A stretch of 63,061 bases of DNA from Candidatus Fermentibacteraceae bacterium (lineage in GTDB: Bacteria > Fermentibacterota > Fermentibacteria > Fermentibacterales > JCC-6), in the NCBI GenBank assembly GCA_027067855.1, contig JAMOUX010000003.1, forward strand, positions 1-63,061, written 5' to 3'. The translations under genes and the position numbers were made by a program. This document shows, in pieces, positions 1 to 63,061 of the stretch (position 1 is its first letter; the number at the start of each line of letters is the position of its first letter). The notes under the pieces are model-generated. The model saw nothing but the letters and a program-made list of their open reading frames with translations. It was not told where the DNA came from and did not search any database.

Positions 1-1123
1 TTTCGCATGGAAGGGCGAAACTCTCGAGGAGTACTGGTGGTGCACAAGAAAGGCCTTGACCTTTGCCGGCGGCCTGGGCCCGAACCTTATCGTTGACGAC
101 GGCGGTGACGCCACTCTCATGATCCACATGGGCTACGAAATGGAACTGGAATATTCAAAGACGGGCGTGCTTCCCCGGGACTTCACGGGCCAGGGTGACG
201 AGGTTGCGCTTAAAAAGAACCTTGCCGAAGGTATTGAAGAGGACGCCGGTTTCTGGAGCCGCATTATTCCCGATATCATAGGGGTCTCCGAGGAGACCAC
301 CACCGGCGTGCACAGGTTGTACGATTACATGAAGAAGGGCAGACTGCTGTTCGCCGCGTACAATGTGAACGATTCGGTGACCAAGAGCAAATTTGACAAC
401 CTGTACGGTTGCAGGGAATCCCTGGCCGACGGCATAAAGAGGGCCACCGACGTCATGGTGGCCGGAAAGACCATCCTCGTTTGCGGGTATGGCGATGTCG
501 GCAAGGGATGCGCCCAGAGTATGAGGGGGTTCGGTGCCAGGGTCATGGTGACCGAGATAGATCCCATCTGCGCCCTGCAGGCGGTAATGGAGGGATACGA
601 AGTAACCACGATGGAAGATGCGCTGGCCGAGGCTTCCATCTTCGTTACGGCCACCGGTAACTTCAATGTTATAACCGCTGACCACATGAGCCGGATGAAA
701 GACCAGACGATAGTGTGCAACATCGGTCATTTCGATAACGAGATAGACGTGGCGGGCCTGGAATCCTGGCCTGGTATCAGGAAGGAGGAGATAAAACCGC
801 AGGTACATAGGTATACTTTTCCGGGCGGACACTCGATTTTTCTGCTGGCCGAGGGAAGGCTCGTGAACCTGGGTTGCGCCACGGGGCATCCCAGTTTCGT
901 CATGAGTAATTCCTTCACCAATCAGTGCATGGCCCAGGTTGCGTTGGCACGGGAGAAACCGGCCGTAGGGGTTTACATGCTTCCCAAGATACTGGACGAG
1001 GAAGTAGCCAGGCTGCACCTGGACAAACTGGGAGTCAAGCTGACCAGGCTTACCCCGGAGCAGGCCGAGTACATAGGTGTTGACGTGGACGGGCCGTACA
1101 AGCCCGATCACTACAGGTACTGA
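1..1123 (+). CDS. ahcY: S-adenosylhomocysteine hydrolase, 5'-partial
   Basis: Adenosylhomocysteinase reversibly splits S-adenosylhomocysteine to homocysteine and adenosine, clearing the product inhibitor of methyltransferases in the cytoplasm. The frame is open from base 2 ([14 protein letters not shown]), so the N-terminal part lies outside the window. Visible are the substrate-domain stretch [14 protein letters not shown], the NAD-binding loop [12 protein letters not shown] near 482-517, and the classic C-terminus KPDHYRY that closes over the NAD of the neighbouring subunit. It ends with TGA at 1121-1123. The 83-base gap to the next gene and the different function suggest it is not part of the hydrogenase unit. 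Family assignment is certain. Confidence 0.97.
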
Positions 1124-1206
1124 CGAAAGGTTTCATACTACTGTTCCAGAGGGATTCATTGGTGGTTTAACGAAATTTCGCCCCACGTTTTTGGAAGGAT
1201 GAGAAG

Positions 1207-1608
1207 ATGGCGGAAAAAACCAGGGTTCTCTTAATAGACGATGACCCGGATTTCATAGAGGCCAACAGTATAGTCCTGGAGGCCAGCGGATTCAAGGTCC
1301 TCACCGCGTCCAGCGGTGAGGAAGGGTTCCGCATGGTGCGGGAACGTGAACCCGACGTCGTTATACTGGACGTCATGATGGAACATACCGACGAAGGTTT
1401 CGCCGTGGCCAGGCGGATAAGGAACAACCTGGAAAAGGATATCCCCATCATAATGCTCACATCGGTGGGCAAGGTGACGGGATACGACTTCAATCCCGAG
1501 GAGAATCCCGATTTCTTTCCGGTGGATGTTTTTCTCGAGAAACCGGTTCCTCCCTCGTTGCTGGTTGACAAGGTTCGTGAAGTTCTCAAGAAAGGAGATG
1601 ACCAGTGA
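1207..1608 (+). CDS. Receiver-only response regulator in the hydrogenase operon
   Basis: This is a single CheY-like receiver domain of 133 residues with no output domain. The acidic pocket (D11-D13), phospho-acceptor D55 (VVILDVM), switch T85 (IIMLTSVG) and K112 (FLEKPV) are all present, so it should be phosphorylatable. The start ATG has GGAAGGATGAGAAG upstream. Its stop overlaps the GTG start of hydC by four bases (GTGA), so it is co-translated with the hydrogenase genes. An insert after T85 (residues 91-105) is longer than in CheY. No histidine kinase is adjacent. A role in regulating hydrogenase assembly or activity is inference from position only. Confidence 0.93.
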   Translation: MAEKTRVLLIDDDPDFIEANSIVLEASGFKVLTASSGEEGFRMVREREPDVVILDVMMEHTDEGFAVARRIRNNLEKDIPIIMLTSVGKVTGYDFNPEENPDFFPVDVFLEKPVPPSLLVDKVREVLKKGDDQ

Positions 1609-2066
1609 GCCGCAGGCCGGTTGAAATCGTCGCTTCGGCCGTTGAAGAATACGGCAGCGGCAGGGAAGCGGTACTTCAGATCCTGACCCGGGTGAACGGG
1701 GAACTGGGTTACATTCCGGAGGAAGCCATGAAAGCCGTTGCGGCCGCCGTCGGTGTAAGTGACGCAGAGGTGTACGGCGTGGTTTCTTTCTATTCGTTCC
1801 TGTCGGTGAAACCCAGGGGAAGAAACATAATACGCATATGTGATACGGTGACCTGCGGGATGAAAGGCTTCAAGGACGTGGTCGCCGCCATAGAGGAGGA
1901 ACTCGGTGTCGGAGTGGGAGAAACCACTCCCGATGGAAGGGTCTCCCTGGAAACTACCAGTTGCCTGGGACTTTGCGACCAGGCGCCCGCCATGTTGGTC
2001 AATGATACTCCTTATATCCGGCTCACTCCGGAAGAGGCCCGCAGGATAGTCGCGGGCCTGGAATAG
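1605..2066 (+). CDS. hydC: NAD-linked [FeFe] hydrogenase gamma subunit (NuoE-like)
   Basis: The protein belongs to the 24-kDa NuoE/HndA family, a thioredoxin-fold subunit with one [2Fe-2S] cluster that relays electrons beside the flavin subunit. Cluster ligands are C79 and C84 (CDTVTC) and C120 and C124 (CLGLC). The length of 153 residues is normal. The start is GTG at 1605, overlapping the receiver gene, with AAAGGAG eight bases upstream. hydB follows after nine bases with its own GGAGG. Together with hydB and hydA it forms a soluble NADH-dependent hydrogenase; its own role is electron transfer in the diaphorase module. Confidence 0.95.
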   Translation: MSRRPVEIVASAVEEYGSGREAVLQILTRVNGELGYIPEEAMKAVAAAVGVSDAEVYGVVSFYSFLSVKPRGRNIIRICDTVTCGMKGFKDVVAAIEEELGVGVGETTPDGRVSLETTSCLGLCDQAPAMLVNDTPYIRLTPEEARRIVAGLE

Positions 2067-2075
2067 GAGGGTGAA

Positions 2076-3257
2076 ATGGGAGAAACGAGAGTTCTAACCT
2101 CGGAGAAGCAGCCCGAGGTCGGCGCGGCCCTGGAAAAGGCTCTTGGCATGACGGCGGCTGACGTGGTGTTCGAGGTCAGGGAATCCGGAATGAAGGGGCG
2201 GGGAGGCGCCGGTTTTCCCGTGGGAATAAAGTGGAATCTTGCAGGTGCCGCCTCCGGAGCGGATAAGATGGTCATCTGCAACGCCGACGAAGGAGAGCCC
2301 GGAACTTTCAAGGACAGGTTGCTCCTGGAGAAGTATCCCCATCGGATTCTGGAGGGGATGGCGATAGCCGGTTACGCGATAGGATCCGCCAGGGGGATAA
2401 TTTACCTTCGCGCGGAATACCGGTACCTGGTGCCTTCCATAATGAAGGCGCGGGAGGAATTGCTCGAAAAGAAGCTGTTGGGCCGGTCGATTCTCGGTGG
2501 CGGGTTCGATTTCGACATCGAGATGAGGTTCGGGGCCGGGGCCTACGTGTGCGGCGAGGAGACCTCCCTCATAGAAAGCCTGGAAGGAAAGAGGGGCGAA
2601 CCCAGGAACAAGCCGCCGTTCCCGGTCAATTCGGGTTATCTGGGCAGGCCTACCATAGTGAATAACGTGGAGACGTTCGTAAACGTACCCCTGATAATTC
2701 TCAACGGGTCCCGGTGGTACCGCGAACTCGGCGTGGGAGATGATGCGGGCACGAAACTTTTCAGTGTCTCCGGCGACGTGAAACACCCGGGAGTCTATGA
2801 GTTGCCCATGGGTTCGACCATCGGCGAACTCCTGGAAATTGCGGGTGCGGAAGATGTACAGGGCGTCCAGGTCGGGGGTGCCAGCGGCACGACGATCACA
2901 CCCGATGAACTGGACAGGAGACTGTCGTTCGGCGACCTTCCTCCCGGGGGATCGGTGATCGTATTCGACTCCTCCAGGGATATGATGGCGGTCCTGAATA
3001 ACTTCATGGAGTTCTTTGTACACGAGTCCTGCGGGCAGTGCACGCCTTGCAGGGAGGGTAACCTGCGGTTGCTGGACGCCACCCGGTCCGTCCGCTCCGG
3101 TGAAATCACCGGCATGGAGGAGTTGAAAGAGTTTTTCGTACTGGCGGACATCATGAAAATTGGAAGCAAGTGTGGGCTTGGGCAGACTTCGCCCAACTGT
3201 TTCGTGGATATAATGACCAAGTTCGCCCGGCTGTCGGGGGGAAAGGGAGGTATCTAG
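2076..3257 (+). CDS. hydB: NAD-linked [FeFe] hydrogenase beta subunit (short NuoF-like)
   Basis: This flavin subunit binds FMN and NAD(H) and carries a [4Fe-4S] cluster. The glycine-rich FMN/NADH loop GMKGRGGAGFP is near residue 45, CNADEGEPGTFKDR follows, and the cluster ligands are C319, C322, C325 (CGQCTPC) and C366. At 393 residues it is only the NuoF core. It lacks both the N-terminal thioredoxin-like [2Fe-2S] domain and the C-terminal two-[4Fe-4S] ferredoxin domain found in the roughly 600-residue HydB of electron-bifurcating enzymes. The stop is followed at once by the hydA ATG (GGGAGGTATCTAG before it). This points to a ferredoxin-independent NADH:H2 enzyme, as inference. Confidence 0.95.
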   Translation: MGETRVLTSEKQPEVGAALEKALGMTAADVVFEVRESGMKGRGGAGFPVGIKWNLAGAASGADKMVICNADEGEPGTFKDRLLLEKYPHRILEGMAIAGYAIGSARGIIYLRAEYRYLVPSIMKAREELLEKKLLGRSILGGGFDFDIEMRFGAGAYVCGEETSLIESLEGKRGEPRNKPPFPVNSGYLGRPTIVNNVETFVNVPLIILNGSRWYRELGVGDDAGTKLFSVSGDVKHPGVYELPMGSTIGELLEIAGAEDVQGVQVGGASGTTITPDELDRRLSFGDLPPGGSVIVFDSSRDMMAVLNNFMEFFVHESCGQCTPCREGNLRLLDATRSVRSGEITGMEELKEFFVLADIMKIGSKCGLGQTSPNCFVDIMTKFARLSGGKGGI

Positions 3258-5033
3258 ATGCCGAACATTTCCGTAACGATAAACGGCGTCACGCGGAGCG
3301 TAAGGGAAGGGATAACCATACTGGAGGCCTGCCAGATAGCGGGAGTTGACATTCCTACCCTGTGTTACCATCCCGATCTCTCCCTTGCCGGGAATTGCCG
3401 CATGTGTCTCGTGGATGTCGAGGGATGGCGGACCCTGGCGGTGGCTTGCGTTACCCCGGTGACTCCCAACATGAAGATAAGGACCCACAGCAAGAAGGTT
3501 CGCCATGCCAGGAGGACGGTGTTGAAACTTCTCTTGGCGTCCCACAATTCCAACTGTCCCGAATGCGAGCGCAACAAGAACTGCGAACTCCAGGAACTGG
3601 CGGAAAAACACAACATAACCATAAACGAGTTCCAGACTTCTCCCAAACCGGTGTCCTTCGAGGAAGCCAGTCCGGGTATCATGCGGGACAACAGCAGGTG
3701 CATCATGTGCACCAGGTGCGTCCGTACCTGCGAGGAACTGCAGAGCGTCGCGGTCATCAAGTCCGTGGGAAGGTCCCACCGGGTGAAGATATCCACGTTC
3801 CTGGATCGGGGGCTGAACGAGGTTCCCTGTACCCAGTGCGGCCAGTGCATCAACAGGTGTCCTACCGGGGCCCTCTTCGAAACGTCCGAGATCAGACAGG
3901 TCTGGGAGGCCATCGAGGATCCGGAAAAGTTCGTCGTGGTCCAGACTGCTCCTGCCGTCAGAGTGGGAATATCCGAGGCTCTGGGTTTCTCCACGGCGAG
4001 GAGTACCGGGAAGATGGTGGCCGCCATAAGGGGGTTGGGCGTGGAAAGGGTTCTCGATACCGACTTCACTGCGGATCTCACCATCATAGAAGAGGGCTAC
4101 GAACTGATAGACAGGTTGAAGAGAGCCCTCGTCGACGGTGACGAGACGGCGGTGCTTCCCATGACCACCAGTTGCTCACCGGGATGGATAAAGTTCATCG
4201 AGCACAAGTATCCCGATTTGCTTCCCAACGTTTCCAGTTGCAAGAGCCCGCAGCAGATGTTCGGTGCCCTGGCGAAGACCTATCTGGCCGCGAAGGAAGG
4301 CGTGGATCCGGCGAACATGGTGTGCGTCTCCATCATGCCGTGTACCGCCAAGAAGTACGAGAAGGAGCGTCCCGAGATGCGCAGCAGCGGCTTCAAGGAC
4401 GTGGACTACGTACTGACCACGCGTGAACTGGCCAGCATGATACAGGAAGCGGGTATCGATTTCAAAGAGTTGCCCGAAGAGAAGTACGACAGGTGGATGG
4501 GTGAATCCACCGGCGCGGCGGTGATCTTCGGAGTGACCGGCGGCGTCATGGAAGCGGCGTTGCGGACGGCTTACGAGGTTATGACCGGTCAGGAGGTTCC
4601 TTTCGACGGCTTGAACATCACTCCGGTCAGGGGTATGGAAGGAATCAGGGAGGCTGCCCTGACGTTCCCGGATAAGATGCTGAACGGGTACGAGTTCCTT
4701 GCCGGGAAAACACTCAATGTGGCGGTGGCCCACGGCCTTTCCAATGCAGAGCGGCTCATGGACAAGGTTAGGGCCGGGGAAGTGGACTATCACTTTATCG
4801 AGATAATGGCCTGTACCGGAGGATGTCTCGGAGGAGGCGGCCAACCCATTCCCACGAATCCCGAAGTGAGAAAGAAAAGGGCCGAGGCCATATACGACGA
4901 AGATGCCGCGCTGCACTTCAGAAAATCACACGCGAATCCGGAAGTACAGCTTCTGTACGCGGAATTTCTGAAGGAACCTCTGGGGCACAAGTCGCACGAA
5001 CTCCTGCACACCACCTACACTCCCAGGAACTAG
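3258..5033 (+). CDS. hydA: [FeFe] hydrogenase catalytic subunit
   Basis: This large subunit reduces protons (or oxidises H2) at the H-cluster. Domains in order: [2Fe-2S] with C36, C47, C50, C64; the His-ligated cluster with H96, C100, C103, C109; two [4Fe-4S] ferredoxin motifs (C148/151/154/158 and C191/194/197/201); then the H-cluster domain with L1 TSCSPGW (304-310), L2 MPCTAKK (360-366) and L3 ACTGGCLGGGGQP near residue 505. The length of 591 is typical for the NAD(P)-linked multimeric type. L1 has serine where the prototype TSCCPxW has its second cysteine. No maturases (HydE/F/G) lie in the window. Confidence 0.97.
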   Translation: MPNISVTINGVTRSVREGITILEACQIAGVDIPTLCYHPDLSLAGNCRMCLVDVEGWRTLAVACVTPVTPNMKIRTHSKKVRHARRTVLKLLLASHNSNCPECERNKNCELQELAEKHNITINEFQTSPKPVSFEEASPGIMRDNSRCIMCTRCVRTCEELQSVAVIKSVGRSHRVKISTFLDRGLNEVPCTQCGQCINRCPTGALFETSEIRQVWEAIEDPEKFVVVQTAPAVRVGISEALGFSTARSTGKMVAAIRGLGVERVLDTDFTADLTIIEEGYELIDRLKRALVDGDETAVLPMTTSCSPGWIKFIEHKYPDLLPNVSSCKSPQQMFGALAKTYLAAKEGVDPANMVCVSIMPCTAKKYEKERPEMRSSGFKDVDYVLTTRELASMIQEAGIDFKELPEEKYDRWMGESTGAAVIFGVTGGVMEAALRTAYEVMTGQEVPFDGLNITPVRGMEGIREAALTFPDKMLNGYEFLAGKTLNVAVAHGLSNAERLMDKVRAGEVDYHFIEIMACTGGCLGGGGQPIPTNPEVRKKRAEAIYDEDAALHFRKSHANPEVQLLYAEFLKEPLGHKSHELLHTTYTPRN

Positions 5034-5062
5034 CTAGGCCGGAGCGGGCCGGACCAAGAGAT

Positions 5063-5090
5063 ACGGGGCGGTGCGACGGCACCGCCCCGT
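5063..5090. terminator. GC-rich hairpin between convergent genes
   Basis: A perfect 12-bp inverted repeat (ACGGGGCGGTGC / GCACCGCCCCGT) with a four-base GACG loop sits 29 bases after the hydA stop and 34 bases before the end of the oppositely oriented FTR gene. There is no T-run on either side, so it is either a transcript-stabilising hairpin or a terminator that works without a U-tract. The position between convergent genes favours a bidirectional end signal. Confidence 0.6.
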
Positions 5091-5123
5091 CAGCGCATTA
5101 GCGCATGGGTGTTTCGGGAATAC

Positions 5124-5420
5124 TCAGTCCTTTTTATAGAAAAGTCTGCAGTAGCAGTGTCCTTCCGCCTCGATTTCGTCTTCTATCGTGGAACACGGAC
5201 ATATGGTGTCGTTCTCGGTGTCGAGGGGATGGCTTTGCTTACACGGGCAGAAGTATTTGCCGGTGGTGTTGTAGTTCATGGTCATAAGACCGATTACCTT
5301 CTCGACCCGCTTCTCGTCGGGATTGAGTATCAGGCCGGATTCCTTGGCGAATGAAAGAGCCCTTTCGAGCGTGGCTTCGTATTCCGGAGTGTTGATTACC
5401 GGATCCCATGAATTGCCCAT
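5124..5420 (-). CDS. Ferredoxin-thioredoxin reductase catalytic subunit-like
   Basis: The 98-residue protein matches the catalytic beta chain of ferredoxin:thioredoxin reductase, which uses a [4Fe-4S] cluster next to a redox disulfide to reduce thioredoxin-like partners. The signature cysteines appear in order: FCPCKQ, ICPC, then HCYCRLF. I chose ATG 5420 because GGAGGAGGTTCGTG precedes it; an upstream ATG at 5471 has no such site. No variable (alpha) subunit or thioredoxin is adjacent, which is usual for anaerobes that carry stand-alone homologues. The family is clear; partner and electron donor are unknown. Confidence 0.88.
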   Translation of the reverse strand: MGNSWDPVINTPEYEATLERALSFAKESGLILNPDEKRVEKVIGLMTMNYNTTGKYFCPCKQSHPLDTENDTICPCSTIEDEIEAEGHCYCRLFYKKD

Positions 5421-5517
5421 CACGAACCTCCTCCCGGGGAATGTTGGTAACGACGCAGAACTATATTTCAAATACAGGTGACGGACAATCCGGTCGATCT
5501 GAAAATTCCGCGGGCGG

Positions 5518-5552
5518 AAATAAGAAGCGGCGACCCTTCGGGCCGCCGCTTC
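5518..5552 (-). terminator. Intrinsic terminator of the recombinase gene
   Basis: On the minus strand, 22 bases past the recombinase stop, a nine-bp stem (GAAGCGGCG/CGCCGCTTC), whose inner part can close with a UUCG-type loop, is followed by TTATTT. This fits a Rho-independent terminator. Confidence 0.65.
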
Positions 5553-5573
5553 CGGATATGGTTCTTCCCGGGA

Positions 5574-6431
5574 TCAATTCCTGTCGGAGTTTTTCTTGAG
5601 GAACCTGTCGGCGGGACTGGATACCCTGAGAGGATTGCGCTTCTCGGCGAGTTTCATGTAAGGGGAAATCATGGACGGGGTGGTGATTCCCAGAAGATTC
5701 CTCACGAGTTTCCTGTCGATGCCGTCTTCCAGAAGGTGAACGGCGAAACTGTGCCTCAACCACCCCAGGGTGGCCCTCTTGTTTATTCCGGCTGACAACA
5801 GCGCCTCCATGAAAGCCCTCTGGATGGTTCTGGGGGAGATGCAGTTTGTCTTTCCCCTGCCGGGAAACATCCAGGGCGAATCGTCGGTACGGGTTTCCAG
5901 GAAGTATTTCAGCATCTTGGCGACCGATTCGGCGAGTATGGTGTCCCTTATGAAGTTTCCGTTTTCGTCGTTCACGTGTATCACGTGGTTGTCGAAGTCC
6001 ACGGAGTTACGGAGAAGGTGCGTAGCTTCACCAACCCTCAATCCCGACGAGTAGATAAGCATGAGAGCCAGGCGATACTTCAACTCGTGGACATTTTCAA
6101 AGATTTTCTTGATTTCGTCGCGGGAAAATATTCCGTGCAGGGGAACTTTTTTGGCCACGAGGCCCGGTCCCGGCAGAGGACTATCCTTCTTCAGGACGTT
6201 CTTGTACATGAACCTGATGGCGCTTTGGGCCTGGTTTATGTACGAGAGTGACTTTCCCTCGTCCACCAATTTCTCCAGATACTTTCTCAGCGATTCCTCG
6301 TCGAGGTCTCCGAGTTTTTCTCCAAAAGCCTGCTCCAGCCTCCTGATATGCGACAGATAACTGTTGGCCGTTTTCGGGCTTCGTCCGGTATCTTTCAGGA
6401 CTTTCCTGGTCAATTCGACGTAATCAGTCAT
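5574..6431 (-). CDS. Orphan tyrosine recombinase with altered active site
   Basis: This is a XerC/XerD-like site-specific recombinase: an N-terminal SAM-like DNA-binding domain (residues 1-85, including TANSYLSHIRRLEQAF) and a C-terminal catalytic domain. R132 (SSGLRVGEATHLL), R226 (LRHSFAVHLLEDG) and the nucleophile Y258 (SPYMKLAEKR) are present. The usual H of HxxR is glycine (G223-W-L-R226), and the H/W three to ten residues before the tyrosine is isoleucine (LLGI). I use ATG 6431 because GGGAGGCATC precedes it; ATG 6461 lies further upstream. It stands alone with its own promoter and terminator, with no phage or integron genes nearby. Confidence 0.85.
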   Translation of the reverse strand: MTDYVELTRKVLKDTGRSPKTANSYLSHIRRLEQAFGEKLGDLDEESLRKYLEKLVDEGKSLSYINQAQSAIRFMYKNVLKKDSPLPGPGLVAKKVPLHGIFSRDEIKKIFENVHELKYRLALMLIYSSGLRVGEATHLLRNSVDFDNHVIHVNDENGNFIRDTILAESVAKMLKYFLETRTDDSPWMFPGRGKTNCISPRTIQRAFMEALLSAGINKRATLGWLRHSFAVHLLEDGIDRKLVRNLLGITTPSMISPYMKLAEKRNPLRVSSPADRFLKKNSDRN

Positions 6432-6503
6432 GATGCCTCCCAAGTTTGAAATATTATTCACGAATGCAGGAAAAACATAACTCTACAACACTCTTTACTA
6501 ATT

Positions 6504-6532
6504 AGTATAATAATAGACTATAAATATGTCAA
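6504..6532 (-). promoter_or_regulatory. Strong sigma70-type promoter for the recombinase
   Basis: On the minus strand TTGACA (6532-6527) and TATACT (6509-6504) are separated by exactly 17 bases in an AT-rich patch about 70 bases upstream of the recombinase start. This is close to the bacterial housekeeping consensus. Confidence 0.75.
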
Positions 6533-6619
6533 GTACACAGTCGAGATAGTAGTAAGTGCAAGATGTAAAATAAAATACCGGATCAATACGAAATGCGGCC
6601 CCAGGGCATTGGCATCTCT

Positions 6620-6647
6620 TTGATGGATTCTCCATAGTTTACATATT
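6620..6647 (+). promoter_or_regulatory. Candidate promoter for the hybrid-kinase-like gene
   Basis: TTGATG (6620-6625) and CATATT (6642-6647) are 16 bases apart, about 27 bases before the ATG at 6674. A ribosome-binding site (CAGGGAGATATAC) lies between. The boxes are imperfect. Confidence 0.4.
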
Positions 6648-6673
6648 CGCGTTGTCTGTTCAGGGAGATATAC

Positions 6674-8791
6674 ATGGTAATGTTCCCAAGAGTTCCAGCC
6701 CACGTCGTAGTCCGTGCAATGCTTCCTTTCGTATCGGGCCTCGTGGCCATAGCCATGGTGATTGCCGCCTATTTCTTCTTCAGCTCCCGGATGATGGAGA
6801 AGATGGAGGAAGCTGAAAGAGCCAGGATGCTCAAGATTGCCGGAAGTATCGCGGCTCTCGCTGAGAAAGGTCATCCGCAGCGGGGAATATTCATGGAGAA
6901 CGATGGAGTGGTTACCCTTGATGAATTCCTGATGGATGCTCTCGGCCTGGAGAAGTTTACCTTGATGAAGGTTGAACACCCGGATTCGCTTCCCGATGAA
7001 CCATTCTTCGAAACCAAGATCTCAAGCCGGAATGAACAACTTGTCCTGGTCTACCCGTTGAAGGATTTCGGTGACGGAGGGGCTGTCGTAAAGCTCGTCG
7101 CCGTGCCTGCGATGGTACGGGAAGGGATACGAAACGGCGGATACAACATTTTCCTTGCCGGTGCGGCGGTTATTTTCATCGTGTTGTTTCCCGCCATGCT
7201 TCTGAAGCTTGCGGAGATCAGGCGCGAGGCCGATCTGTCCGAATTCCGCCGGGATGATATCAATATCGAGGAAAAGAAGTCCGGACCCGGTGATCCGAAA
7301 TCGGGTATTATGATGCAGGTTCTTGATCATGAAGGGTTTTTACCTACGTTCGTACTGGATGAAAGCGGCGCCTTGGTGTACATGAACACGGTCGCGGAAA
7401 AACTGGTGGATCTGAAGTTATGCGACGTCAAGGGGATGAAGTTTCACGAGATGCCATGTTTACCGAAGGAAATGCGTGCCGGCATCGATTACCCCGGGCC
7501 GGGAGAGATTTCGGTATTCGATGCGACGTTGATCGACGCATCCGGTGAAAGAAAAATCCGTTCATTCAGAATGGAAGGCCTGTCCGGAAGAGGTTTCATC
7601 GTCACTGTACCCATCGAAGGTACATCGTTGACGCCTGTGTCGTCGACCGGTGGCGGGTACCTTAACGGGGAAGTCGCGCCTCCGGTGTCGCAGGCGGTTC
7701 TCCAGGAAGTTTATGATCGTTTGAAGAAAAAGTTGCGATACGGCAGGGAAAGATTCGGAAGCGATGCCGAGCTTGCCGGATTCATGAGTGAACTCGAAGA
7801 GATTCTGGGAATCGAAGCTGCGGCGGGTGGTGTTTCGAACGGCGGGGAGACGATCGGGAAAGTGTCCATCGCCGCAGAACTGGAAAAAATGGTATCGACG
7901 ATGGCCGGGGTGCTCCCGAATCGTGTCACGGTGGAGTTGGATATTCCGGACAACCTTCCCCAGGTGGAATGTGACCGGACGGATCTCACCCAGATGATCA
8001 AGAACCTGATATTCTTTTCCCTGGAATCCAACGAGGGTCCGGTGAGAATAAGGATAAGCGCGAGGGAAGTCCCTTACCCGGCTTCGGATTCCGTTTTTTC
8101 GGCAAATTGCGACAGGAACGTGCCACGTGCCGTGTGCATAGGTTACAACGACGGAACCAGGATACCGGTGGTTCTCAAAGAAGCATTGATGAACCCGGAA
8201 ACTGATGTGTCGGGTATTAAAAGAGACTTTGGAACCCACATGTCCTTTGTCGCCGGAGTTATTTCCCGATTGGATTGCCACCCGGTATTCACCGAGGATG
8301 TAACGGGAAGTACGTTGTATCTGCTTTTCAAGTCATATGAGGAATACGCATCGGACGATTCCGGGACGGCGGTCGGCCGAATGGATTTCAACGCGGTTTC
8401 CATAGCGGTCTGCGACGGATCTCGGAATGTGCGGGAAACCGTGGCGAACACCCTCTCGATGTTCGGATGCGATGTAATCAAAGCTCCCGCACTGGACGAG
8501 ATATTGGAACTCATGGAGGAGAGCAGGGATTTTCTGATTCTGGACACATCATCTTTCGTGGATCTTGTTGATGATGTCGTCGAGGAATTGCTGAAAAACT
8601 TTCCCCGCATGGTGATTATATTGACCGGGAGCAGCGTGGACATGGATGTTCCCCGTGGAGGACGGTGGGGAAGGCTCAAGGTGTTGGCCAAACCTTACAC
8701 GATAGACGACATTCTCAAGATAGTGGAAGCAACGCGGTCCGCGGAACGTGACGGCGCGGATTCGGAAATCGGAAGGAAGAACCGGGATTGA
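6674..8791 (+). CDS. Membrane hybrid sensor-kinase-like protein, kinase core degenerate
   Basis: The 705-residue protein has a transmembrane helix at about 14-36, a short extracytoplasmic region, a second helix at about 157-177, a PAS-like segment (PTFVLDESGALVYMNTVAEK), a helical DHp-like stretch (PVSQAVLQEVYDRLKKKLRY), a HATPase-like region and a C-terminal receiver. The kinase core is degenerate: the N-box reads DLTQMIKNLIFFSLES rather than NLxxNAxK, there is no DxGxG G1 box, and the G2-like stretch DFGTHMSFVAGVISRLDCHP lacks the GxGLGL loop. I see no clear phospho-accepting His. The receiver keeps LILDTSS, IILTGS and LAKPY. It may be a non-catalytic scaffold or sensor. Its stop overlaps the TTG of the next gene. 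Confidence 0.75.
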   Translation: MVMFPRVPAHVVVRAMLPFVSGLVAIAMVIAAYFFFSSRMMEKMEEAERARMLKIAGSIAALAEKGHPQRGIFMENDGVVTLDEFLMDALGLEKFTLMKVEHPDSLPDEPFFETKISSRNEQLVLVYPLKDFGDGGAVVKLVAVPAMVREGIRNGGYNIFLAGAAVIFIVLFPAMLLKLAEIRREADLSEFRRDDINIEEKKSGPGDPKSGIMMQVLDHEGFLPTFVLDESGALVYMNTVAEKLVDLKLCDVKGMKFHEMPCLPKEMRAGIDYPGPGEISVFDATLIDASGERKIRSFRMEGLSGRGFIVTVPIEGTSLTPVSSTGGGYLNGEVAPPVSQAVLQEVYDRLKKKLRYGRERFGSDAELAGFMSELEEILGIEAAAGGVSNGGETIGKVSIAAELEKMVSTMAGVLPNRVTVELDIPDNLPQVECDRTDLTQMIKNLIFFSLESNEGPVRIRISAREVPYPASDSVFSANCDRNVPRAVCIGYNDGTRIPVVLKEALMNPETDVSGIKRDFGTHMSFVAGVISRLDCHPVFTEDVTGSTLYLLFKSYEEYASDDSGTAVGRMDFNAVSIAVCDGSRNVRETVANTLSMFGCDVIKAPALDEILELMEESRDFLILDTSSFVDLVDDVVEELLKNFPRMVIILTGSSVDMDVPRGGRWGRLKVLAKPYTIDDILKIVEATRSAERDGADSEIGRKNRD

Positions 8792-9468
8792 GTACGACCA
8801 CGATGTTGACCAGGCTTGTCCTGGCCGCCCTGCTGGGATCCCTGATAGGCCTGGAGAGAGAATTCCACGGCCGGCCGGCCGGCCTGAGAACCCACATGCT
8901 GGTTTGTCTCGGTGCGGCCATGATAACCGTCAGCGGCATGGGGATCGCGGGGGCTTTCGAAGCGGCGGGCAGCGAGGTGGGTAGGATAGTGGCCGGAGTG
9001 GTCACCGGGATCGGGTTCCTCGGAGCCGGTGCCATAGTGAGAACCAGTGATTTCGTCAGGGGTCTGACCACGGCTGCCTGCATATGGTTCGTCGCCGCGT
9101 TGGGCGTGGTGACCGGGCTCGGCGAATATGAACTGGCGTTCATGGGCACGGGAATCGCCCTGATGATAGTCGCCGTTCTGCCGGTATTCGAGGACAGGCT
9201 AGCGGATCTGAAGTACCGGGATGTCCTTGTGACCGGAGAAAACAGGGAACCGGAGATTCTCCTGGAGCATTGCATGACGGTCTTCAAGGAATACGAGGTC
9301 ACGGTTCACGACATGGATATGGAGATAGACAGGGAGAAGGGCAGCATTGCCTTCCTGTTCCGCCTGCGGCTCAGACGCCTTGAGGATAAGCTGGAACTTC
9401 TGAACAGGATATCCGGCGTCGACGGGGTCACCGGCGTGCAGTGGAAAAGGGCTCCGGGCAAGCTTTAG
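8788..9468 (+). CDS. MgtC/SapB family membrane protein
   Basis: This 226-residue protein has the MgtC/SapB fold: an N-terminal membrane domain of about four to five helices with the family motifs LLGSLIGLERE, PAGLRTHMLVCLGAA and GIGFLGAGAIV, then a C-terminal ACT-like cytoplasmic domain (residues 145-226, VFKEYEVTVHDMDMEID). MgtC proteins have been linked to magnesium limitation and to regulation of ATP synthase; the transport role is unsettled. The start TTG (8788) overlaps the upstream stop. The gene ends convergently, overlapping the next gene's stop by three bases (9466-9468 against 9465-9467). Confidence 0.9.
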   Translation: MSTTTMLTRLVLAALLGSLIGLEREFHGRPAGLRTHMLVCLGAAMITVSGMGIAGAFEAAGSEVGRIVAGVVTGIGFLGAGAIVRTSDFVRGLTTAACIWFVAALGVVTGLGEYELAFMGTGIALMIVAVLPVFEDRLADLKYRDVLVTGENREPEILLEHCMTVFKEYEVTVHDMDMEIDREKGSIAFLFRLRLRRLEDKLELLNRISGVDGVTGVQWKRAPGKL

Positions 9469-10823
9469 CGATCGAGAAGGTCATTCGCGGTGAAAAGGGG
9501 CATCGCCGCTATATTGAACATTTCCCTGCAGGCGCGTTCCACTTTCACCGTAACCGACGGGCAGCAGCAGACGGTGAGATGATTCCGGTTGGGCCTGGCC
9601 TTGGCCAGGTACTCGGCGAAGCCGGGATCGATGCCTTCCATGGGAAGAATCCGTCCCTTTTCATCGAGGTATGTTATGTCCGACTTGGCAAACCTTTCTT
9701 CGGATACCTTTACGGCTTCCAGCGGCATGTCAACCAGTACGAGTCTTCTGTCCACCTCCGCCCGTTTTGCTATTTCCTTCCCCAGCAGAATACTTTTCTT
9801 AGCCGGCGTTCCGCCCACGGCATTTATGGAATTCAGAAAATAGAGAGTGCTGTCGTCCAGCTTGTCCGCGTCCACCCTGAATACCTGTTTGAATAGTTTT
9901 TGCCTGTACTTCAGGCGCCATGCGATTTCCCTGACCCAGGGATCCGAGGACTTGGTCATGAGGAAACTGAGTAGTTCATCATCGGTCATAACGTGGAAAT
10001 CGTCGATCTCGCCCAATTCGAGTACGCTTCGCCTGGCGGCTGACAGAAGCATCATATCGGCTATTCTGGTTTTTCTGTGAAGGTATACGGTCGAGTACAT
10101 CTGCAATCTTGCAAAGAGGAAATCCCTGATGGCCGCATGTCCCTTGGAGAGGAAGACCAGGGAATCATCGTGAACGGCCATGGTCGACATTATACGATCT
10201 ATTTCTATATGGCCGAAAGCCACGCCGGTAAAGTAGAAATCCCTCTGGAGGTAATCCAGCGTGTCGGCGTCGACCTCGCCGAAGATCGATTGTTGCAGAT
10301 AGCGGGGCCCGGTGTAATTGCCGCGGATCAGGTCGGCGACATCCCCGGCATTCACTCCGTGGCGTTCAAGCACCGCCGGGATTTTTCCGGCGCCGCGTAT
10401 CTTCAGGTTTTCCTTCCCCTGTATGATTCCTGCTACCAGGTCCATGTGGTCCTTACCGTGAATTTCGATGAAGAGAGGTTCCAGAGTATGGGACCATGGA
10501 GTGTGTCCCACGTCGTGGAGCATGCCGGCCGCCTGAAGCAGGTTGAGCAACTCTTCCCGCTCTTCCCCGGATAAGCCCAGGAATTCCAGGAGCCGTTTTC
10601 CCATGAGTCCGGCGAGGTGCGAGACTCCGAGGGCATGGGAAAGCCTCATACCGTGCGCACCGGGATAGCTGTGGAAGGTTGTACCCAGTTGGTGTATAAA
10701 GCTGAGGCGCTGTACTTCCACGGTTTGCACGAGATCTTCCTGGAGCGGTGACAAACGAATGCTTCCATGAACCGGATCACGTATATACATGACCTTCGCC
10801 GAGGCTGTGCTGCGGATTTTCAC
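9465..10823 (-). CDS. HD-domain phosphohydrolase (YdhJ/dGTPase-like)
   Basis: This belongs to the HD superfamily related to dGTP triphosphohydrolases. Metal-binding motifs are H in HGMRLSHALGVSHLAG, HD in GMLHDVGHTPWSHTLEPLF, and a downstream D within the helical domain (FGEVDADTLDYLQRDFY). The N-terminal DPVHGSIRLSPLQEDLVQT is typical of COG1078 proteins. I chose GTG 10823 with GGAG five bases upstream; ATG 10790 is the alternative. The frame is open up to 11000, but that stretch has no recognisable start context. Length about 452. The substrate is probably a (d)NTP but cannot be told from sequence. Confidence 0.88.
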   Translation of the reverse strand: MKIRSTASAKVMYIRDPVHGSIRLSPLQEDLVQTVEVQRLSFIHQLGTTFHSYPGAHGMRLSHALGVSHLAGLMGKRLLEFLGLSGEEREELLNLLQAAGMLHDVGHTPWSHTLEPLFIEIHGKDHMDLVAGIIQGKENLKIRGAGKIPAVLERHGVNAGDVADLIRGNYTGPRYLQQSIFGEVDADTLDYLQRDFYFTGVAFGHIEIDRIMSTMAVHDDSLVFLSKGHAAIRDFLFARLQMYSTVYLHRKTRIADMMLLSAARRSVLELGEIDDFHVMTDDELLSFLMTKSSDPWVREIAWRLKYRQKLFKQVFRVDADKLDDSTLYFLNSINAVGGTPAKKSILLGKEIAKRAEVDRRLVLVDMPLEAVKVSEERFAKSDITYLDEKGRILPMEGIDPGFAEYLAKARPNRNHLTVCCCPSVTVKVERACREMFNIAAMPLFTANDLLDR

Positions 10824-10888
10824 GTTACTCCAATCCCTTCGGGTATGTGCAATATTTAGTCGATCATCCGTTTCAAGTAAACATACCG

Positions 10889-10917
10889 TTGCCCGGGATC
10901 GTTCGTTTGGTGATATT
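10889..10917 (+). promoter_or_regulatory. Candidate promoter for the PHP-domain gene
   Basis: TTGCCC (10889-10894) and GATATT (10912-10917) with 17-base spacing lie in the divergent gap between the HD and PHP genes. The match is moderate. Confidence 0.35.
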
Positions 10918-10939
10918 CGGCCTTTATCGGAGGTGACAG

Positions 10940-11827
10940 TTGCCCAGATTGGATCTGCATATTCATTCCACCGCGTCCGATGGTGTTCACAGTCCGTCAC
11001 GCATCGTCGATATGGCGGGCGGGGTATCCCTCTACATGATATCGGTAACCGATCACGACACTTTCGACGGGATACATGAAGGCGCTGCCGCCGCTTCGAA
11101 GTGGGAAACCATCTTCATCCCGGGTATCGAACTCAGTGTGGACCTGGAACCGTTGAGGAAAGACAGCGCTCATCTGCTGGGTTACTTTCCCGGGGTGCCC
11201 GCGGAGGTACTGGTGAACCCATCGTCATATCTTGCGAAAGCGGTGGAATATGTACAGGAGGGCAGGAGAAAGAGGAACCCGAGAATCCTGGAGAAACTGG
11301 GTGGATTGGGTATGAACCTTTCCGTGGACCACGTGAGCAGGATAGCCGGGGGTAAAGTACTTGGAAGACCGCACATCGCCCAGGCCATGGTGGAATTGGG
11401 ATACGTCGGCAGCATCCAGGAAGCTTTCAACAGGTATCTCAAAAAAGGAAGGGCTGCGTACGTCGAGCGTGAGAGGCTTTCCATGGGGGAAGCGATTGAA
11501 TTGATAAGAGGTGCCGGAGGATTGCCGGTTCTTGCGCACCCGGGATATATTTCCCAGGATGGTAACACGTTGAAATTGCTCATAGCCGCCCTGAAGAGGA
11601 AAGGCCTTGCAGGAGTGGAGGCGTACTACCCGGCGCATTCCGCGTCCATGGTTCGTTTCCTGTCGAGGCTTTCCGGGGAACTGGACCTGCTGGTGACGGG
11701 TGGAACCGATTATCATGGCCGGAAAGACGATATTCCGGTTGGGGGCGGCGACGTGTTCAAGGTTGAAAAAAGAGACGTGATGGAGTTTTCCAGGATATGC
11801 GAGGACGCCGTCAACAGGGAGGTATGA
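10940..11827 (+). CDS. PHP-domain phosphoesterase (YciV/nucleoside bisphosphatase-like)
   Basis: This 295-residue PHP protein resembles the 3',5'-nucleoside bisphosphate phosphatase and oligoribonuclease group (YciV/RNase AM). Metal ligands are visible in order: LDLHIHSTASDG, SVTDHDTFDG, FIPGIELS, GRPHIAQAM, LAHPGY and GGTDYHG. The start is TTG 10940 with GGAGGTGACAG directly upstream. The small helical gene follows after one base. Likely role: degrading pAp or short 5'-phosphorylated RNA ends. Family call strong, substrate inferred. Confidence 0.9.
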   Translation: MPRLDLHIHSTASDGVHSPSRIVDMAGGVSLYMISVTDHDTFDGIHEGAAAASKWETIFIPGIELSVDLEPLRKDSAHLLGYFPGVPAEVLVNPSSYLAKAVEYVQEGRRKRNPRILEKLGGLGMNLSVDHVSRIAGGKVLGRPHIAQAMVELGYVGSIQEAFNRYLKKGRAAYVERERLSMGEAIELIRGAGGLPVLAHPGYISQDGNTLKLLIAALKRKGLAGVEAYYPAHSASMVRFLSRLSGELDLLVTGGTDYHGRKDDIPVGGGDVFKVEKRDVMEFSRICEDAVNREV

Positions 11828-11828
11828 G

Positions 11829-12032
11829 GTGGCGAAGCTCAGCGAGCTGATAGAGAAGGTGGATGAGGAGGCCAGGAACGGCAACCGGAAGAAGGCCCTG
11901 GCCATGCTGGACAAACTCTTGGCAAAAGTTCCGGATAACGAAGCGCTGCTGGCGCGACGGGAACGTTACAAGAAAGAATACGAGTACGAGAAGAGAATTG
12001 AAGCTCTGGAAGAGAAGTACGGAATTTCATAG
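11829..12032 (+). CDS. Small TPR-like helical protein
   Basis: This is a 67-residue, highly charged, wholly helical protein starting with GTG 11829. The pattern NRKKALAMLDKLLAKVPDNEALLARR is a recognisable single TPR-type helix pair, followed by a charged coiled stretch (EYEYEKRIEALEEKYG). No signal peptide. It is tightly coupled to the PHP gene upstream, and the next coding frame begins inside it. Function unknown. Confidence 0.65.
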   Translation: MAKLSELIEKVDEEARNGNRKKALAMLDKLLAKVPDNEALLARRERYKKEYEYEKRIEALEEKYGIS

Positions 12033-12822
12033 GAACCCGAATCACCGTACCTGGGCTTTATTCGCCTTTCTCTTAGCCCTTTCGTGTTCCACGTACAGGA
12101 CGACTTCCGAATCACTGGATATTGCGTTGAACCGTTATGCCGGCAGGGCTGCTTTCGGCTGGAAAAACCTTTCCACTTTCCTGTTGAAGGGCCGTGCGAG
12201 ACTGGAGGGAAGAGGAAGAGTCGCCGGAGGCCGTTTCGTTTTATGGGGAGATCCCCGTGAATCTCTCCTGAGAGGTGATTTTTTCGGTCCTGACGGAAAA
12301 CCGGTGGTATCTTTCCGTGGGGATTCCACCGGGGTGACGGTGTATTGCCCGAGGGACGAATACGCTTTTTACTGCCCCGGCGGGCTTCCCCTGGGTGAGG
12401 GTGTTCTCAGTTCAGAGGATCTTCTTTTTCTCGTAAGGACCGGTTTTCCTCTCCACATGGAACCATGGCAAATGGTGGAAACCGCCGAAGTTGACGCCGG
12501 GGAAATAATATGGATCTTCGAAGCCGGTTCGGGCGACACGATGCTGCTGAAAATGAATGATGGCGTTCTGTTTCCGGAATCGTGCAGTTGGAAAGGGGGC
12601 GGCTTTACGATCGATGCCGCCTCACCCCACGACGAGTATCGCGCCTGGCCGTGGAAGTGGGAATTCGACTTTAACGGAGAGAATATCATCATCGAGTTAA
12701 CCGAAGTGAACTTTACGGAAGTACCCGACAAGAGTATATGGTCTTTATTCGTTCCCTTCCATGTTGATACAATGGATGTACGCGCTCGGTGGATTCCTTC
12801 TGGAGCTTCCATTACGAAGTAG
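11998..12822 (+). CDS. Putative LolB/DUF4292-like lipoprotein
   Basis: The frame is open far upstream, but a lipoprotein signal appears if translation starts at TTG 11998: a basic n-region (MKLWKRSTEFHRNPNHRT), the hydrophobic WALFAFLLA and lipobox LALSC. The mature part begins STYRTTSESLDIALNRY and has alternating beta-strands (FLLKGRARLEGRGRVAGGR) reminiscent of LolA/LolB or DUF4292 lipid-carrier folds. This would overlap the preceding gene by 35 bases. Start and fold are tentative. An outer-membrane lipoprotein before the mre cluster would suit envelope growth. Confidence 0.55.
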   Translation: MKLWKRSTEFHRNPNHRTWALFAFLLALSCSTYRTTSESLDIALNRYAGRAAFGWKNLSTFLLKGRARLEGRGRVAGGRFVLWGDPRESLLRGDFFGPDGKPVVSFRGDSTGVTVYCPRDEYAFYCPGGLPLGEGVLSSEDLLFLVRTGFPLHMEPWQMVETAEVDAGEIIWIFEAGSGDTMLLKMNDGVLFPESCSWKGGGFTIDAASPHDEYRAWPWKWEFDFNGENIIIELTEVNFTEVPDKSIWSLFVPFHVDTMDVRARWIPSGASITK

Positions 12823-12904
12823 CGTTAACGTTGATCCCGGTGGTTGACGAGACCTCTCTTGTTTACTATTCAACTGTGTGCGATCCGGTTTACAGGAGGA
12901 ACCC

Positions 12905-13954
12905 ATGGGAATCACTGGTCTGGTCAGGGGATTTTTCAGGAAGAGCCCCGGGGCTCTTCTGTCGAGTTCGATGGCCATCGACTTGGGTACCGCCAATACC
13001 TTGATATACATGCAGGGTCACGGCATTGTTCTGGAGCAACCCAGCGTCGTGGCGATGGAACGCGAGACCAACGCCTTGGTTGCGGTGGGAGCCGAGGCGA
13101 AGTCCATGATCGGTCGCACGGGCATGTCGGTTCAGGCGATAAGGCCCCTTAAAGACGGCGTCATAACCAACGCCACCGCCACTATGGCCATGCTCAGGGA
13201 ATTTCTGTCGATGGCGCGTACCAAGAAGTTCTCCATGCGTCCCAGGGTTCTTGTCTGCGTTCCAAGCGGCATCACGGAGGTGGAGATATCCGCAGTGAAG
13301 ACCGCGATGGAGAGAGCCGGGGCCCGTGAGGTTCTTCTTGTTCCGGAGCCGCTGGCCTCGGCCATAGGCGTCGGCATTCCCGTGGAGGGGGCCGCCGGAA
13401 ACATGGTTGTCGACATAGGCGGAGGCACCACGGAAGTGGCGGTGATCAGTCTTTCCTCCATCGCCGCCAACAACTCGATACGTATAGGCGGCGACGAGAT
13501 AGACGAGGCCATATCCTCCCACCTCAAGAAGCAGTACAGCCTGTTGATAGGCGAGAGGACCGCCGAAGAGGTGAAGATGGCTATGGGTACCGTGCTCGAG
13601 GAGGACCACGGTGAATACGAGGTCAGCGGGCTGGATTTCGTAAACGGTATCCCCAAAACATACGTCATAACCTCCGAGGATGTGAAGAATGCCCTGAAGG
13701 AAGTGGTTGGAACCATAGTCGATGCCGTCAGGCACGGTTTGGAGCAGACTCCACCGGAACTGGCCAGCGACATCGTGGACAGGGGTATCGTGCTTACCGG
13801 CGGTGGAGCCCTGTTGAGGGGTCTGGACAGGTTGCTGATGAGTGAAACCGGGCTCCCGATACGCATAGCGGACAGTCCTCTTACCTGTACGGTTCTGGGT
13901 GCCGGAATAATTCTGGAAAACATATACCGGTACCGCAACCTGCTGATACAGTAG
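12905..13954 (+). CDS. mreB: Rod-shape actin MreB
   Basis: MreB is a bacterial actin that forms membrane-attached filaments and guides the lateral peptidoglycan machinery. ATPase motifs are visible: AIDLGTANTLIYM (phosphate 1), VVDIGGGTTEVAVISL (phosphate 2) and IVLTGGGALLRGLD (adenosine). The length of 349 from ATG 12905 is normal; TACAGGAGGAACCC precedes it. mreC starts four bases after the stop, followed by mreD, mrdA and rodA: the standard elongasome cluster, predicting rod-shaped cells. Confidence 0.98.
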   Translation: MGITGLVRGFFRKSPGALLSSSMAIDLGTANTLIYMQGHGIVLEQPSVVAMERETNALVAVGAEAKSMIGRTGMSVQAIRPLKDGVITNATATMAMLREFLSMARTKKFSMRPRVLVCVPSGITEVEISAVKTAMERAGAREVLLVPEPLASAIGVGIPVEGAAGNMVVDIGGGTTEVAVISLSSIAANNSIRIGGDEIDEAISSHLKKQYSLLIGERTAEEVKMAMGTVLEEDHGEYEVSGLDFVNGIPKTYVITSEDVKNALKEVVGTIVDAVRHGLEQTPPELASDIVDRGIVLTGGGALLRGLDRLLMSETGLPIRIADSPLTCTVLGAGIILENIYRYRNLLIQ

Positions 13955-13958
13955 CAAT

Positions 13959-14744
13959 ATGAACGCGACTGGAGGATTCGGTGGCCGCCGCGGGATCCAC
14001 GGAAGGTTCTTCCGTTTCATACTGGCGGCATTTGCCGTCCTGATCCTGGGACCGTTTCTGGTAAGTGGCCTGGGGAGTTGGCTGGGGGCCAGGTTTACCG
14101 GGATTTTCTTCCGGGAGGAGGTGTCATCCAGGGAGGAAGAGCTGAGGAACTCCCTGGTGATGCTGATGGTGGAGAATTCCATCCTCAGGGAAGAGAAGAT
14201 GAAAGCGGATAGGTACAGGATGCTGCTGGGCATCTCGAGGGTCGAGGACAGAAAGGCGGTGCCGGCTCGGGTTCTCTATCGTTCCGAGGGTATGGTTACG
14301 GGAACTATGGTGCTGGATCGCGGACGGGAGCACGGTATCGTCGAAAATTCCGTGTGCATATCGGCGGAAGGCCTGGTGGGAGTGGTTTCCAGGGCCTGGG
14401 AATCTACGAGTGAAATACTTCCCATCACCAATCCCTCCGTGAACGTCAGTTGCGTTACGTGGCCTTCGAATGCTTACGGTATACTTCAATCCTCTTCCAA
14501 CGGTTCCCTGGAGATGGTTCACGTGGACCTCGCCCAGGAAGTGGCCGTGGGAGACATGGTTTTCACCTCCAGGTTCGGCGGTGTTTTCCCGGATGGTCTG
14601 CTGGTGGGGACGGTCACCGGGGTGATGCCCGGGGAACCCGGATTGGCCATGAGGCTTTCCGTGGAACCCGCAGCGGATTTTCGCAGTACCGGGGAGGTGT
14701 TGATACTGTTACCGCGTGACGGTTCCGGGAACCGGGTTCCATGA
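13959..14744 (+). CDS. mreC: Rod-shape protein MreC
   Basis: MreC is a bitopic periplasmic protein that links MreB to the PBP2/RodA synthase. It has an N-terminal membrane helix (FILAAFAVLILGPFLVSG, about 20-37), a coiled coil (VSSREEELRNSLVMLMVENS and on) and the periplasmic beta-barrel core (VLDRGREHGIVENSVCISAEG, DMVFTSRFGGVFPDGLLVGTV). Length 261. Expression is probably coupled to mreB four bases upstream. Confidence 0.93.
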   Translation: MNATGGFGGRRGIHGRFFRFILAAFAVLILGPFLVSGLGSWLGARFTGIFFREEVSSREEELRNSLVMLMVENSILREEKMKADRYRMLLGISRVEDRKAVPARVLYRSEGMVTGTMVLDRGREHGIVENSVCISAEGLVGVVSRAWESTSEILPITNPSVNVSCVTWPSNAYGILQSSSNGSLEMVHVDLAQEVAVGDMVFTSRFGGVFPDGLLVGTVTGVMPGEPGLAMRLSVEPAADFRSTGEVLILLPRDGSGNRVP

Positions 14745-14774
14745 TCCGAATCTTTCCTGATCGGCTGGTACGAA

Positions 14775-15263
14775 TTGCTCGGTAGAACATTCCTGCTTGG
14801 GGTTACCGTAGTTATCCAATTTCTCCTGGAAGCGACACTGGGCAGGGTTTCCTATGTTCCTTCACTGATTCCGCTGGTCCTCGTGTATTTCTCCGTCAAT
14901 TTCGAAAAGTTGTGGGCGGTGGATGGGGCCTTCTGGGCGGGATTGGCACTGGACCTTCTCGCGCACCAGCCGGTGGGTTCGTCTTCCCTGGCATTGCTCG
15001 TGGGCATGTACGTCGCCGGAGTCCTGGAACGTATGACATCCAGCGAGGGGGTGTTCCTGCTCACGGGAATGGCCGTGGTTTCCACGGTGGTGTCCGACGT
15101 GCTTTTCGTACTGCTGGCTTCCAGGCCGCTCGGTTCGGCTCTGGGCGTCTCGATGCTTTATACGGTTGCGATGCGTATGCTGCTTACCGCAGCGGCGGCG
15201 CTGTTCCTGTTCACTTGTTCTTCATGGATATCGGGATTGCGTGCCGGGAGAGCCGCGAAGTGA
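14775..15263 (+). CDS. mreD: Rod-shape protein MreD
   Basis: This small, very hydrophobic 162-residue protein has about five to six membrane helices and a charged C-terminal tail, as in MreD, the integral membrane partner of MreC. The family-like stretch YFSVNFEKLWAVDGAFWAGLALDLL is present. TTG 14775 is the best start I see, but the ribosome-binding context is weak. The stop overlaps the GTG of mrdA by four bases. Confidence 0.85.
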   Translation: MLGRTFLLGVTVVIQFLLEATLGRVSYVPSLIPLVLVYFSVNFEKLWAVDGAFWAGLALDLLAHQPVGSSSLALLVGMYVAGVLERMTSSEGVFLLTGMAVVSTVVSDVLFVLLASRPLGSALGVSMLYTVAMRMLLTAAAALFLFTCSSWISGLRAGRAAK

Positions 15264-16978
15264 TTCCGCAAACCAATACCCGAACAGGGTACTATATTTA
15301 CATGGCTGCCGGTCTGCTGCTGTTCTTCCTTGTGGTGGGAAGGTTGTTCCACTTGCAGGTGGTGAAGGGAGATTACTACCAGGGCTTATCGAACAGGAAC
15401 CACATAAGGGTCGTAGTGAAACCGGCTCCCAGGGGATTGATACTGGATAGGAACGGCGTGGTATTGGCGGACAGCAGGCCGGCATTCACCGTCAGCGTGG
15501 TCCCGTCGGAATTCGATGATTCGATGACCGACCTTACCGCCTCCCTCCTGGGAATCACCGGGGAATCCCTGGTTAAAATCCTCGACGAGGCGTCTTCGGT
15601 TCCTCACAGGCCGGTGGTTGTGCGGGAAGGCATAGGCGTGGGCCGGGTCAGCCCCATCGCCGAGGAGATGTACCGCATACCCGGAGTGTTGATAGACGTG
15701 GCTCCGCTCAGACGCTATCGAAAGCCCGATGAATTCTGCCATATCCTGGGATACGTGGGCCTGTCCGGAGACCCTGATTCGTATCGGGGCGAGGTTACGG
15801 GGAAGATGGGCATAGAGAAGAGCATGGACAACATCCTGAGGGGCGTGCCCGGTCTGCACAGGGAAGTGGTGGATGCCGTGGGACGGGTAGTGGATGAGTA
15901 CAGGGAAGCCGAATCGCAGGAACCGGTCCCCGGAAAAACGGTGATTCTCACAATGGACGCGGTGTTGCAGGATATCGCCGACTCCACCCTGGAGAAGACC
16001 GGTTGCGCGGGTTCGGTCGTGGTGCTGGATTATGAATCGGGAGAAGTGTTGTGCGCTGTCTCGAAACCCGGTTTCGATCCGAATGTCTTCGCCCGGGGAA
16101 TCACCACCGGGGAATGGAAAAATTTGATGGAGGATCCCGGAAAACCGCTTTTCTGCAGGTCATGGACGGCTTCGTATCCCCCCGCTTCCACGTTCAAACT
16201 GGTTACGGCATATTGGCTTCTCAGGGAAGGTTACATAGACGAGAACACCATGCCCAATCCCTGTTACGGCAGCCTGGAACTGGGTGACACAAGGTTCGGC
16301 TGCTGGACCATACACGGTAGATTGAACGTGGTCGGGGCGATCGCGCAGTCCTGCGATATCTTCTTTTACAGGACGTGCCAATACGGTGACGTGGACGGTC
16401 TCGCCGACTATGCCCGCATGTTCGGCCTGGGTCGCACGCTCACCTGTGGTATTCCCGAAGAGAGTCCGGGACTGGTGCCGGATTCCCGTTACCTGAACGA
16501 CAGGTACGGGTCCGGCGGATGGGGGCTCGGAAACTTGCTTAACCTGTCCATAGGACAGGGGGAATTGCTCGCCACTCCGCTCCAGATGGCGGTGATAGCG
16601 GGTATCGTCGCATCGGGTGGCGCCATGCCCGAACCCACCGTGGTGGCCGGCTGCGGAACCGGGAAACCTGTTATGAATCCGCGGTTCGTGGACAGTGAAG
16701 CCTTCGATGTTATCACCCGGGGAATGCTCCAGGCCGTGAGATCCCCTTCCGGGACGTTGCACGGTGCTTTCGACGGGTTCGAATACGACTTCCTGGGAAA
16801 GACCGGGACGGCCGAATGTACCGGTAAGAACCATGCCATAGTGGTGGGTTTCAGCAGGGATCCGTTGCCCCTGGCCATCTGCGTTTTCCTGGAGCACGGT
16901 GGTTACGGTGGGGCATCGGCGGGTCCGGTGGCCCGTGGAGTGTTGGAAGAGTATTTCGAAAGGATGGATCCGCGATGA
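15260..16978 (+). CDS. mrdA: Penicillin-binding protein 2 (elongation transpeptidase)
   Basis: This class B PBP crosslinks peptidoglycan during cell elongation with RodA. It has an N-terminal membrane anchor (YYIYMAAGLLLFFLVVGRLF), a dimerisation/pedestal domain (APRGLILDRNGVVLAD) and the transpeptidase domain with SxxK (ASTFK, S about 310), SxD (SCD, about 364) and KTG (GKTGTAE, about 514). I start at GTG 15260, which overlaps the mreD stop and has GGGAG upstream; the same frame is open much further upstream only as a shadow of mreD. Length 572. It ends overlapping rodA. Confidence 0.96.
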   Translation: MIPQTNTRTGYYIYMAAGLLLFFLVVGRLFHLQVVKGDYYQGLSNRNHIRVVVKPAPRGLILDRNGVVLADSRPAFTVSVVPSEFDDSMTDLTASLLGITGESLVKILDEASSVPHRPVVVREGIGVGRVSPIAEEMYRIPGVLIDVAPLRRYRKPDEFCHILGYVGLSGDPDSYRGEVTGKMGIEKSMDNILRGVPGLHREVVDAVGRVVDEYREAESQEPVPGKTVILTMDAVLQDIADSTLEKTGCAGSVVVLDYESGEVLCAVSKPGFDPNVFARGITTGEWKNLMEDPGKPLFCRSWTASYPPASTFKLVTAYWLLREGYIDENTMPNPCYGSLELGDTRFGCWTIHGRLNVVGAIAQSCDIFFYRTCQYGDVDGLADYARMFGLGRTLTCGIPEESPGLVPDSRYLNDRYGSGGWGLGNLLNLSIGQGELLATPLQMAVIAGIVASGGAMPEPTVVAGCGTGKPVMNPRFVDSEAFDVITRGMLQAVRSPSGTLHGAFDGFEYDFLGKTGTAECTGKNHAIVVGFSRDPLPLAICVFLEHGGYGGASAGPVARGVLEEYFERMDPR

Positions 16979-18174
16979 CCGGCAGGGAACGACCGGACCC
17001 GCTGCTGCTGATTTCCCTGGGAGTGGTGTTGTCCATTGGTCTTGCGACGGTTTACTCCGCTTCCGGCGTAGTTCCCGAAAAAGGAGTGTTCACGAAACAG
17101 CTGGTCTGGTGCGGGGTCGGTATGCTCGCCTTCTGGTTCGGAACGGCCGTGTCTCTCAGAAGACTCGAGGAACTTACTCCCACGATTTACGTGTCGACGT
17201 GTATCCTGCTGGTGTTGACGGTATTATTCGGAAAGGGGCCGGCGGGACGCTGGCTGATACTGGGACCCATCCACATCCAGGCCTCGGAGGCGGCGAAGGC
17301 GGCCCTGATACTGATGACGGCCTGGTTGTTATCTTCCATAAAGGCCAGGCCAAGGAAGTACGGAGAACTGCAGGTGCTCCTTACCGCTCTTCCCGCCGTG
17401 CTTCTAACGGCCATCCAACCCGACCTGGGAACCGCCGTTTCCATGCTGATGATAGTCCTCGCCATGTTCATCTGGGCCGGTTACGGTATAGGATGGATGA
17501 TCCTGCTCGTCAGCCCGGTGCTGGCTGCGGTTTCTTCCATACATTTCTATTACTGGCTGGTTTTCGTGATCGTACTCTCCGTGATTCTTCTACGAAGGAG
17601 GTGTCCGGTACCGGTCTGGATCTTGGTAATCGGCGGAAATTCCCTCGTGGCTGCGTTGACTCCGGTGGCCTGGAACATGCTGGAACCTTACCAGCGTTCC
17701 CGCTTGATCACGTTCATGGATCCCGCCAGCGATCCCCACGGTTCCGGCTGGAACGTCATACAATCGGAAGTGGCGGTGGGTTCCGGGGGATTGACGGGCC
17801 AGGGTTACCTCCGGGGTGCTCAGAAGGAGTTGGCGTTCCTTCCCGCGCGGCATACCGATTTCGTCTTTTCCGTGTGGGCGGAGGAAATGGGTTTCCTGGG
17901 AAGCATACTGTTGCTGACAGCCTTCTTCCTGCTGTTCCAGAGGATAATGGTGGCCGCCAGAAAATCCACCAATCCTTTCAACTCCCTGGTAACTGCCGGT
18001 ATAGGAGCCTATTTCGCCATACACGTGTTTGTAAACGTGGGAATGGCCCTGGGAATAATGCCTGTCACCGGTCTTCCCCTGCCCCTGGTGAGTTACGGGG
18101 GAAGCCAACTGGTGGTGGTGCTGTTCCTGGTGGGGCTTGCGGTCAACGCGGGAATGTACTGGAGGGAGATATGA
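16975..18174 (+). CDS. rodA: RodA peptidoglycan glycosyltransferase
   Basis: RodA is the SEDS-family polymerase that makes glycan strands from lipid II during elongation. This 399-residue protein has about ten membrane helices and the SEDS signatures QPDLGTAVSML (catalytic Asp), GSGGLTGQGYLRGAQ, FLPARHTDFVFSVWAEEMGFLG and GLPLPLVSYGGSQL. It overlaps the mrdA stop by four bases, matching the RodA-PBP2 functional pair. Confidence 0.97.
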   Translation: MTGRERPDPLLLISLGVVLSIGLATVYSASGVVPEKGVFTKQLVWCGVGMLAFWFGTAVSLRRLEELTPTIYVSTCILLVLTVLFGKGPAGRWLILGPIHIQASEAAKAALILMTAWLLSSIKARPRKYGELQVLLTALPAVLLTAIQPDLGTAVSMLMIVLAMFIWAGYGIGWMILLVSPVLAAVSSIHFYYWLVFVIVLSVILLRRRCPVPVWILVIGGNSLVAALTPVAWNMLEPYQRSRLITFMDPASDPHGSGWNVIQSEVAVGSGGLTGQGYLRGAQKELAFLPARHTDFVFSVWAEEMGFLGSILLLTAFFLLFQRIMVAARKSTNPFNSLVTAGIGAYFAIHVFVNVGMALGIMPVTGLPLPLVSYGGSQLVVVLFLVGLAVNAGMYWREI

Positions 18175-18237
18175 CCATCCCGCCGGATGACAGGTTCGGG
18201 GTAGGGAATTAGGTTACCATCCCACGGGGAGGTTTTA

Positions 18238-19068
18238 ATGCATCCGGTTCTTTTCAGAATAGGCTCGCTTCCCATCAATTCCTACGGCCTGGCTCTCGCC
18301 ACTTCTTTCGTGCTCGGACTTTTCCTGGCCGCAAAAAGAAGCGAGTCTCTGCGGGTGGAAAAGAACGACGTGTATGACCTCGGAATCAGGATAATGGTGG
18401 CGGCGATAGTCGGATCCAGACTTTTCTACGTGATTACTCATGTCTCCGAGTTTCAGGGCCGGTGGCTGGATACCGTGGCCATTTGGAAGGGTCTGTACGG
18501 GCTCAGCATGCTTGGCGGAGTTTTTTTGGCCCTCGTGGTCGGGTTCTACACGATTTTCAAAAGAAAAATGCCCGTATGGAGCCTGGCCGACGCGGTGATT
18601 CCTTCGTTTGCCCTTGGAATCTTCATCACGAGAATAGGCTGTTTCCTGAACGGTTGTTGTTTCGGTTCCCAAACGTCTTGTTCCCTCGGAGTCTCGTTTC
18701 CGCACTGGGCGCTTCCCTATAGCGGCACCGGCATCGAATCCGGCGCGCACATCCACCCTACGCAACTTTACAGTTCATTCTGCGGGCTGTTCCTTTTTGT
18801 GATTCTCCTTGCCGCGGACAGGAGAAAACACTTTCCCGGTTTTCTGTTCGTGTTGTTCCTGGGTTTGTACGGGGCGACGAGGTTCGGCATGGAGGAATTC
18901 AGGTTCTTCGATCATGAGCCGAACCATCTCCTGGGATACAGCGTGTTCGCCGGAAGGTCCGGCATCACGGACAACCAGCTGATAAGCCTTGTTATGTTCG
19001 TGGCGGCACTGGTCCTGGGTACATGGCTATACCTGCGTCATTCGAAAACCTGCTGCGCTTCTTCCTGA
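18238..19068 (+). CDS. lgt: Prolipoprotein diacylglyceryl transferase
   Basis: Lgt transfers diacylglycerol from phosphatidylglycerol to the lipobox cysteine of prolipoproteins in the inner membrane. The 276-residue, seven-helix protein shows NSYGLALATSF, the arginine-rich signature RIGCFLNGCCFG, HIHPTQLYSSF and TRFGMEEFR. The start ATG has GGGGAGGTTTTA upstream. lspA at 28992 provides the next step. The last 46 bases overlap the ComF-like gene. Confidence 0.95.
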   Translation: MHPVLFRIGSLPINSYGLALATSFVLGLFLAAKRSESLRVEKNDVYDLGIRIMVAAIVGSRLFYVITHVSEFQGRWLDTVAIWKGLYGLSMLGGVFLALVVGFYTIFKRKMPVWSLADAVIPSFALGIFITRIGCFLNGCCFGSQTSCSLGVSFPHWALPYSGTGIESGAHIHPTQLYSSFCGLFLFVILLAADRRKHFPGFLFVLFLGLYGATRFGMEEFRFFDHEPNHLLGYSVFAGRSGITDNQLISLVMFVAALVLGTWLYLRHSKTCCASS

Positions 19069-19736
19069 GATGGTCATGCCCCGGATGCGGGGCCGAAATC
19101 GAGAGGACCCGCCTGCTTTGTCCGTGGTGCGCTCTCAGAATAACGCCGTGCGGAGTGGTTCACGGCAGCCGGGACGGGAGGCCGCTCGGGATGTATGAAA
19201 ATATGCGTAGCGATCCCCGGAGTATTCCCGTTTATTCCGCGACCTTGTACCACGGGTTACCCGGCGAGATACTGAGGAGGCTGAAATTCAACGGCGAAAA
19301 ACACCTGGCATCCGTGGCCGCCGCGCTCACGGTGGAACATGCCGTCCGCCTGCCTGGTCCCGGCGATCTGCTGGTTCCCGTTCCGGTCGCACCCGGGAGG
19401 AGAAGGGAGCGCGGTTACAACCAGGTCTTGCTGATCGCCCGCGAATTGGTTTCGACCACGGGTTGCGAGCTGGGTGATGTGCTGTACAGAGATGACGGCC
19501 CTTCACAGGTGGGCCTGACTCCGGAGGAGCGCAGGAAAAATGTGAGGGGCGTTTTCCATTTCAAGGGAAAGAAAAGCCTGGAAGATCTGCGGATATGGAT
19601 ACTGGACGACGTGGCCACCACTTTCAGTACGATTCACAGCGCTTCCGGGGAACTCCGCAGAGCCGGTGCCCGTGGCATCACGGGCCTGACCGTGACCTAC
19701 CGCAGGAGGCTGTCCGGTAGTATTATTCCATACTGA
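19023..19736 (+). CDS. ComF-family phosphoribosyltransferase-like protein
   Basis: This is a ComF/GntX-type protein of 237 residues. Four N-terminal cysteines form a zinc ribbon (CPGCGAEIERTRLLCPWC), followed by a type I phosphoribosyltransferase fold with LVPVPVAPGRRRERGYNQ and the PRPP-binding stretch IWILDDVATTFSTI. In other ComF proteins that loop usually reads DDVxTTGAT, so it is slightly altered. ComF proteins act in DNA uptake or salvage; the exact role is unknown. ATG 19023 lies within lgt. Confidence 0.87.
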   Translation: MAIPASFENLLRFFLRWSCPGCGAEIERTRLLCPWCALRITPCGVVHGSRDGRPLGMYENMRSDPRSIPVYSATLYHGLPGEILRRLKFNGEKHLASVAAALTVEHAVRLPGPGDLLVPVPVAPGRRRERGYNQVLLIARELVSTTGCELGDVLYRDDGPSQVGLTPEERRKNVRGVFHFKGKKSLEDLRIWILDDVATTFSTIHSASGELRRAGARGITGLTVTYRRRLSGSIIPY

Positions 19737-19760
19737 ACGAATCGAGCGAAAGGGGTTGAA

Positions 19761-20888
19761 TTGACGACGGATTTCGGCTTCCGTCTCGGGGATATTCCGG
19801 TATGTACGCGGTACGCTTTCAGCGCACGGAAGATATGGATTTTTTTCAAGGCGTTGTTGCTCTCGTGGCTCGTATGGGACATTTTCGCGTACCTTGGTTT
19901 TTTCGCCGCCGGTGGTGACCTGGAAGCGAAATGGAGACAGGCCAGGTTTCTGCCCCTGCCCGGTCCCCTTTTCGGAATGGATACCGCGCCGGGGTTGATC
20001 CTGGCCTTGGGCGTGATATTGATACTTTACATTTTCATGAGGGCTTCTCTCATGGTTTCGAAAGTGACTTTCCAGCAGATCAGGGGAGATGATTTCTTCT
20101 CCACGGCCGACGCGGCCGCTTTTGCCGGGAGACACGGAACACCTCTTTTCACCGTTCCACTCATGCTGGTTTTCACCATCTTGTTTCTTCTTGCGGTTCC
20201 CGTCGTGATGGGTGCGTTGTCACGGATCCCGGCGGTAGGGCCGGTGATCGCCGCGCTGGCGTCGGTTCCGCTCTGGGGCCTGATGCTCCTGTGCCTGTTG
20301 ACCGCCGTCGGACTCTACTTGTCCCTGGGACTGGTTCCATCGGTGGTGGCCACGACCCGGGGCGATACTTTCGAAGCCGTGTTCGAAGTTTTCTCCACAT
20401 TGACTTCTCAGCCGTGGAGGCTGTTGTTCTACATAATAGTGGCGAAGATTTCCCTGCTGGTGGTCGGGGTGCTTTTCCTGGTGTTTTCCTCTCTTGCCCT
20501 GGAGGTGTTGGACTGGGCTTTTTCCCTGGGCTCCGGGAACTCCATGCTGGTGTCTTCGATGGCGGCGGGTCCCCGCATGATTGCCCCGGAATTACTGCCC
20601 CACGTTCCTTCCGTGCTGCCGGTGTTTTTCAGGGAGACCCGGGAAACGTGGGAAGGTATGGCGGGAATACTGGCGGCCCTCTCGGGTACCGCGGTGATAT
20701 TGATACTGGTTTCCTACTTTCTTGCCGGCCTGTCGGCCGCATGGACGATAATTTACGTGGTCCTGAAATTCAGAAAGGACCGGGAAAACCTGCTTGAAAG
20801 GGCTGACCGGGAAGACCAGAGGGAATTTGACCGTATCTGCGGGGCGTCGAAAACGGATCGTACCTCCACGTCCCGATCCGGTGTATAG
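19761..20888 (+). CDS. Polytopic membrane protein of unknown function
   Basis: This 375-residue protein starts at TTG 19761 after AAAGGGGTTGAA. It has about six hydrophobic helices (for example LILALGVILILYIFM, LFTVPLMLVFTILFLLAVPVV, LLFYIIVAKISLLVVGVLF, ILAALSGTAVILILVSYFLAG) and a charged cytoplasmic tail (KFRKDRENLLERADREDQRE). I recognise no catalytic motif. It sits 18 bases before dnaE. The layout of paired helices resembles uncharacterised DUF4013-like proteins, without enough to claim it. Confidence 0.8.
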   Translation: MTTDFGFRLGDIPVCTRYAFSARKIWIFFKALLLSWLVWDIFAYLGFFAAGGDLEAKWRQARFLPLPGPLFGMDTAPGLILALGVILILYIFMRASLMVSKVTFQQIRGDDFFSTADAAAFAGRHGTPLFTVPLMLVFTILFLLAVPVVMGALSRIPAVGPVIAALASVPLWGLMLLCLLTAVGLYLSLGLVPSVVATTRGDTFEAVFEVFSTLTSQPWRLLFYIIVAKISLLVVGVLFLVFSSLALEVLDWAFSLGSGNSMLVSSMAAGPRMIAPELLPHVPSVLPVFFRETRETWEGMAGILAALSGTAVILILVSYFLAGLSAAWTIIYVVLKFRKDRENLLERADREDQREFDRICGASKTDRTSTSRSGV

Positions 20889-20906
20889 AAACCCGGGGTA
20901 TCCCGA

Positions 20907-23900
20907 ATGAAACGGGAGACCGACTTCGTTCACCTTCACCTGCATTCCGAATACAGTCTGCTGGACGGTGCCATAAGATTCGACAGGCTTGCCTCGTACC
21001 TGCAGGAAAACGGAATGAACGCAGTGGCCGTGACGGATCACGGCAGTCTTTTCGGCGCTGTTCAGTTCTTCGAGAATATGAAGGGAGCGGGAATTCATCC
21101 GATACTGGGGATGGAAGCGTACGTCGCTTTCCCTTCCATGCGCGAAAGGGTGAAATCTTCGGAAAGGTATCATCTTACACTGATCGCCAGAAACGAAGAG
21201 GGTTACCGCAACCTCTCAAGATTGTCTTCGGCAGGGTACCTGGATGGTTTTTACTACAAACCCAGGATAGATCGTGAAGTGCTGGCCGGGTATTCCGGCG
21301 GACTGATGATAGGTTCCGCCTGCCTCCAGGGCGAAGTGGCCCGGCATCTGCTCTCGGGAAGACGTGACGATGCGGTGGAGGCCGTAAGGTTCTACCAGGA
21401 CCTGGTGGGCCGGGAGAACTTCTTCATCGAATTGATGGATCACGGTCTTGAAGACGAAAAGAAACTCCTTCCCATGCTGGCGGAGTTGGCCAAGGAGACC
21501 GAGGCCGTCGTGGCCGCCACGAACGATGCTCATTACCTGAGGAAGGAGGATCACGAGGCCCACGAGGTGCTGCTTTGCATCCAAACCGGAAAAACCCTGG
21601 ATGACCAGGGCAGGATGAGGCTTGAAACTCCGGAATTCTACGTGAAAACTCCCCTTGAGATGGAGAGACTTTTCGAATGGATTCCCGAAGCCGTCACGAA
21701 CACCGCGAGGCTTGCGGAAAGATGCGAATTCGATCTTTCGGGCACGGGTTTTCTCCTGCCCGAGTTTCCTCTTCCCGACGGAGAGCGGGACATGCAGGAG
21801 TACCTGGAGAGGTTGGCCTTCGAGGGTCTGGAGAACAGGTTGGACAGAGCCCCTGACCCGGTGGAGATCGAGAGGGTGAGGCACGAACTGGAGATAATCG
21901 GGGACATGGGATTCCCCGGGTATTTTCTCATCGTTTCGGAGATAATGCGGTGGACCCGTGCCCGGGGAATTCCCGTGGGACCGGGAAGGGGTTCCGCAGC
22001 CGGAAGCCTGGTCTCCTACGCCCTGGATATAACCGACATAAATCCGCTGGACTACGATCTCAGCTTCGAAAGGTTCCTCAACCCGGCGCGAAGGGAAATG
22101 CCCGACATAGATCTTGACGTATGCAGTGAGAGACGCGGCGAAATCATCGATCATATCATCGAGGTCTACGGGAGGGAGAACGTCTGTCAACTCATAACGT
22201 TCAGCCGGATAAAGAACAGGTCCGTGGTGAGGGACGTGGCCAGGGTGATGGGGATGAACGCTTCGGAGGGTGATGCATTGGCCAAGCTGGTGGCCTCGGC
22301 GCCGGATCCCGACGCACCTCTTCCCCAGGTGGTGAAGAGCGTACCCGAACTCGCAGGGATGGTGAAGAAGGAAGTCAGGATCGCCAGGCTGTTCGAGTAC
22401 GGGTACACGTTGGAAAATCTGGCCAGACATGCCGGGGTTCATGCCGCCGGGGTCATAATAGCCCCCGGTGACTTGAGGGATTTCGTGCCGCTCTACTCGG
22501 CCAGGGAAGGTATTACCACCCAGTACGAGAAAAAAAGCGCCGAAAAAGTGGGACTGCTCAAGTTGGATCTGCTGGGACTCAGGAATGTTACGGTTATACA
22601 CAGGGCCCAGGAACTGGCTAGGAAGAAAAACCCCGACCTTCGTGTTTCGGAATTGCCGTTCGACGATGCCGAGACCCTGGACCTGATAGCGCGGGGCGAT
22701 ACCGCCGGCGTCTTTCAGCTGGAAAGTTCGGGAATGAGGGAAGCGCTGCGGAAGATAGACGTCAACAGCTTCGACGACATCATAGCGGCCGTGGCGATTT
22801 TCAGGCCGGGGTCGATGGACATGATAGACCTCTACGCCCGGAACAAGAAAGGTATTCTTTCCGGTGATCCCGATTTCAAGATACGCTACGAGCATCCCGA
22901 CCTGGAGGATGTTCTTTCCCCCACTTTCGGGGTGATAATTTACCAGGAACAGGTTATGAAGATAGCCAACCTGCTGGCGGGCATGAGTATGGCCGAAGCC
23001 GACACTCTCAGGAGGGCGATGTCCAGAAAGAATCCCGAGGTCATGGCCCAGATGAGGGACAGGTTCGTGGAGGGGGCTATCGGAAGAGGGGTCGACAGGG
23101 AGACCGCCGTCCAGGTGTTCGACATGATCGAGAAGTTCGCCGGGTACGGATTCAACAAGTCCCATGCCGTCTGCTACGCTGCTTTGGCTTATTGGACGGC
23201 CTGGCTCAAGGTTCATTATTCCTCGGAATTCATGGCCGCTTCCCTGACCAGCGAGATAGGGAAGATAGAAAAGATAGAAAAAGTCATAGGTGAGTGCAGG
23301 AGGCTGGGTGTAAGGGTGAACGCCCCCTCGGTGAACAGGAGTTCTCTCCTGTTCGATGTGCGCGACGACGGTTCCATAGAGTATGCCCTCTCGGCGATAA
23401 AGAACGTGGGAGAAGGTCCAGCCGCCGAAATAGTGGAAGAGCGGGACAGGAACGGGAAATACAAGAGTTTGTTCGATTTCTGCTCGAGGCTGTCCAACGG
23501 CGCACTTAACAGGAAGACCCTGGAATCTCTTGTGTCGGCGGGAGCCATGGATTGCTTCGGTGCCAACAGGGCTACGCTCCTGGCTTCCCTGGACCGGGCC
23601 GTCAGTTACGGTATGAATGCGAGGAAGCACAGGGAGGCGGGTCAGATGATGTTGTTCGGAGAGCCCGGCGGCGGCTCCGACCCGGGTTTGGAGCCGGTTC
23701 TGGAAGAAAAGCCGGAATTCGAATCCGTCGAAAAGTGTTCCATGGAAAGATTGCTCCTGGGTTTCTACGCCACCGTTCATCCGCTGGACATGTATACCGA
23801 CGAGTTGCGGTACCTCGCCACCGATCCCGTGGAGAAGGCGCACCTGAGCGGAAGAAAGGTTATTTCCACCGCGGGAATGGTGCTTTCAAGAAAAATCATT

Positions 23901-24371
23901 CACACCAGGCGGGGTGACATGGCCAGGATCACCGTGGAAGGCAGAACCGGCAAGGGGGAGGTAGTGGTTTTCAGCGATGTACTGGATAAGTACGGTGAAC
24001 TCCTGGTTCCCGGTAAGCTGGTTTTCATGGACGGGGAGGTATCCTCCTGGCGGGGGGAGAAGCGTTTCAACGCGAAGGCCGTGTATGAGTTGACGGATAT
24101 AAGAAGCTCGCTGAAGGCCGGGGTCCGGATAACCGTTGACGGGGATTCGCCGAACATGGACGCACTGAAGAAGGCCGTTTCGTTCCTTGAGAGGGAGAAT
24201 GGTGACGGGGAGGTGTACGTGGAGATAAAGTTCGGTTCCGGGTGGAAGGCCAAGGGATTTTCGAGGTCATTCAAGGTTGATCCCGACGCCAGGGTGCTGG
24301 GTACTTTGCGTTCCCTGCTCGGCGATGACAACGTTTCTCTGTTCAGGGGAAAGAGACCGGTGATACGATGA
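20907..24371 (+). CDS. dnaE: DNA polymerase III alpha subunit
   Basis: This is the replicative polymerase, 1154 residues, C-family DnaE1 type. The N-terminal PHP domain (FVHLHLHSEYSLLDGA) is followed by the palm, with GPGRGSAAGSLVSYAL and the catalytic aspartates in PDIDLDV, then a third acidic site in FDDIIAAVAIFRPG. Thumb and fingers include GYGFNKSHAVCYAALAYWTAWLK. Residues 913-917 (QMMLF) match the internal beta-clamp-binding motif, and a C-terminal OB fold follows (VISTAGMVLSRKIIHTRRGD). It overlaps the next gene's ATG by four bases. Confidence 0.97.
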   Translation: MKRETDFVHLHLHSEYSLLDGAIRFDRLASYLQENGMNAVAVTDHGSLFGAVQFFENMKGAGIHPILGMEAYVAFPSMRERVKSSERYHLTLIARNEEGYRNLSRLSSAGYLDGFYYKPRIDREVLAGYSGGLMIGSACLQGEVARHLLSGRRDDAVEAVRFYQDLVGRENFFIELMDHGLEDEKKLLPMLAELAKETEAVVAATNDAHYLRKEDHEAHEVLLCIQTGKTLDDQGRMRLETPEFYVKTPLEMERLFEWIPEAVTNTARLAERCEFDLSGTGFLLPEFPLPDGERDMQEYLERLAFEGLENRLDRAPDPVEIERVRHELEIIGDMGFPGYFLIVSEIMRWTRARGIPVGPGRGSAAGSLVSYALDITDINPLDYDLSFERFLNPARREMPDIDLDVCSERRGEIIDHIIEVYGRENVCQLITFSRIKNRSVVRDVARVMGMNASEGDALAKLVASAPDPDAPLPQVVKSVPELAGMVKKEVRIARLFEYGYTLENLARHAGVHAAGVIIAPGDLRDFVPLYSAREGITTQYEKKSAEKVGLLKLDLLGLRNVTVIHRAQELARKKNPDLRVSELPFDDAETLDLIARGDTAGVFQLESSGMREALRKIDVNSFDDIIAAVAIFRPGSMDMIDLYARNKKGILSGDPDFKIRYEHPDLEDVLSPTFGVIIYQEQVMKIANLLAGMSMAEADTLRRAMSRKNPEVMAQMRDRFVEGAIGRGVDRETAVQVFDMIEKFAGYGFNKSHAVCYAALAYWTAWLKVHYSSEFMAASLTSEIGKIEKIEKVIGECRRLGVRVNAPSVNRSSLLFDVRDDGSIEYALSAIKNVGEGPAAEIVEERDRNGKYKSLFDFCSRLSNGALNRKTLESLVSAGAMDCFGANRATLLASLDRAVSYGMNARKHREAGQMMLFGEPGGGSDPGLEPVLEEKPEFESVEKCSMERLLLGFYATVHPLDMYTDELRYLATDPVEKAHLSGRKVISTAGMVLSRKIIHTRRGDMARITVEGRTGKGEVVVFSDVLDKYGELLVPGKLVFMDGEVSSWRGEKRFNAKAVYELTDIRSSLKAGVRITVDGDSPNMDALKKAVSFLERENGDGEVYVEIKFGSGWKAKGFSRSFKVDPDARVLGTLRSLLGDDNVSLFRGKRPVIR

Positions 24372-25087
24372 AGCTGTTCGGTGTTTTCCTGGTATTTATG
24401 GCGATTGCGGCGGGTGATGCGGAGGCGGGCGAGTTGCTCAGGCTCGTGAGGGAACCCACCGCCGGTATCATCGCCCGCGGGACGTACAGGTTTTCCATGA
24501 ATACCTTTCCCAGTGACGGGCTGAGGTTTTCATTGGAATTCGGAATACTGCCCAGGTTCACCCTGGGATTGGGATATGGAGGTTGGGACGTTACCGGCAC
24601 TAGGAAAATCTCGTGGTTCGATCACGTATACCTGAAGGCCAGGTTCAGGTTGCTGAACGAGACCGTCGCTTTTCCCGGAACGGTGGTGGGATTTGACAAC
24701 GAGCCGGAGGCGGCCCGGTCCGGGGCCTCGTACGACAGGAGTTCCAGGGACTTGTTTCTCGTGATGAGCAAGAACTTCGCTTCCATAGGCGGTGATTTGG
24801 GGTTGCATTTCGGTGTCAGCGCGGACGTGGACAAGTTGGTGCATGCCGGTGCCTGGGTCGGCATGGACAAGTCGTTCCCCGGAGGATTCGGAACGGTGAT
24901 CGAATATGACCTGGCCACCGATGAAGCCGCTTACGTGCGGGTCGACAACGGAGGTGGATTCCTGAGTTGTGAGTTTTACTGGGAAAGCTTCGGACAAGTG
25001 AGGATCTCCCTGCAGTTCGTGGATGTGCTGGAAACCGGGGGGGACGACTACAGGGCGCTGGGCGTGGATTTCCTGGGTCTGCTGTGA
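24368..25087 (+). CDS. Secreted, probable outer-membrane beta-barrel protein
   Basis: This 239-residue protein has a signal peptide (MKLFGVFLVFMAIAAGDAEA) and alternating amphipathic strands rich in Gly and aromatic residues (GILPRFTLGLGYGGWDV, DHVYLKARFRLL, VRISLQFVDVLE), consistent with a small outer-membrane barrel of the YjbH-like kind. It ends in hydrophobic DFLGLL. The ATG overlaps the dnaE stop. I do not recognise a specific function. Confidence 0.72.
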   Translation: MKLFGVFLVFMAIAAGDAEAGELLRLVREPTAGIIARGTYRFSMNTFPSDGLRFSLEFGILPRFTLGLGYGGWDVTGTRKISWFDHVYLKARFRLLNETVAFPGTVVGFDNEPEAARSGASYDRSSRDLFLVMSKNFASIGGDLGLHFGVSADVDKLVHAGAWVGMDKSFPGGFGTVIEYDLATDEAAYVRVDNGGGFLSCEFYWESFGQVRISLQFVDVLETGGDDYRALGVDFLGLL

Positions 25088-25099
25088 CTTGGAGGAGTG

Positions 25100-25276
25100 A
25101 TGCTGGACGAGAGATTGCTGGAGATATTGGCGTGCCCTAAATGTAAGGGTGAACTGGAATACGGGACGGAACCGGAAGAGGTTCTCGTATGCCGGTCGTG
25201 CAGGCTGGTTTACGAGGTAAGGGACGGTATTCCGATAATGCTCATCGACGAAGCGAAACCCCTGGAGGAAAACTGA
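25100..25276 (+). CDS. Trm112-family zinc-ribbon protein
   Basis: This 58-residue protein has ATG 25100 preceded by TTGGAGGAGTG. Two zinc knuckles ([10 protein letters not shown] and [20 protein letters not shown]) match the bacterial Trm112/YcaR family. In other organisms Trm112 activates methyltransferases; small bacterial members often sit beside envelope or nucleotide genes. It is followed by, and probably overlaps, the YggU-like gene. Confidence 0.88.
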
Positions 25277-25299
25277 GCAGACCCGGTGCCGGTAAGGCG

Positions 25300-25584
25300 G
25301 TGCCGCGGAGAACGGTCAGGCTGCGGGTCAAGGTTATCCCCAGGTCCCGCGACACGGGTTTTGCCGGAAAGATGTCCGACGGTACCGTCAAGATACGCCT
25401 GAAGTCCCCGCCCGTAGGCGGCAAGGCCAACATGGAGCTGAAACGTTTTCTGGCCCTGAAGTTCGGAACCCGGATGGAAAAAGTCGAAGTGGCCGTCGGA
25501 GCTGCTTCGAGAAGGAAAATCGTAATAGTGGAAGACATCACCAGAACGCCGGTTGAATTGACGGAGGGACCACGTACGGGCTGA
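25300..25584 (+). CDS. YggU/DUF167-family protein
   Basis: This small protein of about 94 residues carries the DUF167 core: VRLRVKVIPRSR, KIRLKSPPVGGKANMELKRFLA and VAVGAASRRKIVIVED. The family has a known fold but no settled function and is often next to YggT or cell-division genes. The frame is open from 25189. GTG 25300 gives the usual family length; a CTG at 25273 has a better ribosome-binding site (GGAGGAAAA) and would overlap the Trm112 stop, so the true start is uncertain. Confidence 0.82.
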   Translation: MPRRTVRLRVKVIPRSRDTGFAGKMSDGTVKIRLKSPPVGGKANMELKRFLALKFGTRMEKVEVAVGAASRRKIVIVEDITRTPVELTEGPRTG

Positions 25585-25610
25585 CCGGCGTCCGTGATGT
25601 TCTTTTGATC

Positions 25611-25639
25611 TTGTTACCGGTCAACATTGTTATCATAAT
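25611..25639 (+). promoter_or_regulatory. Candidate promoter for the PNP-like/ileS/lspA unit
   Basis: TTGTTA (25611-25616) and CATAAT (25634-25639) have 17-base spacing, 42 bases upstream of the next ATG. Confidence 0.45.
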
Positions 25640-25680
25640 TCACGCTTGCCATTTGACGCACCGTTTTACGAGGATGAAAC

Positions 25681-26232
25681 ATGTTGGTAATCGTACCGGG
25701 GGAATGGAAGAGTTCCCTGCCCGACGACGTGGAAATTTTCATGGGCGGCGGTACCGCTGAAAATGCGGAAAGGATACGGGAAGCCCTTCTGGCCGGGGAG
25801 AGATATTTCCTGGTAGGTGTAGAAGGCGTCTCCGATACCGGCGGCTTCCTGGCGGCCACCGATCACGTTGCGCTTTTCGGACGTGGTGTGCTGGCGGGTC
25901 CGAACCGCGACGACCTCGGGCCGAGGTTTCCCTCTCTGGAAGGCATATATCTGGTTCCCCCGGGAGATTGGAAAACCGGTGTGGTGGGTAAGGTACCGGA
26001 CTGGAAGCTTGCGACGCCGGCGGAGTCGGATCTGTTGGGTGTGGACGCCCTGGTTTCCCGGGGCGTGGACGAAGCCCAGGTGGTAGGGCATGGCGGCGGC
26101 AGGGTCATGCTTCTCGTAAGGTGCCACGGCTGGGATGAAATCAATGATGAACGGCCGCCGCTGATCCGGGCGGTTGCTGCAATGAGATCGCAGATCACCG
26201 CATTCACCTCGGGAGGTGAGGATGAACTATAA
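25681..26232 (+). CDS. Shortened purine-nucleoside-phosphorylase-like protein
   Basis: This 183-residue protein aligns by eye with the middle of trimeric purine nucleoside phosphorylases: TDHVALFGRGVLAGPNRDDLGPRFPSLEGIY mirrors the family's DHINLxGxNPLxGPN...GPRFPDMSxAY, and ATPAESDLLGVDALVSRGVDEAQVVGHGG mirrors TPAEIRxxxxLGADAVGMSTVPE. It is about 90 residues shorter than normal, and I see neither the N-terminal phosphate-binding GSGL nor an intact C-terminal NxxAG. GAGGATGAAAC precedes the ATG. It overlaps the ileS region. Catalysis is doubtful. Confidence 0.6.
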   Translation: MLVIVPGEWKSSLPDDVEIFMGGGTAENAERIREALLAGERYFLVGVEGVSDTGGFLAATDHVALFGRGVLAGPNRDDLGPRFPSLEGIYLVPPGDWKTGVVGKVPDWKLATPAESDLLGVDALVSRGVDEAQVVGHGGGRVMLLVRCHGWDEINDERPPLIRAVAAMRSQITAFTSGGEDEL

Positions 26233-28999
26233 GGAAACGATCAGATTGCCCAGGACGGGTTTCTCCATGAAAGGCAACCTGGTTCGGAAGGAACCGGAGA
26301 TCCTTGAGAAGTGGGAAAAAGAGGACTTGTACGGAAAGATACGCGAAGCCCGCGGAGGAGCGCCCAGGTTCATCCTCCACGACGGACCGCCGTACGCCAA
26401 CGGCCATGTACATATCGGAACGGCTCTGAACAAGATATTGAAGGATTTCATAGTCAAATCGCACACGATGATGGGCTTTGATTCCCCCTTCGTTCCCGGA
26501 TGGGACTGTCATGGCATGCCCATAGAACACCGGGTGATGAGTGATCAGAAGGAGACCGGGAAAAGGCTCGGAAGAAAAGAGATACGGGCCAGATGCAGGG
26601 AGTACGCCGCCCGTTTCGTGAACGTTCAGAGGAAGGAATTCAGACGACTGGGTGTTTTCGGCGAATGGGACAGGCCCTACCTCACAATGAACAACGATTA
26701 CGAGTCGGGAATTGTCGATGCTTTCGGAAAGCTGGTGGCCGGCGGATACGTATATCAGGGTCTTCGACCGATACACTGGTGCATGAAATGCGGAACGGCC
26801 CTTGCGGAGGCCGAAGTGGAGTACGCGGATCATACCTCGCCTTCAATATACGTGGCGTTCCGACAGCACGAACCGGGCGACTGGAAGGACAGGGGAATAC
26901 CGGAAGGCGTCGAAGTGGTGATCTGGACCACTACGCCATGGACTCTTCCAGCCAACGTTGCGGTAGCCCTGCATCCTCAGGAGAAGTACGTTCTGGTTGC
27001 CTCCGGCGACAGGACTTTCATGGTGGCGGAGAAGAGGGTTTCCGCCTTCATGGAGGAGACCGGGCTGGAAGGAGACGTCCAGGGCTCTCCGATATTTTCC
27101 GGAGCGGATCTGGAGGGGCTCTTCCTGGAGCATCCGCTCCTCCGGGACAAAACCTCCATGATGATAGTCGCGGAACACGTGACCATGGACGACGGAACCG
27201 GATGCGTCCACACCGCTCCGGGCCACGGCGCCGAGGATTTCGTGGTGGGAGGCGTGTACGGTCTGCCGGTGTTCAGTCCGGTGGACGAGGAAGGTCGCTT
27301 CACCGCCGAGGCCGGGGATTACGCGGGTCTGCATGTGTTCGAGGCGAACAAGGCCATAGTCGCCGATCTTAAGAAATCAGGCGGGTTGTTGAATTCGTCG
27401 GGAATAGTTCACAGCTATCCTCACTGCTGGAGGTGCAAGAGTCCCCTGATTTTCAGGGCCACCAGGCAGTTTTTCCTGGGTTTGTCCAGGAAAAACCTCA
27501 AGGCCAGGGTGCTGAACATGGTCGACGACATAAAATGGCACCCCGGTTGGGGTTACGAGAGAATGAAGAATATGATGGCGGTCCGTCCGGACTGGTGTCT
27601 CTCCCGACAGAGGGCGTGGGGCGTCGCCCTGCCGGTGTTTACATGCGGAGAATGCGGTGAACCGGTGATGGATGTCCGGGTGATTTCATCGGTTGTGGAA
27701 CTGGTCCGGGAGAATGGTTCGGATGCCTGGTTCGAGAAGACCCCGGAAGAACTCTTCGCTCTCACCGGCAGGAAGCCGGAGTGTCCGTCCTGCGGGAGCG
27801 GAAACCTGGACAGGGTCGATGATATACTCGACGTGTGGTTCGACAGCTCCCTGAGCCATTATAACGTCCTGAGGGACGAATACGGTCTGGAAAGGCCGGC
27901 GTCGGTCTACCTGGAGGCCACCGATCAACACAGGGGATGGTTCGGGGTAAGCCTGATTACCAGCGAAGCCCTGGACCTGGGAAAGCCGGTTGAACACGTG
28001 ATCACCCACGGACTGGTCCAGGACATGAACGGCAGGAAGATGTCCAAATCCCTGGGTAACGTGATATCTCCCCTGGAGATAATAGATCGCCAGGGAGCGG
28101 ACATACTGAGACTGTGGTTCGCTGGCGTGGACTATACCGCCGATTTCAGGGCCGATCTCTCCCAACTCGACGATGCCAGGGAGGCTTACCGCAAGCTGAG
28201 GAACACGCTGCGGTTCATGCTGGGAAATATCACCTACCTTGAGGATTTCAACTTCGATCCCGCTTCGCTGAAAGGTTTTGACAGGTATGCCTACCTCAGG
28301 TTCCGCAAGCTCATGTCCTTCTGCCTGGAGGAATACCGGGCGTTCCAGTTCCACCGGGTCTACAGGGAAATTCGTAATTTCGCGGTGATAGACCTTTCCG
28401 GTCAGTTCCTCGACATCAGGAAGGACAGGCTGTACTGCGGTGACGCGGATTCTCCCGAAGTATTGTCCACGAGAAATCTCATGACCTGGATGCTGAAAAA
28501 CTTCATCATGTTGCTGGCTCCGCTGATACCGTTCACCGCGGAGGAGGCGTGGGCTGAACTGCCGGAAGTCATCAAGGAGGGCTGCGAAAGCGTTCACCTT
28601 GCACTTTATCCCCGGATAAAGGATTTCACCGAAGCCGAGTCTGCCGAACTCAGGTCGTGGGAGCCCTACATGGAGGTGAGAAGGATCGTCATGAAGGAGC
28701 TGGAGGCTAAAAGGGCCTCGGGAGAGATAGGCGGTGGACTGGATGCGTCGGTGGCGCTTGAAGTTCCCGAAGATATGGTTCCTTCCGCCAACGGGGAGGA
28801 TTGGGCGGATTTCCTGATAGTCTCCGGCGTGGAGACCGTGGCGGGAGAAGATCTTTCGGTCACCGTGGTCAAGGCCCGGGGTTCCAAGTGTGAACGATGC
28901 TGGAAGATTCTGCCCGAAGTGGGAAGGCTGGAACCCGCCGATGTTTGTTCCAGGTGCGCGGGCGTGTTGAGGAAGATGTCGGAAGGCGGAGATGAATAG
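26222..28999 (+). CDS. ileS: Isoleucyl-tRNA synthetase
   Basis: This class I aminoacyl-tRNA synthetase charges tRNA-Ile and edits valine. The HIGH-type motif is PPYANGHVHIGTALNK, the KMSKS motif is GRKMSKSLGN, the editing domain follows WTTTPWTLPANVAVA, and the C-terminal zinc site is CERCWKI...CSRC. Length 925 from ATG 26222, chosen because GGGAGGTGAGG sits immediately upstream; it overlaps the preceding gene's end. lspA starts within its last codons, the common ileS-lspA pairing. Confidence 0.98.
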   Translation: MNYKETIRLPRTGFSMKGNLVRKEPEILEKWEKEDLYGKIREARGGAPRFILHDGPPYANGHVHIGTALNKILKDFIVKSHTMMGFDSPFVPGWDCHGMPIEHRVMSDQKETGKRLGRKEIRARCREYAARFVNVQRKEFRRLGVFGEWDRPYLTMNNDYESGIVDAFGKLVAGGYVYQGLRPIHWCMKCGTALAEAEVEYADHTSPSIYVAFRQHEPGDWKDRGIPEGVEVVIWTTTPWTLPANVAVALHPQEKYVLVASGDRTFMVAEKRVSAFMEETGLEGDVQGSPIFSGADLEGLFLEHPLLRDKTSMMIVAEHVTMDDGTGCVHTAPGHGAEDFVVGGVYGLPVFSPVDEEGRFTAEAGDYAGLHVFEANKAIVADLKKSGGLLNSSGIVHSYPHCWRCKSPLIFRATRQFFLGLSRKNLKARVLNMVDDIKWHPGWGYERMKNMMAVRPDWCLSRQRAWGVALPVFTCGECGEPVMDVRVISSVVELVRENGSDAWFEKTPEELFALTGRKPECPSCGSGNLDRVDDILDVWFDSSLSHYNVLRDEYGLERPASVYLEATDQHRGWFGVSLITSEALDLGKPVEHVITHGLVQDMNGRKMSKSLGNVISPLEIIDRQGADILRLWFAGVDYTADFRADLSQLDDAREAYRKLRNTLRFMLGNITYLEDFNFDPASLKGFDRYAYLRFRKLMSFCLEEYRAFQFHRVYREIRNFAVIDLSGQFLDIRKDRLYCGDADSPEVLSTRNLMTWMLKNFIMLLAPLIPFTAEEAWAELPEVIKEGCESVHLALYPRIKDFTEAESAELRSWEPYMEVRRIVMKELEAKRASGEIGGGLDASVALEVPEDMVPSANGEDWADFLIVSGVETVAGEDLSVTVVKARGSKCERCWKILPEVGRLEPADVCSRCAGVLRKMSEGGDE

Positions 29000-29456
29000 G
29001 TCCGGGACCACGGGTTTCCTGACGGCTGCCGTGGTCCTTGCATCGGACCAGTTGAGTAAGGCGGTCGTCTTGGCCGGGTTGCGGCTGGGCGAGCCGGTCA
29101 GGGTGCTGGGAGATTACGTGAGGTTGACCAGGGTCCGGAACAGCGGGGCCGCATTCGGTCTTTCATGGGGAGGTTCCCTGGTGATTTCGATTGTGACCGG
29201 AGTGGCCGTGATCGTCCTGGGGATCATGATTTGGAAACGTCCTGCCGGGAGAAGTACGGCGGCGGGAATGGGAGCCGTGTTGGGAGGAGCCCTGGGCAAT
29301 CTGACGGACAGGCTCGTTCACGGATGGGTGGTAGACTTCCTGGATGTGGGAGTGGGAAGGCACCGGTGGCCCACTTTCAACCTAGCGGATGTGGCGATCA
29401 CCCTCGGGGGACTGTTCCTGGTGTTTTTCAGCGGTGGTTTCCGCCGGAAGGGATGA
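28992..29456 (+). CDS. lspA: Lipoprotein signal peptidase II
   Basis: LspA is an aspartyl membrane protease that cleaves signal peptides from lipoproteins modified by Lgt. The 154-residue protein has four membrane helices and the catalytic Asp motifs NLTDRLVHGWVVDFLD and FNLADVAI; the VRNSGAAFGL motif is also present. The ATG has GGCGGAG upstream and overlaps the ileS stop by eight bases. Confidence 0.96.
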   Translation: MNRSGTTGFLTAAVVLASDQLSKAVVLAGLRLGEPVRVLGDYVRLTRVRNSGAAFGLSWGGSLVISIVTGVAVIVLGIMIWKRPAGRSTAAGMGAVLGGALGNLTDRLVHGWVVDFLDVGVGRHRWPTFNLADVAITLGGLFLVFFSGGFRRKG

Positions 29457-29463
29457 CGACTTG

Positions 29464-30426
29464 ATGGCGATACCCGGAAAGACTTCCAGGACCGTTGTGG
29501 CGGTGGGAGGCAACTCGCTGATAAGCTCCGGCGCTTCCAACGGGAATCTGGATACTCACGAGTTGGCCAGAGAGGTTTGTGAAGAGATAGCCTCGATAGC
29601 CCAGTACATGGGTGGAGTGGTGATAACCCACGGTAACGGGCCACAGGTCGGCTTCGAACTCCTGAGGAACTTCATGGCTTCGTCGGTGGTGCCCCCCGAC
29701 GGGATGGATCTCAACGTCGCCGCCACTCAGGGTTATATCGGATACATACTCCAGCAGGTGCTGGGTGACGTGCTGGAGGAAAGAAACGTGGATATACCGG
29801 TCACAGCCCTGGTCACCCAGGTACTGGTGGCTCCGGACGATCCCGCGTTTGACAATCCGACCAAGCCGGTGGGACCTTTCTATTCCCGCGAAGAGGCGGA
29901 GGAGATAACCGCTAAATACGGCTGGATCATGAAGGAGGATGCCGGCAGGGGCTGGAGAAGGGTGGTGCCCTCGCCCAAACCCAGGCGGATACTGGAACTC
30001 GAGGCTGTGAGAACCCTGCTTAACGCGGGTCAGATAGTTATTTGTGCCGGGGGTGGAGGCGTTCCGGTGGTCCGGGAGGGCTACAAGGTGAGGGGAGTGG
30101 CCGCGGTCATAGACAAGGATCACGTGAGCGCTCTGCTCGCAACCCGGCTCGAGGCTGGTACGTACGTCATATCCACTTCCGTACCCCAGGTCTACCTGAA
30201 CTACGGAAAACCCGGTCAGAAACCCATAGAGAAGACCACCCTGGAAGAGATAGAACGTTATATCAGCATGGGGGAGTTCGCGGAGGGTTCAATGTTACCC
30301 AAGATAAGGGCGTCGGTCGGCTTCCTCAAGCACGGAGGCGGAAAGGTGGTGATAACTTCGCCGGGCCACATTCTCGATGCCCTGGAGGGGAAGGCGGGCA
30401 CTACCATAGTGCGTGGTTCGCCGTAA
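29464..30426 (+). CDS. arcC: Carbamate kinase
   Basis: This amino-acid-kinase-fold enzyme makes ATP from carbamoyl phosphate and ADP, or the reverse. Motifs: VVAVGGNSLI, ITHGNGPQVG, AATQGYIGY, the inserted subdomain DDPAFDNPTKPVGPFY, CAGGGGVPVV and AVIDKDHVSALLA. Length 320. ATG 29464 is seven bases after the lspA stop; TTG 29461 is an alternative. No arginine deiminase or ornithine carbamoyltransferase is adjacent, so the carbamoyl phosphate source is unknown. Confidence 0.95.
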   Translation: MAIPGKTSRTVVAVGGNSLISSGASNGNLDTHELAREVCEEIASIAQYMGGVVITHGNGPQVGFELLRNFMASSVVPPDGMDLNVAATQGYIGYILQQVLGDVLEERNVDIPVTALVTQVLVAPDDPAFDNPTKPVGPFYSREEAEEITAKYGWIMKEDAGRGWRRVVPSPKPRRILELEAVRTLLNAGQIVICAGGGGVPVVREGYKVRGVAAVIDKDHVSALLATRLEAGTYVISTSVPQVYLNYGKPGQKPIEKTTLEEIERYISMGEFAEGSMLPKIRASVGFLKHGGGKVVITSPGHILDALEGKAGTTIVRGSP

Positions 30427-30443
30427 TCGACGGGTTCCGCGTC

Positions 30444-30472
30444 TTGACGATGGGTCGCGACCTATGTATCCT
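30444..30472 (+). promoter_or_regulatory. Promoter of tRNA-Val
   Basis: TTGACG (30444-30449) and TATCCT (30467-30472) are exactly 17 bases apart, placing transcription start about 20 bases before the mature tRNA. Confidence 0.6.
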
Positions 30473-30498
30473 TCCCGCTGCAAACTGCGAGGTGCGGT

Positions 30499-30575
30499 GG
30501 GCGATTAGCTCAGGTGGCTAGAGTGCTTGCTTGACATGCAAGAGGTCACTGGTTCAAGTCCAGTATCGCCCACCA
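30499..30575 (+). tRNA. tRNA-Val (GAC anticodon)
   Basis: This 77-base cloverleaf has acceptor stem GGGCGAT/ATCGCCC with encoded CCA, a D-arm starting TAGCTCAGGTGG, anticodon stem CTTGC/GCAAG with loop TTGACAT (anticodon GAC, reading GUC), and TPsiC arm CTGGTTCAAGTCCAG. It is flanked by its own promoter and a T-run. Confidence 0.96.
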
Positions 30576-30582
30576 TTTTTTT
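30576..30582 (+). terminator. T-run after tRNA-Val
   Basis: Seven T residues directly follow the encoded CCA. The tRNA acceptor/T-arm itself may serve as the hairpin. Transcription could also continue to thrS, 43 bases further on. Confidence 0.35.
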
Positions 30583-30624
30583 ATACTTATTTTGTATGAC
30601 GGGTCGGAAGGAGGTTGCCGGGAC

Positions 30625-32553
30625 ATGAAGATTTATTTTCCAGACAAGAGTCACAGGGAGTTCGATGCCGGCACCACCGGCCTGCGGATAGCATCGGAAA
30701 TTTCACGCAAGCTGGCCTCGAACGCTTTGCTGGTACGTTTCAACGGGGAACTCACGGATCTGACTGAACCGTTGACCGGTGACGGAGAGATCGAGATTCT
30801 CACCTTCGACGACGAGGAGGGCAGGAACGCCCTCAGGCACAGCTGCGCTCACCTTATGGCCTCCGCGGTGCAAAAACTGTTTCCCGGCACCAAATTGGGT
30901 ATAGGTCCAGCCATAGAGAACGGGTTCTACTACGACATGGAGATTCCCGGTTTCGAGGGGGAATCGGCGCTGGGCGACATCGAGCGGGAGATGAAGCGGC
31001 AAGTGGAGGAGGATCTGCCTTTCGTGCGGATGGAGATGGAATACCGGGAAGCCCGGAAACTCTTCGAAGCCAGGGAAGAATCTTACAAGCTGGAACTCCT
31101 GGAAGAGATAGGTGAAAGGGGAGACAGGATCTCCATTTACCGTCATGGTGACTTTGTGGACCTGTGCCGTGGTCCTCACGTTCCTTCCACGGGATACCTG
31201 AAACATTTCAAGTTGTTGAGCGTAGCGGGCGCTTACTGGCGGGGTGACTCGGACAATGCCATGCTGACCAGGATATACGGTACCGTGTTCGATACCGGCA
31301 AGAAACTCAGGAAACATCTCCACATGCTGGAAGAGGCCAGGAAGAGGGATCACAGGAAACTGGGACCCGAGCTGGATCTCTTTACCGTGGGAGGTATGGG
31401 GGGCGCCGGCCTGGTCTACTGGCTTCCAAGGGGCGCCGTGGTCAGGGAGGAACTGGAATCCCACTGGAAGAAGGCCCACGTCAAAATGGGTTACAAGCTG
31501 GTCAATACTCCCCACATAGCTCCGGCCGAGTTATGGAAGACCTCGGGGCATTACGATTACTACAAAGACAACATGTACTTCCTGAATATCGACAAAGGGG
31601 AGTACGCTCTCAAACCCATGAACTGTCCGGGCCACATCATCATCTACAAGAGCAAGCCCAGGTCGTACAGGGATCTTCCCCTGAGGCTTGCCGAGTTGGG
31701 GATGGTATACAGGTACGAGAAGAGCGGTGTTCTCCATGGGTTGATGAGGGTAAGAGGTTTCACGGTGGACGACGGACACATCTTCTGTACTCCGGACCAG
31801 ATAGTGGACGAGATAAAGGGTGTGGTCAGGTTCTCCCTGTACTTTCTGAAGATATTCGGCTTCGGATACAGGATAGAACTCTCGCTTTCGGATCCGGACG
31901 ATCCCGGGCGTTACGCCGGGGATCCCGAAGAATGGAGAAAGGTGGAACCCAGTCTTGCCAGGGCCCTGGACGAACTGGGCGAAGAATACACCACCGTCAC
32001 CGGAGAAGCCGCATTTTACGGCCCTAAAATAGACATCAAACTCAGAGATGCCCTGGGAAGATACTGGCAGGGGCCCACTATACAGTTCGACTTTAATATT
32101 CCGGAGAGGTTTGATCTCACGTACGTGGGTGAAGATGGTGGCCCGCATCGGGTATTCATGGTGCACAGGGCGCTTTTCGGATCGGTGGAGCGGTTCGTGG
32201 GTAACCTGATAGAGCATTTCGCGGGCAATTTCCCGGGTTGGCTGGCCCCGCTGCAGGTTATTATTTTACCCATTACGGATTCGCAGCGTGAAGCGGCGGA
32301 GAAAATCCTGCATGTCCTGTCCGAGGCCGGTTTGAGATGCGAGGTGGACGGGCGGCGGGAAACCGTAGGTCACAGGATAAGGGAAGCCGAAACGGCCAAG
32401 GTTCCTTACATGTTCGTCGTGGGAGAGCGTGAAGCAGGTTCCGGTAAGGTTTCCCTGCGGATTCACGGTAAGGGCGACATGGGTTCCATGGAACTCTCCG
32501 AGGCCCTGGAGATAGTCGAGGCCGGATGCAGGCGGCCGGAACTACCCGAATAG
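30625..32553 (+). CDS. thrS: Threonyl-tRNA synthetase
   Basis: This class II synthetase has the N-terminal TGS domain (MKIYFPDKSHREFDAGTTG), editing domain (HSCAHLMASAVQKLFPG) and catalytic core with motif 2 (MRVRGFTVDDGHIFC) and motif 3 (HRALFGSVERFVGNLIEHF), then the anticodon-binding domain. Length 642. ATG 30625 is supported by GGAAGGAGG ten bases upstream. It heads the conserved thrS-infC-rpmI-rplT cluster; infC begins ten bases after the stop. Confidence 0.98.
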   Translation: MKIYFPDKSHREFDAGTTGLRIASEISRKLASNALLVRFNGELTDLTEPLTGDGEIEILTFDDEEGRNALRHSCAHLMASAVQKLFPGTKLGIGPAIENGFYYDMEIPGFEGESALGDIEREMKRQVEEDLPFVRMEMEYREARKLFEAREESYKLELLEEIGERGDRISIYRHGDFVDLCRGPHVPSTGYLKHFKLLSVAGAYWRGDSDNAMLTRIYGTVFDTGKKLRKHLHMLEEARKRDHRKLGPELDLFTVGGMGGAGLVYWLPRGAVVREELESHWKKAHVKMGYKLVNTPHIAPAELWKTSGHYDYYKDNMYFLNIDKGEYALKPMNCPGHIIIYKSKPRSYRDLPLRLAELGMVYRYEKSGVLHGLMRVRGFTVDDGHIFCTPDQIVDEIKGVVRFSLYFLKIFGFGYRIELSLSDPDDPGRYAGDPEEWRKVEPSLARALDELGEEYTTVTGEAAFYGPKIDIKLRDALGRYWQGPTIQFDFNIPERFDLTYVGEDGGPHRVFMVHRALFGSVERFVGNLIEHFAGNFPGWLAPLQVIILPITDSQREAAEKILHVLSEAGLRCEVDGRRETVGHRIREAETAKVPYMFVVGEREAGSGKVSLRIHGKGDMGSMELSEALEIVEAGCRRPELPE

Positions 32554-32563
32554 GAGGACGTAC

Positions 32564-33115
32564 ATCAGTAGAAAGGATCGTATCAGGGTAAACGGGGAGA
32601 TTCAGAGTCCCCGGGTTCGTTTACTGGACGAGAACGGAGAACATGTAGGAGTTCTAAGTATTCAGGAAGCCCTGGACATGGCCACTAAGGCAGGATTGGA
32701 CCTGGTGGAGATTTCACCGGGAGCCGATCCCCCGGTGGTCAGCATAGTCGACTACGGTAAGTTCAGGTACAGGCAGAAGAGGAAAGAAAGAAAAGCCCGG
32801 AAGAACCAGAACGTCGGCGGCCTTAAGGAAGTCAAGTTCAGGCCCAACACCGAGGACCACGATTACAACTTCAAGATGAAGCATGCACAGGAATTCCTGG
32901 AATCGAGGCACAAGGTGAAGGCGACGGTGGTGTTCCGCGGGCGGCAGCTGGCGTACAAGGAACAGGGGTTCCAACTCCTGGAGAGGCTGGCCGGGGACCT
33001 GGCGGAGTTCGGGCAGATAGAGAGAAAGCCGACCATGGAAGGCAGGCAGATGACCATGATCATCGCGCCTCTCAAGGAAAGGCACAAGAAGGAAGATAAA
33101 GAGGAACAGGAATAG
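32564..33115 (+). CDS. infC: Translation initiation factor IF-3 with AUC start
   Basis: IF-3 proofreads start codons on the 30S subunit. The protein shows RIRVNGEIQSPRVRLLDENG at the N-terminus, the conserved helix ALDMATKAGLDLVEI and the C-domain VKFRPNTEDHDYNFKMKHAQ. The first ATG (32678) would remove about 38 conserved residues. The only well-placed start is ATC at 32564, six bases after TAGGAGG. Rare AUU/AUC starts on infC are a known autoregulation device in which IF-3 rejects its own start codon. Length 183. rpmI follows after ten bases. Confidence 0.93.
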   Translation: MSRKDRIRVNGEIQSPRVRLLDENGEHVGVLSIQEALDMATKAGLDLVEISPGADPPVVSIVDYGKFRYRQKRKERKARKNQNVGGLKEVKFRPNTEDHDYNFKMKHAQEFLESRHKVKATVVFRGRQLAYKEQGFQLLERLAGDLAEFGQIERKPTMEGRQMTMIIAPLKERHKKEDKEEQE

Positions 33116-33125
33116 AGGTTGAGCA

Positions 33126-33320
33126 ATGCCCAAGATGAAGACGCACAAAGGAGCCGCAAGACGGTTCCGCAAGACGGCGAAGGGCAAGTTCAAGATGAAC
33201 AGGCCATATGCCCAGCACATAAAAACCAAGAAGAGTCCCAAGAGACTTAGAAGACTCAGGAAAGCCGGCATGGCTTCCAAGGCCGACTCAGGCAGGCTGA
33301 AGAGGCTCTTGCCTTACTAG
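33126..33320 (+). CDS. rpmI: 50S ribosomal protein L35
   Basis: This 64-residue, very basic protein has the L35 signature [21 protein letters not shown] and C-terminal [23 protein letters not shown] precedes the ATG. It lies between infC and rplT, as in most bacteria. Confidence 0.97.
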
Positions 33321-33335
33321 GTAGGTGATACACGT

Positions 33336-33689
33336 ATGAGCAGAGTGAAAAAAGCTGTTTCCAGGAAAAGGAAGCACAAAAAGGTATTGAAGGACGCCAG
33401 GGGTTATTTCGGAGGCCGCAGGAAACTCTACACCGTGGCCAACGAGGCCAGGAAGAAAGCCCTGGAGTACCAGTACCGCGACAGGCGCAACCGGAAACGT
33501 AATTTCCGAACCCTTTGGATAACCAGGATAAACGCCGCGGTACGTGAGCGCGGTATGACATACGGAACGTTCATGTTCGGAATGAAGACCGCGGCCATCG
33601 ATCTGGACAGGAAAGTACTGGCGGACCTTGCAGTACGGGATCCCGAAGCTTTCGACAAGGTGGTCGATGCGGTCAAGGCGGTTCTCTAG
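33336..33689 (+). CDS. rplT: 50S ribosomal protein L20
   Basis: This 117-residue L20 has the N-terminal extension [19 protein letters not shown], then [13 protein letters not shown] and [22 protein letters not shown]20 is an early 23S rRNA-binding assembly protein and represses the infC-rpmI-rplT mRNA in several bacteria; I did not find an obvious pseudoknot here. Confidence 0.98.
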
Positions 33690-33706
33690 GGGAGTAAGGA
33701 CGAGCG

Positions 33707-33991
33707 ATGTCCCATGCCGATGACATCGAGAGGTTGACCGAAGCGATAAACAGGCTGATAATCAAGTACAGGCTGGTGAATGCGCAGAGAAGCGAGTTCG
33801 CCGGCAGGGTGAAAGAATTGGAGTCCAGGCTGGAAAACAATGTGGGCTCCGTGGACACAGAGGGTTATAATATCCTCAGGATTCACAGCGCGAGGCTTCT
33901 GCGGGAAAGGCAGGAGATAAAGCGAAGGTTATCGGGTGTACTGGAAAAGCTCGAGGACATCGAATCGGAAAACGGGCAAGGGATGAGATGA
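33707..33991 (+). CDS. Small coiled-coil protein upstream of zapA
   Basis: This 94-residue, soluble, helical protein has a short start sequence and heptad-like repeats (RLTEAINRLIIKYRLVNAQR, RLLRERQEIKRRLSGVLEKL). GGGGAGTAAGGACGAGCG precedes the ATG. It overlaps the zapA start by four bases. The size, coiled coil and coupling to zapA make a divisome-associated partner (a ZapB-like role) plausible, but sequence alone does not show homology. Confidence 0.7.
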   Translation: MSHADDIERLTEAINRLIIKYRLVNAQRSEFAGRVKELESRLENNVGSVDTEGYNILRIHSARLLRERQEIKRRLSGVLEKLEDIESENGQGMR

Positions 33992-34380
33992 GCAACCGGA
34001 GTGAGGTGACCCGTGTAAATATTTTTGGGCGGGAATATACCATCCGGGGAGCGGGTTCTCCCGCCTATATCGCAGAGATAGCTCACTACGTCGACATGAA
34101 GATGCGGCAGATGACGGACAACGCCACCATGGCTTCGACGGCAAAGGTGGCCATTTTTGCCGCCCTGAACATAGCTGATGAACTCTATCAGACCAGGGAA
34201 GAACTCAGGAAACTGGAAGAAACATACAGTAACCAACTCACAAATCTTGCCGACAGGATCGAGCAGGTTCTTGCGGAGACATCCACTCCCACGGTGGCCG
34301 TGAAATCCGAGCATGGCGGTTCCGCGGTGACGGCGGAGACATCCGACATCCACAGCAGTACATCCGAAGTGTCCGGGTAG
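33988..34380 (+). CDS. zapA: Cell-division protein ZapA
   Basis: ZapA bundles FtsZ filaments at midcell. The N-terminal domain (VTRVNIFGREYTIRG, YIAEIAHYVDMKM) and central helix (STAKVAIFAALNIADELYQTREEL) match the family; the C-terminal coiled coil is followed by a low-complexity Ser/Thr-rich tail (SAVTAETSDIHSSTSEVSG). Length 130. Start overlaps the preceding gene. Confidence 0.88.
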   Translation: MSNRSEVTRVNIFGREYTIRGAGSPAYIAEIAHYVDMKMRQMTDNATMASTAKVAIFAALNIADELYQTREELRKLEETYSNQLTNLADRIEQVLAETSTPTVAVKSEHGGSAVTAETSDIHSSTSEVSG

Positions 34381-34512
34381 GACGAGGCCCCGGCCCGTCC
34401 ACCCATGATTGACGCACGGGAAGGACGTGCCGGCATTCTGCGCAGGAATGCGGGATATGGCCGTACGGTGACCACGTCCCTTACCGTTTACATAGATGGA
34501 AACTGCGCCTGA

Positions 34513-36075
34513 ATGGAGACCGCGATGGAAGTCGTAATTGCAGTCACCGCGTCCGCGGTGTCGTTCGCTCTTGGTTACATTCTGAACAAGATACTGGTCG
34601 CCAGGGAGATCGGCGGCGCCAAGGCCGAAGCCGACAGAATAATCTCCAATGCCCGCAGAGAGGGAGAGGCGATCAAGCGTGAGGCCCTGTTGGAAGGCAG
34701 GGACATGATCTCCCGGGAACGGGCCGACATGCTCGAGAAATACCAGGAACGCAGACTCGAGCTGGACAGGAACGAAAGCAGACTGGCCCACGAGTCGGAG
34801 AGACTGAAAATACTCAAGGAGAAACTCCGGGAAAGAAAGAGGGTACTGGACAAACGGGAGACGGGCCTCTCCGAGATGGAAAATTCCCTGAACGCCAAGC
34901 ACAAAAGGGTCAACAGGCTCATGGAGGAACAGAACAGGCTCCTGGAGCAGATAGCCAATCTTTCCAGGGAAGATGCCAGGAACCTGATGCTGTCCAACCT
35001 GGAGGAAGAACTGCACCACGAGGCAGGCAGGTTGACGCGGAAGATCCTGGAGGAAGCTGAGAACAGGGCCGAGGAAGAGGCCGGCAAGATTCTCGCCACC
35101 GCCGTGCAGCGGTGCACCGCCGATTTCGTGGTTGAGAACTGCGTTTCTGTGGTCAACCTTCCCAGCGACGACATGAAGGGCAGGATAATAGGCAGGGAAG
35201 GCAGAAACATAAGAGCCTTCGAGGCTGCTACCAACGTGGACGTAATAATAGATGATACCCCTGAAGCGGTGGTGCTTTCCTGTTTCGATCCCGTGAGAAG
35301 GGAAATCGCCAGGCAGTCGCTGGAGAAACTTCTCGACGACGGCAGAATACATCCCGGAAGGATAGAGGCCACGGTGACCAAGGTTACAGCGGAAATGGAG
35401 AAGAAGATAAGGAAGCTGGGTAACCAACTGGCCATGGATGCGAACGTGACCGGTCTGCATCCCCAACTGGTAAGGCACCTGGGCCGACTGAGGTACAGAA
35501 CCAGCTACGGCCAGAACATGTACCAGCATTCGCTGGAGACGGCGCACATATGCGGGCTCCTGGCGGCCGAGATGAAACTCGACCCCGCGATAGCCCGGCG
35601 GATAGGACTTCTGCACGATATCGGCAAGTCGACGGACCAGGATATAGAGGGTTCCCACGCCCTCGTGGGAATGGAACTCGCCCAGAGGTATGATGAGAGT
35701 CCCCTGGTCTGCAACGCCATCGGGGCCCATCACGAGGAGATGGAGTGCGAGTCGCTCTATGGCATCCTGGTGCAGGCTGCCGACACGGTGAGTTCGGCGA
35801 GACCCGGAGCCAGACGCGAAACCCTGGAACTATACGTTAGAAGGTTGCACAAGCTGGAATCGATAGCCGATTCCTTTGACGGGGTCAAGAAATCCTACGC
35901 GATACAGGCGGGAAGGGAACTCAGGATAGCGGTAAGACCCGAAGCCATGGATGATGATGCGGCCGCTGAACTTGCGAGGATAGTGGCAAGAAAGATAGAG
36001 AGTGAGATGGAGTACCCGGGACAGATAAAGGTCACCGTGATAAGGGAAACCAGGGCATCGGAAACGGCCCGCTGA
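34513..36075 (+). CDS. rny: Ribonuclease Y
   Basis: RNase Y is a membrane-anchored endoribonuclease that starts mRNA decay. An N-terminal helix (VVIAVTASAVSFALGYIL), a long charged coiled coil (about 40-205), a KH domain (MKGRIIGREGRNIRAFEAAT) and an HD domain (HSLETAHICGLLAAEM, GLLHDIGKSTD) appear in order. Length 520; ATG 34525 is an alternative start. The gene directly precedes ymdB, the arrangement known from Bacillus and others. Confidence 0.97.
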   Translation: METAMEVVIAVTASAVSFALGYILNKILVAREIGGAKAEADRIISNARREGEAIKREALLEGRDMISRERADMLEKYQERRLELDRNESRLAHESERLKILKEKLRERKRVLDKRETGLSEMENSLNAKHKRVNRLMEEQNRLLEQIANLSREDARNLMLSNLEEELHHEAGRLTRKILEEAENRAEEEAGKILATAVQRCTADFVVENCVSVVNLPSDDMKGRIIGREGRNIRAFEAATNVDVIIDDTPEAVVLSCFDPVRREIARQSLEKLLDDGRIHPGRIEATVTKVTAEMEKKIRKLGNQLAMDANVTGLHPQLVRHLGRLRYRTSYGQNMYQHSLETAHICGLLAAEMKLDPAIARRIGLLHDIGKSTDQDIEGSHALVGMELAQRYDESPLVCNAIGAHHEEMECESLYGILVQAADTVSSARPGARRETLELYVRRLHKLESIADSFDGVKKSYAIQAGRELRIAVRPEAMDDDAAAELARIVARKIESEMEYPGQIKVTVIRETRASETAR

Positions 36076-36076
36076 A

Positions 36077-36838
36077 GTGGAGATACTCCTTTTCGGAGAC
36101 GTCGTGGGAAGGCCCGGCAGAACGGCCCTGTCCACTTTTCTGGCAGGCAGGGAGTTCGATTTCGCAGTGGCCAACTGCGAAAATGCCGCCGGTGGGTTCG
36201 GGCTTACCAGGAGGACTGCCAGGGAACTACTGGAGGCCGGGCTGCACGTTATTACATCCGGTAACCACATATGGCGCCACAGGGACATCCTGGAGTACAT
36301 GGAGGAAGAGGGATGTCCGGTGCTGAGACCCGCTAATTACCCGGCGGACAACCCGGGGAAGGGTTTCCTGGTAAAAGAGGTCTCGGGCGCCAGGGTGATG
36401 GTGATAAATCTCCAGGGAAGATTGTTCATGCCTTCGCTGGTGGATTGTCCGTTCAGGACCGTTGACGCGATACTGCGCGGCAACCGGGCGGACGTCATCC
36501 TGGTGGATTTCCACGCGGAGGCCACCAGTGAGAAGCAGGTGATGGCACGATACCTGGACGGAAGGGTTACGGCCGTGGTCGGCACTCACACCCACGTACT
36601 GACGGCCGATGCCGGGATACTGCCGGGAGGCACCGCGTTTATCACCGACCTTGGAATGTGCGGATCCGCCGCCGGTGTCATAGGCATGAATACCGAAGAA
36701 GCCATGAGTCGGTTCACGACCGGGAGGCAGACCCGGCTCAAGGTCGCCGAGGGCGATGAGCGGGTGAACGGACTCAGGATGACGCTGAACGAAAATGGAA
36801 AGGTCGAAAAACTGGAGCTGGTCGATGGAGAAACGTGA
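36077..36838 (+). CDS. ymdB: YmdB-family metallophosphodiesterase
   Basis: This 253-residue calcineurin-like phosphoesterase of the YmdB type hydrolyses cyclic nucleotides in characterised members. The motifs LLFGDVVGRPGR, VANCENAAGG, SGNHIWRH, DFHAEATSEK and GTHTHVLTADAGILPGGTAF match throughout. The start is GTG 36077, one base after the rny stop. The rny-ymdB pair implies a shared RNA-turnover or signalling role. Confidence 0.95.
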   Translation: MEILLFGDVVGRPGRTALSTFLAGREFDFAVANCENAAGGFGLTRRTARELLEAGLHVITSGNHIWRHRDILEYMEEEGCPVLRPANYPADNPGKGFLVKEVSGARVMVINLQGRLFMPSLVDCPFRTVDAILRGNRADVILVDFHAEATSEKQVMARYLDGRVTAVVGTHTHVLTADAGILPGGTAFITDLGMCGSAAGVIGMNTEEAMSRFTTGRQTRLKVAEGDERVNGLRMTLNENGKVEKLELVDGET

Positions 36839-37715
36839 AATCCCGGATCTGCCGGATTCACTGCGGGCCGCGGCCGAATGGATTGAGGAAGGCCTGAGAA
36901 ACATATCTCTCAGGGACGATCCCCTATCCGGGCTTCCATCGTTCGCCATGTACGTACTGGAGACCGGAGGGAAACGTATCAGGCCTTTTCTGGTCAAGGC
37001 GGCGTGCGAAGCCGTGGGGGGAGATTCCGATACGTGTCTTCCCGCGGCATGTGCCGTGGAGATGATACATACCTATTCCCTGGTTCATGATGATCTGCCC
37101 GCTATGGACGACGATTCCACCAGGAGGGGAAAACCCACCCTTCACGTTCTCCACGGGGTACCACAGGCTCTGCTCGCGGGGAACCTGCTGCTGGTGGAGG
37201 CGTTCGGTGAATTGATCAAGACTCCCCTGGGCCAGGGGAGGGTGACCGAGATGGCCAGGCGACTTGCGGTGGCGTCCGGGCCGGGATACCTGGTCGGCGG
37301 TCAATTCATGGATTTGTACCATCCCGGGGATGCCGGGCGGGAATGGATAGAAACCATGATCAGGGGCAAGACCGCCGCCATGATAAGGGTCTCATTGGAA
37401 CTTGGGGCGCTTGCCGGGGGCGCGGGCCTCGAAATTCTCGATACCCTGTCGCGACTTGGTGATGAGTTGGGATTTTTGTTTCAACTTACCGACGATATCC
37501 TGGATGTTTGCGGGAGCGCGGAGGAAATGGGCAAGGAGGTTTCCAAGGACATGGACAAAGGGAAAAGAAACCTGCTTTCCCTCATGGGCGCCGACTCCGC
37601 GTGGGATATGGCGAGGAAGACGGCGGAAAGGACAGCTGGGGGATTCCACAACCTGGAAGGGGATTGGGGCGAAGTGGCGTCCCTGGCTCTCTTCCTTCCC
37701 GACAGGAGGAAATGA
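36825..37715 (+). CDS. ispA: Polyprenyl (farnesyl/geranylgeranyl) diphosphate synthase
   Basis: This trans-isoprenyl diphosphate synthase condenses IPP with allylic diphosphates. GGKRIRPFLV, the first aspartate-rich motif VHDDLPAMDDD and the second FQLTDDILD are present, with the two extra residues between the Asp pairs typical of bacterial FPP synthases. Length 296 from ATG 36825 (GGAG upstream), overlapping ymdB. dxs follows with a four-base overlap, so early and middle isoprenoid steps are co-expressed. Confidence 0.95.
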   Translation: MEKREIPDLPDSLRAAAEWIEEGLRNISLRDDPLSGLPSFAMYVLETGGKRIRPFLVKAACEAVGGDSDTCLPAACAVEMIHTYSLVHDDLPAMDDDSTRRGKPTLHVLHGVPQALLAGNLLLVEAFGELIKTPLGQGRVTEMARRLAVASGPGYLVGGQFMDLYHPGDAGREWIETMIRGKTAAMIRVSLELGALAGGAGLEILDTLSRLGDELGFLFQLTDDILDVCGSAEEMGKEVSKDMDKGKRNLLSLMGADSAWDMARKTAERTAGGFHNLEGDWGEVASLALFLPDRRK

Positions 37716-39562
37716 CCGTGTCCATCCTGGAACGAATCGGCGGGCCGGTCGACCTGGCGCGGCTTTCCATGGAGGAAAGACTGAGCCTGGTCGATGAGAT
37801 CAGGAAGCTCATAATAGACACCATAAGCCAGACCGGTGGCCATCTGGCCTCGAGCCTCGGCGTGGTGGAACTCACCGTTGCCATCCTGTCGGTATTCACA
37901 CCTCCCAGGGACAAGGTGATATGGGACGTGGGACACCAGAGTTATCCGTGGAAGCTGCTCACGGGCAGGGCCGACAGGTTCGATACCATAAGGACCAGGG
38001 GCGGCCTGTCGGGTTTTCAGAAGCGCAGCGAGAGCGAATACGACGCCTTCGGGGCCGGGCACAGCTCCACCTCGATATCCGCGGCTTTGGGATATGCCCT
38101 TGCAAGGGATATATCCGGTGATGATTACAAGGTAGCGGCGGTGATAGGCGACGGCGCCATGGGAGGGGGAATGGCGCTGGAGGGACTGAATCACCTGGGA
38201 CATGATAAGACCAGTATGCTTATCATACTCAACGACAATGAGATGTCCATTTCTCCCAATGTAGGCGCCATTTCGACTCACCTTACCAGGCTGATGACCG
38301 ATCCGCGTTACAACCGGATCAAGCAGGAGGTATGGAAGGCCCTGGGCAGGATTCCGTCCCTTGGGGAAAGGATGCGAAACGCGGCCCACGCGGTTTCCAT
38401 AGGTCTTAAGAAAGCCCTGGTCACGCCCGACACGTTGTTCGATGCTTTCGGGGTTCGGTACATAGGCCCGGTTCCGGGCAACGATCTGGCGGTGATGACC
38501 GGGGTTCTGCAGAGGGTTTCGGAGATTCCCGGTCCCGTCCTGCTCCACGTGTTGACCAAGAAGGGCAAGGGATACGTTCCCGCGGAGAAGGATGCCACCA
38601 GGTATCACGGGGTATCCGGTTCGGCGAGGGGTTCCAGGCGCGGAGAAACTTTCACGGAGGCATTTTCAAAGGCCATGGTCAGCCTCGCGGAGAAAGATGA
38701 CGGGGTGGTGGCCATAACCGCGGCCATGCCGGACGGAACCGGCCTGGTGGAATTTTCCAGGCGTTTTCCCGAAAGGTTTTTCGACGTGGGCATCGCGGAA
38801 CAGCACGCGGTGACCATGGCATGCGGCATGGCCTTCGGAGGTTTGAAACCGGTGGTGGCCGTTTACAGTACCTTCATGCAGAGGGCGGTTGACCAGGTCA
38901 TACATGATGCGGCCCTGCAGAAAGCTCCGATAGTGGTCGCCATGGACAGGGGCGGCCTCGTCGGAGAGGACGGCCCCACTCATCACGGGGTATTCGACAT
39001 TTCCATCTTCCTGTCCGTTCCCAATGTCAGGTTCGGCGCCCCGAGAAACTGTTCGATATTGGAAATCATGTTGGAGCGTGCCCTTGACTTCGAAACGGGG
39101 CCGACGCTTCTCAGGTATCCCAGGGGCGAGGAACCTTCCGTGATTTTCCCGGATCCCGGGGCGGTCGAACCCGGAAAAGGACAGCTCCTCAGGGAAGGGG
39201 AAGACGTGTTGCTGGTGGGTGTCGGGGTGATGGCGTCGCACTGCATGGAGGCGGCGGAGTTGTTGGAAAAGAGCGGAATTTCGGCGGCGGTATACGATCC
39301 CGTGTGGCTGAAGCCCGCCCCGGCGGACGAACTGAAGCGGCTCGCATCGGGAGGGAAACCCGTGGTGGTGGTGGAAGAAGGAAGCGTGGCCGGGGGATTC
39401 GGTTGCATGGTGGACTTCATACTGGATGGAACGTCGAGGGTATTGAGAATAGGTGTTCCGGATGATTTCCAGCCTCATGGGCGCAGGGCCGATCTCCTGG
39501 TCGAAATCGGTCTGGACCCAGAATCCATAGCCCGTAGGGTGGGTGACGAAATTGGTTCATGA
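37712..39562 (+). CDS. dxs: 1-deoxy-D-xylulose-5-phosphate synthase
   Basis: DXS is the thiamine-diphosphate enzyme that commits pyruvate and glyceraldehyde-3-phosphate to the MEP isoprenoid pathway. Motifs: GGHLASSLGVVELTVAIL, DVGHQSYPWKLLTGR, GAGHSSTSISAALG, the ThDP site GDGAMGGGMALEGLNH...NDN, and the Pyr domain with FDVGIAEQHAVTMACGMA and DRGGLVGEDGPTHHG. Length 616. ATG 37712 follows AGGAGGAA and overlaps the ispA stop. Confidence 0.97.
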   Translation: MTVSILERIGGPVDLARLSMEERLSLVDEIRKLIIDTISQTGGHLASSLGVVELTVAILSVFTPPRDKVIWDVGHQSYPWKLLTGRADRFDTIRTRGGLSGFQKRSESEYDAFGAGHSSTSISAALGYALARDISGDDYKVAAVIGDGAMGGGMALEGLNHLGHDKTSMLIILNDNEMSISPNVGAISTHLTRLMTDPRYNRIKQEVWKALGRIPSLGERMRNAAHAVSIGLKKALVTPDTLFDAFGVRYIGPVPGNDLAVMTGVLQRVSEIPGPVLLHVLTKKGKGYVPAEKDATRYHGVSGSARGSRRGETFTEAFSKAMVSLAEKDDGVVAITAAMPDGTGLVEFSRRFPERFFDVGIAEQHAVTMACGMAFGGLKPVVAVYSTFMQRAVDQVIHDAALQKAPIVVAMDRGGLVGEDGPTHHGVFDISIFLSVPNVRFGAPRNCSILEIMLERALDFETGPTLLRYPRGEEPSVIFPDPGAVEPGKGQLLREGEDVLLVGVGVMASHCMEAAELLEKSGISAAVYDPVWLKPAPADELKRLASGGKPVVVVEEGSVAGGFGCMVDFILDGTSRVLRIGVPDDFQPHGRRADLLVEIGLDPESIARRVGDEIGS

Positions 39563-39569
39563 ACCGGTG

Positions 39570-40412
39570 ATGGTACGCAGGCTTTGCCTGTACGTGGACA
39601 GGTTCAATCCTCCCTACGCGGGCCTGATAAGAAACGTGGTGGAGAAATGCCGGGAAGTCGGCATAGAACCATACGCGGCTCCGTCCTGTGCGGATCATCT
39701 GGCCACCTTCGGGCTCGACGAAGGCGGAAAGTGCGATATGGGCATGGTTATCGGCGGGGACGGAACCATACTCAGGGGTCTCGGGTATTTCCTGGACCAT
39801 AACGTGCCGGTACTGGGCTTGAATTCGGGCAACCTGGGATTCCTGGCCGGGGCGGAGCAGGGCGATGCCGGCCGGGTGGTCGAAAGGATAGCCGGGGGGG
39901 AGTACGTGGTGGGTACGATTCCGGTTCTGAGGGGAACCATGTCGTCCGGCAAGGTTCTCAGGGCCGTGAATGATTTCAGTGTCAACAGGTCCATGATGGG
40001 CGGGATACTGTATTTCGAAATATTCGTGGAGGGCGAGAGGATAGCCGGGGTGGCCGGTGACGGGGTCGTGATATCCACTCCCATGGGTTCCACGGCTTAC
40101 AGTCTTTCCTGTGGCGGACCGATACTGGCTCCGGGTCTGCCGGCGATGCTGGTGGTTTCGATCTGTCCCCACTCGCTTTCGCTACGGCCCCTGGTGGTGC
40201 CGGACGAGAGCGTCGTTTCCATAAAAATAGGTCGGTTGAGGAGTACCGGTCCGGTGGTATCGGTGGACGGGGCTCCCAGCGGATCGTTGAAGGCCGGCGA
40301 GTCTCTGGAGGTGACCAGGGACAGCGGCTCCTGCATGCTGGTAAGGTTCGACGACGAGCCGGGATACTACAGCAGGTTGAGCCTGAAACTCGGATGGGGG
40401 GCCAGGGGATAG
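39570..40412 (+). CDS. nadK: NAD kinase
   Basis: This ATP-NAD kinase makes NADP. GGDGTILRG, LNSGNLGFLAG, the N-D pair in AVNDFSVNR and STPMGSTAYSLSCGGP are the family motifs; the usual STPTGSTAY threonine is methionine. Length about 280 from ATG 39570; GTG 39543, inside dxs, is an upstream alternative. It lies eight bases beyond the dxs stop and four bases before recN, in a gene order (dxs-nadK-recN) common in bacteria. Confidence 0.93.
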   Translation: MVRRLCLYVDRFNPPYAGLIRNVVEKCREVGIEPYAAPSCADHLATFGLDEGGKCDMGMVIGGDGTILRGLGYFLDHNVPVLGLNSGNLGFLAGAEQGDAGRVVERIAGGEYVVGTIPVLRGTMSSGKVLRAVNDFSVNRSMMGGILYFEIFVEGERIAGVAGDGVVISTPMGSTAYSLSCGGPILAPGLPAMLVVSICPHSLSLRPLVVPDESVVSIKIGRLRSTGPVVSVDGAPSGSLKAGESLEVTRDSGSCMLVRFDDEPGYYSRLSLKLGWGARG

Positions 40413-40416
40413 TTTC

Positions 40417-42057
40417 ATGTTGTCGTATCTCCTTTTAAGGAACCTGGCCACGATAAGCGATGTCAGCGTCGAGTTCGTTCCGGGGCTGAACGTACTCACC
40501 GGAGAGACCGGGGCCGGGAAATCCATCCTGATAGAAGGCCTTCAGCTGGTGCTCGGAGCCAGGGCCGACAGGTCCCTGGTAAGGCCCGGAGCATCCGCCG
40601 CCGTGATCGAGGCGTTGTTCACGGGGGAGAACGGTGACGAGTTGATCGTGCGCCGGGAAGTCAGAACCAGGGGCAGGAGCAGGCTTTTCGTGAACGACGA
40701 GTTGTCCTCCCTGGAAGAGGCGAGGGAGATTCTCGCCGGGCTTATCGACATCCACTCCCAGGGTTCTTCACCGGCCATGCTGGACCGGAAAAACCAGCTG
40801 AAGGCCCTGGACGAGTATGCCGGCTGCTGCGGCCCGGCTCGGGAAATGTCCGAGTCTTTCAGAACCTACGTTAAGTACGGTGAGCGTGTGGCGGAACTGG
40901 AATCCATGCTGGAGCGGGCCGGTGAGAGAAAAGATATAACTTCGCACGAACTCTCGCTTATAGAGGAGCTTCGTCCATCCAGGGAAGATTACATGGCCCT
41001 GTTGGATGAAAGGCGGAGGCTCAACTCCGCCCGGGAGAGTATGGAAGCGATTAACGCCGTAAGCGGCGGCGTTTCGGGCGAGGGCGGCCTGTTGGAGAGG
41101 GTGGCGTACCTCAAGTCCCTGGTGAAAAACGCCGGTTCCGACGCGGAGTCGGTATACGAGTTGCTGGAGCAGGCCGAGATAGCTCTTTCGGAGGCGGGAA
41201 ACACTTGCGCCGGATTGCTTGCCGGCATGGAAAATGCCCCATGGAGACTGGAGGAAGTGGACGAGAGACTGGACGCGTACTCGCGGCTCATGGGGAGAAG
41301 CGGCGGTTCTCTCGACGCTCTCCTGGGAATGAAGGAAGCCCTGGTCGCCGAATTGGCCCGCTACGAGTCCATGGAAATGGAGCTGAAGGAACTCCGCGGC
41401 GGGATTCCGGAACTCGAAGCGAGGGTGCTGGAAATCGGGAAAAAGTTGCTCGACCGGAGAACCTCCGCCGCCGGAAGGCTCCAGGAAGAGGTGCAGCGGG
41501 AACTCCGGCTGCTTGGGATGCCCGACGCGATTTTCCGGGTGGAACTTTCACCGCCCCGTCATGCGGGGGTGAGGGAGGTCGGAGGCATGGTCACCGGAGC
41601 GGAAGGCCCGGTGGTTCCCATGTTCGTGTTCAGCGCCAACCCGGGCATGGAACCCGGACCGTTGTCTTCCGTGGCCAGCGGCGGCGAGACATCCAGGGTC
41701 AGTCTCGCTCTCAAACTGGCGTTATCCGGAGTGACCCAGGCTTCCACCATGATCTTTGATGAAATAGACGCCGGGGTGGGAGGGGAGATAGCCAACCTGC
41801 TGGCGGATTCGTTGGAAAGGGTGTCTAAAAAGAGACAGGTGCTGATCGTTACACACCTTCCCCAGATAGCTTCCAGGGCGGACCGTCACATTTCCGTGTT
41901 CAAGGAGGTGTCCTCCGGGATGCCGGTAACCGGTGTGAAGGTACTGAACGGGAGGGAACACAGGGTGGACGAGGTGGCGAGGCTCCTGGGAGGCGGACGT
42001 GGAGCGAGGGATCATGCCGAGAAGATGCTTGGAGACGATGGGGGTGGAGAGGTTTGA
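40417..42057 (+). CDS. recN: DNA repair ATPase RecN
   Basis: This SMC-like protein acts in double-strand break repair. Walker A is GETGAGKSILIEGLQL, followed by DIHSQGSSPAML (Q-loop region), a coiled coil of about 330 residues, the signature ASGGETSRVSLALKLA and Walker B TMIFDEIDAGVGGEIA. Length 546. The stop overlaps the TTG of the next gene. No SOS box was apparent. Confidence 0.95.
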   Translation: MLSYLLLRNLATISDVSVEFVPGLNVLTGETGAGKSILIEGLQLVLGARADRSLVRPGASAAVIEALFTGENGDELIVRREVRTRGRSRLFVNDELSSLEEAREILAGLIDIHSQGSSPAMLDRKNQLKALDEYAGCCGPAREMSESFRTYVKYGERVAELESMLERAGERKDITSHELSLIEELRPSREDYMALLDERRRLNSARESMEAINAVSGGVSGEGGLLERVAYLKSLVKNAGSDAESVYELLEQAEIALSEAGNTCAGLLAGMENAPWRLEEVDERLDAYSRLMGRSGGSLDALLGMKEALVAELARYESMEMELKELRGGIPELEARVLEIGKKLLDRRTSAAGRLQEEVQRELRLLGMPDAIFRVELSPPRHAGVREVGGMVTGAEGPVVPMFVFSANPGMEPGPLSSVASGGETSRVSLALKLALSGVTQASTMIFDEIDAGVGGEIANLLADSLERVSKKRQVLIVTHLPQIASRADRHISVFKEVSSGMPVTGVKVLNGREHRVDEVARLLGGGRGARDHAEKMLGDDGGGEV

Positions 42058-42629
42058 AAGGCCCGGTCTTCACTCTGCCCAACATTCTGAGCCTCTCCAG
42101 GATACCCCTGGGCCTGGCGGCGTCCTTCTTTCTGTGGCGTCGGGAGATCGTTCCCACCGCGATAACCGTTTTCCTCGCGATTTCCACTGATTTCCTGGAT
42201 GGTTTCATCGCCAGGAGAACCGGGACCGCTAGCGAATGGGGAAGAATCTTCGATCCCATGGCCGACAAACTGGCCATGGGGGTCTTCCTGGTGACCCTGG
42301 TGGCGGTTGGTGCGGTTCCCCCGTGGTTCGCCGCCGTTTTCGTGGGCAAGGACGTACTGATAGCGGCGGGAGGTCTTTACATGACCGCGAAGACCGGTTC
42401 TCCGCCCTCTTCCGACATGTGGGGCAAAACGGCCTCTTTCGCGGTATCGTTCTACATGACCGTTCAGGCCGTGTCCCACATCCTGGGCAGGGAAATTTCC
42501 GCCGTGTTCCTGGGTTTGAGCCCGTTGGGGGTGCTCGCCCTGATATTTGTACTGGTGAGTTTTTATTCCTATTGTTCCACTTTCGCCGGGGAAATCTTCC
42601 ACTCGACGCCTCCGGGCGGCGATTCCTGA
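42054..42629 (+). CDS. CDP-alcohol phosphatidyltransferase (PgsA-like)
   Basis: This 191-residue membrane enzyme has the CDP-alcohol signature D-G-x2-A-R-x8-G-x3-D-x3-D, seen as DGFIARRTGTASEWGRIFDP followed by MADKL. It also has FTLPNILSLSRIPLGL near the N-terminus, typical of phosphatidylglycerophosphate synthases. It is likely to supply phosphatidylglycerol, the Lgt donor; cardiolipin synthase activity is an alternative. The start TTG 42054 overlaps recN. Confidence 0.9.
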   Translation: MKGPVFTLPNILSLSRIPLGLAASFFLWRREIVPTAITVFLAISTDFLDGFIARRTGTASEWGRIFDPMADKLAMGVFLVTLVAVGAVPPWFAAVFVGKDVLIAAGGLYMTAKTGSPPSSDMWGKTASFAVSFYMTVQAVSHILGREISAVFLGLSPLGVLALIFVLVSFYSYCSTFAGEIFHSTPPGGDS

Positions 42630-42644
42630 CGGGGGTTGCGAGAC

Positions 42645-45600
42645 TTGTACCTGAAAAGACTCGAAATAGTGGGTTTCAAGTCGTTCGCCGACGCGTTCGA
42701 ACTGGAGTTCCGTGAAGGAATCTCCTGTATCGTGGGTCCCAACGGTTGCGGCAAAAGCAACATAGCCGATGCCATCCGGTGGGTGTTGGGTTGCCAGAGT
42801 CCTTCGGAACTCCGGGCCGAAAGGATGGAGGATGTCATTTTCTCCGGAACGGCCACGAGAAAACCCCAGGGAATGGCCGAGGTCGTGCTGACCCTGGATA
42901 ATTCCCGCCGCGAACTTCCCCTGGACTTCGACGAGATAAGCATTACGAGGCGGCTGTTCAGATCCGGCGAAAGCGAGTACCTCATAAACGGAAACAAGTC
43001 CCGGTTGATGGATCTGACCGATCTGCTGGTGGACAGGGGCCTGGGTAACAAGGGTTACTGGATACTGGAGAAGAACATGACCCAGGCGATCATCGAAAAG
43101 GGACCCGCCGACAGGAGGTTCCTTTTCGACGAGGCGGCCGGGATAGTCAAGTACAAGTTGCAGCGCCACAGGGCGGAGCTGAAACTCAGGGCGGTGGCGG
43201 AAGACCTGGAACGCCTGGACGACATCATCTCCGAGGTGGAGCGGAACGTCAGGCAGCTGAAGAAACAGGTATCGGCCTACAGAAGGTGGGAGCGGGCCGA
43301 ACGGAAAGTACTGGAATTGAAAGGCCTTCGGATGCACCGGGAGTTGCGGTTCCTCTCCGCCAGGAAGAAGGAACTGGAAGAAAAACTCGAATCCGCGACC
43401 AGGGCGGAGCAGGAGATTTCCGCGGCGGTGGCGGCTGCGTCGGCAAGGCGGGCCGATGCACGGGTGGCCTTGGATAAAGCCCGGGTGGAATTGGACGAGG
43501 CTCATTCCGTGGTCTCTGAACTCGAGAGGGAGATAGGCTCCTCCATGAGCGACCTGGCGGTTGCCGGGGAGAGGCTGGATAACGTTTCCTCCAGGATTGC
43601 CGACCTCGGGAAGAGAATCGCATCGCGATCGGGAAAGGCGGACGAGTTCCGACGCAGGGCCCGGGAACTCGCCGGCGGAGAAGAAGAATTGAAATCGACC
43701 CTGGAGAAGGCCCGTTCGGAGTTGAAAGGGATATCCGGCAAACTTTCGAGTGCGGAAAAGGAATTTGCGGAAGTGGCCGCCGAACTGGACGGGGCCAGGA
43801 AGGAATTCGCCAATGCCGCCGAGCTGGAAAGAGAAGCTAAAGCCGCCCTTGATGAAGTGCGAAGGCGCAGGGAAACGGCCCGGAGGGAAATCGGACACCT
43901 GGAAGAACGGAGAGCGGAACTGTCATCCCGCCTGGAGGAACTTCGCGGAGCCGTGGCGGAATCGGTTAAGAGATCAGCAGCCCTGGAGAAGGAGCGGGAT
44001 GAAGTTCTCGACGCCATCTCACGGGGTAGTGAAGAGCTGGCCGTCATGGATGCCGGGATAGGAGAAGCCAGGGAACACGTCCGCGCAATGGAACTGAAAG
44101 TCGGAGTATTGGAATCGAGACTCGGTTCCCTCAGAAGCGCCGGAACCGCTGTCGCCGGCGGATCGTCCACCCTGTCGTCCAGGATTAAGGTGAAGGAAGG
44201 CTATGAAATAGCCGTGGGCGCGTGGCTCGATGTCTACCAGGACGCCGTACTGGTGGATTCGCCGCTCGGGCTTCCCGGCGAAGGATCGGGCGCCAGGTTC
44301 TTCGTTCCCGGCAGGGACGTCATGGTTCCCGGCGACCTTCCTCCCGGAGGGAAGCCTCTTTCCCTGTGCCTGGAAGAGGGTTCCGATTCTTCCGTCGCCG
44401 GCCTGCTTTCCGGGGCGGTACTGGCTCCGGACGATAAGACGGCCCTGGAATGGTTCGTTGAAGGCGGTAACTTCGACATCGTGACCAACGACGGAAACGT
44501 TTACCGTGGCGACGGACTGGTTCGGCTCGGTGTGCCCGAGTCCGGAGCCGGTTCCATCGAGCGGGAGGGGCTCATCAGTGAAGCGGAGAGAAAACGCGGT
44601 GAATTGATTAAGAAACTCGCCGAGGCCGAAAAAAGGATCGAAGGGCTTGTGAAACGGCGTCGTGAGCTTGAGAAAGCCCTGGAGGAAAACAGGGAACGTC
44701 TTACCGCCCTCGAAAGCGGGAAGGCCGCCGCGGAAGCCCTGGCGGAATCCGGCGGGAAACAGGTGAATATCCTGGAAAGCGAACTCTCCGGGATCGACGA
44801 AATACTTCCCGGGCTCCTGGAAGAAGCTTCGGGCGATGTGGGTGCGGAGTATGCTTCCAGGGTCGGGGAGGCGGAGGATAGAAGAAAACGGCTGTCCGGA
44901 ATAATGGAGCGGCTGGAGGAGAAAAAGGATCGTCTGGCCCTGCGCCTTAACGAGCTTTTAAGAATGGAGAACCAGGCGAACCTGGATGTATCCCGGGCCG
45001 AGAACGCTCTCGGAAAGTTGCTGGACGAAAGGAAAAGGCTACTGGAATCCGCTGCCGGGGCGGAAGAGGAAGCGGATCGTATGAGTTCGGAACTGGATTC
45101 CCTGCGGGAGGAGAAAATTCTCCTGGAGCGGCGTATCGTCGAACTGGAGAACAAGCTTGCCCGGGCGAGGGAACGGAGAGGCGAGGCCGAGCGGAAAAGA
45201 AAAGAAGCGAGCATGATCAGGGCCCGGTGGCTGGAACAATCCAGGAAAGCCGACGAGGAACTGGCGGCGCGTAGGGATGCCCTGGCGGTTGCGGCGGAGG
45301 AGAAAGTGGTGCTTTCGGGGGAACTCCGGTTACTGGAGGAGAGGTATAAGAATCTCGATTCCGGGGAATTGGTGCTCCCCGGGGAAAAGAGCGGGTACTG
45401 GAACCTTTCGGAAGAGGAACTCGACGCTGAACTCCGTAAGCAGATAGGCTTCAGGGAAAGCCTGGGGCCTGTGAACATGCTGGCGGTGACCGAATACGAG
45501 GAGGGGATGAAGAGGTTGGAGTTCCTGAGGAAGCAGAGGAACGACCTCGAGGAAGCCAGGATTTCCCTGTTGGGAGCCATCTCCGACATAAATAAGACCG

Positions 45601-46079
45601 CGGCCGGAAAATTCGGAGAGACTTTCGCCAGGGTGAGGGAGAACTTCCGGGAAATGTTCGTGAGCCTTTTCGGAGGGGGTGAGGCCGATATAATGGCCAT
45701 GGAATCGGACGATCCGCTGGAAGGGGGGGTTCAGATAGTAGCCCGGCCGCCGGGCAAGAAGATGGAGAACATAACATCCCTGTCCGACGGTGAGCGGGCC
45801 ATGACGGCCGCTGCCCTGCTTTTCGCCCTCTACCTGGAGAAACCGTCTCCCTTCTGCGTTCTGGACGAACTGGATGCGCCGCTGGACGATACCAACGTGG
45901 ATAACTACGTTAATTTGCTTAAACGCTTCGTGGACAGGACCCAGTTCATCGTAATAACCCACAACAAGAGGACGATGGAAGCGGCCGACAGGCTGTTCGG
46001 AATAACCATGGAGGAACGGGGGGTTTCGGTCATGACCACCGTTAACCTGGAGAAGGCCAGAACCCTGGTGGAGGGCTAG
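42645..46079 (+). CDS. smc: Chromosome segregation protein SMC
   Basis: SMC is the condensin ATPase. Walker A ([21 protein letters not shown]) is near residue 30; two long coiled coils flank a hinge at about 490-640 ([21 protein letters not shown]). The signature [17 protein letters not shown] and Walker B [16 protein letters not shown] close the ATPase. Length about 1144 from TTG 42645; TTG 42636 is possible but its GGGGG is too close. ftsY begins two bases after the stop. No scpA/scpB here. Confidence 0.97.
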   Translation: [1144 protein letters not shown]

Positions 46080-46080
46080 A

Positions 46081-46989
46081 ATGGGCCTGGATCTCGGGAA
46101 AAGACTGAGGAAGAGCAGCGAGGCCCTGATGGGCAGGCTCGCGGGGATATTCGGGGACGGCGGGATAGGCGAAGACCAGCTCGCCGAAGCGGAGGAAGTT
46201 CTCCTGGGAAGCGACCTGGGATGGGAACTGACCGACAGGATACTGGAAGAGCTTCCCCGTAGGGTGCGGAGAACGGATGATTCCTGGAGGGAAGTTCTCG
46301 CCGGGATCCTGATGGAGAACGTTCCGGTTCCGCCCCCGGTGCGGGAAGACGTGGAGAAACCCAGAATAACCATGGTGATAGGAGTGAACGGAGCGGGAAA
46401 GACCACAACCGTGGCGAGGCTGGCGGCCCGGGCGGTGGGGGAAGGTTCCAGGGTTCTCCTGGCCTGCGCGGATACCTTCCGTGCCGCTGCGGCCGATCAG
46501 CTCGAAACCTGGGGGAAACGCCTGGACGTTCCGGTATTGGTCCAGCTTCACGGCGCCGATGCCGGGGCCGTGGCGTTCGATGCCGTAACCAGGGGAGTGG
46601 TCAAGGGATACGACGAGGTACTGATAGACACCGCGGGAAGGCTGCCCAACAAGAAAGGGCTCCTGGACGAGTTGAAGAAGATTCACATGGTATCCGGCAA
46701 GGCCATGCCGTCCGCCCCCCACAGGGTGTTGCTGGTACTGGACGGTACCGTGGGCCAGAATGCCTATTCACAGGCGGAACAGTTCATGACCGCCGTACCT
46801 GTGACGGGGTTGGTGGTGACCAAGTTGGACGGCACGGCGAAAGGAGGAGCGGTGCTGGCCATGGCGGGCAAGCTGGGCATACCGGTGGAATACATAGGCG
46901 TGGGGGAGGGACCGGAGGACCTGGTGGATTTCGACCTGGCGGCTTTTGTCCGTGCGTTGCTCTCGGCCGGAGTTCCAAATCGACGGTAA
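46081..46989 (+). CDS. ftsY: Signal recognition particle receptor FtsY
   Basis: FtsY is the SRP receptor GTPase that docks ribosomes at the membrane. It has a short N-domain, G1 GVNGAGKTTTVARLAARA, DTFRAAAADQLETW, G3 DTAGRLPNKKGLLDELKK, G4 TKLDGTAKGGAVLAM and the closing GVGEGPEDLVDFD. Length 302; no acidic A-domain, as in many bacteria. smc-ftsY adjacency is conserved. A run of eight T lies 45 bases past the stop without a clear hairpin. Confidence 0.97.
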   Translation: MGLDLGKRLRKSSEALMGRLAGIFGDGGIGEDQLAEAEEVLLGSDLGWELTDRILEELPRRVRRTDDSWREVLAGILMENVPVPPPVREDVEKPRITMVIGVNGAGKTTTVARLAARAVGEGSRVLLACADTFRAAAADQLETWGKRLDVPVLVQLHGADAGAVAFDAVTRGVVKGYDEVLIDTAGRLPNKKGLLDELKKIHMVSGKAMPSAPHRVLLVLDGTVGQNAYSQAEQFMTAVPVTGLVVTKLDGTAKGGAVLAMAGKLGIPVEYIGVGEGPEDLVDFDLAAFVRALLSAGVPNRR

Positions 46990-47091
46990 GACAGTAGATT
47001 TTCCCGGTCTGAATCAACGGTGTTGCGGGGCCTGTTTTTTTTCTTACATAACGAGTGCCGGATTCCGCCGATGTCGGTTTCTTCTTTACTT

Positions 47092-49284
47092 TTACCGGAA
47101 CAGAAGCCATGAGAGCTTGGCGAACGCCGTGAATTCGGGCTCTCCCGGATCACCCGTTTTCGGGTCCGGGTCCGCGTTTTCTCCCAACATGAAGTAGAAC
47201 GTGCTGCCCGGCCTGAAGCGCCAGGTCAGCAGCGCGTTGAACCGGTGGTTGATCCGCCTGGCCGTGTTGCCGGAATCCCAGGCGAACTCGAACCTGGAGA
47301 GTTGCGACGAAACCCGCAGGCCCAGTTCATTGGTGAACATCATCCCGGCTTTCAAGGTTACGGAACGCCAATCGGTGTCCCTGTAACCCCATTCACCGCC
47401 GGCCCGGTTATACTTTTTTGCGTTCTCGGTGGTGTTCCAGTCGAGAGACAGCCCGGTGGAGATGTTCGGGAATGGTTTATAACCGATCTCAGTGCCTATC
47501 TTTACATTAGTGCCTTCACAATAGGGGAGTCTGAAGAACCGGATGTTTCCGTACAGCGGCTTGCGGTGATCCGTGAAACATCTGAGCAAGAATCCGGGTC
47601 CACCTTCGTAATGCATTCCTTCCGGCCCCTCGTACACATCGGTATGAGAACCCTTATAAATAAAAGTGATTCCGGCGTTGTACATGTTCCTCAACATGGC
47701 TCCCAGCGAAAGCGACGCGCTGCGGTTGGTTACCGGTCCGCCTGGTATTTCCGTGTAGTTCAGATCCAGGTTTCCGTTGAACCCCCGGAAAATGGGACTG
47801 TTCCCGGTACGGTAAAAGTAACCCGCCTCGGTCCAGGTCTTCAGGAAACCCGTGGCGGAAGTATATCCCATCATGTTGGCGTCGAAGTTCTCACCGCTTC
47901 TTTCGAAACCGCACTCGAAGCCGAGCTTGTCGGTATTGAAATCGTATTCCCCGTTGTACGATACGTTTTTCTCCCATACGGTGTCGGTGCTGTTCCAGGT
48001 GCCGGCTACGGAGGCGCTCAGGGAGTGAAAGTCCAGGAAGTGCAGTCGGCCGTCCAGCGCCCCGGCCCTTCCGTATACGTAGGGAAGGGAATCTTCGGCG
48101 GGGATGTCGGCGCTTGTGAGGCACGCGCCCAGGTAGGTTCCGCTGCCGAATTCCCTGACCAACCGGCCCGCGGTGTAATTCGTATGCCTGACGATGACGG
48201 AATCCCCTTCCCGGACCTTGCCGGTGAATGCGTCCATGAAGCCCACCCGGAACCCCCCGGCGAGGCCGGTCAATTTCGCCCCACCCAGGATGGGAATCAG
48301 TTCCCCGTTAGGTGCTACTGATCCTATTCTCCTGGAGTAGAACAAGTTGAAGGGCATGTTGAACATATCCGAACCCTCGAGGAAGAAGGCCCTCTTTTCG
48401 GAGAGATAAGTTTCCCAATGGGACAGGTTCACCTGGTCCGGGTCGGATTCCACCTGGCCGAAATCGGGGTTTACCGTGAGGTCCAGCGCCATCTGGGAGG
48501 AAAGGGACAGCCTGGCGTCCAGGCCCGAGTTGGCCCATGGATCGTACTCGTCCTTGTTTCCGGGCATGTACCGAAGACGCCCCGCGCCGTACGCCCAGAA
48601 CCGTGTGTTGCCCGACTGCGGCAGGTTCTCGAGGCCTACCAGATCACCGAATTTTTCCATATCTACATTGAAGGAATTCTCCATCGGATAAAGGTAGCCC
48701 TTTTCGTTGGTTCTCGTAATGGTACGGTTGACGTTCATGCCCCAGGTCTGCTTTTCCCGCTTGGCGTACCTGAGGTCCGAGAAGGGAATCGCCAGTTCGG
48801 CGATCCAGCCGGAATCGGTGACCGCGGTCGCGCTTTCCCAGATTCCATCCCAGTTCTCGTCCCATCCGCCTACCTCGCTGAGTCTTCCGTCACGCTGGAC
48901 GTTATCCACGTTTACGTAGAAGAAATAGGCGTTGTTGTCATCGTTGAAAGTGTCCAGCCAGAGGCCCACCCATTCGCTCGAAAAGCGAGTGTCCCGGGGG
49001 GCCACCATTCTGAGAAAGTCCTCGGGATGTCCGTCGTGCATGATGAAAGCGAAGTAGATGAACTTGTCATCGTATACGACGCGTATCTCGGTTTCCTCGG
49101 ACATGGGTTCTCCGAAATTGGGCTGGGTTTGAACGAACATGCTTTCGGTGGCCACCGCAAGGTCCCAGGCCGGATCGTCCAGGGCGCCGTTCACTGCGGG
49201 CGGATCGTAAACCCTTACGGCCGCCACGGGTTCCGTAGCGAAACACGGGTATGTCAACACAAAAAGAAGAGCCGTTAATTTCAA
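47092..49284 (-). CDS. DUF5916 outer-membrane protein with CBM9-like domain
   Basis: This 730-residue exported protein has a signal peptide (MKLTALLFVLTYPCFA). Residues about 28-210 form a carbohydrate-binding family 9-like domain (DPPAVNGALDDPAWD, YFAFIMHDG, DVNRTITR-like strands). The rest is the DUF5916 beta-barrel, with signature VNPDFGQVESDPDQVNLS and SEKRAFFLEGSDMF. It ends in aromatic WLLFR, suiting barrel insertion. The start is TTG 49284 with CAGGGAGGAAACGAA upstream. Members are common in Bacteroidetes and related groups; substrate unknown. Confidence 0.88.
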   Translation of the reverse strand: MKLTALLFVLTYPCFATEPVAAVRVYDPPAVNGALDDPAWDLAVATESMFVQTQPNFGEPMSEETEIRVVYDDKFIYFAFIMHDGHPEDFLRMVAPRDTRFSSEWVGLWLDTFNDDNNAYFFYVNVDNVQRDGRLSEVGGWDENWDGIWESATAVTDSGWIAELAIPFSDLRYAKREKQTWGMNVNRTITRTNEKGYLYPMENSFNVDMEKFGDLVGLENLPQSGNTRFWAYGAGRLRYMPGNKDEYDPWANSGLDARLSLSSQMALDLTVNPDFGQVESDPDQVNLSHWETYLSEKRAFFLEGSDMFNMPFNLFYSRRIGSVAPNGELIPILGGAKLTGLAGGFRVGFMDAFTGKVREGDSVIVRHTNYTAGRLVREFGSGTYLGACLTSADIPAEDSLPYVYGRAGALDGRLHFLDFHSLSASVAGTWNSTDTVWEKNVSYNGEYDFNTDKLGFECGFERSGENFDANMMGYTSATGFLKTWTEAGYFYRTGNSPIFRGFNGNLDLNYTEIPGGPVTNRSASLSLGAMLRNMYNAGITFIYKGSHTDVYEGPEGMHYEGGPGFLLRCFTDHRKPLYGNIRFFRLPYCEGTNVKIGTEIGYKPFPNISTGLSLDWNTTENAKKYNRAGGEWGYRDTDWRSVTLKAGMMFTNELGLRVSSQLSRFEFAWDSGNTARRINHRFNALLTWRFRPGSTFYFMLGENADPDPKTGDPGEPEFTAFAKLSWLLFR

Positions 49285-49406
49285 TTCGTTTCCTCCCTGG
49301 TGGTTTTAAGCAATATACCGGTACCGGTTCGCGAAAGGGAACCGCCGGGTTTGACCCGGAGGCGCGTTTTGGTTAACGTCACCATTCGGCTTGAAAGGGG
49401 ATGACC

Positions 49407-50072
49407 ATGACATCGTATCCGAATACCCGTCGGAACGAAACGGACGGCCTGAATATCTTCCGGCTTCTCACCGGTCCCCTGGACGTAAACTGTTATATAC
49501 TGGCGTACGAGGGTTCCGGGGAGGCCGTAATAGTGGATCCCGGAGGTCCCGACCGGGGCATCATGGGTATCCTGGACGCAAACGGGCTGGTGCCGGTCGT
49601 GGTGGTGAATACCCACGGTCATTTCGACCATGTCGGCGGCAATGCCTTTCTTGCCGAGAAGTTTCCCGGCCTGGAATTCGCGATCCACGAAGACGAACTC
49701 CCGATGCTGGAGTCCGCCGTGCAACACGCCGGGCGCTGGGGCATACCCATCGATGCTCCGCCCGTTCCCGGACGGTTACTGGCACATGGTGAGATGGTGT
49801 ACGCCGGGCCCCTGGGATTGAAGGTCGTTCATACTCCCGGACATTCTCCCGGAAGTATCAGCCTCTGCGTTCCCGGCCACGTTTTCACCGGGGATGCCCT
49901 GTTCCGGGGCTCTATAGGCAGGACGGACCTCCCCGGCGGTGATTTCGAGCTGTTGATGGCGTCCATACGCGACAGGATACTTTCCATGCCGGAGGATACG
50001 CTGGTTCATCCGGGCCACGGGCCGGAGAGTACGGTGGGCATGGAGAAGAGGCACAATCCCTTCCTGGCTTAG
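49407..50072 (+). CDS. MBL-fold hydrolase (glyoxalase II-like)
   Basis: This metallo-beta-lactamase-fold enzyme has the metal site THGHFDHVGG, then HTPGHSPGSIS, FTGDALFRGSIGRTDLPGG and HPGHGPEST, the pattern of the glyoxalase II/YcbL group acting on thioesters. Length about 221 from ATG 49407 (GAAAGGGG eight bases upstream); ATG 49401 overlaps that site. Transcribed divergently from the DUF5916 gene; its end overlaps the next, convergent gene by four bases. Substrate unknown. Confidence 0.9.
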   Translation: MTSYPNTRRNETDGLNIFRLLTGPLDVNCYILAYEGSGEAVIVDPGGPDRGIMGILDANGLVPVVVVNTHGHFDHVGGNAFLAEKFPGLEFAIHEDELPMLESAVQHAGRWGIPIDAPPVPGRLLAHGEMVYAGPLGLKVVHTPGHSPGSISLCVPGHVFTGDALFRGSIGRTDLPGGDFELLMASIRDRILSMPEDTLVHPGHGPESTVGMEKRHNPFLA

Positions 50073-50836
50073 AATCCGTGACGGCGGATCAGCCCGGTCA
50101 GCGTCCGGTACCTGGAGTCGTTGCCTTCGAAACCGGGTTCCACGGTTCCGAGAATCATTACCATGGCGCTGTCTCCATATATGAATACGTCGCCCAGCCG
50201 GTAATCCGATACGTATTGGAAACCTTCGACCGGTTCGGTTTCCCAGTGGTTGAAAACGACTTCTTCCGCTTCGTCCCGGACCACCGCCCGTAGAAGCACC
50301 GGTGGGGGGAACATGTGTATCCACTCGGGATAAGTATCCAATGGAACCGGTTCCGGCGACAGCGTAAGCTCGTATACCGGACCGGGATAGTCCGGAGAGA
50401 ACATTACGGTGGCGAACACGGCGTGATGGCGGTCGACTTCCAGGTCGGAGGGCAGGCGGCACAGGCAGTGCATTCCCTTCCGGGTACCGGTTATTTCCAG
50501 GCTGTCCAGCAGGGGCTCCGCGGCCTCGATTACTTCCCGCCATGCCGGGTTTGCCGACGCGGAGCATTCCCACGGCGGAATGTACTCGATTTCATTTTCC
50601 ATGATGGAATCGAAGGACCGGAGAACGGTACCGTCCGCCACGTTCAGTACCTGGAGATGGGCCTCGGGAAAGCCGCTGCCGTCCTGGACCCAGTATTGCC
50701 CGAAGGCAGCCAGCTTCCCGTCGGCGCTGAATCCCAGGAATTCACCCCTTGCCATGAACGACGCTTCCAGGATTCCCGCCAGGAGAACGGGCAGCAAAAG
50801 AAAGGTTGAACTCTTCTTACTGATAATATTCTCCAT
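50069..50836 (-). CDS. Predicted secreted protein (DUF2259-like)
   Basis: This 255-residue protein has an N-terminal signal (STFLLLPVLLAGILEASF) and the N-terminal pattern EFLGFSADGKLAAFGQYWVQDGSG, which resembles DUF2259 secreted proteins. It contains two pairs of cysteines (CSAS, CLCRL) but no enzymatic motif that I recognise. The stop overlaps the MBL gene's end. Function unknown. Confidence 0.65.
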   Translation of the reverse strand: MENIISKKSSTFLLLPVLLAGILEASFMARGEFLGFSADGKLAAFGQYWVQDGSGFPEAHLQVLNVADGTVLRSFDSIMENEIEYIPPWECSASANPAWREVIEAAEPLLDSLEITGTRKGMHCLCRLPSDLEVDRHHAVFATVMFSPDYPGPVYELTLSPEPVPLDTYPEWIHMFPPPVLLRAVVRDEAEEVVFNHWETEPVEGFQYVSDYRLGDVFIYGDSAMVMILGTVEPGFEGNDSRYRTLTGLIRRHGF

Positions 50837-50898
50837 TCGCTCTTACCTGGAATATATCGAAAAAGAAAACCGGGCACCGGTCGGATGAACGGGAACAT

Positions 50899-51291
50899 GT
50901 AAAAGGCATGAAGAATCGCTCGAATCCGGTAAATCCGTGCACGTGCGGGATCGTAGAAGGCGGGGGAGAAGAATGCCGGGAGGCTGATGAAGACCTTTCG
51001 GAAGAAGCGGCACTGCCCGGGCCGGTTAGGGCCCTGTCATCGGAGCATTACGAAGACCGGTAGGAGTTACATGAACCTGTGCCGGACTCGCTCGGACCCC
51101 CTCGGCATGGGAAGAAGAACAGGAAAAGAAGGAAGCTGAAACAATCTCAATGGAGTGCTAGATGAAAGTCACAGAAAATTCGGGACTTGATCCAGTAAGC
51201 TGCTGAAAACGCACCAGATCATTGAACATTACATCACAAGCACATCATGTGAGGTTTAGAACGAGATTATCGTAAGAGCCGCACACGGTTC
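50899..51291. other. Gene-poor junction between core and island
   Basis: About 390 bases without a supported gene. A 51-codon frame from ATG 50909 (cysteines in PCTCG, acidic C-terminal half) lacks a ribosome-binding site. Base composition shifts from GC-rich to AT-richer within this stretch, at about 51.1 kb. I see no tRNA, hairpin terminator or clear attachment repeat. Confidence 0.5.
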
Positions 51292-51834
51292 CTAACTGAA
51301 ATTCGATTCAACGAAATCGCAGAATTCTTCCATTCCTTCGCCGGTCTTCGCCGAGACGGTGAATACAAGCACGTCCGGATTGAGGCTTCTGCATTCCTCG
51401 ATTGCCCTTTCCACATTGAAATCAAGGTGCGGGATAAGATCCATCTTGTTGATCAGCAGTACGTTGATAGTGCTGAAAAGACTGGGACTGGGGTATTTGA
51501 GTATTTTGTCGTCACCCTCTGGTACCGAAAGAAGGCCAATTCTCAGGTTCTCACCAAGATCGTAACCACTCGGACATATGAGATTACCAACATTTTCGAT
51601 CGCCAGTAACCGGAGATCATCAGAATCCAGCTCCATATGATCCATTGCATGTTTTACAGCGTGAGCGTCGAGATGGCAGGCGCCTCCCGTTTCTATCTGC
51701 CATGCCTGGCAGCCAGCTTTCTCTATTTGCTCTGTGTCCCGTCTTGTCTGTACATCGCCCTCTATTACAGCCATTCTCGGGCCGAAGAAGCGGGCCATGG
51801 ACTCCAGTACTGTAGTTCTGCCGGCACTTGACCA
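51292..51834 (-). pseudogene. hypB: 5'-truncated HypB ([NiFe] hydrogenase nickel GTPase)
   Basis: HypB is the GTPase that inserts nickel into [NiFe] hydrogenases. The conserved body is intact: MAVIEGDVQTRRDTEQI, QIETGGACHLDAH, IENVGNLICPSGYDLGE, SVPEGDDKILKYP, INKMDLIPHLDFNVERA and VSAKTGEGMEEF. The N-terminus is missing: the frame opens after a TAG with WSSAGRTTVLES, a remnant of the Walker A (GxGKTTLLE) with its glycine and lysine lost. ATG 51798 could still start a 168-residue product without GTP binding. It lies directly behind the RiPP operon, so a recombination joint fell in its P-loop. Confidence 0.8.
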
Positions 51835-51843
51835 CTAAGTCGT

Positions 51844-53019
51844 TCATAATTTCAATTGAAACTGGTATATTACTTGGTATTCCTCGGGATCCTGCGAAAA
51901 TGCGACTATTCCTTGTGGTGTTATCCTGAATTTCCAGTAGATGGCATCTTGTCTTGAGGGAAGAACAGCTGTGAACAGAACGGTTCCATGACAATCAAGA
52001 ATGTCGAACACCGGCGTAAGTTGATTTCCTCTTTGAACCCACAGATTCCCATCAGGACCGATGCCAATGGCTTTGATCATCGGTCTGTAAAGATCGGGCT
52101 CCCAGTCGATCAACATCTGACCAAAGGAATTGATACGAACTGATTGTTCTATGAATACCTTCTCATCGGACAGTTCATCAGGCGTTCTTTCCACCTGTTC
52201 ATAGGAAAGAAATATCGTATCACAGGGAGTACCACTTAGATCAAAAGAATAAATAACAGGATCTGTTTGTGGTTTTGGAGCAAGAAATACTGTTTCATTG
52301 TTTCCCGTAAAGAGCATCGGAAAGTAGTCAATGCGAGTGATATTAGTCGCGAAATCACCATAACTTAAGTTGTGCTCCTGTTCATAGAAGCATACAAGTG
52401 GCATTTCGGGTGTAGTGTCTCTCCAAAGCGAAAGTCGATTAACAATGAAATGCCCCTCATCTCTAATATCATATTCGCTCAGAACACCCAGTAGATCGTT
52501 CGAACCGATTGGTTGTATCCATAGTGGTTTATCGATCATATCCGTTTGCTTTTGAGCGAGCAGTTCTCCTTCAGGGCTGTACTTAACAACGAAGTTCGCG
52601 TCAACAATATAGACCGATCCATCCCCAAGCACGGTGAAGAATCCAGGGATATTCAATTCTCCAGGTCCTGGACCGCTACGTGCTATATGCTGAATGAACT
52701 CACCCTCAGGTGAGAATACCGACACATGACACTTACCGACATCCAAAACGAAAATATTCCCGGTTGGTCCTATTGCTATATCGTACACAGCTCCGAATAC
52801 ATAATTGCTGTCACCCTCCGCCAATCCGATGGAGTCAGTGATGAACAGTGTTTTGATAACGGAGGTTTCGGTTTCAGGATCGGGCCCACAATCCGCACAA
52901 CTTGCACCGAAAATGCCCGATAAGATAACAATGATTAGTACCATAATTCTAATAATAATGAATACTAACCTATGTTTATCTCCATAATAAAAGAAGGGAC
53001 TCTTTTGTAATAGTGGCAT
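51844..53019 (-). CDS. Six-bladed beta-propeller lipoprotein of the RiPP operon
   Basis: This 391-residue protein has a lipoprotein signal: hydrophobic VFIIIRIMVLIIVILSG and lipobox FGASC (C41). Behind it come NHL-type propeller repeats (GAVYDIAIGPTGNIFVLDVG, HVSVFSPEGEFIQHI, GSVYIVDANFVVKYSPEGEL, KAIGIGPDGNLWVQRGNQL). GGAGG lies ten bases before the ATG. It is the last gene of the unit, 23 bases after the second permease. Small exported peptides and six-bladed propellers also neighbour each other in Bacteroides (NVEALA loci), so a peptide-binding or sensing role is plausible but unproven. Confidence 0.82.
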   Translation of the reverse strand: MPLLQKSPFFYYGDKHRLVFIIIRIMVLIIVILSGIFGASCADCGPDPETETSVIKTLFITDSIGLAEGDSNYVFGAVYDIAIGPTGNIFVLDVGKCHVSVFSPEGEFIQHIARSGPGPGELNIPGFFTVLGDGSVYIVDANFVVKYSPEGELLAQKQTDMIDKPLWIQPIGSNDLLGVLSEYDIRDEGHFIVNRLSLWRDTTPEMPLVCFYEQEHNLSYGDFATNITRIDYFPMLFTGNNETVFLAPKPQTDPVIYSFDLSGTPCDTIFLSYEQVERTPDELSDEKVFIEQSVRINSFGQMLIDWEPDLYRPMIKAIGIGPDGNLWVQRGNQLTPVFDILDCHGTVLFTAVLPSRQDAIYWKFRITPQGIVAFSQDPEEYQVIYQFQLKL

Positions 53020-53042
53020 AATATTTATTCCTCCAAAATATT

Positions 53043-53831
53043 TTAACTACTTGCGCTAGTATATTTGGCAACAAGCATACAATAAAGATATCTGCACGAT
53101 ATTACAGCAATTGTGGTATACAATAAGAGAATAACTGCGTCTTGAAATGAATAAAACCATCCAGTCAGGCTTGCTGTAGGAGCATTAGCCAGTAGGGCAA
53201 CGGGAACGACATAGACCAAGAAGATTTTTATCCATCCGCTGAATATTGAAGAAGGATAATGAGACTGATTGAAAAGGGAGGTTTGGAGAGATTGTAGTGC
53301 AGATACTTTTGTAAACACAAAGGAGAGAATAGCTATTCCCAAACCAAATGAATATCTGATCAATACACCGCAAAGTATCAATAGTAATGCAAATGGTATT
53401 CTCTCCGGGATTATCGGTACTTCTTTTTGCACAATCAGATATAATATCCAGAGAAGAGGCCCGGTGATGCTCATCAGAGGCACCAGATTGAATCGAGAGA
53501 TAGAAACAAACAGCTGTGAGTCCAGTGGCTTTAAAAGGATAAAATCGAAAGTACCTTTCCTGACTTCCTCCTGAAGATAAGAAACACCTCCAGCTAAAAA
53601 GGTTGAATACAGAATGCTGATGATCTGTGCAATAGAGCCCAGAAACTGCATTTGTTCTTTATTCCACCCGGAAATCGTACTGATTCTACTAAACACTATT
53701 TCAATGAAAAGTATTAAGAAGGCGAAATTAAGGATCTGAAGTACTCCTTGAAAGAAAATATTCTCCCTATGCTCAAGACGGCTGGCAATTGCCATTCGAA
53801 TAAGTTGCATATGGGTTCTACTCATGCTCAT
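53043..53831 (-). CDS. ABC-2 type permease subunit 2
   Basis: This 262-residue integral membrane protein with six helices resembles ABC-2 family permeases of the YadH/PF06182 kind. The conserved element EEVRKGTFDFILLKPLDSQLFVS is the family's coupling region after helix 2. GGAG lies eight bases before ATG 53831; it begins three bases after permease 1. With its partner and the ATPase it would form an exporter, presumably of the matured peptide. Confidence 0.87.
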   Translation of the reverse strand: MSMSRTHMQLIRMAIASRLEHRENIFFQGVLQILNFAFLILFIEIVFSRISTISGWNKEQMQFLGSIAQIISILYSTFLAGGVSYLQEEVRKGTFDFILLKPLDSQLFVSISRFNLVPLMSITGPLLWILYLIVQKEVPIIPERIPFALLLILCGVLIRYSFGLGIAILSFVFTKVSALQSLQTSLFNQSHYPSSIFSGWIKIFLVYVVPVALLANAPTASLTGWFYSFQDAVILLLYTTIAVISCRYLYCMLVAKYTSASS

Positions 53832-53834
53832 GCT

Positions 53835-54623
53835 TCAGGCTCCATACGATGTGTATACGCGTTTCCCTCTGGACCAGATCAAGTGCAGGACTATACAGCC
53901 AATCACAACCCAGATAACCTGTATCAGTAACCCATGTGAAATCTGTGTGGTAGAGAGTCTATTGCAAAGTACTTCCGCTGGGAATGCAAGTGTGTACCAA
54001 AACGGTAGTAATTCCATCGTACTTCTAAGCCAGTTGGGGAAAAAACTCAATGGAAGAAACGCACCTGACACTACCGGTACAATCAAACCAAGCCCAATAC
54101 TGATGGAAGAAATATCTTCCATCCAGAATGAAATACAGCTTAGGCTCATCCCAAGTAGAAATGCGATTACTGCACCAAGGGCAACCGAAAGAAGACCATG
54201 GAATAACTGAGGATTATAACTGAAAACAGATGGGAAAATAATAACTACAATAGGTATTATCACTAATAAAGTGTATAACAGATAATTAAACGAAACGGCA
54301 GAGAAAACACTGAAGCAATGCCTTATGTAGTGAAAAGGACGAAGTAGATATGCAGACAATTGTCCTGATCTTATGTCACTTGATACTTCATAGTTGATCT
54401 TGATCATCAAGATGTCCTGCAAAACAAGAATCATCAGATAATAGGCAAATAGCTGAGGACGAGTAAAACCCGCAATGTAGGTTCTTCCCTGAAATGCAGC
54501 ATTCCAGAATAGGAGCAGGAAGAGCATAGGCAGGACTACAACCAGAAAACTCGCTATGGTATTTGTTCTGTATATGGCAGTTTCCTTAAGTACATTCTTG
54601 AATGTAGTTATTTCAGCTTTCAT
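53835..54623 (-). CDS. ABC-2 type permease subunit 1
   Basis: This 262-residue membrane protein with six helices has the family element NYEVSSDIRSGQLSAYLLRPFHYIRHC, parallel to the one in the next gene, so the two are paralogous half-transporters. The start ATG 54623 lies inside the end of the ATPase gene (11-base overlap), a sign of translational coupling. Substrate inferred from operon context. Confidence 0.87.
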   Translation of the reverse strand: MKAEITTFKNVLKETAIYRTNTIASFLVVVLPMLFLLLFWNAAFQGRTYIAGFTRPQLFAYYLMILVLQDILMIKINYEVSSDIRSGQLSAYLLRPFHYIRHCFSVFSAVSFNYLLYTLLVIIPIVVIIFPSVFSYNPQLFHGLLSVALGAVIAFLLGMSLSCISFWMEDISSISIGLGLIVPVVSGAFLPLSFFPNWLRSTMELLPFWYTLAFPAEVLCNRLSTTQISHGLLIQVIWVVIGCIVLHLIWSRGKRVYTSYGA

Positions 54624-55575
54624 CCTGCATTTTCACCTTAAGCGCTTCCTCAAAGTTGATCTCAATGGAGTCGATTTCTTTACATGACAATTGTGCCAGC
54701 TCAGCCAGAAGCAGTTTCTCCTTAGATTCATGGATCAAGTGTCTCATTTGATTTCCAATTATATTTACTTGATCTGCAAGTCCAATACTCTTGTATTCAT
54801 CATTGATATCAGTTGTCACTATTCTGAAATTCGAATAGGATTTATGCAGTTCGTCTTTCGTGCCATCAAAAATTATACTGCCCAGTTTTATTATGATGAT
54901 TCGCGCGCATAACTCTTCTATGTCTCTTATATAGTGGCTTGTCAGTAATATTGTAGCATTATATTCTATATTGTACCATCTTAGAAACTGTCGAATGGAA
55001 TCCTGGGAAACCAGATCAAGACCTATTGTAGGCTCATCCAAGAATAGAATATCAGGAGAGTGGAGAAGTGAGCAGATAAATTCCATTTTCATACGCTCGC
55101 CAAGAGATAATTTCCTCACAGGAATCTGTACTAGGTCCTTAATTGCCAATACAGATGATAGAGTGTCAATCCTGCCTTGAAAATCTTTTTCATTAATATC
55201 ATAGATACTTTGCATCAGTCTAAAAGTATCCATTGCGGGTAGATCCCACCACAGCTGGCTTTTCGATCCCATAATAAAACCGATATTCTTTAAAAAACGT
55301 TTTTTTCGTCTGAAGGGATCTTCACCCATGACTCTGATTTTTCCTTTATCCGGCATCAGAATGCCAGATAGCAGTTTCATTGTAGTCGTTTTTCCAGCTC
55401 CGTTTGAACCGAGATAGCCAACAAACTCCCCCCGCTTCACTGTGAAGCAGATATCCCTCAATGCCGGTACAATTTCATACTTCCTTCTGAACAGGTCTTC
55501 AAGAAAACCCTTGACACCCTCGTTGCGACGGTGCCTCTTGTATACTTTGTACAGGTTCTCAACTATTATTGACAT
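54613..55575 (-). CDS. ABC transporter ATPase
   Basis: This 320-residue ATPase pairs with ABC-2 permeases. Walker A GSNGAGKTT (56-64), Q-loop region GFIMGSKSQLWWDLPA, signature KLSLGERMKMEF, Walker B ILFLDEPTIGLD and the switch His in LLTSHYIRDIEEL are all present, so it should be active. The C-terminal 90 residues form the extra regulatory domain of NatA/bacteriocin-export types. Its start overlaps the maturase gene by ten bases. Confidence 0.93.
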   Translation of the reverse strand: MSIIVENLYKVYKRHRRNEGVKGFLEDLFRRKYEIVPALRDICFTVKRGEFVGYLGSNGAGKTTTMKLLSGILMPDKGKIRVMGEDPFRRKKRFLKNIGFIMGSKSQLWWDLPAMDTFRLMQSIYDINEKDFQGRIDTLSSVLAIKDLVQIPVRKLSLGERMKMEFICSLLHSPDILFLDEPTIGLDLVSQDSIRQFLRWYNIEYNATILLTSHYIRDIEELCARIIIIKLGSIIFDGTKDELHKSYSNFRIVTTDINDEYKSIGLADQVNIIGNQMRHLIHESKEKLLLAELAQLSCKEIDSIEINFEEALKVKMQDES

Positions 55576-56699
55576 TTTTCTCTCTCAGCATTGCCTACAA
55601 TTTCGTTCTTTACGCAGAACATAATTCTGCGGGGGAGAAATGTTCTGAAGAACTCTTTCTTGCAGTCTTTTTCCCACCCATGAAGTATCGACTGCTGAAT
55701 ACAGCCTCCAAGGCACATTGGCAAATATCGACATTCTCTGCATTCTTCTGAAGACTCAAAACTGTTCCAACCGTACAAAAATTGTGCCGAATTCTTAGAT
55801 ATTCTCTCCGGGCCATCAGTAATATTACCGACATAACTCTCTTGCTGACCCACTAATGAAACACACTTGTACACTTCTCCTGATGGTGAAATAACAAAAT
55901 CCGATGGAGTCCTCGTTGAGCAATATGGACTTCCGAACGGATCGCTCGTTTTCAGACCAAGATTGGCCGCTTTCTCGTAAAGATCCATCATGGATTCTGC
56001 CTTCTCCTTTTGTGATTTAAAGCAATACTTTGTTAGAAAGCTTCCAGGATTCTTACCGGGCATGACCAAAGCAAACACAAGGACTAAGTTATTCTTTCCA
56101 TGGAAATCTTCTGCCAATCTAGAGAGCAGACCATTCAGTTCAGAATAATTATGCATATCTATATTTATTCCTAAATATACTTTCATTCCTTTGTCAATCG
56201 CTTCAGTCATGTTCTTGTATACATCCTTGAATGATCCACTGCCATCTTGGTATGGACGTCGGTGGTCATGGATGTTCTGATCTCCATCAAGTGTAAAGAG
56301 AAGTCTATCTATTCCAAAACTAATGAAAGATTCAATTGTCTCTGAATCTATAAGTGTTCCATTAGTTACCATTGAAAAATCACTCTGAAGCCCCTCACCT
56401 GAAAGCGTACGAGATACATCAGAGCACAGCTTCTCTATCAAATCTTTTCTGAGGGTTGGTTCACCACCATGAAAAGAGAAACTTACTTTCTTAGTTCCAT
56501 ATGTGTTAGCAAGTGAAATAATAAATTCGCACAACTGTGGAATACTCGATTCCTGAAAATCAGTCTGTCTTTCATTAACGCTTTCAAGCTCTCTATAGCC
56601 TTCCTCATAGCAATACAGGCAACGGGAATTACATCTTCTTGTCAGCAGCTGTGTAATGCTCAATGTATCAGTATTATACAATGTTGATTCATGCTGCAT
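55566..56699 (-). CDS. Radical SAM/SPASM peptide maturase (main frame)
   Basis: The radical SAM domain has the cluster motif RRCNSRCLYCY (C23, C27, C30), SFHGGEPTLRKDL, TNGTLI and LFTLDGDQNIHDHRRP, an SPASM-protein hallmark. The C-terminal SPASM domain carries auxiliary cluster cysteines in SPYCSTRTPSDFVISPSGEVYKC and CRECRYLPMCLGGC. Such enzymes install thioether or carbon-carbon crosslinks in ribosomal peptides. The frame is open upstream of ATG 56699 to 56816 and encodes plausible N-terminal residues (DNKCPDLLSEDVLELLYKLG), but that stretch has no usable start codon, so the true N-terminus lies in another frame (see 56700-56917). Confidence 0.93.
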   Translation of the reverse strand: MQHESTLYNTDTLSITQLLTRRCNSRCLYCYEEGYRELESVNERQTDFQESSIPQLCEFIISLANTYGTKKVSFSFHGGEPTLRKDLIEKLCSDVSRTLSGEGLQSDFSMVTNGTLIDSETIESFISFGIDRLLFTLDGDQNIHDHRRPYQDGSGSFKDVYKNMTEAIDKGMKVYLGINIDMHNYSELNGLLSRLAEDFHGKNNLVLVFALVMPGKNPGSFLTKYCFKSQKEKAESMMDLYEKAANLGLKTSDPFGSPYCSTRTPSDFVISPSGEVYKCVSLVGQQESYVGNITDGPERISKNSAQFLYGWNSFESSEECRECRYLPMCLGGCIQQSILHGWEKDCKKEFFRTFLPRRIMFCVKNEIVGNAEREKCQ

Positions 56700-56917
56700 G
56701 CGAAACAGATGGAGTTCATCAACATCGTCATCAACAACGATTCCAAGCTTGTACAGTAATTCTAATACATCTTCTGATAATAAATCAGGACATTTATTAT
56801 CTGTTCTACGATTCCGTTAGGCAATATTGACACACTTTTTTGTAATATATTGTACGCTATCATATTCTCGTTATATTTTACAAATTGATTATACTTTGAT
56901 TTTTTCAATGTTCCCAT
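56700..56917 (-). other. N-terminal part of the maturase, in a shifted frame
   Basis: On the minus strand ATG 56917 opens a frame reading MGTLKKSKYNQFVKYNENM, then IAYNILQKSVSILPNGIVEQ, the kind of N-terminus seen in SPASM maturases before their RRE-like region. That frame stops near 56764. The radical SAM frame is open from 56816 and continues the same theme (CPDLLSEDVLELLYKLGIVV). A single-base change around 56780-56810 (near ATAATAAATG) would join them into one protein of about 450 residues. I see no slippery heptamer for programmed frameshifting. Either a recent mutation or an assembly error. Confidence 0.65.
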
Positions 56918-56978
56918 CTCTTTATCATTTAAAGGGGACACACATACAGCATGTTCCCAGAGTAAGTACTGCTAAATA

Positions 56979-57092
56979 CTAACCAGGGCAGCGCTGAGTC
57001 CTACAAACGCACTGGCCGGTCTGATCGCCATCAAGACCGCCGACATTTGTAGATGAACCCATGTCCAATACTACGATTGCTCCATTGTCCAT
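56979..57092 (-). CDS. Putative RiPP precursor peptide, cysteine-rich C-terminus
   Basis: This 37-residue peptide starts at ATG 57092 behind GGGAGGTGAAAT, one of the best ribosome-binding sites in the island. The leader-like part is acidic and Gly-rich (MDNGAIVVLDMGSS, then NVGGLDGDQTG); the tail is QCVCRTQRCPG, with cysteines at 28, 30 and 35. It is 61 bases upstream of the maturase's apparent start, same strand, with an ABC exporter following. Size, cysteine tail and neighbours are those of a radical SAM-modified precursor. I recognise no family. The core boundary (perhaps after G26) is inferred. Confidence 0.75.
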   Translation of the reverse strand: MDNGAIVVLDMGSSTNVGGLDGDQTGQCVCRTQRCPG

Positions 57093-57114
57093 ATTTCACC
57101 TCCCTTTAAATCTT

Positions 57115-57144
57115 TATATTGGTTCTTTATAAACTTAGTGTCAA
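57115..57144 (-). promoter_or_regulatory. IS21-borne -35 box facing the RiPP operon
   Basis: On the minus strand the IS21 terminus ends in CCCTTGACA; its TTGACA (57144-57139) points out of the element. Downstream in the flank are AT-rich -10 candidates (AATATA at 57120, TATAAA at 57118-57113) at 18-20-base spacing, about 20 bases before the ribosome-binding site. Outward -35 boxes at IS21 ends are known. Confidence 0.45.
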
Positions 57145-57233
57145 GGGACACCCAGTTCCGCGCAGTTGGGGGACATCCATTTCCTCGCACCTCATGCAGA
57201 GTCCCCCTGTCGTCATGAGATGCGTCTCCTGAT

Positions 57234-58007
57234 CTATTCCTGGTTTGTTTCGATCGCCTGATTCATGTGCCTCAGGCGGTAAGATCTGCCATCGATGTTC
57301 ATCACATGACAGTGATGGAGCAGCCGGTCCAGAAGAGCGGTTGCCAGGACCTCATCACCAGCGAGCATGTCCGGCCATTCCCTGATGCTCTTGTTTGAAG
57401 TAATGATGGTGCTGGTCTTCTCATAACGGTAGCTGATCACCTGGAAGAGCAGGTGCGCATCCCTGCGGTCCATGGTCTGGAAGCCCAGCTCGTCGATGAT
57501 GAGCACAGCAGCTCTCATGTACTTCCTGCGGCTCATTCGCCTGCGCTCGTTCTGGCTGTCCCTCCGCATGCGGGAGATGAGTTCGTCCGCCGTGAGGTAG
57601 GTGACCGAGAAGCCGTTCTGGACCGCCTTGACTCCCAGACCGGCCGCGAGGTGTGTCTTGCCCACTCCGGGAGGACCGAGCAGCAGGACGTTTTCTCGCA
57701 TGCGTGCGTACTCGCAGGTGGAGAGCATCTCTATCCCGCGCCTGTCGCCCCCCCTCTGGAAGGTGAAGTCGAAGTCCTCGATGGTCCTGCCCCTGGGAAG
57801 ACCCGAGAGCTTGAGGCTTGTGCGCACTCTCCTCTCCTCCCGGGAGTCTCGCTCCCTGCGCAGGACGAGCTCCAGGAATCCGGGCAGGGAGAGTTCCTCC
57901 CTGACCCCCTGCTCGATGAGCTCGGGCAGCGCCTCCTGCGCAAACTCGAATCCCGTATCGGTGAGGAGGGTGCGAGTCCGGTCCAGGTCTGTTGTGGCGA
58001 TGCTCAT
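57234..58007 (-). CDS. istB: IS21 helper ATPase IstB
   Basis: This AAA+ ATPase, DnaC-like, guides the IstA transposase to target DNA. Walker A GPPGVGKTHLAAGLG, Walker B AAVLIIDELGFQ, sensor 1 STIITSNKSIREW and LLDRLLHHCHVMNIDGRSYRL match IstB. ATG 58007 overlaps the istA stop by four bases. Length 257, apparently intact. Confidence 0.95.
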   Translation of the reverse strand: MSIATTDLDRTRTLLTDTGFEFAQEALPELIEQGVREELSLPGFLELVLRRERDSREERRVRTSLKLSGLPRGRTIEDFDFTFQRGGDRRGIEMLSTCEYARMRENVLLLGPPGVGKTHLAAGLGVKAVQNGFSVTYLTADELISRMRRDSQNERRRMSRRKYMRAAVLIIDELGFQTMDRRDAHLLFQVISYRYEKTSTIITSNKSIREWPDMLAGDEVLATALLDRLLHHCHVMNIDGRSYRLRHMNQAIETNQE

Positions 58008-58933
58008 GTGACCCTGCTCACCAGGTCGTGGTAGGAGTCGATGGAGCGCCTGGGAGCATCCCACTCCCAGCTCCGCTCAAGGACGATCTCCCTGCCGAGT
58101 CTGCCCAGTGGAGTCGGGGCAATCACACGGTCGTCGCCGTCGAAGTCGTTGCGAGTCCTATCCACCAGGATGCGGCAGTCCGTTCCCCGTGGATAGATCC
58201 TGAGCAGCTCTCCGCTGCCCGAGAAGATCCGGACCTCGCCTGCACAGCCCCTGACGCTGAGTGCTCTGCCGCAATACCTGGCAGGAGCCTCGTACTGCCG
58301 GCCCTCGAAACATACCATGCAGTCTCTGCCGACGGTGCGGCTCACCTGCACATCGAAGGGCTCGGGGAAAGAGAACGGCAGAGAGGTAAGATGCTCCAGC
58401 TCCCTCTCCCAGCTCTCGCGGATGGAGAGCCCCGTGACCGGGCAGAGCAACTCACCGGAGAGAGACTCCACTCTCTCGTCCGTCATCCGCTGCAGCTCAG
58501 CCAGAGTGGCGAAACGGTCACCGTCTAGAATGGGCATCCGCTTGACGTCACGGCCGCGTCTCTCGACCTTGCCCTTGTCGCTGCCGGTCCTGGCTCGGGC
58601 GGGATCCACAATGAATCCCACCTGTGAGGCATAATCGGCGTAGCCCTCGTTGATCACGGCCCAGGGACCGGCCCCGCTGGACACACCTGTCTTGAGATTA
58701 TCTATCCTGGCGCTCAGAGGAATGCCCCCGAGCCTCTCGAACGCCCTGTTGTGGCATCTGATCCAGCTCAGCATGTCCTGCGACCTGCTCCAGACCACGG
58801 TCCACATCCGGCTGAAGGACAGCACCATTACAAAAGCGTAGAGCTTTTTCCTACCACCCAGTTCGTCCACATGCACCGGCACCTCAAACCAGTCCACCTG
58901 CACCTGACTGCCAGGGCGGACCTCCCCGCCCTT
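58004..58933 (-). pseudogene. istA: IS21 transposase IstA, N-terminally truncated
   Basis: The DDE transposase core is present: GSQVQVDWFEVP (first D), SARIDNLKTGV (second D) and GSDKGKVERRGRDVKR (E), with the C-terminal beta-barrel domain following. The roughly 115 N-terminal residues with the helix-turn-helix are missing, cut at a stop at 58934. GTG 58903 could start a shorter product without end-binding capacity. Confidence 0.85.
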
Positions 58934-58936
58934 CTA

Positions 58937-59116
58937 CACTAATTACCGCTAGCGGAAATGTCTCACCTATATTGTCACGGAGGGGACCCCAGATGTCGTA
59001 TACTAACAGTAGGAAGGATAAAACCGATGAAACAGTCTGAATTTAACAGAAAACCTCTTCAGGCTGTCTACCAAAACGTGGCCACTTCATTCCTCGCTAT
59101 CTTAAGTCTCAGTAAA
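58937..59116. other. Gap between IS21 remnant and HNH gene
   Basis: AT-rich, with a short palindrome CCGCTAGCGG (58946-58955). ACCAAAACGTGGCCAC near 59071 resembles insertion-sequence ends, but no paired copy is visible. No gene seen. Confidence 0.4.
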
Positions 59117-60439
59117 TTATCCCATAACCACAGCATACGCTGCATCATGAAGGCAATCAAGCTTCCGACTTGTAATTCTCTTTTTGTGCTTCACCGTTAA
59201 TACTATTTTTACAACGCTATAGGATACTCGTATCACGGTTATTGTTGGCCCCAGTACCGGATCAGGAATAGGTGTAATACTATCCAACACAAGCTGTAAT
59301 GCCCAGAATGCGCCTTGTTCTATTGAGCTTCTAGCAATTGTTGAACCGAAGTTTCTCGCTGCTCTGGAAAGTCCAATTTGATTTGCTTGGAAGCCTTCTT
59401 GTATCAACGTTCTAACAGTAATTGCACTCATTATTATAAAGAAATCACCCGATGCGTCTGCTATATTATCAAGAAATGTATCTTGTACAAGGCAACTACC
59501 ATCAGTGAAAATATCGCAAATACCATCATGTATTAAATTACGTATTGGGTTACTAATCTCTTGAAGAACAAAGTATGGAACTATACATGTGGCTGCTCCT
59601 GAAATGAATGCGTCAGCAATTGCAGCGATTTTTCTTTGATTCCACGGTAGAGGATGCTTGGAAAGTTCTCTGTATTTTATAATGGCACTAATGCTTCCAG
59701 CTGCAACTCCAATTGTTATTCCCACTATTTCATCAAGGTTACTCTCTCTGTCGTAATGTGCTCTTTCTTTTAATCTAATTTCATCCGTTCTATCTGAAAC
59801 CTCAGAATAGGGTTCAGTAGATGTATTGTTCCAATTTCCCCCATGACCATCTTGAAGGTGTGCCTTAGGTGTTATTATTCTTACATTATCAATATCATAC
59901 ATTTGCCCCATATCATCAAATGGAGTATTGCTGATTCCTCGGCCATGATGCCCTTCGTAGATTGCTCTCTTACCGAGATGTTCACTTGGATCAGCCAGTA
60001 TCCTATTAGATTCACTCAGTCTGTTGAGTTCATTTTCTGTCCAATTGTGATAATTACCATCTGATTGATAACCACCTAAAACTTTTTCCACAGTTTCTTG
60101 ACTGGAATTATCGCTTAAGTATCTTTCATAGTCGAAACGTCTTGAAACACTCAATCCTCTTATCTTTTTCACTAAATTTCTGTATGCAGGATTATTCAAG
60201 ATTTCCTCTTGCACTCCATTAGAGTCTCGAGATATTTCAGCAAATCGATCCTGGAATGATGCAACTTGAAGTCCGTCCTCAGAATTCATCTGGTTTAAGC
60301 CATCAAAAAAGCTCTGTTGCCAATCCTTATAAGAGATAACCTCTGCATTGTATTTAATCCCGTTTATCAAAGATGCGGATATCACTGCTCCTTCTCCATA
60401 TAGAAGCATAGATAGTGATGATTCAGATCTATCTTGCAT
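59117..60439 (-). CDS. HNH-like nuclease/membrane protein of unknown system
   Basis: This 440-residue protein combines an N-terminal soluble region, an HNH-like fold and a membrane C-terminus. The HNH signature is YEGHHGRGIS (H164, H165), DIDNVRIITPKAHL (N185, H194) and H199 in DGHGGNWNN, closely like the GHH...DPxNI...EHLxxHGGNW class found in toxins and phage nucleases. From about 238 on there are three to four hydrophobic, Gly/Ala-rich segments (IVGITIGVAAGSISAII, FISGAATCIVPYFVL, FFIIMSAITVRTLI). AAGGAG precedes the ATG and overlaps the upstream gene's stop. Defence nuclease or toxin are options; neither is proven. Confidence 0.75.
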   Translation of the reverse strand: MQDRSESSLSMLLYGEGAVISASLINGIKYNAEVISYKDWQQSFFDGLNQMNSEDGLQVASFQDRFAEISRDSNGVQEEILNNPAYRNLVKKIRGLSVSRRFDYERYLSDNSSQETVEKVLGGYQSDGNYHNWTENELNRLSESNRILADPSEHLGKRAIYEGHHGRGISNTPFDDMGQMYDIDNVRIITPKAHLQDGHGGNWNNTSTEPYSEVSDRTDEIRLKERAHYDRESNLDEIVGITIGVAAGSISAIIKYRELSKHPLPWNQRKIAAIADAFISGAATCIVPYFVLQEISNPIRNLIHDGICDIFTDGSCLVQDTFLDNIADASGDFFIIMSAITVRTLIQEGFQANQIGLSRAARNFGSTIARSSIEQGAFWALQLVLDSITPIPDPVLGPTITVIRVSYSVVKIVLTVKHKKRITSRKLDCLHDAAYAVVMG

Positions 60440-60448
60440 CTTAACTCC

Positions 60449-61393
60449 TTACAACAATTTCTTCTTCTCGTGAACCATCAATTCGGTAATAGATAGTTGT
60501 GCTTCCTTATTAAGTTTAGAAAAAATTGTCCCATAAATTGTGTTTGTGTAACTGATCGTAGATGGAAGAAGATGCCTATTATCCCAGCCACCAATCAGAT
60601 TGACTATCTTTTTTAGCCCAGATCCACGCTTAATATCGCGTTTCTTCTCTTCAAACTTCTCTAATGCCAATTTATGATTCTTAATTGCTTTAAGATTGTA
60701 TGCTTGTTCTTTTTTCTCGATAATTTCTTGTTCATCATCTTTTTTATGAGTGAATATCGACACCAGCGCGTCTGATGTTTGACGATATTCAGTGAGTAGT
60801 TCAGGAATTGCTTCTATCAGTTCTTTGTTCAATGAGTTATCAAGTTTTTTAAGCTCTCTAAGCGTTTCTCTGTTATCAGGATCATCAGATAAAACATCTA
60901 TTAGTTCCCGCAATCGGAACAGCTGACGTTTGACGAGTTCTATTCCTTCCCTCTGTAACCTTTCCAATACTTTGGAGGATAGTTGCTCTAGTTCTTCAGA
61001 AATACTGTTTGACTTCTCAATATCTTCAATATTGCATACCTGTCTATAAGTAGCTATTGCGGCACTCATATCTTGAATCATGTCTCTCTGCAGGATAGCA
61101 GGCATGGATTCAGATAGTGTTTCTTGATGTAATTTCCAGAGTAAGCTCAGTAGCTCATAGGATGCTGGGAGACGATTGAAGCAGTGTTTTGCGATGTAGT
61201 ATTTCCTGTCTTTTGGCGTTGTTTCTATATAGCTTAGAAATTCAGAAGTCCGATCTGCATCAGGTTTATGAGTAGTAAGTCTAGTTTCTGAGTTGGAGTT
61301 TTGATTTCTTTTCTCTATCTGTCCAGTTTTCCATATCAAATACAGAAGTGCGGTAAGGCTCAAAGCTACAACAATCATGATTACTAATTCCAT
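60449..61393 (-). CDS. Membrane-anchored coiled-coil protein paired with the HNH gene
   Basis: This 314-residue protein has an N-terminal transmembrane helix (MELVIMIVVALSLTALLYLIW) and a largely helical, charged cytoplasmic body with coiled-coil stretches (SISEELEQLSSKVLERLQRE, EKKEQAYNLKAIKNHKLALE). I use ATG 61393 because GGAGATTAAC precedes it. The HNH gene starts ten bases after its stop, so they form a two-gene unit. No catalytic motif seen. It may sense or hold the HNH partner at the membrane. Confidence 0.72.
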   Translation of the reverse strand: MELVIMIVVALSLTALLYLIWKTGQIEKRNQNSNSETRLTTHKPDADRTSEFLSYIETTPKDRKYYIAKHCFNRLPASYELLSLLWKLHQETLSESMPAILQRDMIQDMSAAIATYRQVCNIEDIEKSNSISEELEQLSSKVLERLQREGIELVKRQLFRLRELIDVLSDDPDNRETLRELKKLDNSLNKELIEAIPELLTEYRQTSDALVSIFTHKKDDEQEIIEKKEQAYNLKAIKNHKLALEKFEEKKRDIKRGSGLKKIVNLIGGWDNRHLLPSTISYTNTIYGTIFSKLNKEAQLSITELMVHEKKKLL

Positions 61394-61440
61394 GTTAATC
61401 TCCAATATTGTTTGATTCTGTTGATGGCAAGCCGCAATTC

Positions 61441-61472
61441 AATTACAACGCTGGGCTCAGCGGATTGCAATT
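61441..61472. other. Imperfect stem-loop upstream of the HNH cassette
   Basis: CGCTG/CAGCG with a GGCT loop is extended by AATTACAA/TTGCAATT with one mismatch and a two-base bulge. It lies 48 bases before the cassette's start codon (transcribed leftward). It could be a regulatory leader hairpin or remnant recombination site. Confidence 0.4.
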
Positions 61473-61542
61473 AGGCTAACATCAATCCTCCCATACAGCA
61501 ATACCGCTGCAGTCGCTTGTTGTGGACTCGTACCCCCTCCTA

Positions 61543-62400
61543 TTAAGAGGACAGTTCGTAAGAGGAGACATCTGCAGTTAACATTTCTCTGTAAACGGTT
61601 GGCGGCAAGCCCCCGAGAGAGCTGTGTGGCCGTCACTCATTGTAACTTCTCATCCAATTCTCTGTAATCTCTCGAACACGATCCAGACTATCGAACAAAT
61701 AAGCGTTCAAAACCTCCTCACGATAAGTGCGATTGAACCTTTCTATGTAAGCTTCTGGTTGGGTTCTCCGGGCTCGATGTGGCGCAGTTCAACTCCATTC
61801 TCTTCGCGCCAATCAGCAAGTACCCGGCTGATGAATTCAGGGCCATTATCGCTCCTGATGGCATCGGGCAGCTCTCTCCATGTCTTCAGTCTTTCCAGGG
61901 CTTCCACCACTCTTGCTCCGGGAAGAGAGGTGTCTATTTCGATGTGGAGGATCTCCCTGACTCCCTCATCCATGATGTTCAGTGTTCTGAATCGCTTTCC
62001 GAAGTAAAGAGAATCGCTCATGAAGTCCACTGATCAGACAGCATTAGGACGGTCCGGCACCTCCATAGGTAGCGGGTCTCTTGCGGGCAACCTCTTCTTT
62101 GTCTTTCTGCGAATGTTCAAACCTAGCTCCCTGTAAATCCTGTAAACTCGTTTGTTATTCCACTTGTGCCCATCCAGCCTCAGTCTGTTGTAGCATAAAT
62201 AGAATCCCCATCTGGGTTTCTTCTCTACAAGCTCCTGAAGGGAATCTATTACCTCTCGATCCCTCTCAGGCCTGTCTACTGGTGCACGGTACCAGGCTGA
62301 TCCGGATAGTCCAACTGCAGCACAGGCCTTCACTACACTCAATCCCTGCTCCGCCACCAGAAAAGATGCTGATTCCCGGCGTTCCGGTGGCGTCAGAGCT
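61543..62400 (-). pseudogene. IS3-family transposase orfB, multiply broken
   Basis: The integrase core is recognisable: GLSGSAWYRAP, RWGFYLCYNRLRLDG, VDFMSDSLYFGKRFRTLNIMD, DAIRSDNGPEF and, in a shifted frame, [18 protein letters not shown]. There is an in-frame TGA where tryptophan is expected (before SVDFMSD, 62031-62033), a frameshift after PNQK near 61755, and a second TGA before RPHSSLGGLPP. It ends with TAA at 61543-61545. Confidence 0.85.
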
Positions 62401-62659
62401 TTTTTGAGATTAATTCCTTCAAAGCATCATTCTCAAGGCTGAGATCGGAATACATGCGTTTCAGACGACTGTTCTCGGCCTCAAGTTCTTTCAATCGTAT
62501 GACCTCCGGAACTCCCATTCCACCATACTTCTTTTTCCAGTTGTAGAAAGTATTCCCGCAGATTCCATGCCTGTGACACACCTCTGTCACAGCCATTCCT
62601 GCATCTGCTTCCGCAAGAATTGCTACTATCTGTGTTTATGTGAATCTTGACCTTTTCAA
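62393..62659 (-). pseudogene. IS3-family orfA with premature stop
   Basis: The helix-turn-helix protein would start at TTG 62659 (AGGAGG upstream) and read KRSRFT, then TAA at 62636-62638 where glutamate is usual, then TQIVAILAEADAGMAVTEVC and YNWKKKYGGM, ending in a leucine-zipper-like helix. ATG 62596 could restart after the stop, but half of the first helix would be lost. Confidence 0.82.
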
Positions 62660-62725
62660 CTCGACCTCCTGGATTGGGTTTCGCAGAAAGTCTCTTTCTA
62701 TCAACTGTCACTCAAATGGGGGAGG

Positions 62726-62917
62726 CTACGATGGTTCTCCCCCCGAGATCTGCACTACATCTTGAGCACAAATAGGAGGTTTAAGAATCTGTGTCATTAC
62801 ACGCACTAGATGCTCTGGAATGATCTCACAAGTGTCATTCTGCTTAATCGCAGATAAACATGATATACATTTATTATTGCATTTGTTGTTTATTTCTACT
62901 ACTATATTTCTATACAT
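62726..62917 (-). pseudogene. Second radical SAM gene, 3'-truncated by the IS3 element
   Basis: The N-terminal 63 residues of a radical SAM protein remain: VVEINNKCNNKCISCLS supplies CxxxCxxC and VQISGGEPS the GGEP motif. The frame runs straight into the IS end (TCGTAG at the junction). The remainder is not found on the other side of the element. ATG 62917 overlaps the stop of the gene upstream. Product unrecognised beyond the superfamily. Confidence 0.75.
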
Positions 62918-63061
62918 CTTCAGGTTCTTTATTAGTTCCTATCACATAAAAAACTACATGGGATCTATTGACAGCTTTATGGATGTTTTGTATTACCTTA
63001 TCCTCTCGACCTTCAATACCAGGCATATCCATTAAGTTTATATTTTTATATGCTATTTTCT
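62910..63061 (-). CDS. GTPase-like fragment, partial at window end
   Basis: The frame enters from beyond the window and reads KNINLMDMPGIEGREDKVIQ, then HKAVNRSHVVFYVIGTNKEP, then stops at TAG (62910-62912). LMDMPGIEG is the G3 (DxxG) motif of dynamin-like or Era-like GTPases, followed by the typical aD-vvyVi strand. A complete GTPase needs a G4 NKxD and more beyond this point, so the protein is truncated. It overlaps the radical SAM fragment's start. Confidence 0.6.
   Translation of the reverse strand, partial: KIAYKNINLMDMPGIEGREDKVIQNIHKAVNRSHVVFYVIGTNKEPEDV

Follow-up and report, generated by a model that had tools for sequence, protein, structure and literature searches.

Organization of the Operon

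The window analyzed here, a stretch of 63,061 nucleotides from a Candidatus Fermentibacteraceae bacterium, contains on its minus strand a short cysteine-rich peptide frame followed by genes for a radical SAM/SPASM enzyme, an ABC ATPase, two permeases and a β-propeller lipoprotein, and it raises the question of whether these genes make and export a RiPP and what a propeller would do as the last gene of such an operon. An earlier note had named the six ORFs and their order, and each was found at the position claimed for it (Table 1). The domains that it assigned agree with Pfam: PF04055 and a weak SPASM match for the enzyme, PF00005 for the ATPase, PF06182 twice for the permeases, and PF17170 for the propeller. 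Its description of the genes as closely spaced is exact for the overlaps of 10 and 11 bases and the gaps of 3 and 23 bases but fails for the peptide, which is separated from the maturase ORF by 279 bp.

Table 1. Positions in the window of the operon genes and the adjoining insertion element
Feature	Position	Strand	Evidence
Candidate RiPP precursor, 37 residues	56979..57092	-	ORF with Shine-Dalgarno sequence; recurrence beside related maturases
Shine-Dalgarno GGAGGTG of precursor	57097..57103	-	
Maturase N-terminal fragment, probable TTG start, SKYN...IAYN motif	56762..56908	-	N-terminal model match, frame 2
Radical SAM/SPASM peptide maturase	55566..56699	-	PF04055 3.4e-18; TIGR04085 SPASM
ABC exporter ATPase	54613..55575	-	PF00005
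ABC-2 permease 1	53835..54623	-	PF06182
ABC-2 permease 2	53043..53831	-	PF06182
Lipid-anchored six-bladed NHL-type β-propeller (DUF5128)	51844..53019	-	PF17170 3.3e-8; AlphaFold2; lipoprotein-type N terminus
Truncated IS21-family element	57139..58903	-	NF038214 and NF033546; boundary from homologous copies
istB of IS21 element	57234-58064	-	
istA remnant of IS21 element	58004-58903	-	

The Candidate Precursor and Related Maturase Loci

The 37-residue peptide, MDNGAIVVLDMGSSTNVGGLDGDQTGQCVCRTQRCPG, has its cysteines at positions 28, 30 and 35, as the earlier note had it, and these three lie in a C-terminal stretch, CVCRTQRC, with the pattern CxCx4C. It has no match in Pfam or NCBIfam, and the claim that it lies outside recognized families stands, no curated model in either collection being reached at its cut-off. 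The frame is preceded by a strong Shine-Dalgarno (SD) match, GGAGGTG-N4-ATG; there are three such matches in the 63-kb window as compared with 1.3 expected by chance, so that the SD would be a weak argument for the peptide if taken by itself. The stronger argument, and the one by which the peptide appears to be more than a chance ORF, is that small cysteine-rich ORFs recur beside related maturases.

The sample from the phylum consisted of 42 genomes of one order, in which 12 related maturase loci were found. RiPP-type maturases were returned by the profile search from genomes G000 (two), G011, G021, G024, G025, G027, G029, G033 and G040 (two), together with a fragment from G010; locus L040 belonged to the search profile, and its score is therefore inflated. 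Genes of at least 150 residues in the fetched loci (628 genes) were scanned for an adjacent SD-led ORF of 25–60 residues with at least three cysteines. The positives were the maturase loci of the window, L035, L036, L037, L038 and L113, and three other loci, giving an enrichment beside maturases with a Fisher p of about 2e-10 (from approximate counts). All six peptides at the scan-positive maturase loci contain CxC, which is only mildly unusual given their cysteine content (joint p about 0.015, post hoc). A seventh locus has a 64-residue cysteine-rich ORF upstream of the second maturase of the window's own genome (L123). A short peptide with CxC and three or more cysteines thus adjoins 7 of the 12 maturases, that of the window included. 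At an eighth locus, in G011, three tandem ORFs of 27–29 residues, of the type MEVLK..PEPLSE..TTCC.NQ.AP and each with a plausible SD, are upstream of genes in the order ATPase-permease-permease-maturase. The candidate peptide of L034 has one cysteine only, and L040 has no clear peptide. Short, cysteine-rich, SD-led peptides thus recur beside homologous maturases in relatives, so that the RiPP reading passes the test that the earlier note had set, and at the level of gene context they support the presence of RiPP precursors beside this class of maturase and exporter.

The window peptide itself is not conserved in sequence between loci, a point against the explanation proposed below. In pairwise alignments it has no significant similarity to the peptides of the neighbor loci except for a short CxC match to that of L038, and a VV[LF]DM likeness to the L034 peptide was no better than that obtained with shuffles. 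Amidation of a C-terminal glycine by a PAL-like propeller was also considered and rejected: the window peptide ends in glycine, but the peptides of the other loci do not.

The Maturase

The maturase ORF encodes 377 residues, and its open frame extends upstream to about position 56786. The cluster cysteines required of a SPASM RiPP maturase are present in both the radical SAM core and the SPASM domain; the motifs CNSRCLYC (CX3CX2C) and CRECRYLPMCLGGC (SPASM, CX2CX5CX3C) are invariant in the alignment of maturases, and TIGR04085 (SPASM) scores 58.5 bits as compared with a cut-off of 27. In the profile search against NCBIfam RiPP models that the earlier note had suggested, every family match was below its cut-off. 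The best equivalogs, which match over the radical SAM and SPASM domains, are TIGR04280 (geopeptide; 180.5 bits, cut-off 400, for an ORF searched without its N-terminal domain), NF038107 (CefB; 178.4 bits, cut-off 600) and TIGR04463 (158.5 bits, cut-off 525), and lower scores were obtained with NF047865 (ranthipeptide PapB; 131.3 bits, cut-off 340) and TIGR03906 (QhpD; 83 bits, cut-off 453). Intact relatives from the phylum score 108–143 bits with TIGR04280, also below 400, and none of them is above any NCBIfam cut-off. The closest solved structure is that of CteB (5wgg); an AlphaFold2 model of the maturase alone had a pLDDT of 39.5 and was set aside.

The geopeptide, CefB and TIGR04463 maturases likewise lie beside short cysteine-rich precursors but, in contrast to those groups, most of the loci described here have a propeller lipoprotein, and the window precursor matches no model. 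A short cysteine-rich precursor and a SPASM enzyme are also common to the ranthipeptides and sactipeptides (PapB, CteB/SCIFF, SkfB), from which the window differs in a PapB score below the cut-off and in a precursor with three cysteines arranged as CxCx4C.

Apparent Damage to the Operon

When a model of the N terminus of related maturases is compared with the window, the match falls in two frames, positions 1–38 in frame 2 and positions 52–91 in frame 1, with the switch near 56783–56800. The real start of the maturase is probably a TTG near 56908, 70 bp past the peptide stop, and the split domain is probably the peptide-recognition domain; it is intact in L034–L038. Because this domain is divided between two frames, the copy in the window is probably inactive or mis-assembled: the gene appears to be either frameshifted or the product of a possible assembly error. 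Upstream lies a truncated IS21 element whose end, placed at 57139 by comparison with homologous copies, is 47 bp from the peptide ATG. The original region upstream of the peptide is therefore gone; the same boundary rules out that the peptide belongs to IS21. In G010, the nearest relative and a member of the same genus, the maturase has lost its 5′ half, the region of the 37-residue peptide frame is missing, and the propeller carries an internal deletion. The maturase is damaged in both of the genomes that have this exporter lineage, and the exporter ORFs are intact in both.

The operon copy in the window genome is thus probably decaying, and we put at slightly better than even the chance that it is already a relic from which nothing is made, its upstream region having been taken by IS21 and its maturase frameshifted. 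The split N-terminal domain, the proximity of the IS21 end and the decay of the G010 copy at both maturase and propeller argue for this; the intact exporter and propeller ORFs in the window, the chance that the frameshift stems from the assembly, and a possible outward promoter at the IS end argue against it.

The Exporter

The ATPase is 59% identical to its G010 counterpart and permease 2 is 54% identical, the ATPase and permeases being retained in that genome at 54–60% identity. The differences are mainly at third codon positions, which indicates that purifying selection has acted on the exporter. A PF06182 permease is present in 3 of the 42 genomes and adjoins a RiPP-type maturase in all three. 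In L034 and L035 the exporter is instead an ABC_membrane/ABC_tran fusion that lacks a peptidase domain, and the start of an apparent fused exporter is seen at the contig end in L037. An exporter therefore appears to be a near-constant feature of the maturase loci, with its type varying.

The Propeller Lipoprotein

The window propeller scores 33.5 bits with PF17170 (cut-off 22.9), and its AlphaFold2 model has a pLDDT of 89.9. The top PDB matches to the model (Foldseek) are six-bladed NHL propellers, with BtuG, a ligand-binding propeller lipoprotein, lower among the structural matches. An N-terminal lipoprotein-like signal is present in all maturase-linked propellers. The family has up to 31 copies per genome in the phylum, and the genomes sampled from elsewhere have almost none; the majority of propellers in these genomes are in unrelated surroundings, unlinked to maturases, and the family must therefore have other roles.

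The earlier note regarded the propeller as an unusual partner, and it proves to be a recurrent one: of the 10 loci whose flanks are visible, 8 have it next to the maturase, as compared with about 2–8% expected (p about 7e-9 at a chance of about 6% per locus). These are the loci of the window, G010 (a relic), G024, G040, G027, G021, G025 and G029; the propeller is absent from G011 and from the second G000 locus. Most of the linked propellers are on the same strand as the maturase with operon-like spacing. In the same genomes none of nine loci of a conserved 322-residue radical SAM protein has an adjacent propeller, several of those contigs being short, and housekeeping radical SAM genes are ruled out on this basis as the propeller-linked class. 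A general pairing of propellers with small cysteine peptides was also ruled out, since unlinked propellers are without such peptides. No annotated propeller was seen beside the plasmid matches in Thermus, Deinococcus and Methylomagnum.

The linked propellers are polyphyletic, forming no clade and requiring six changes, at least four of them forced, in a tree whose unlinked rows were chosen by similarity to the window and which is thereby biased towards long linked branches. They are less conserved than unlinked propellers (median 0.44 as compared with 0.94 bits per residue, p 0.005) in a comparison for which PF17170 members were sampled independently from four genomes, with targets that were not exhaustive. 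The linked propellers were recruited several times from a large paralogue family.

Proposed Function and Alternatives

We consider it reasonably probable that the operon encodes an exported cysteine RiPP of the thioether type, with a cognate propeller lipoprotein to handle it. The SPASM enzyme would cross-link the C-terminal cysteines of CVCRTQRC, with thioethers as the most likely product for an enzyme of this class, the ABC-2 exporter would carry the peptide out of the cytoplasm, and the lipid-anchored propeller, to judge from its linkage, would be the cognate partner in the envelope to which the mature peptide binds. The gene content, its recurrence, the linkage statistics and the confinement of the exporter to maturase loci within the phylum are observed, and the chemistry, export, binding and bioactivity are inferred. 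The G011 locus runs counter to this scheme, since no propeller accompanies its precursors, exporter and maturase.

The likeliest purpose of such binding, held tentatively, is handling of or self-protection from a putatively antagonistic peptide, in a module like LanFEG/LanI. In that module, which lies in the operon of the producer, an ATPase and a lipoprotein accompany two ABC-2 permeases, and the window operon has the same set of four proteins. Among the differences, TIGR03740 (LanF) scores 110.6 bits as compared with a cut-off of 309.75, the lipoprotein in the window is a propeller, and the exporter of other maturase loci is a fused ABC_membrane protein. PMC4828448 describes lantibiotic producers as having two immunity systems, LanI and LanFEG. 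No part of the operon received a toxin-like or immunity assignment by profile. Immunity that outlives production would fit the pattern in both genomes, where the maturase is lost and the exporter is kept, two cases being weak evidence. By sequence, handling of the peptide is inseparable from the docking and signaling readings that follow.

It is unlikely, in our estimate, that the peptide is a secreted signal with the propeller lipoprotein as its receptor or carrier. That divergent peptides are found again and again with propellers that are themselves divergent would suit such a role, as would the existence of ligand-binding propeller lipoproteins at the surface, BtuG being among the structural matches; the operon, on the other hand, has no sensor kinase or regulator, and a downstream response is without evidence.

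It is rather improbable that the peptide, once matured, docks in the propeller as a prosthetic subunit of a stable envelope complex, in the manner of the γ-subunit of quinohemoprotein amine dehydrogenase (QHNDH). In the biogenesis of that enzyme the γ-subunit is cross-linked by a radical SAM enzyme and exported by an ABC transporter (PMC7876137), and the enzyme has a β-propeller subunit, QhpB (PMC8172795). The likeness to QhpC/QhpD/QhpF and QhpB extends to four parts, a small cysteine peptide modified by a SPASM radical SAM enzyme, an ABC exporter and a propeller partner, and the QhpD match of the maturase, though far below its cut-off, points the same way. Against this, none of the six genes is by Pfam a heme α subunit, a QhpE-like protease or a flavoprotein, the propeller is a six-bladed lipoprotein of another lineage, the peptides are much shorter and differ widely among loci, and one locus is without a propeller. 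A broader proposal, to which we give little credence, is of a phylum-wide modular system in which cross-linked CxC peptides would be exported and dock as prosthetic or signaling ligands in repeatedly recruited, co-diversifying six-bladed propellers; if true, it would extend a QHNDH-like principle outside any dehydrogenase. That the propeller is an unrelated hitchhiker brought near maturases by the abundance of its family is very improbable because, even with as many as 31 copies in a genome and one locus lacking it, the adjacency at 8 of 10 loci, the mostly same-strand, operon-like arrangement and the 0 of 9 count beside the 322-residue radical SAM protein all oppose chance placement.

These loci tie a RiPP maturase class in an uncultured phylum to one particular envelope partner that has been recruited repeatedly, and binding of the peptide by the propeller would give a handle on the role of large bacterial families of propeller lipoproteins. 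There are intact sister loci in which both the peptide chemistry and the binding are directly testable. In the open-licence literature we found no description of a DUF5128-type propeller lipoprotein in radical SAM RiPP loci; an association of NVEALA with propellers is known in Bacteroides. A scan of contigs from other genomes found a single related locus, in Acidobacteriota.

Related Loci and Neighboring Features

The features discussed here are collected in the table. Downstream of the tandem candidate precursors at the G011 locus (L032) are genes for an ABC protein, two permeases, and a SPASM maturase. At the second maturase locus of the window's own genome (L123), the ORF upstream of the SPASM-type radical SAM gene encodes 64 residues and has the C-terminal end ISCCLQACDCCLQIS; after the radical SAM gene come one gene of AlbA_2/restriction-like type and one for an Exo_endo_phos protein, and the locus is without a propeller. 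DUF5128-like propeller lipoproteins show a large lineage-specific expansion across the phylum, for example in G025 and G018, with up to 31 copies per genome that are mostly stand-alone genes.

The repeat at the left side of the truncated IS21-family element has whole or partial copies, with 82–92% identity, in no fewer than six further genomes from the phylum, and its sequence is perhaps a conserved IS end. The RNA fold of the surrounding 96 nt has nothing unusual. The nuclease-like gene lies directly upstream of the IS21 remnant and, from its domain match, is a second candidate for a competition gene. In the closest relative (G010), the FG-GAP protein adjoins the decayed operon; its PF18962 match hints at type IX secretion in the phylum.

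Positions of features in the window and in related loci
Feature	Position	Remarks
Three tandem candidate precursors, 27–29 aa	L032 4617-5141 (G011)	Pattern MEVLK.K.EPLSE..TTCC.NQ.AP
~65-bp repeated sequence	window 58920-58984	Left side of IS21 remnant; copies in other phylum genomes
440-aa protein, Colicin/Pyocin-S2 DNase domain	window 59117-60439 (-)	PF21431 match, residues 132-196, 1.7e-7
Second SPASM-type radical SAM gene	L123 6022-7431 (own genome, C20)	Upstream Cys-rich ORF
FG-GAP protein with Por secretion-tail domain	L030 7394-8287 (G010)	PF18962, just above cut-off
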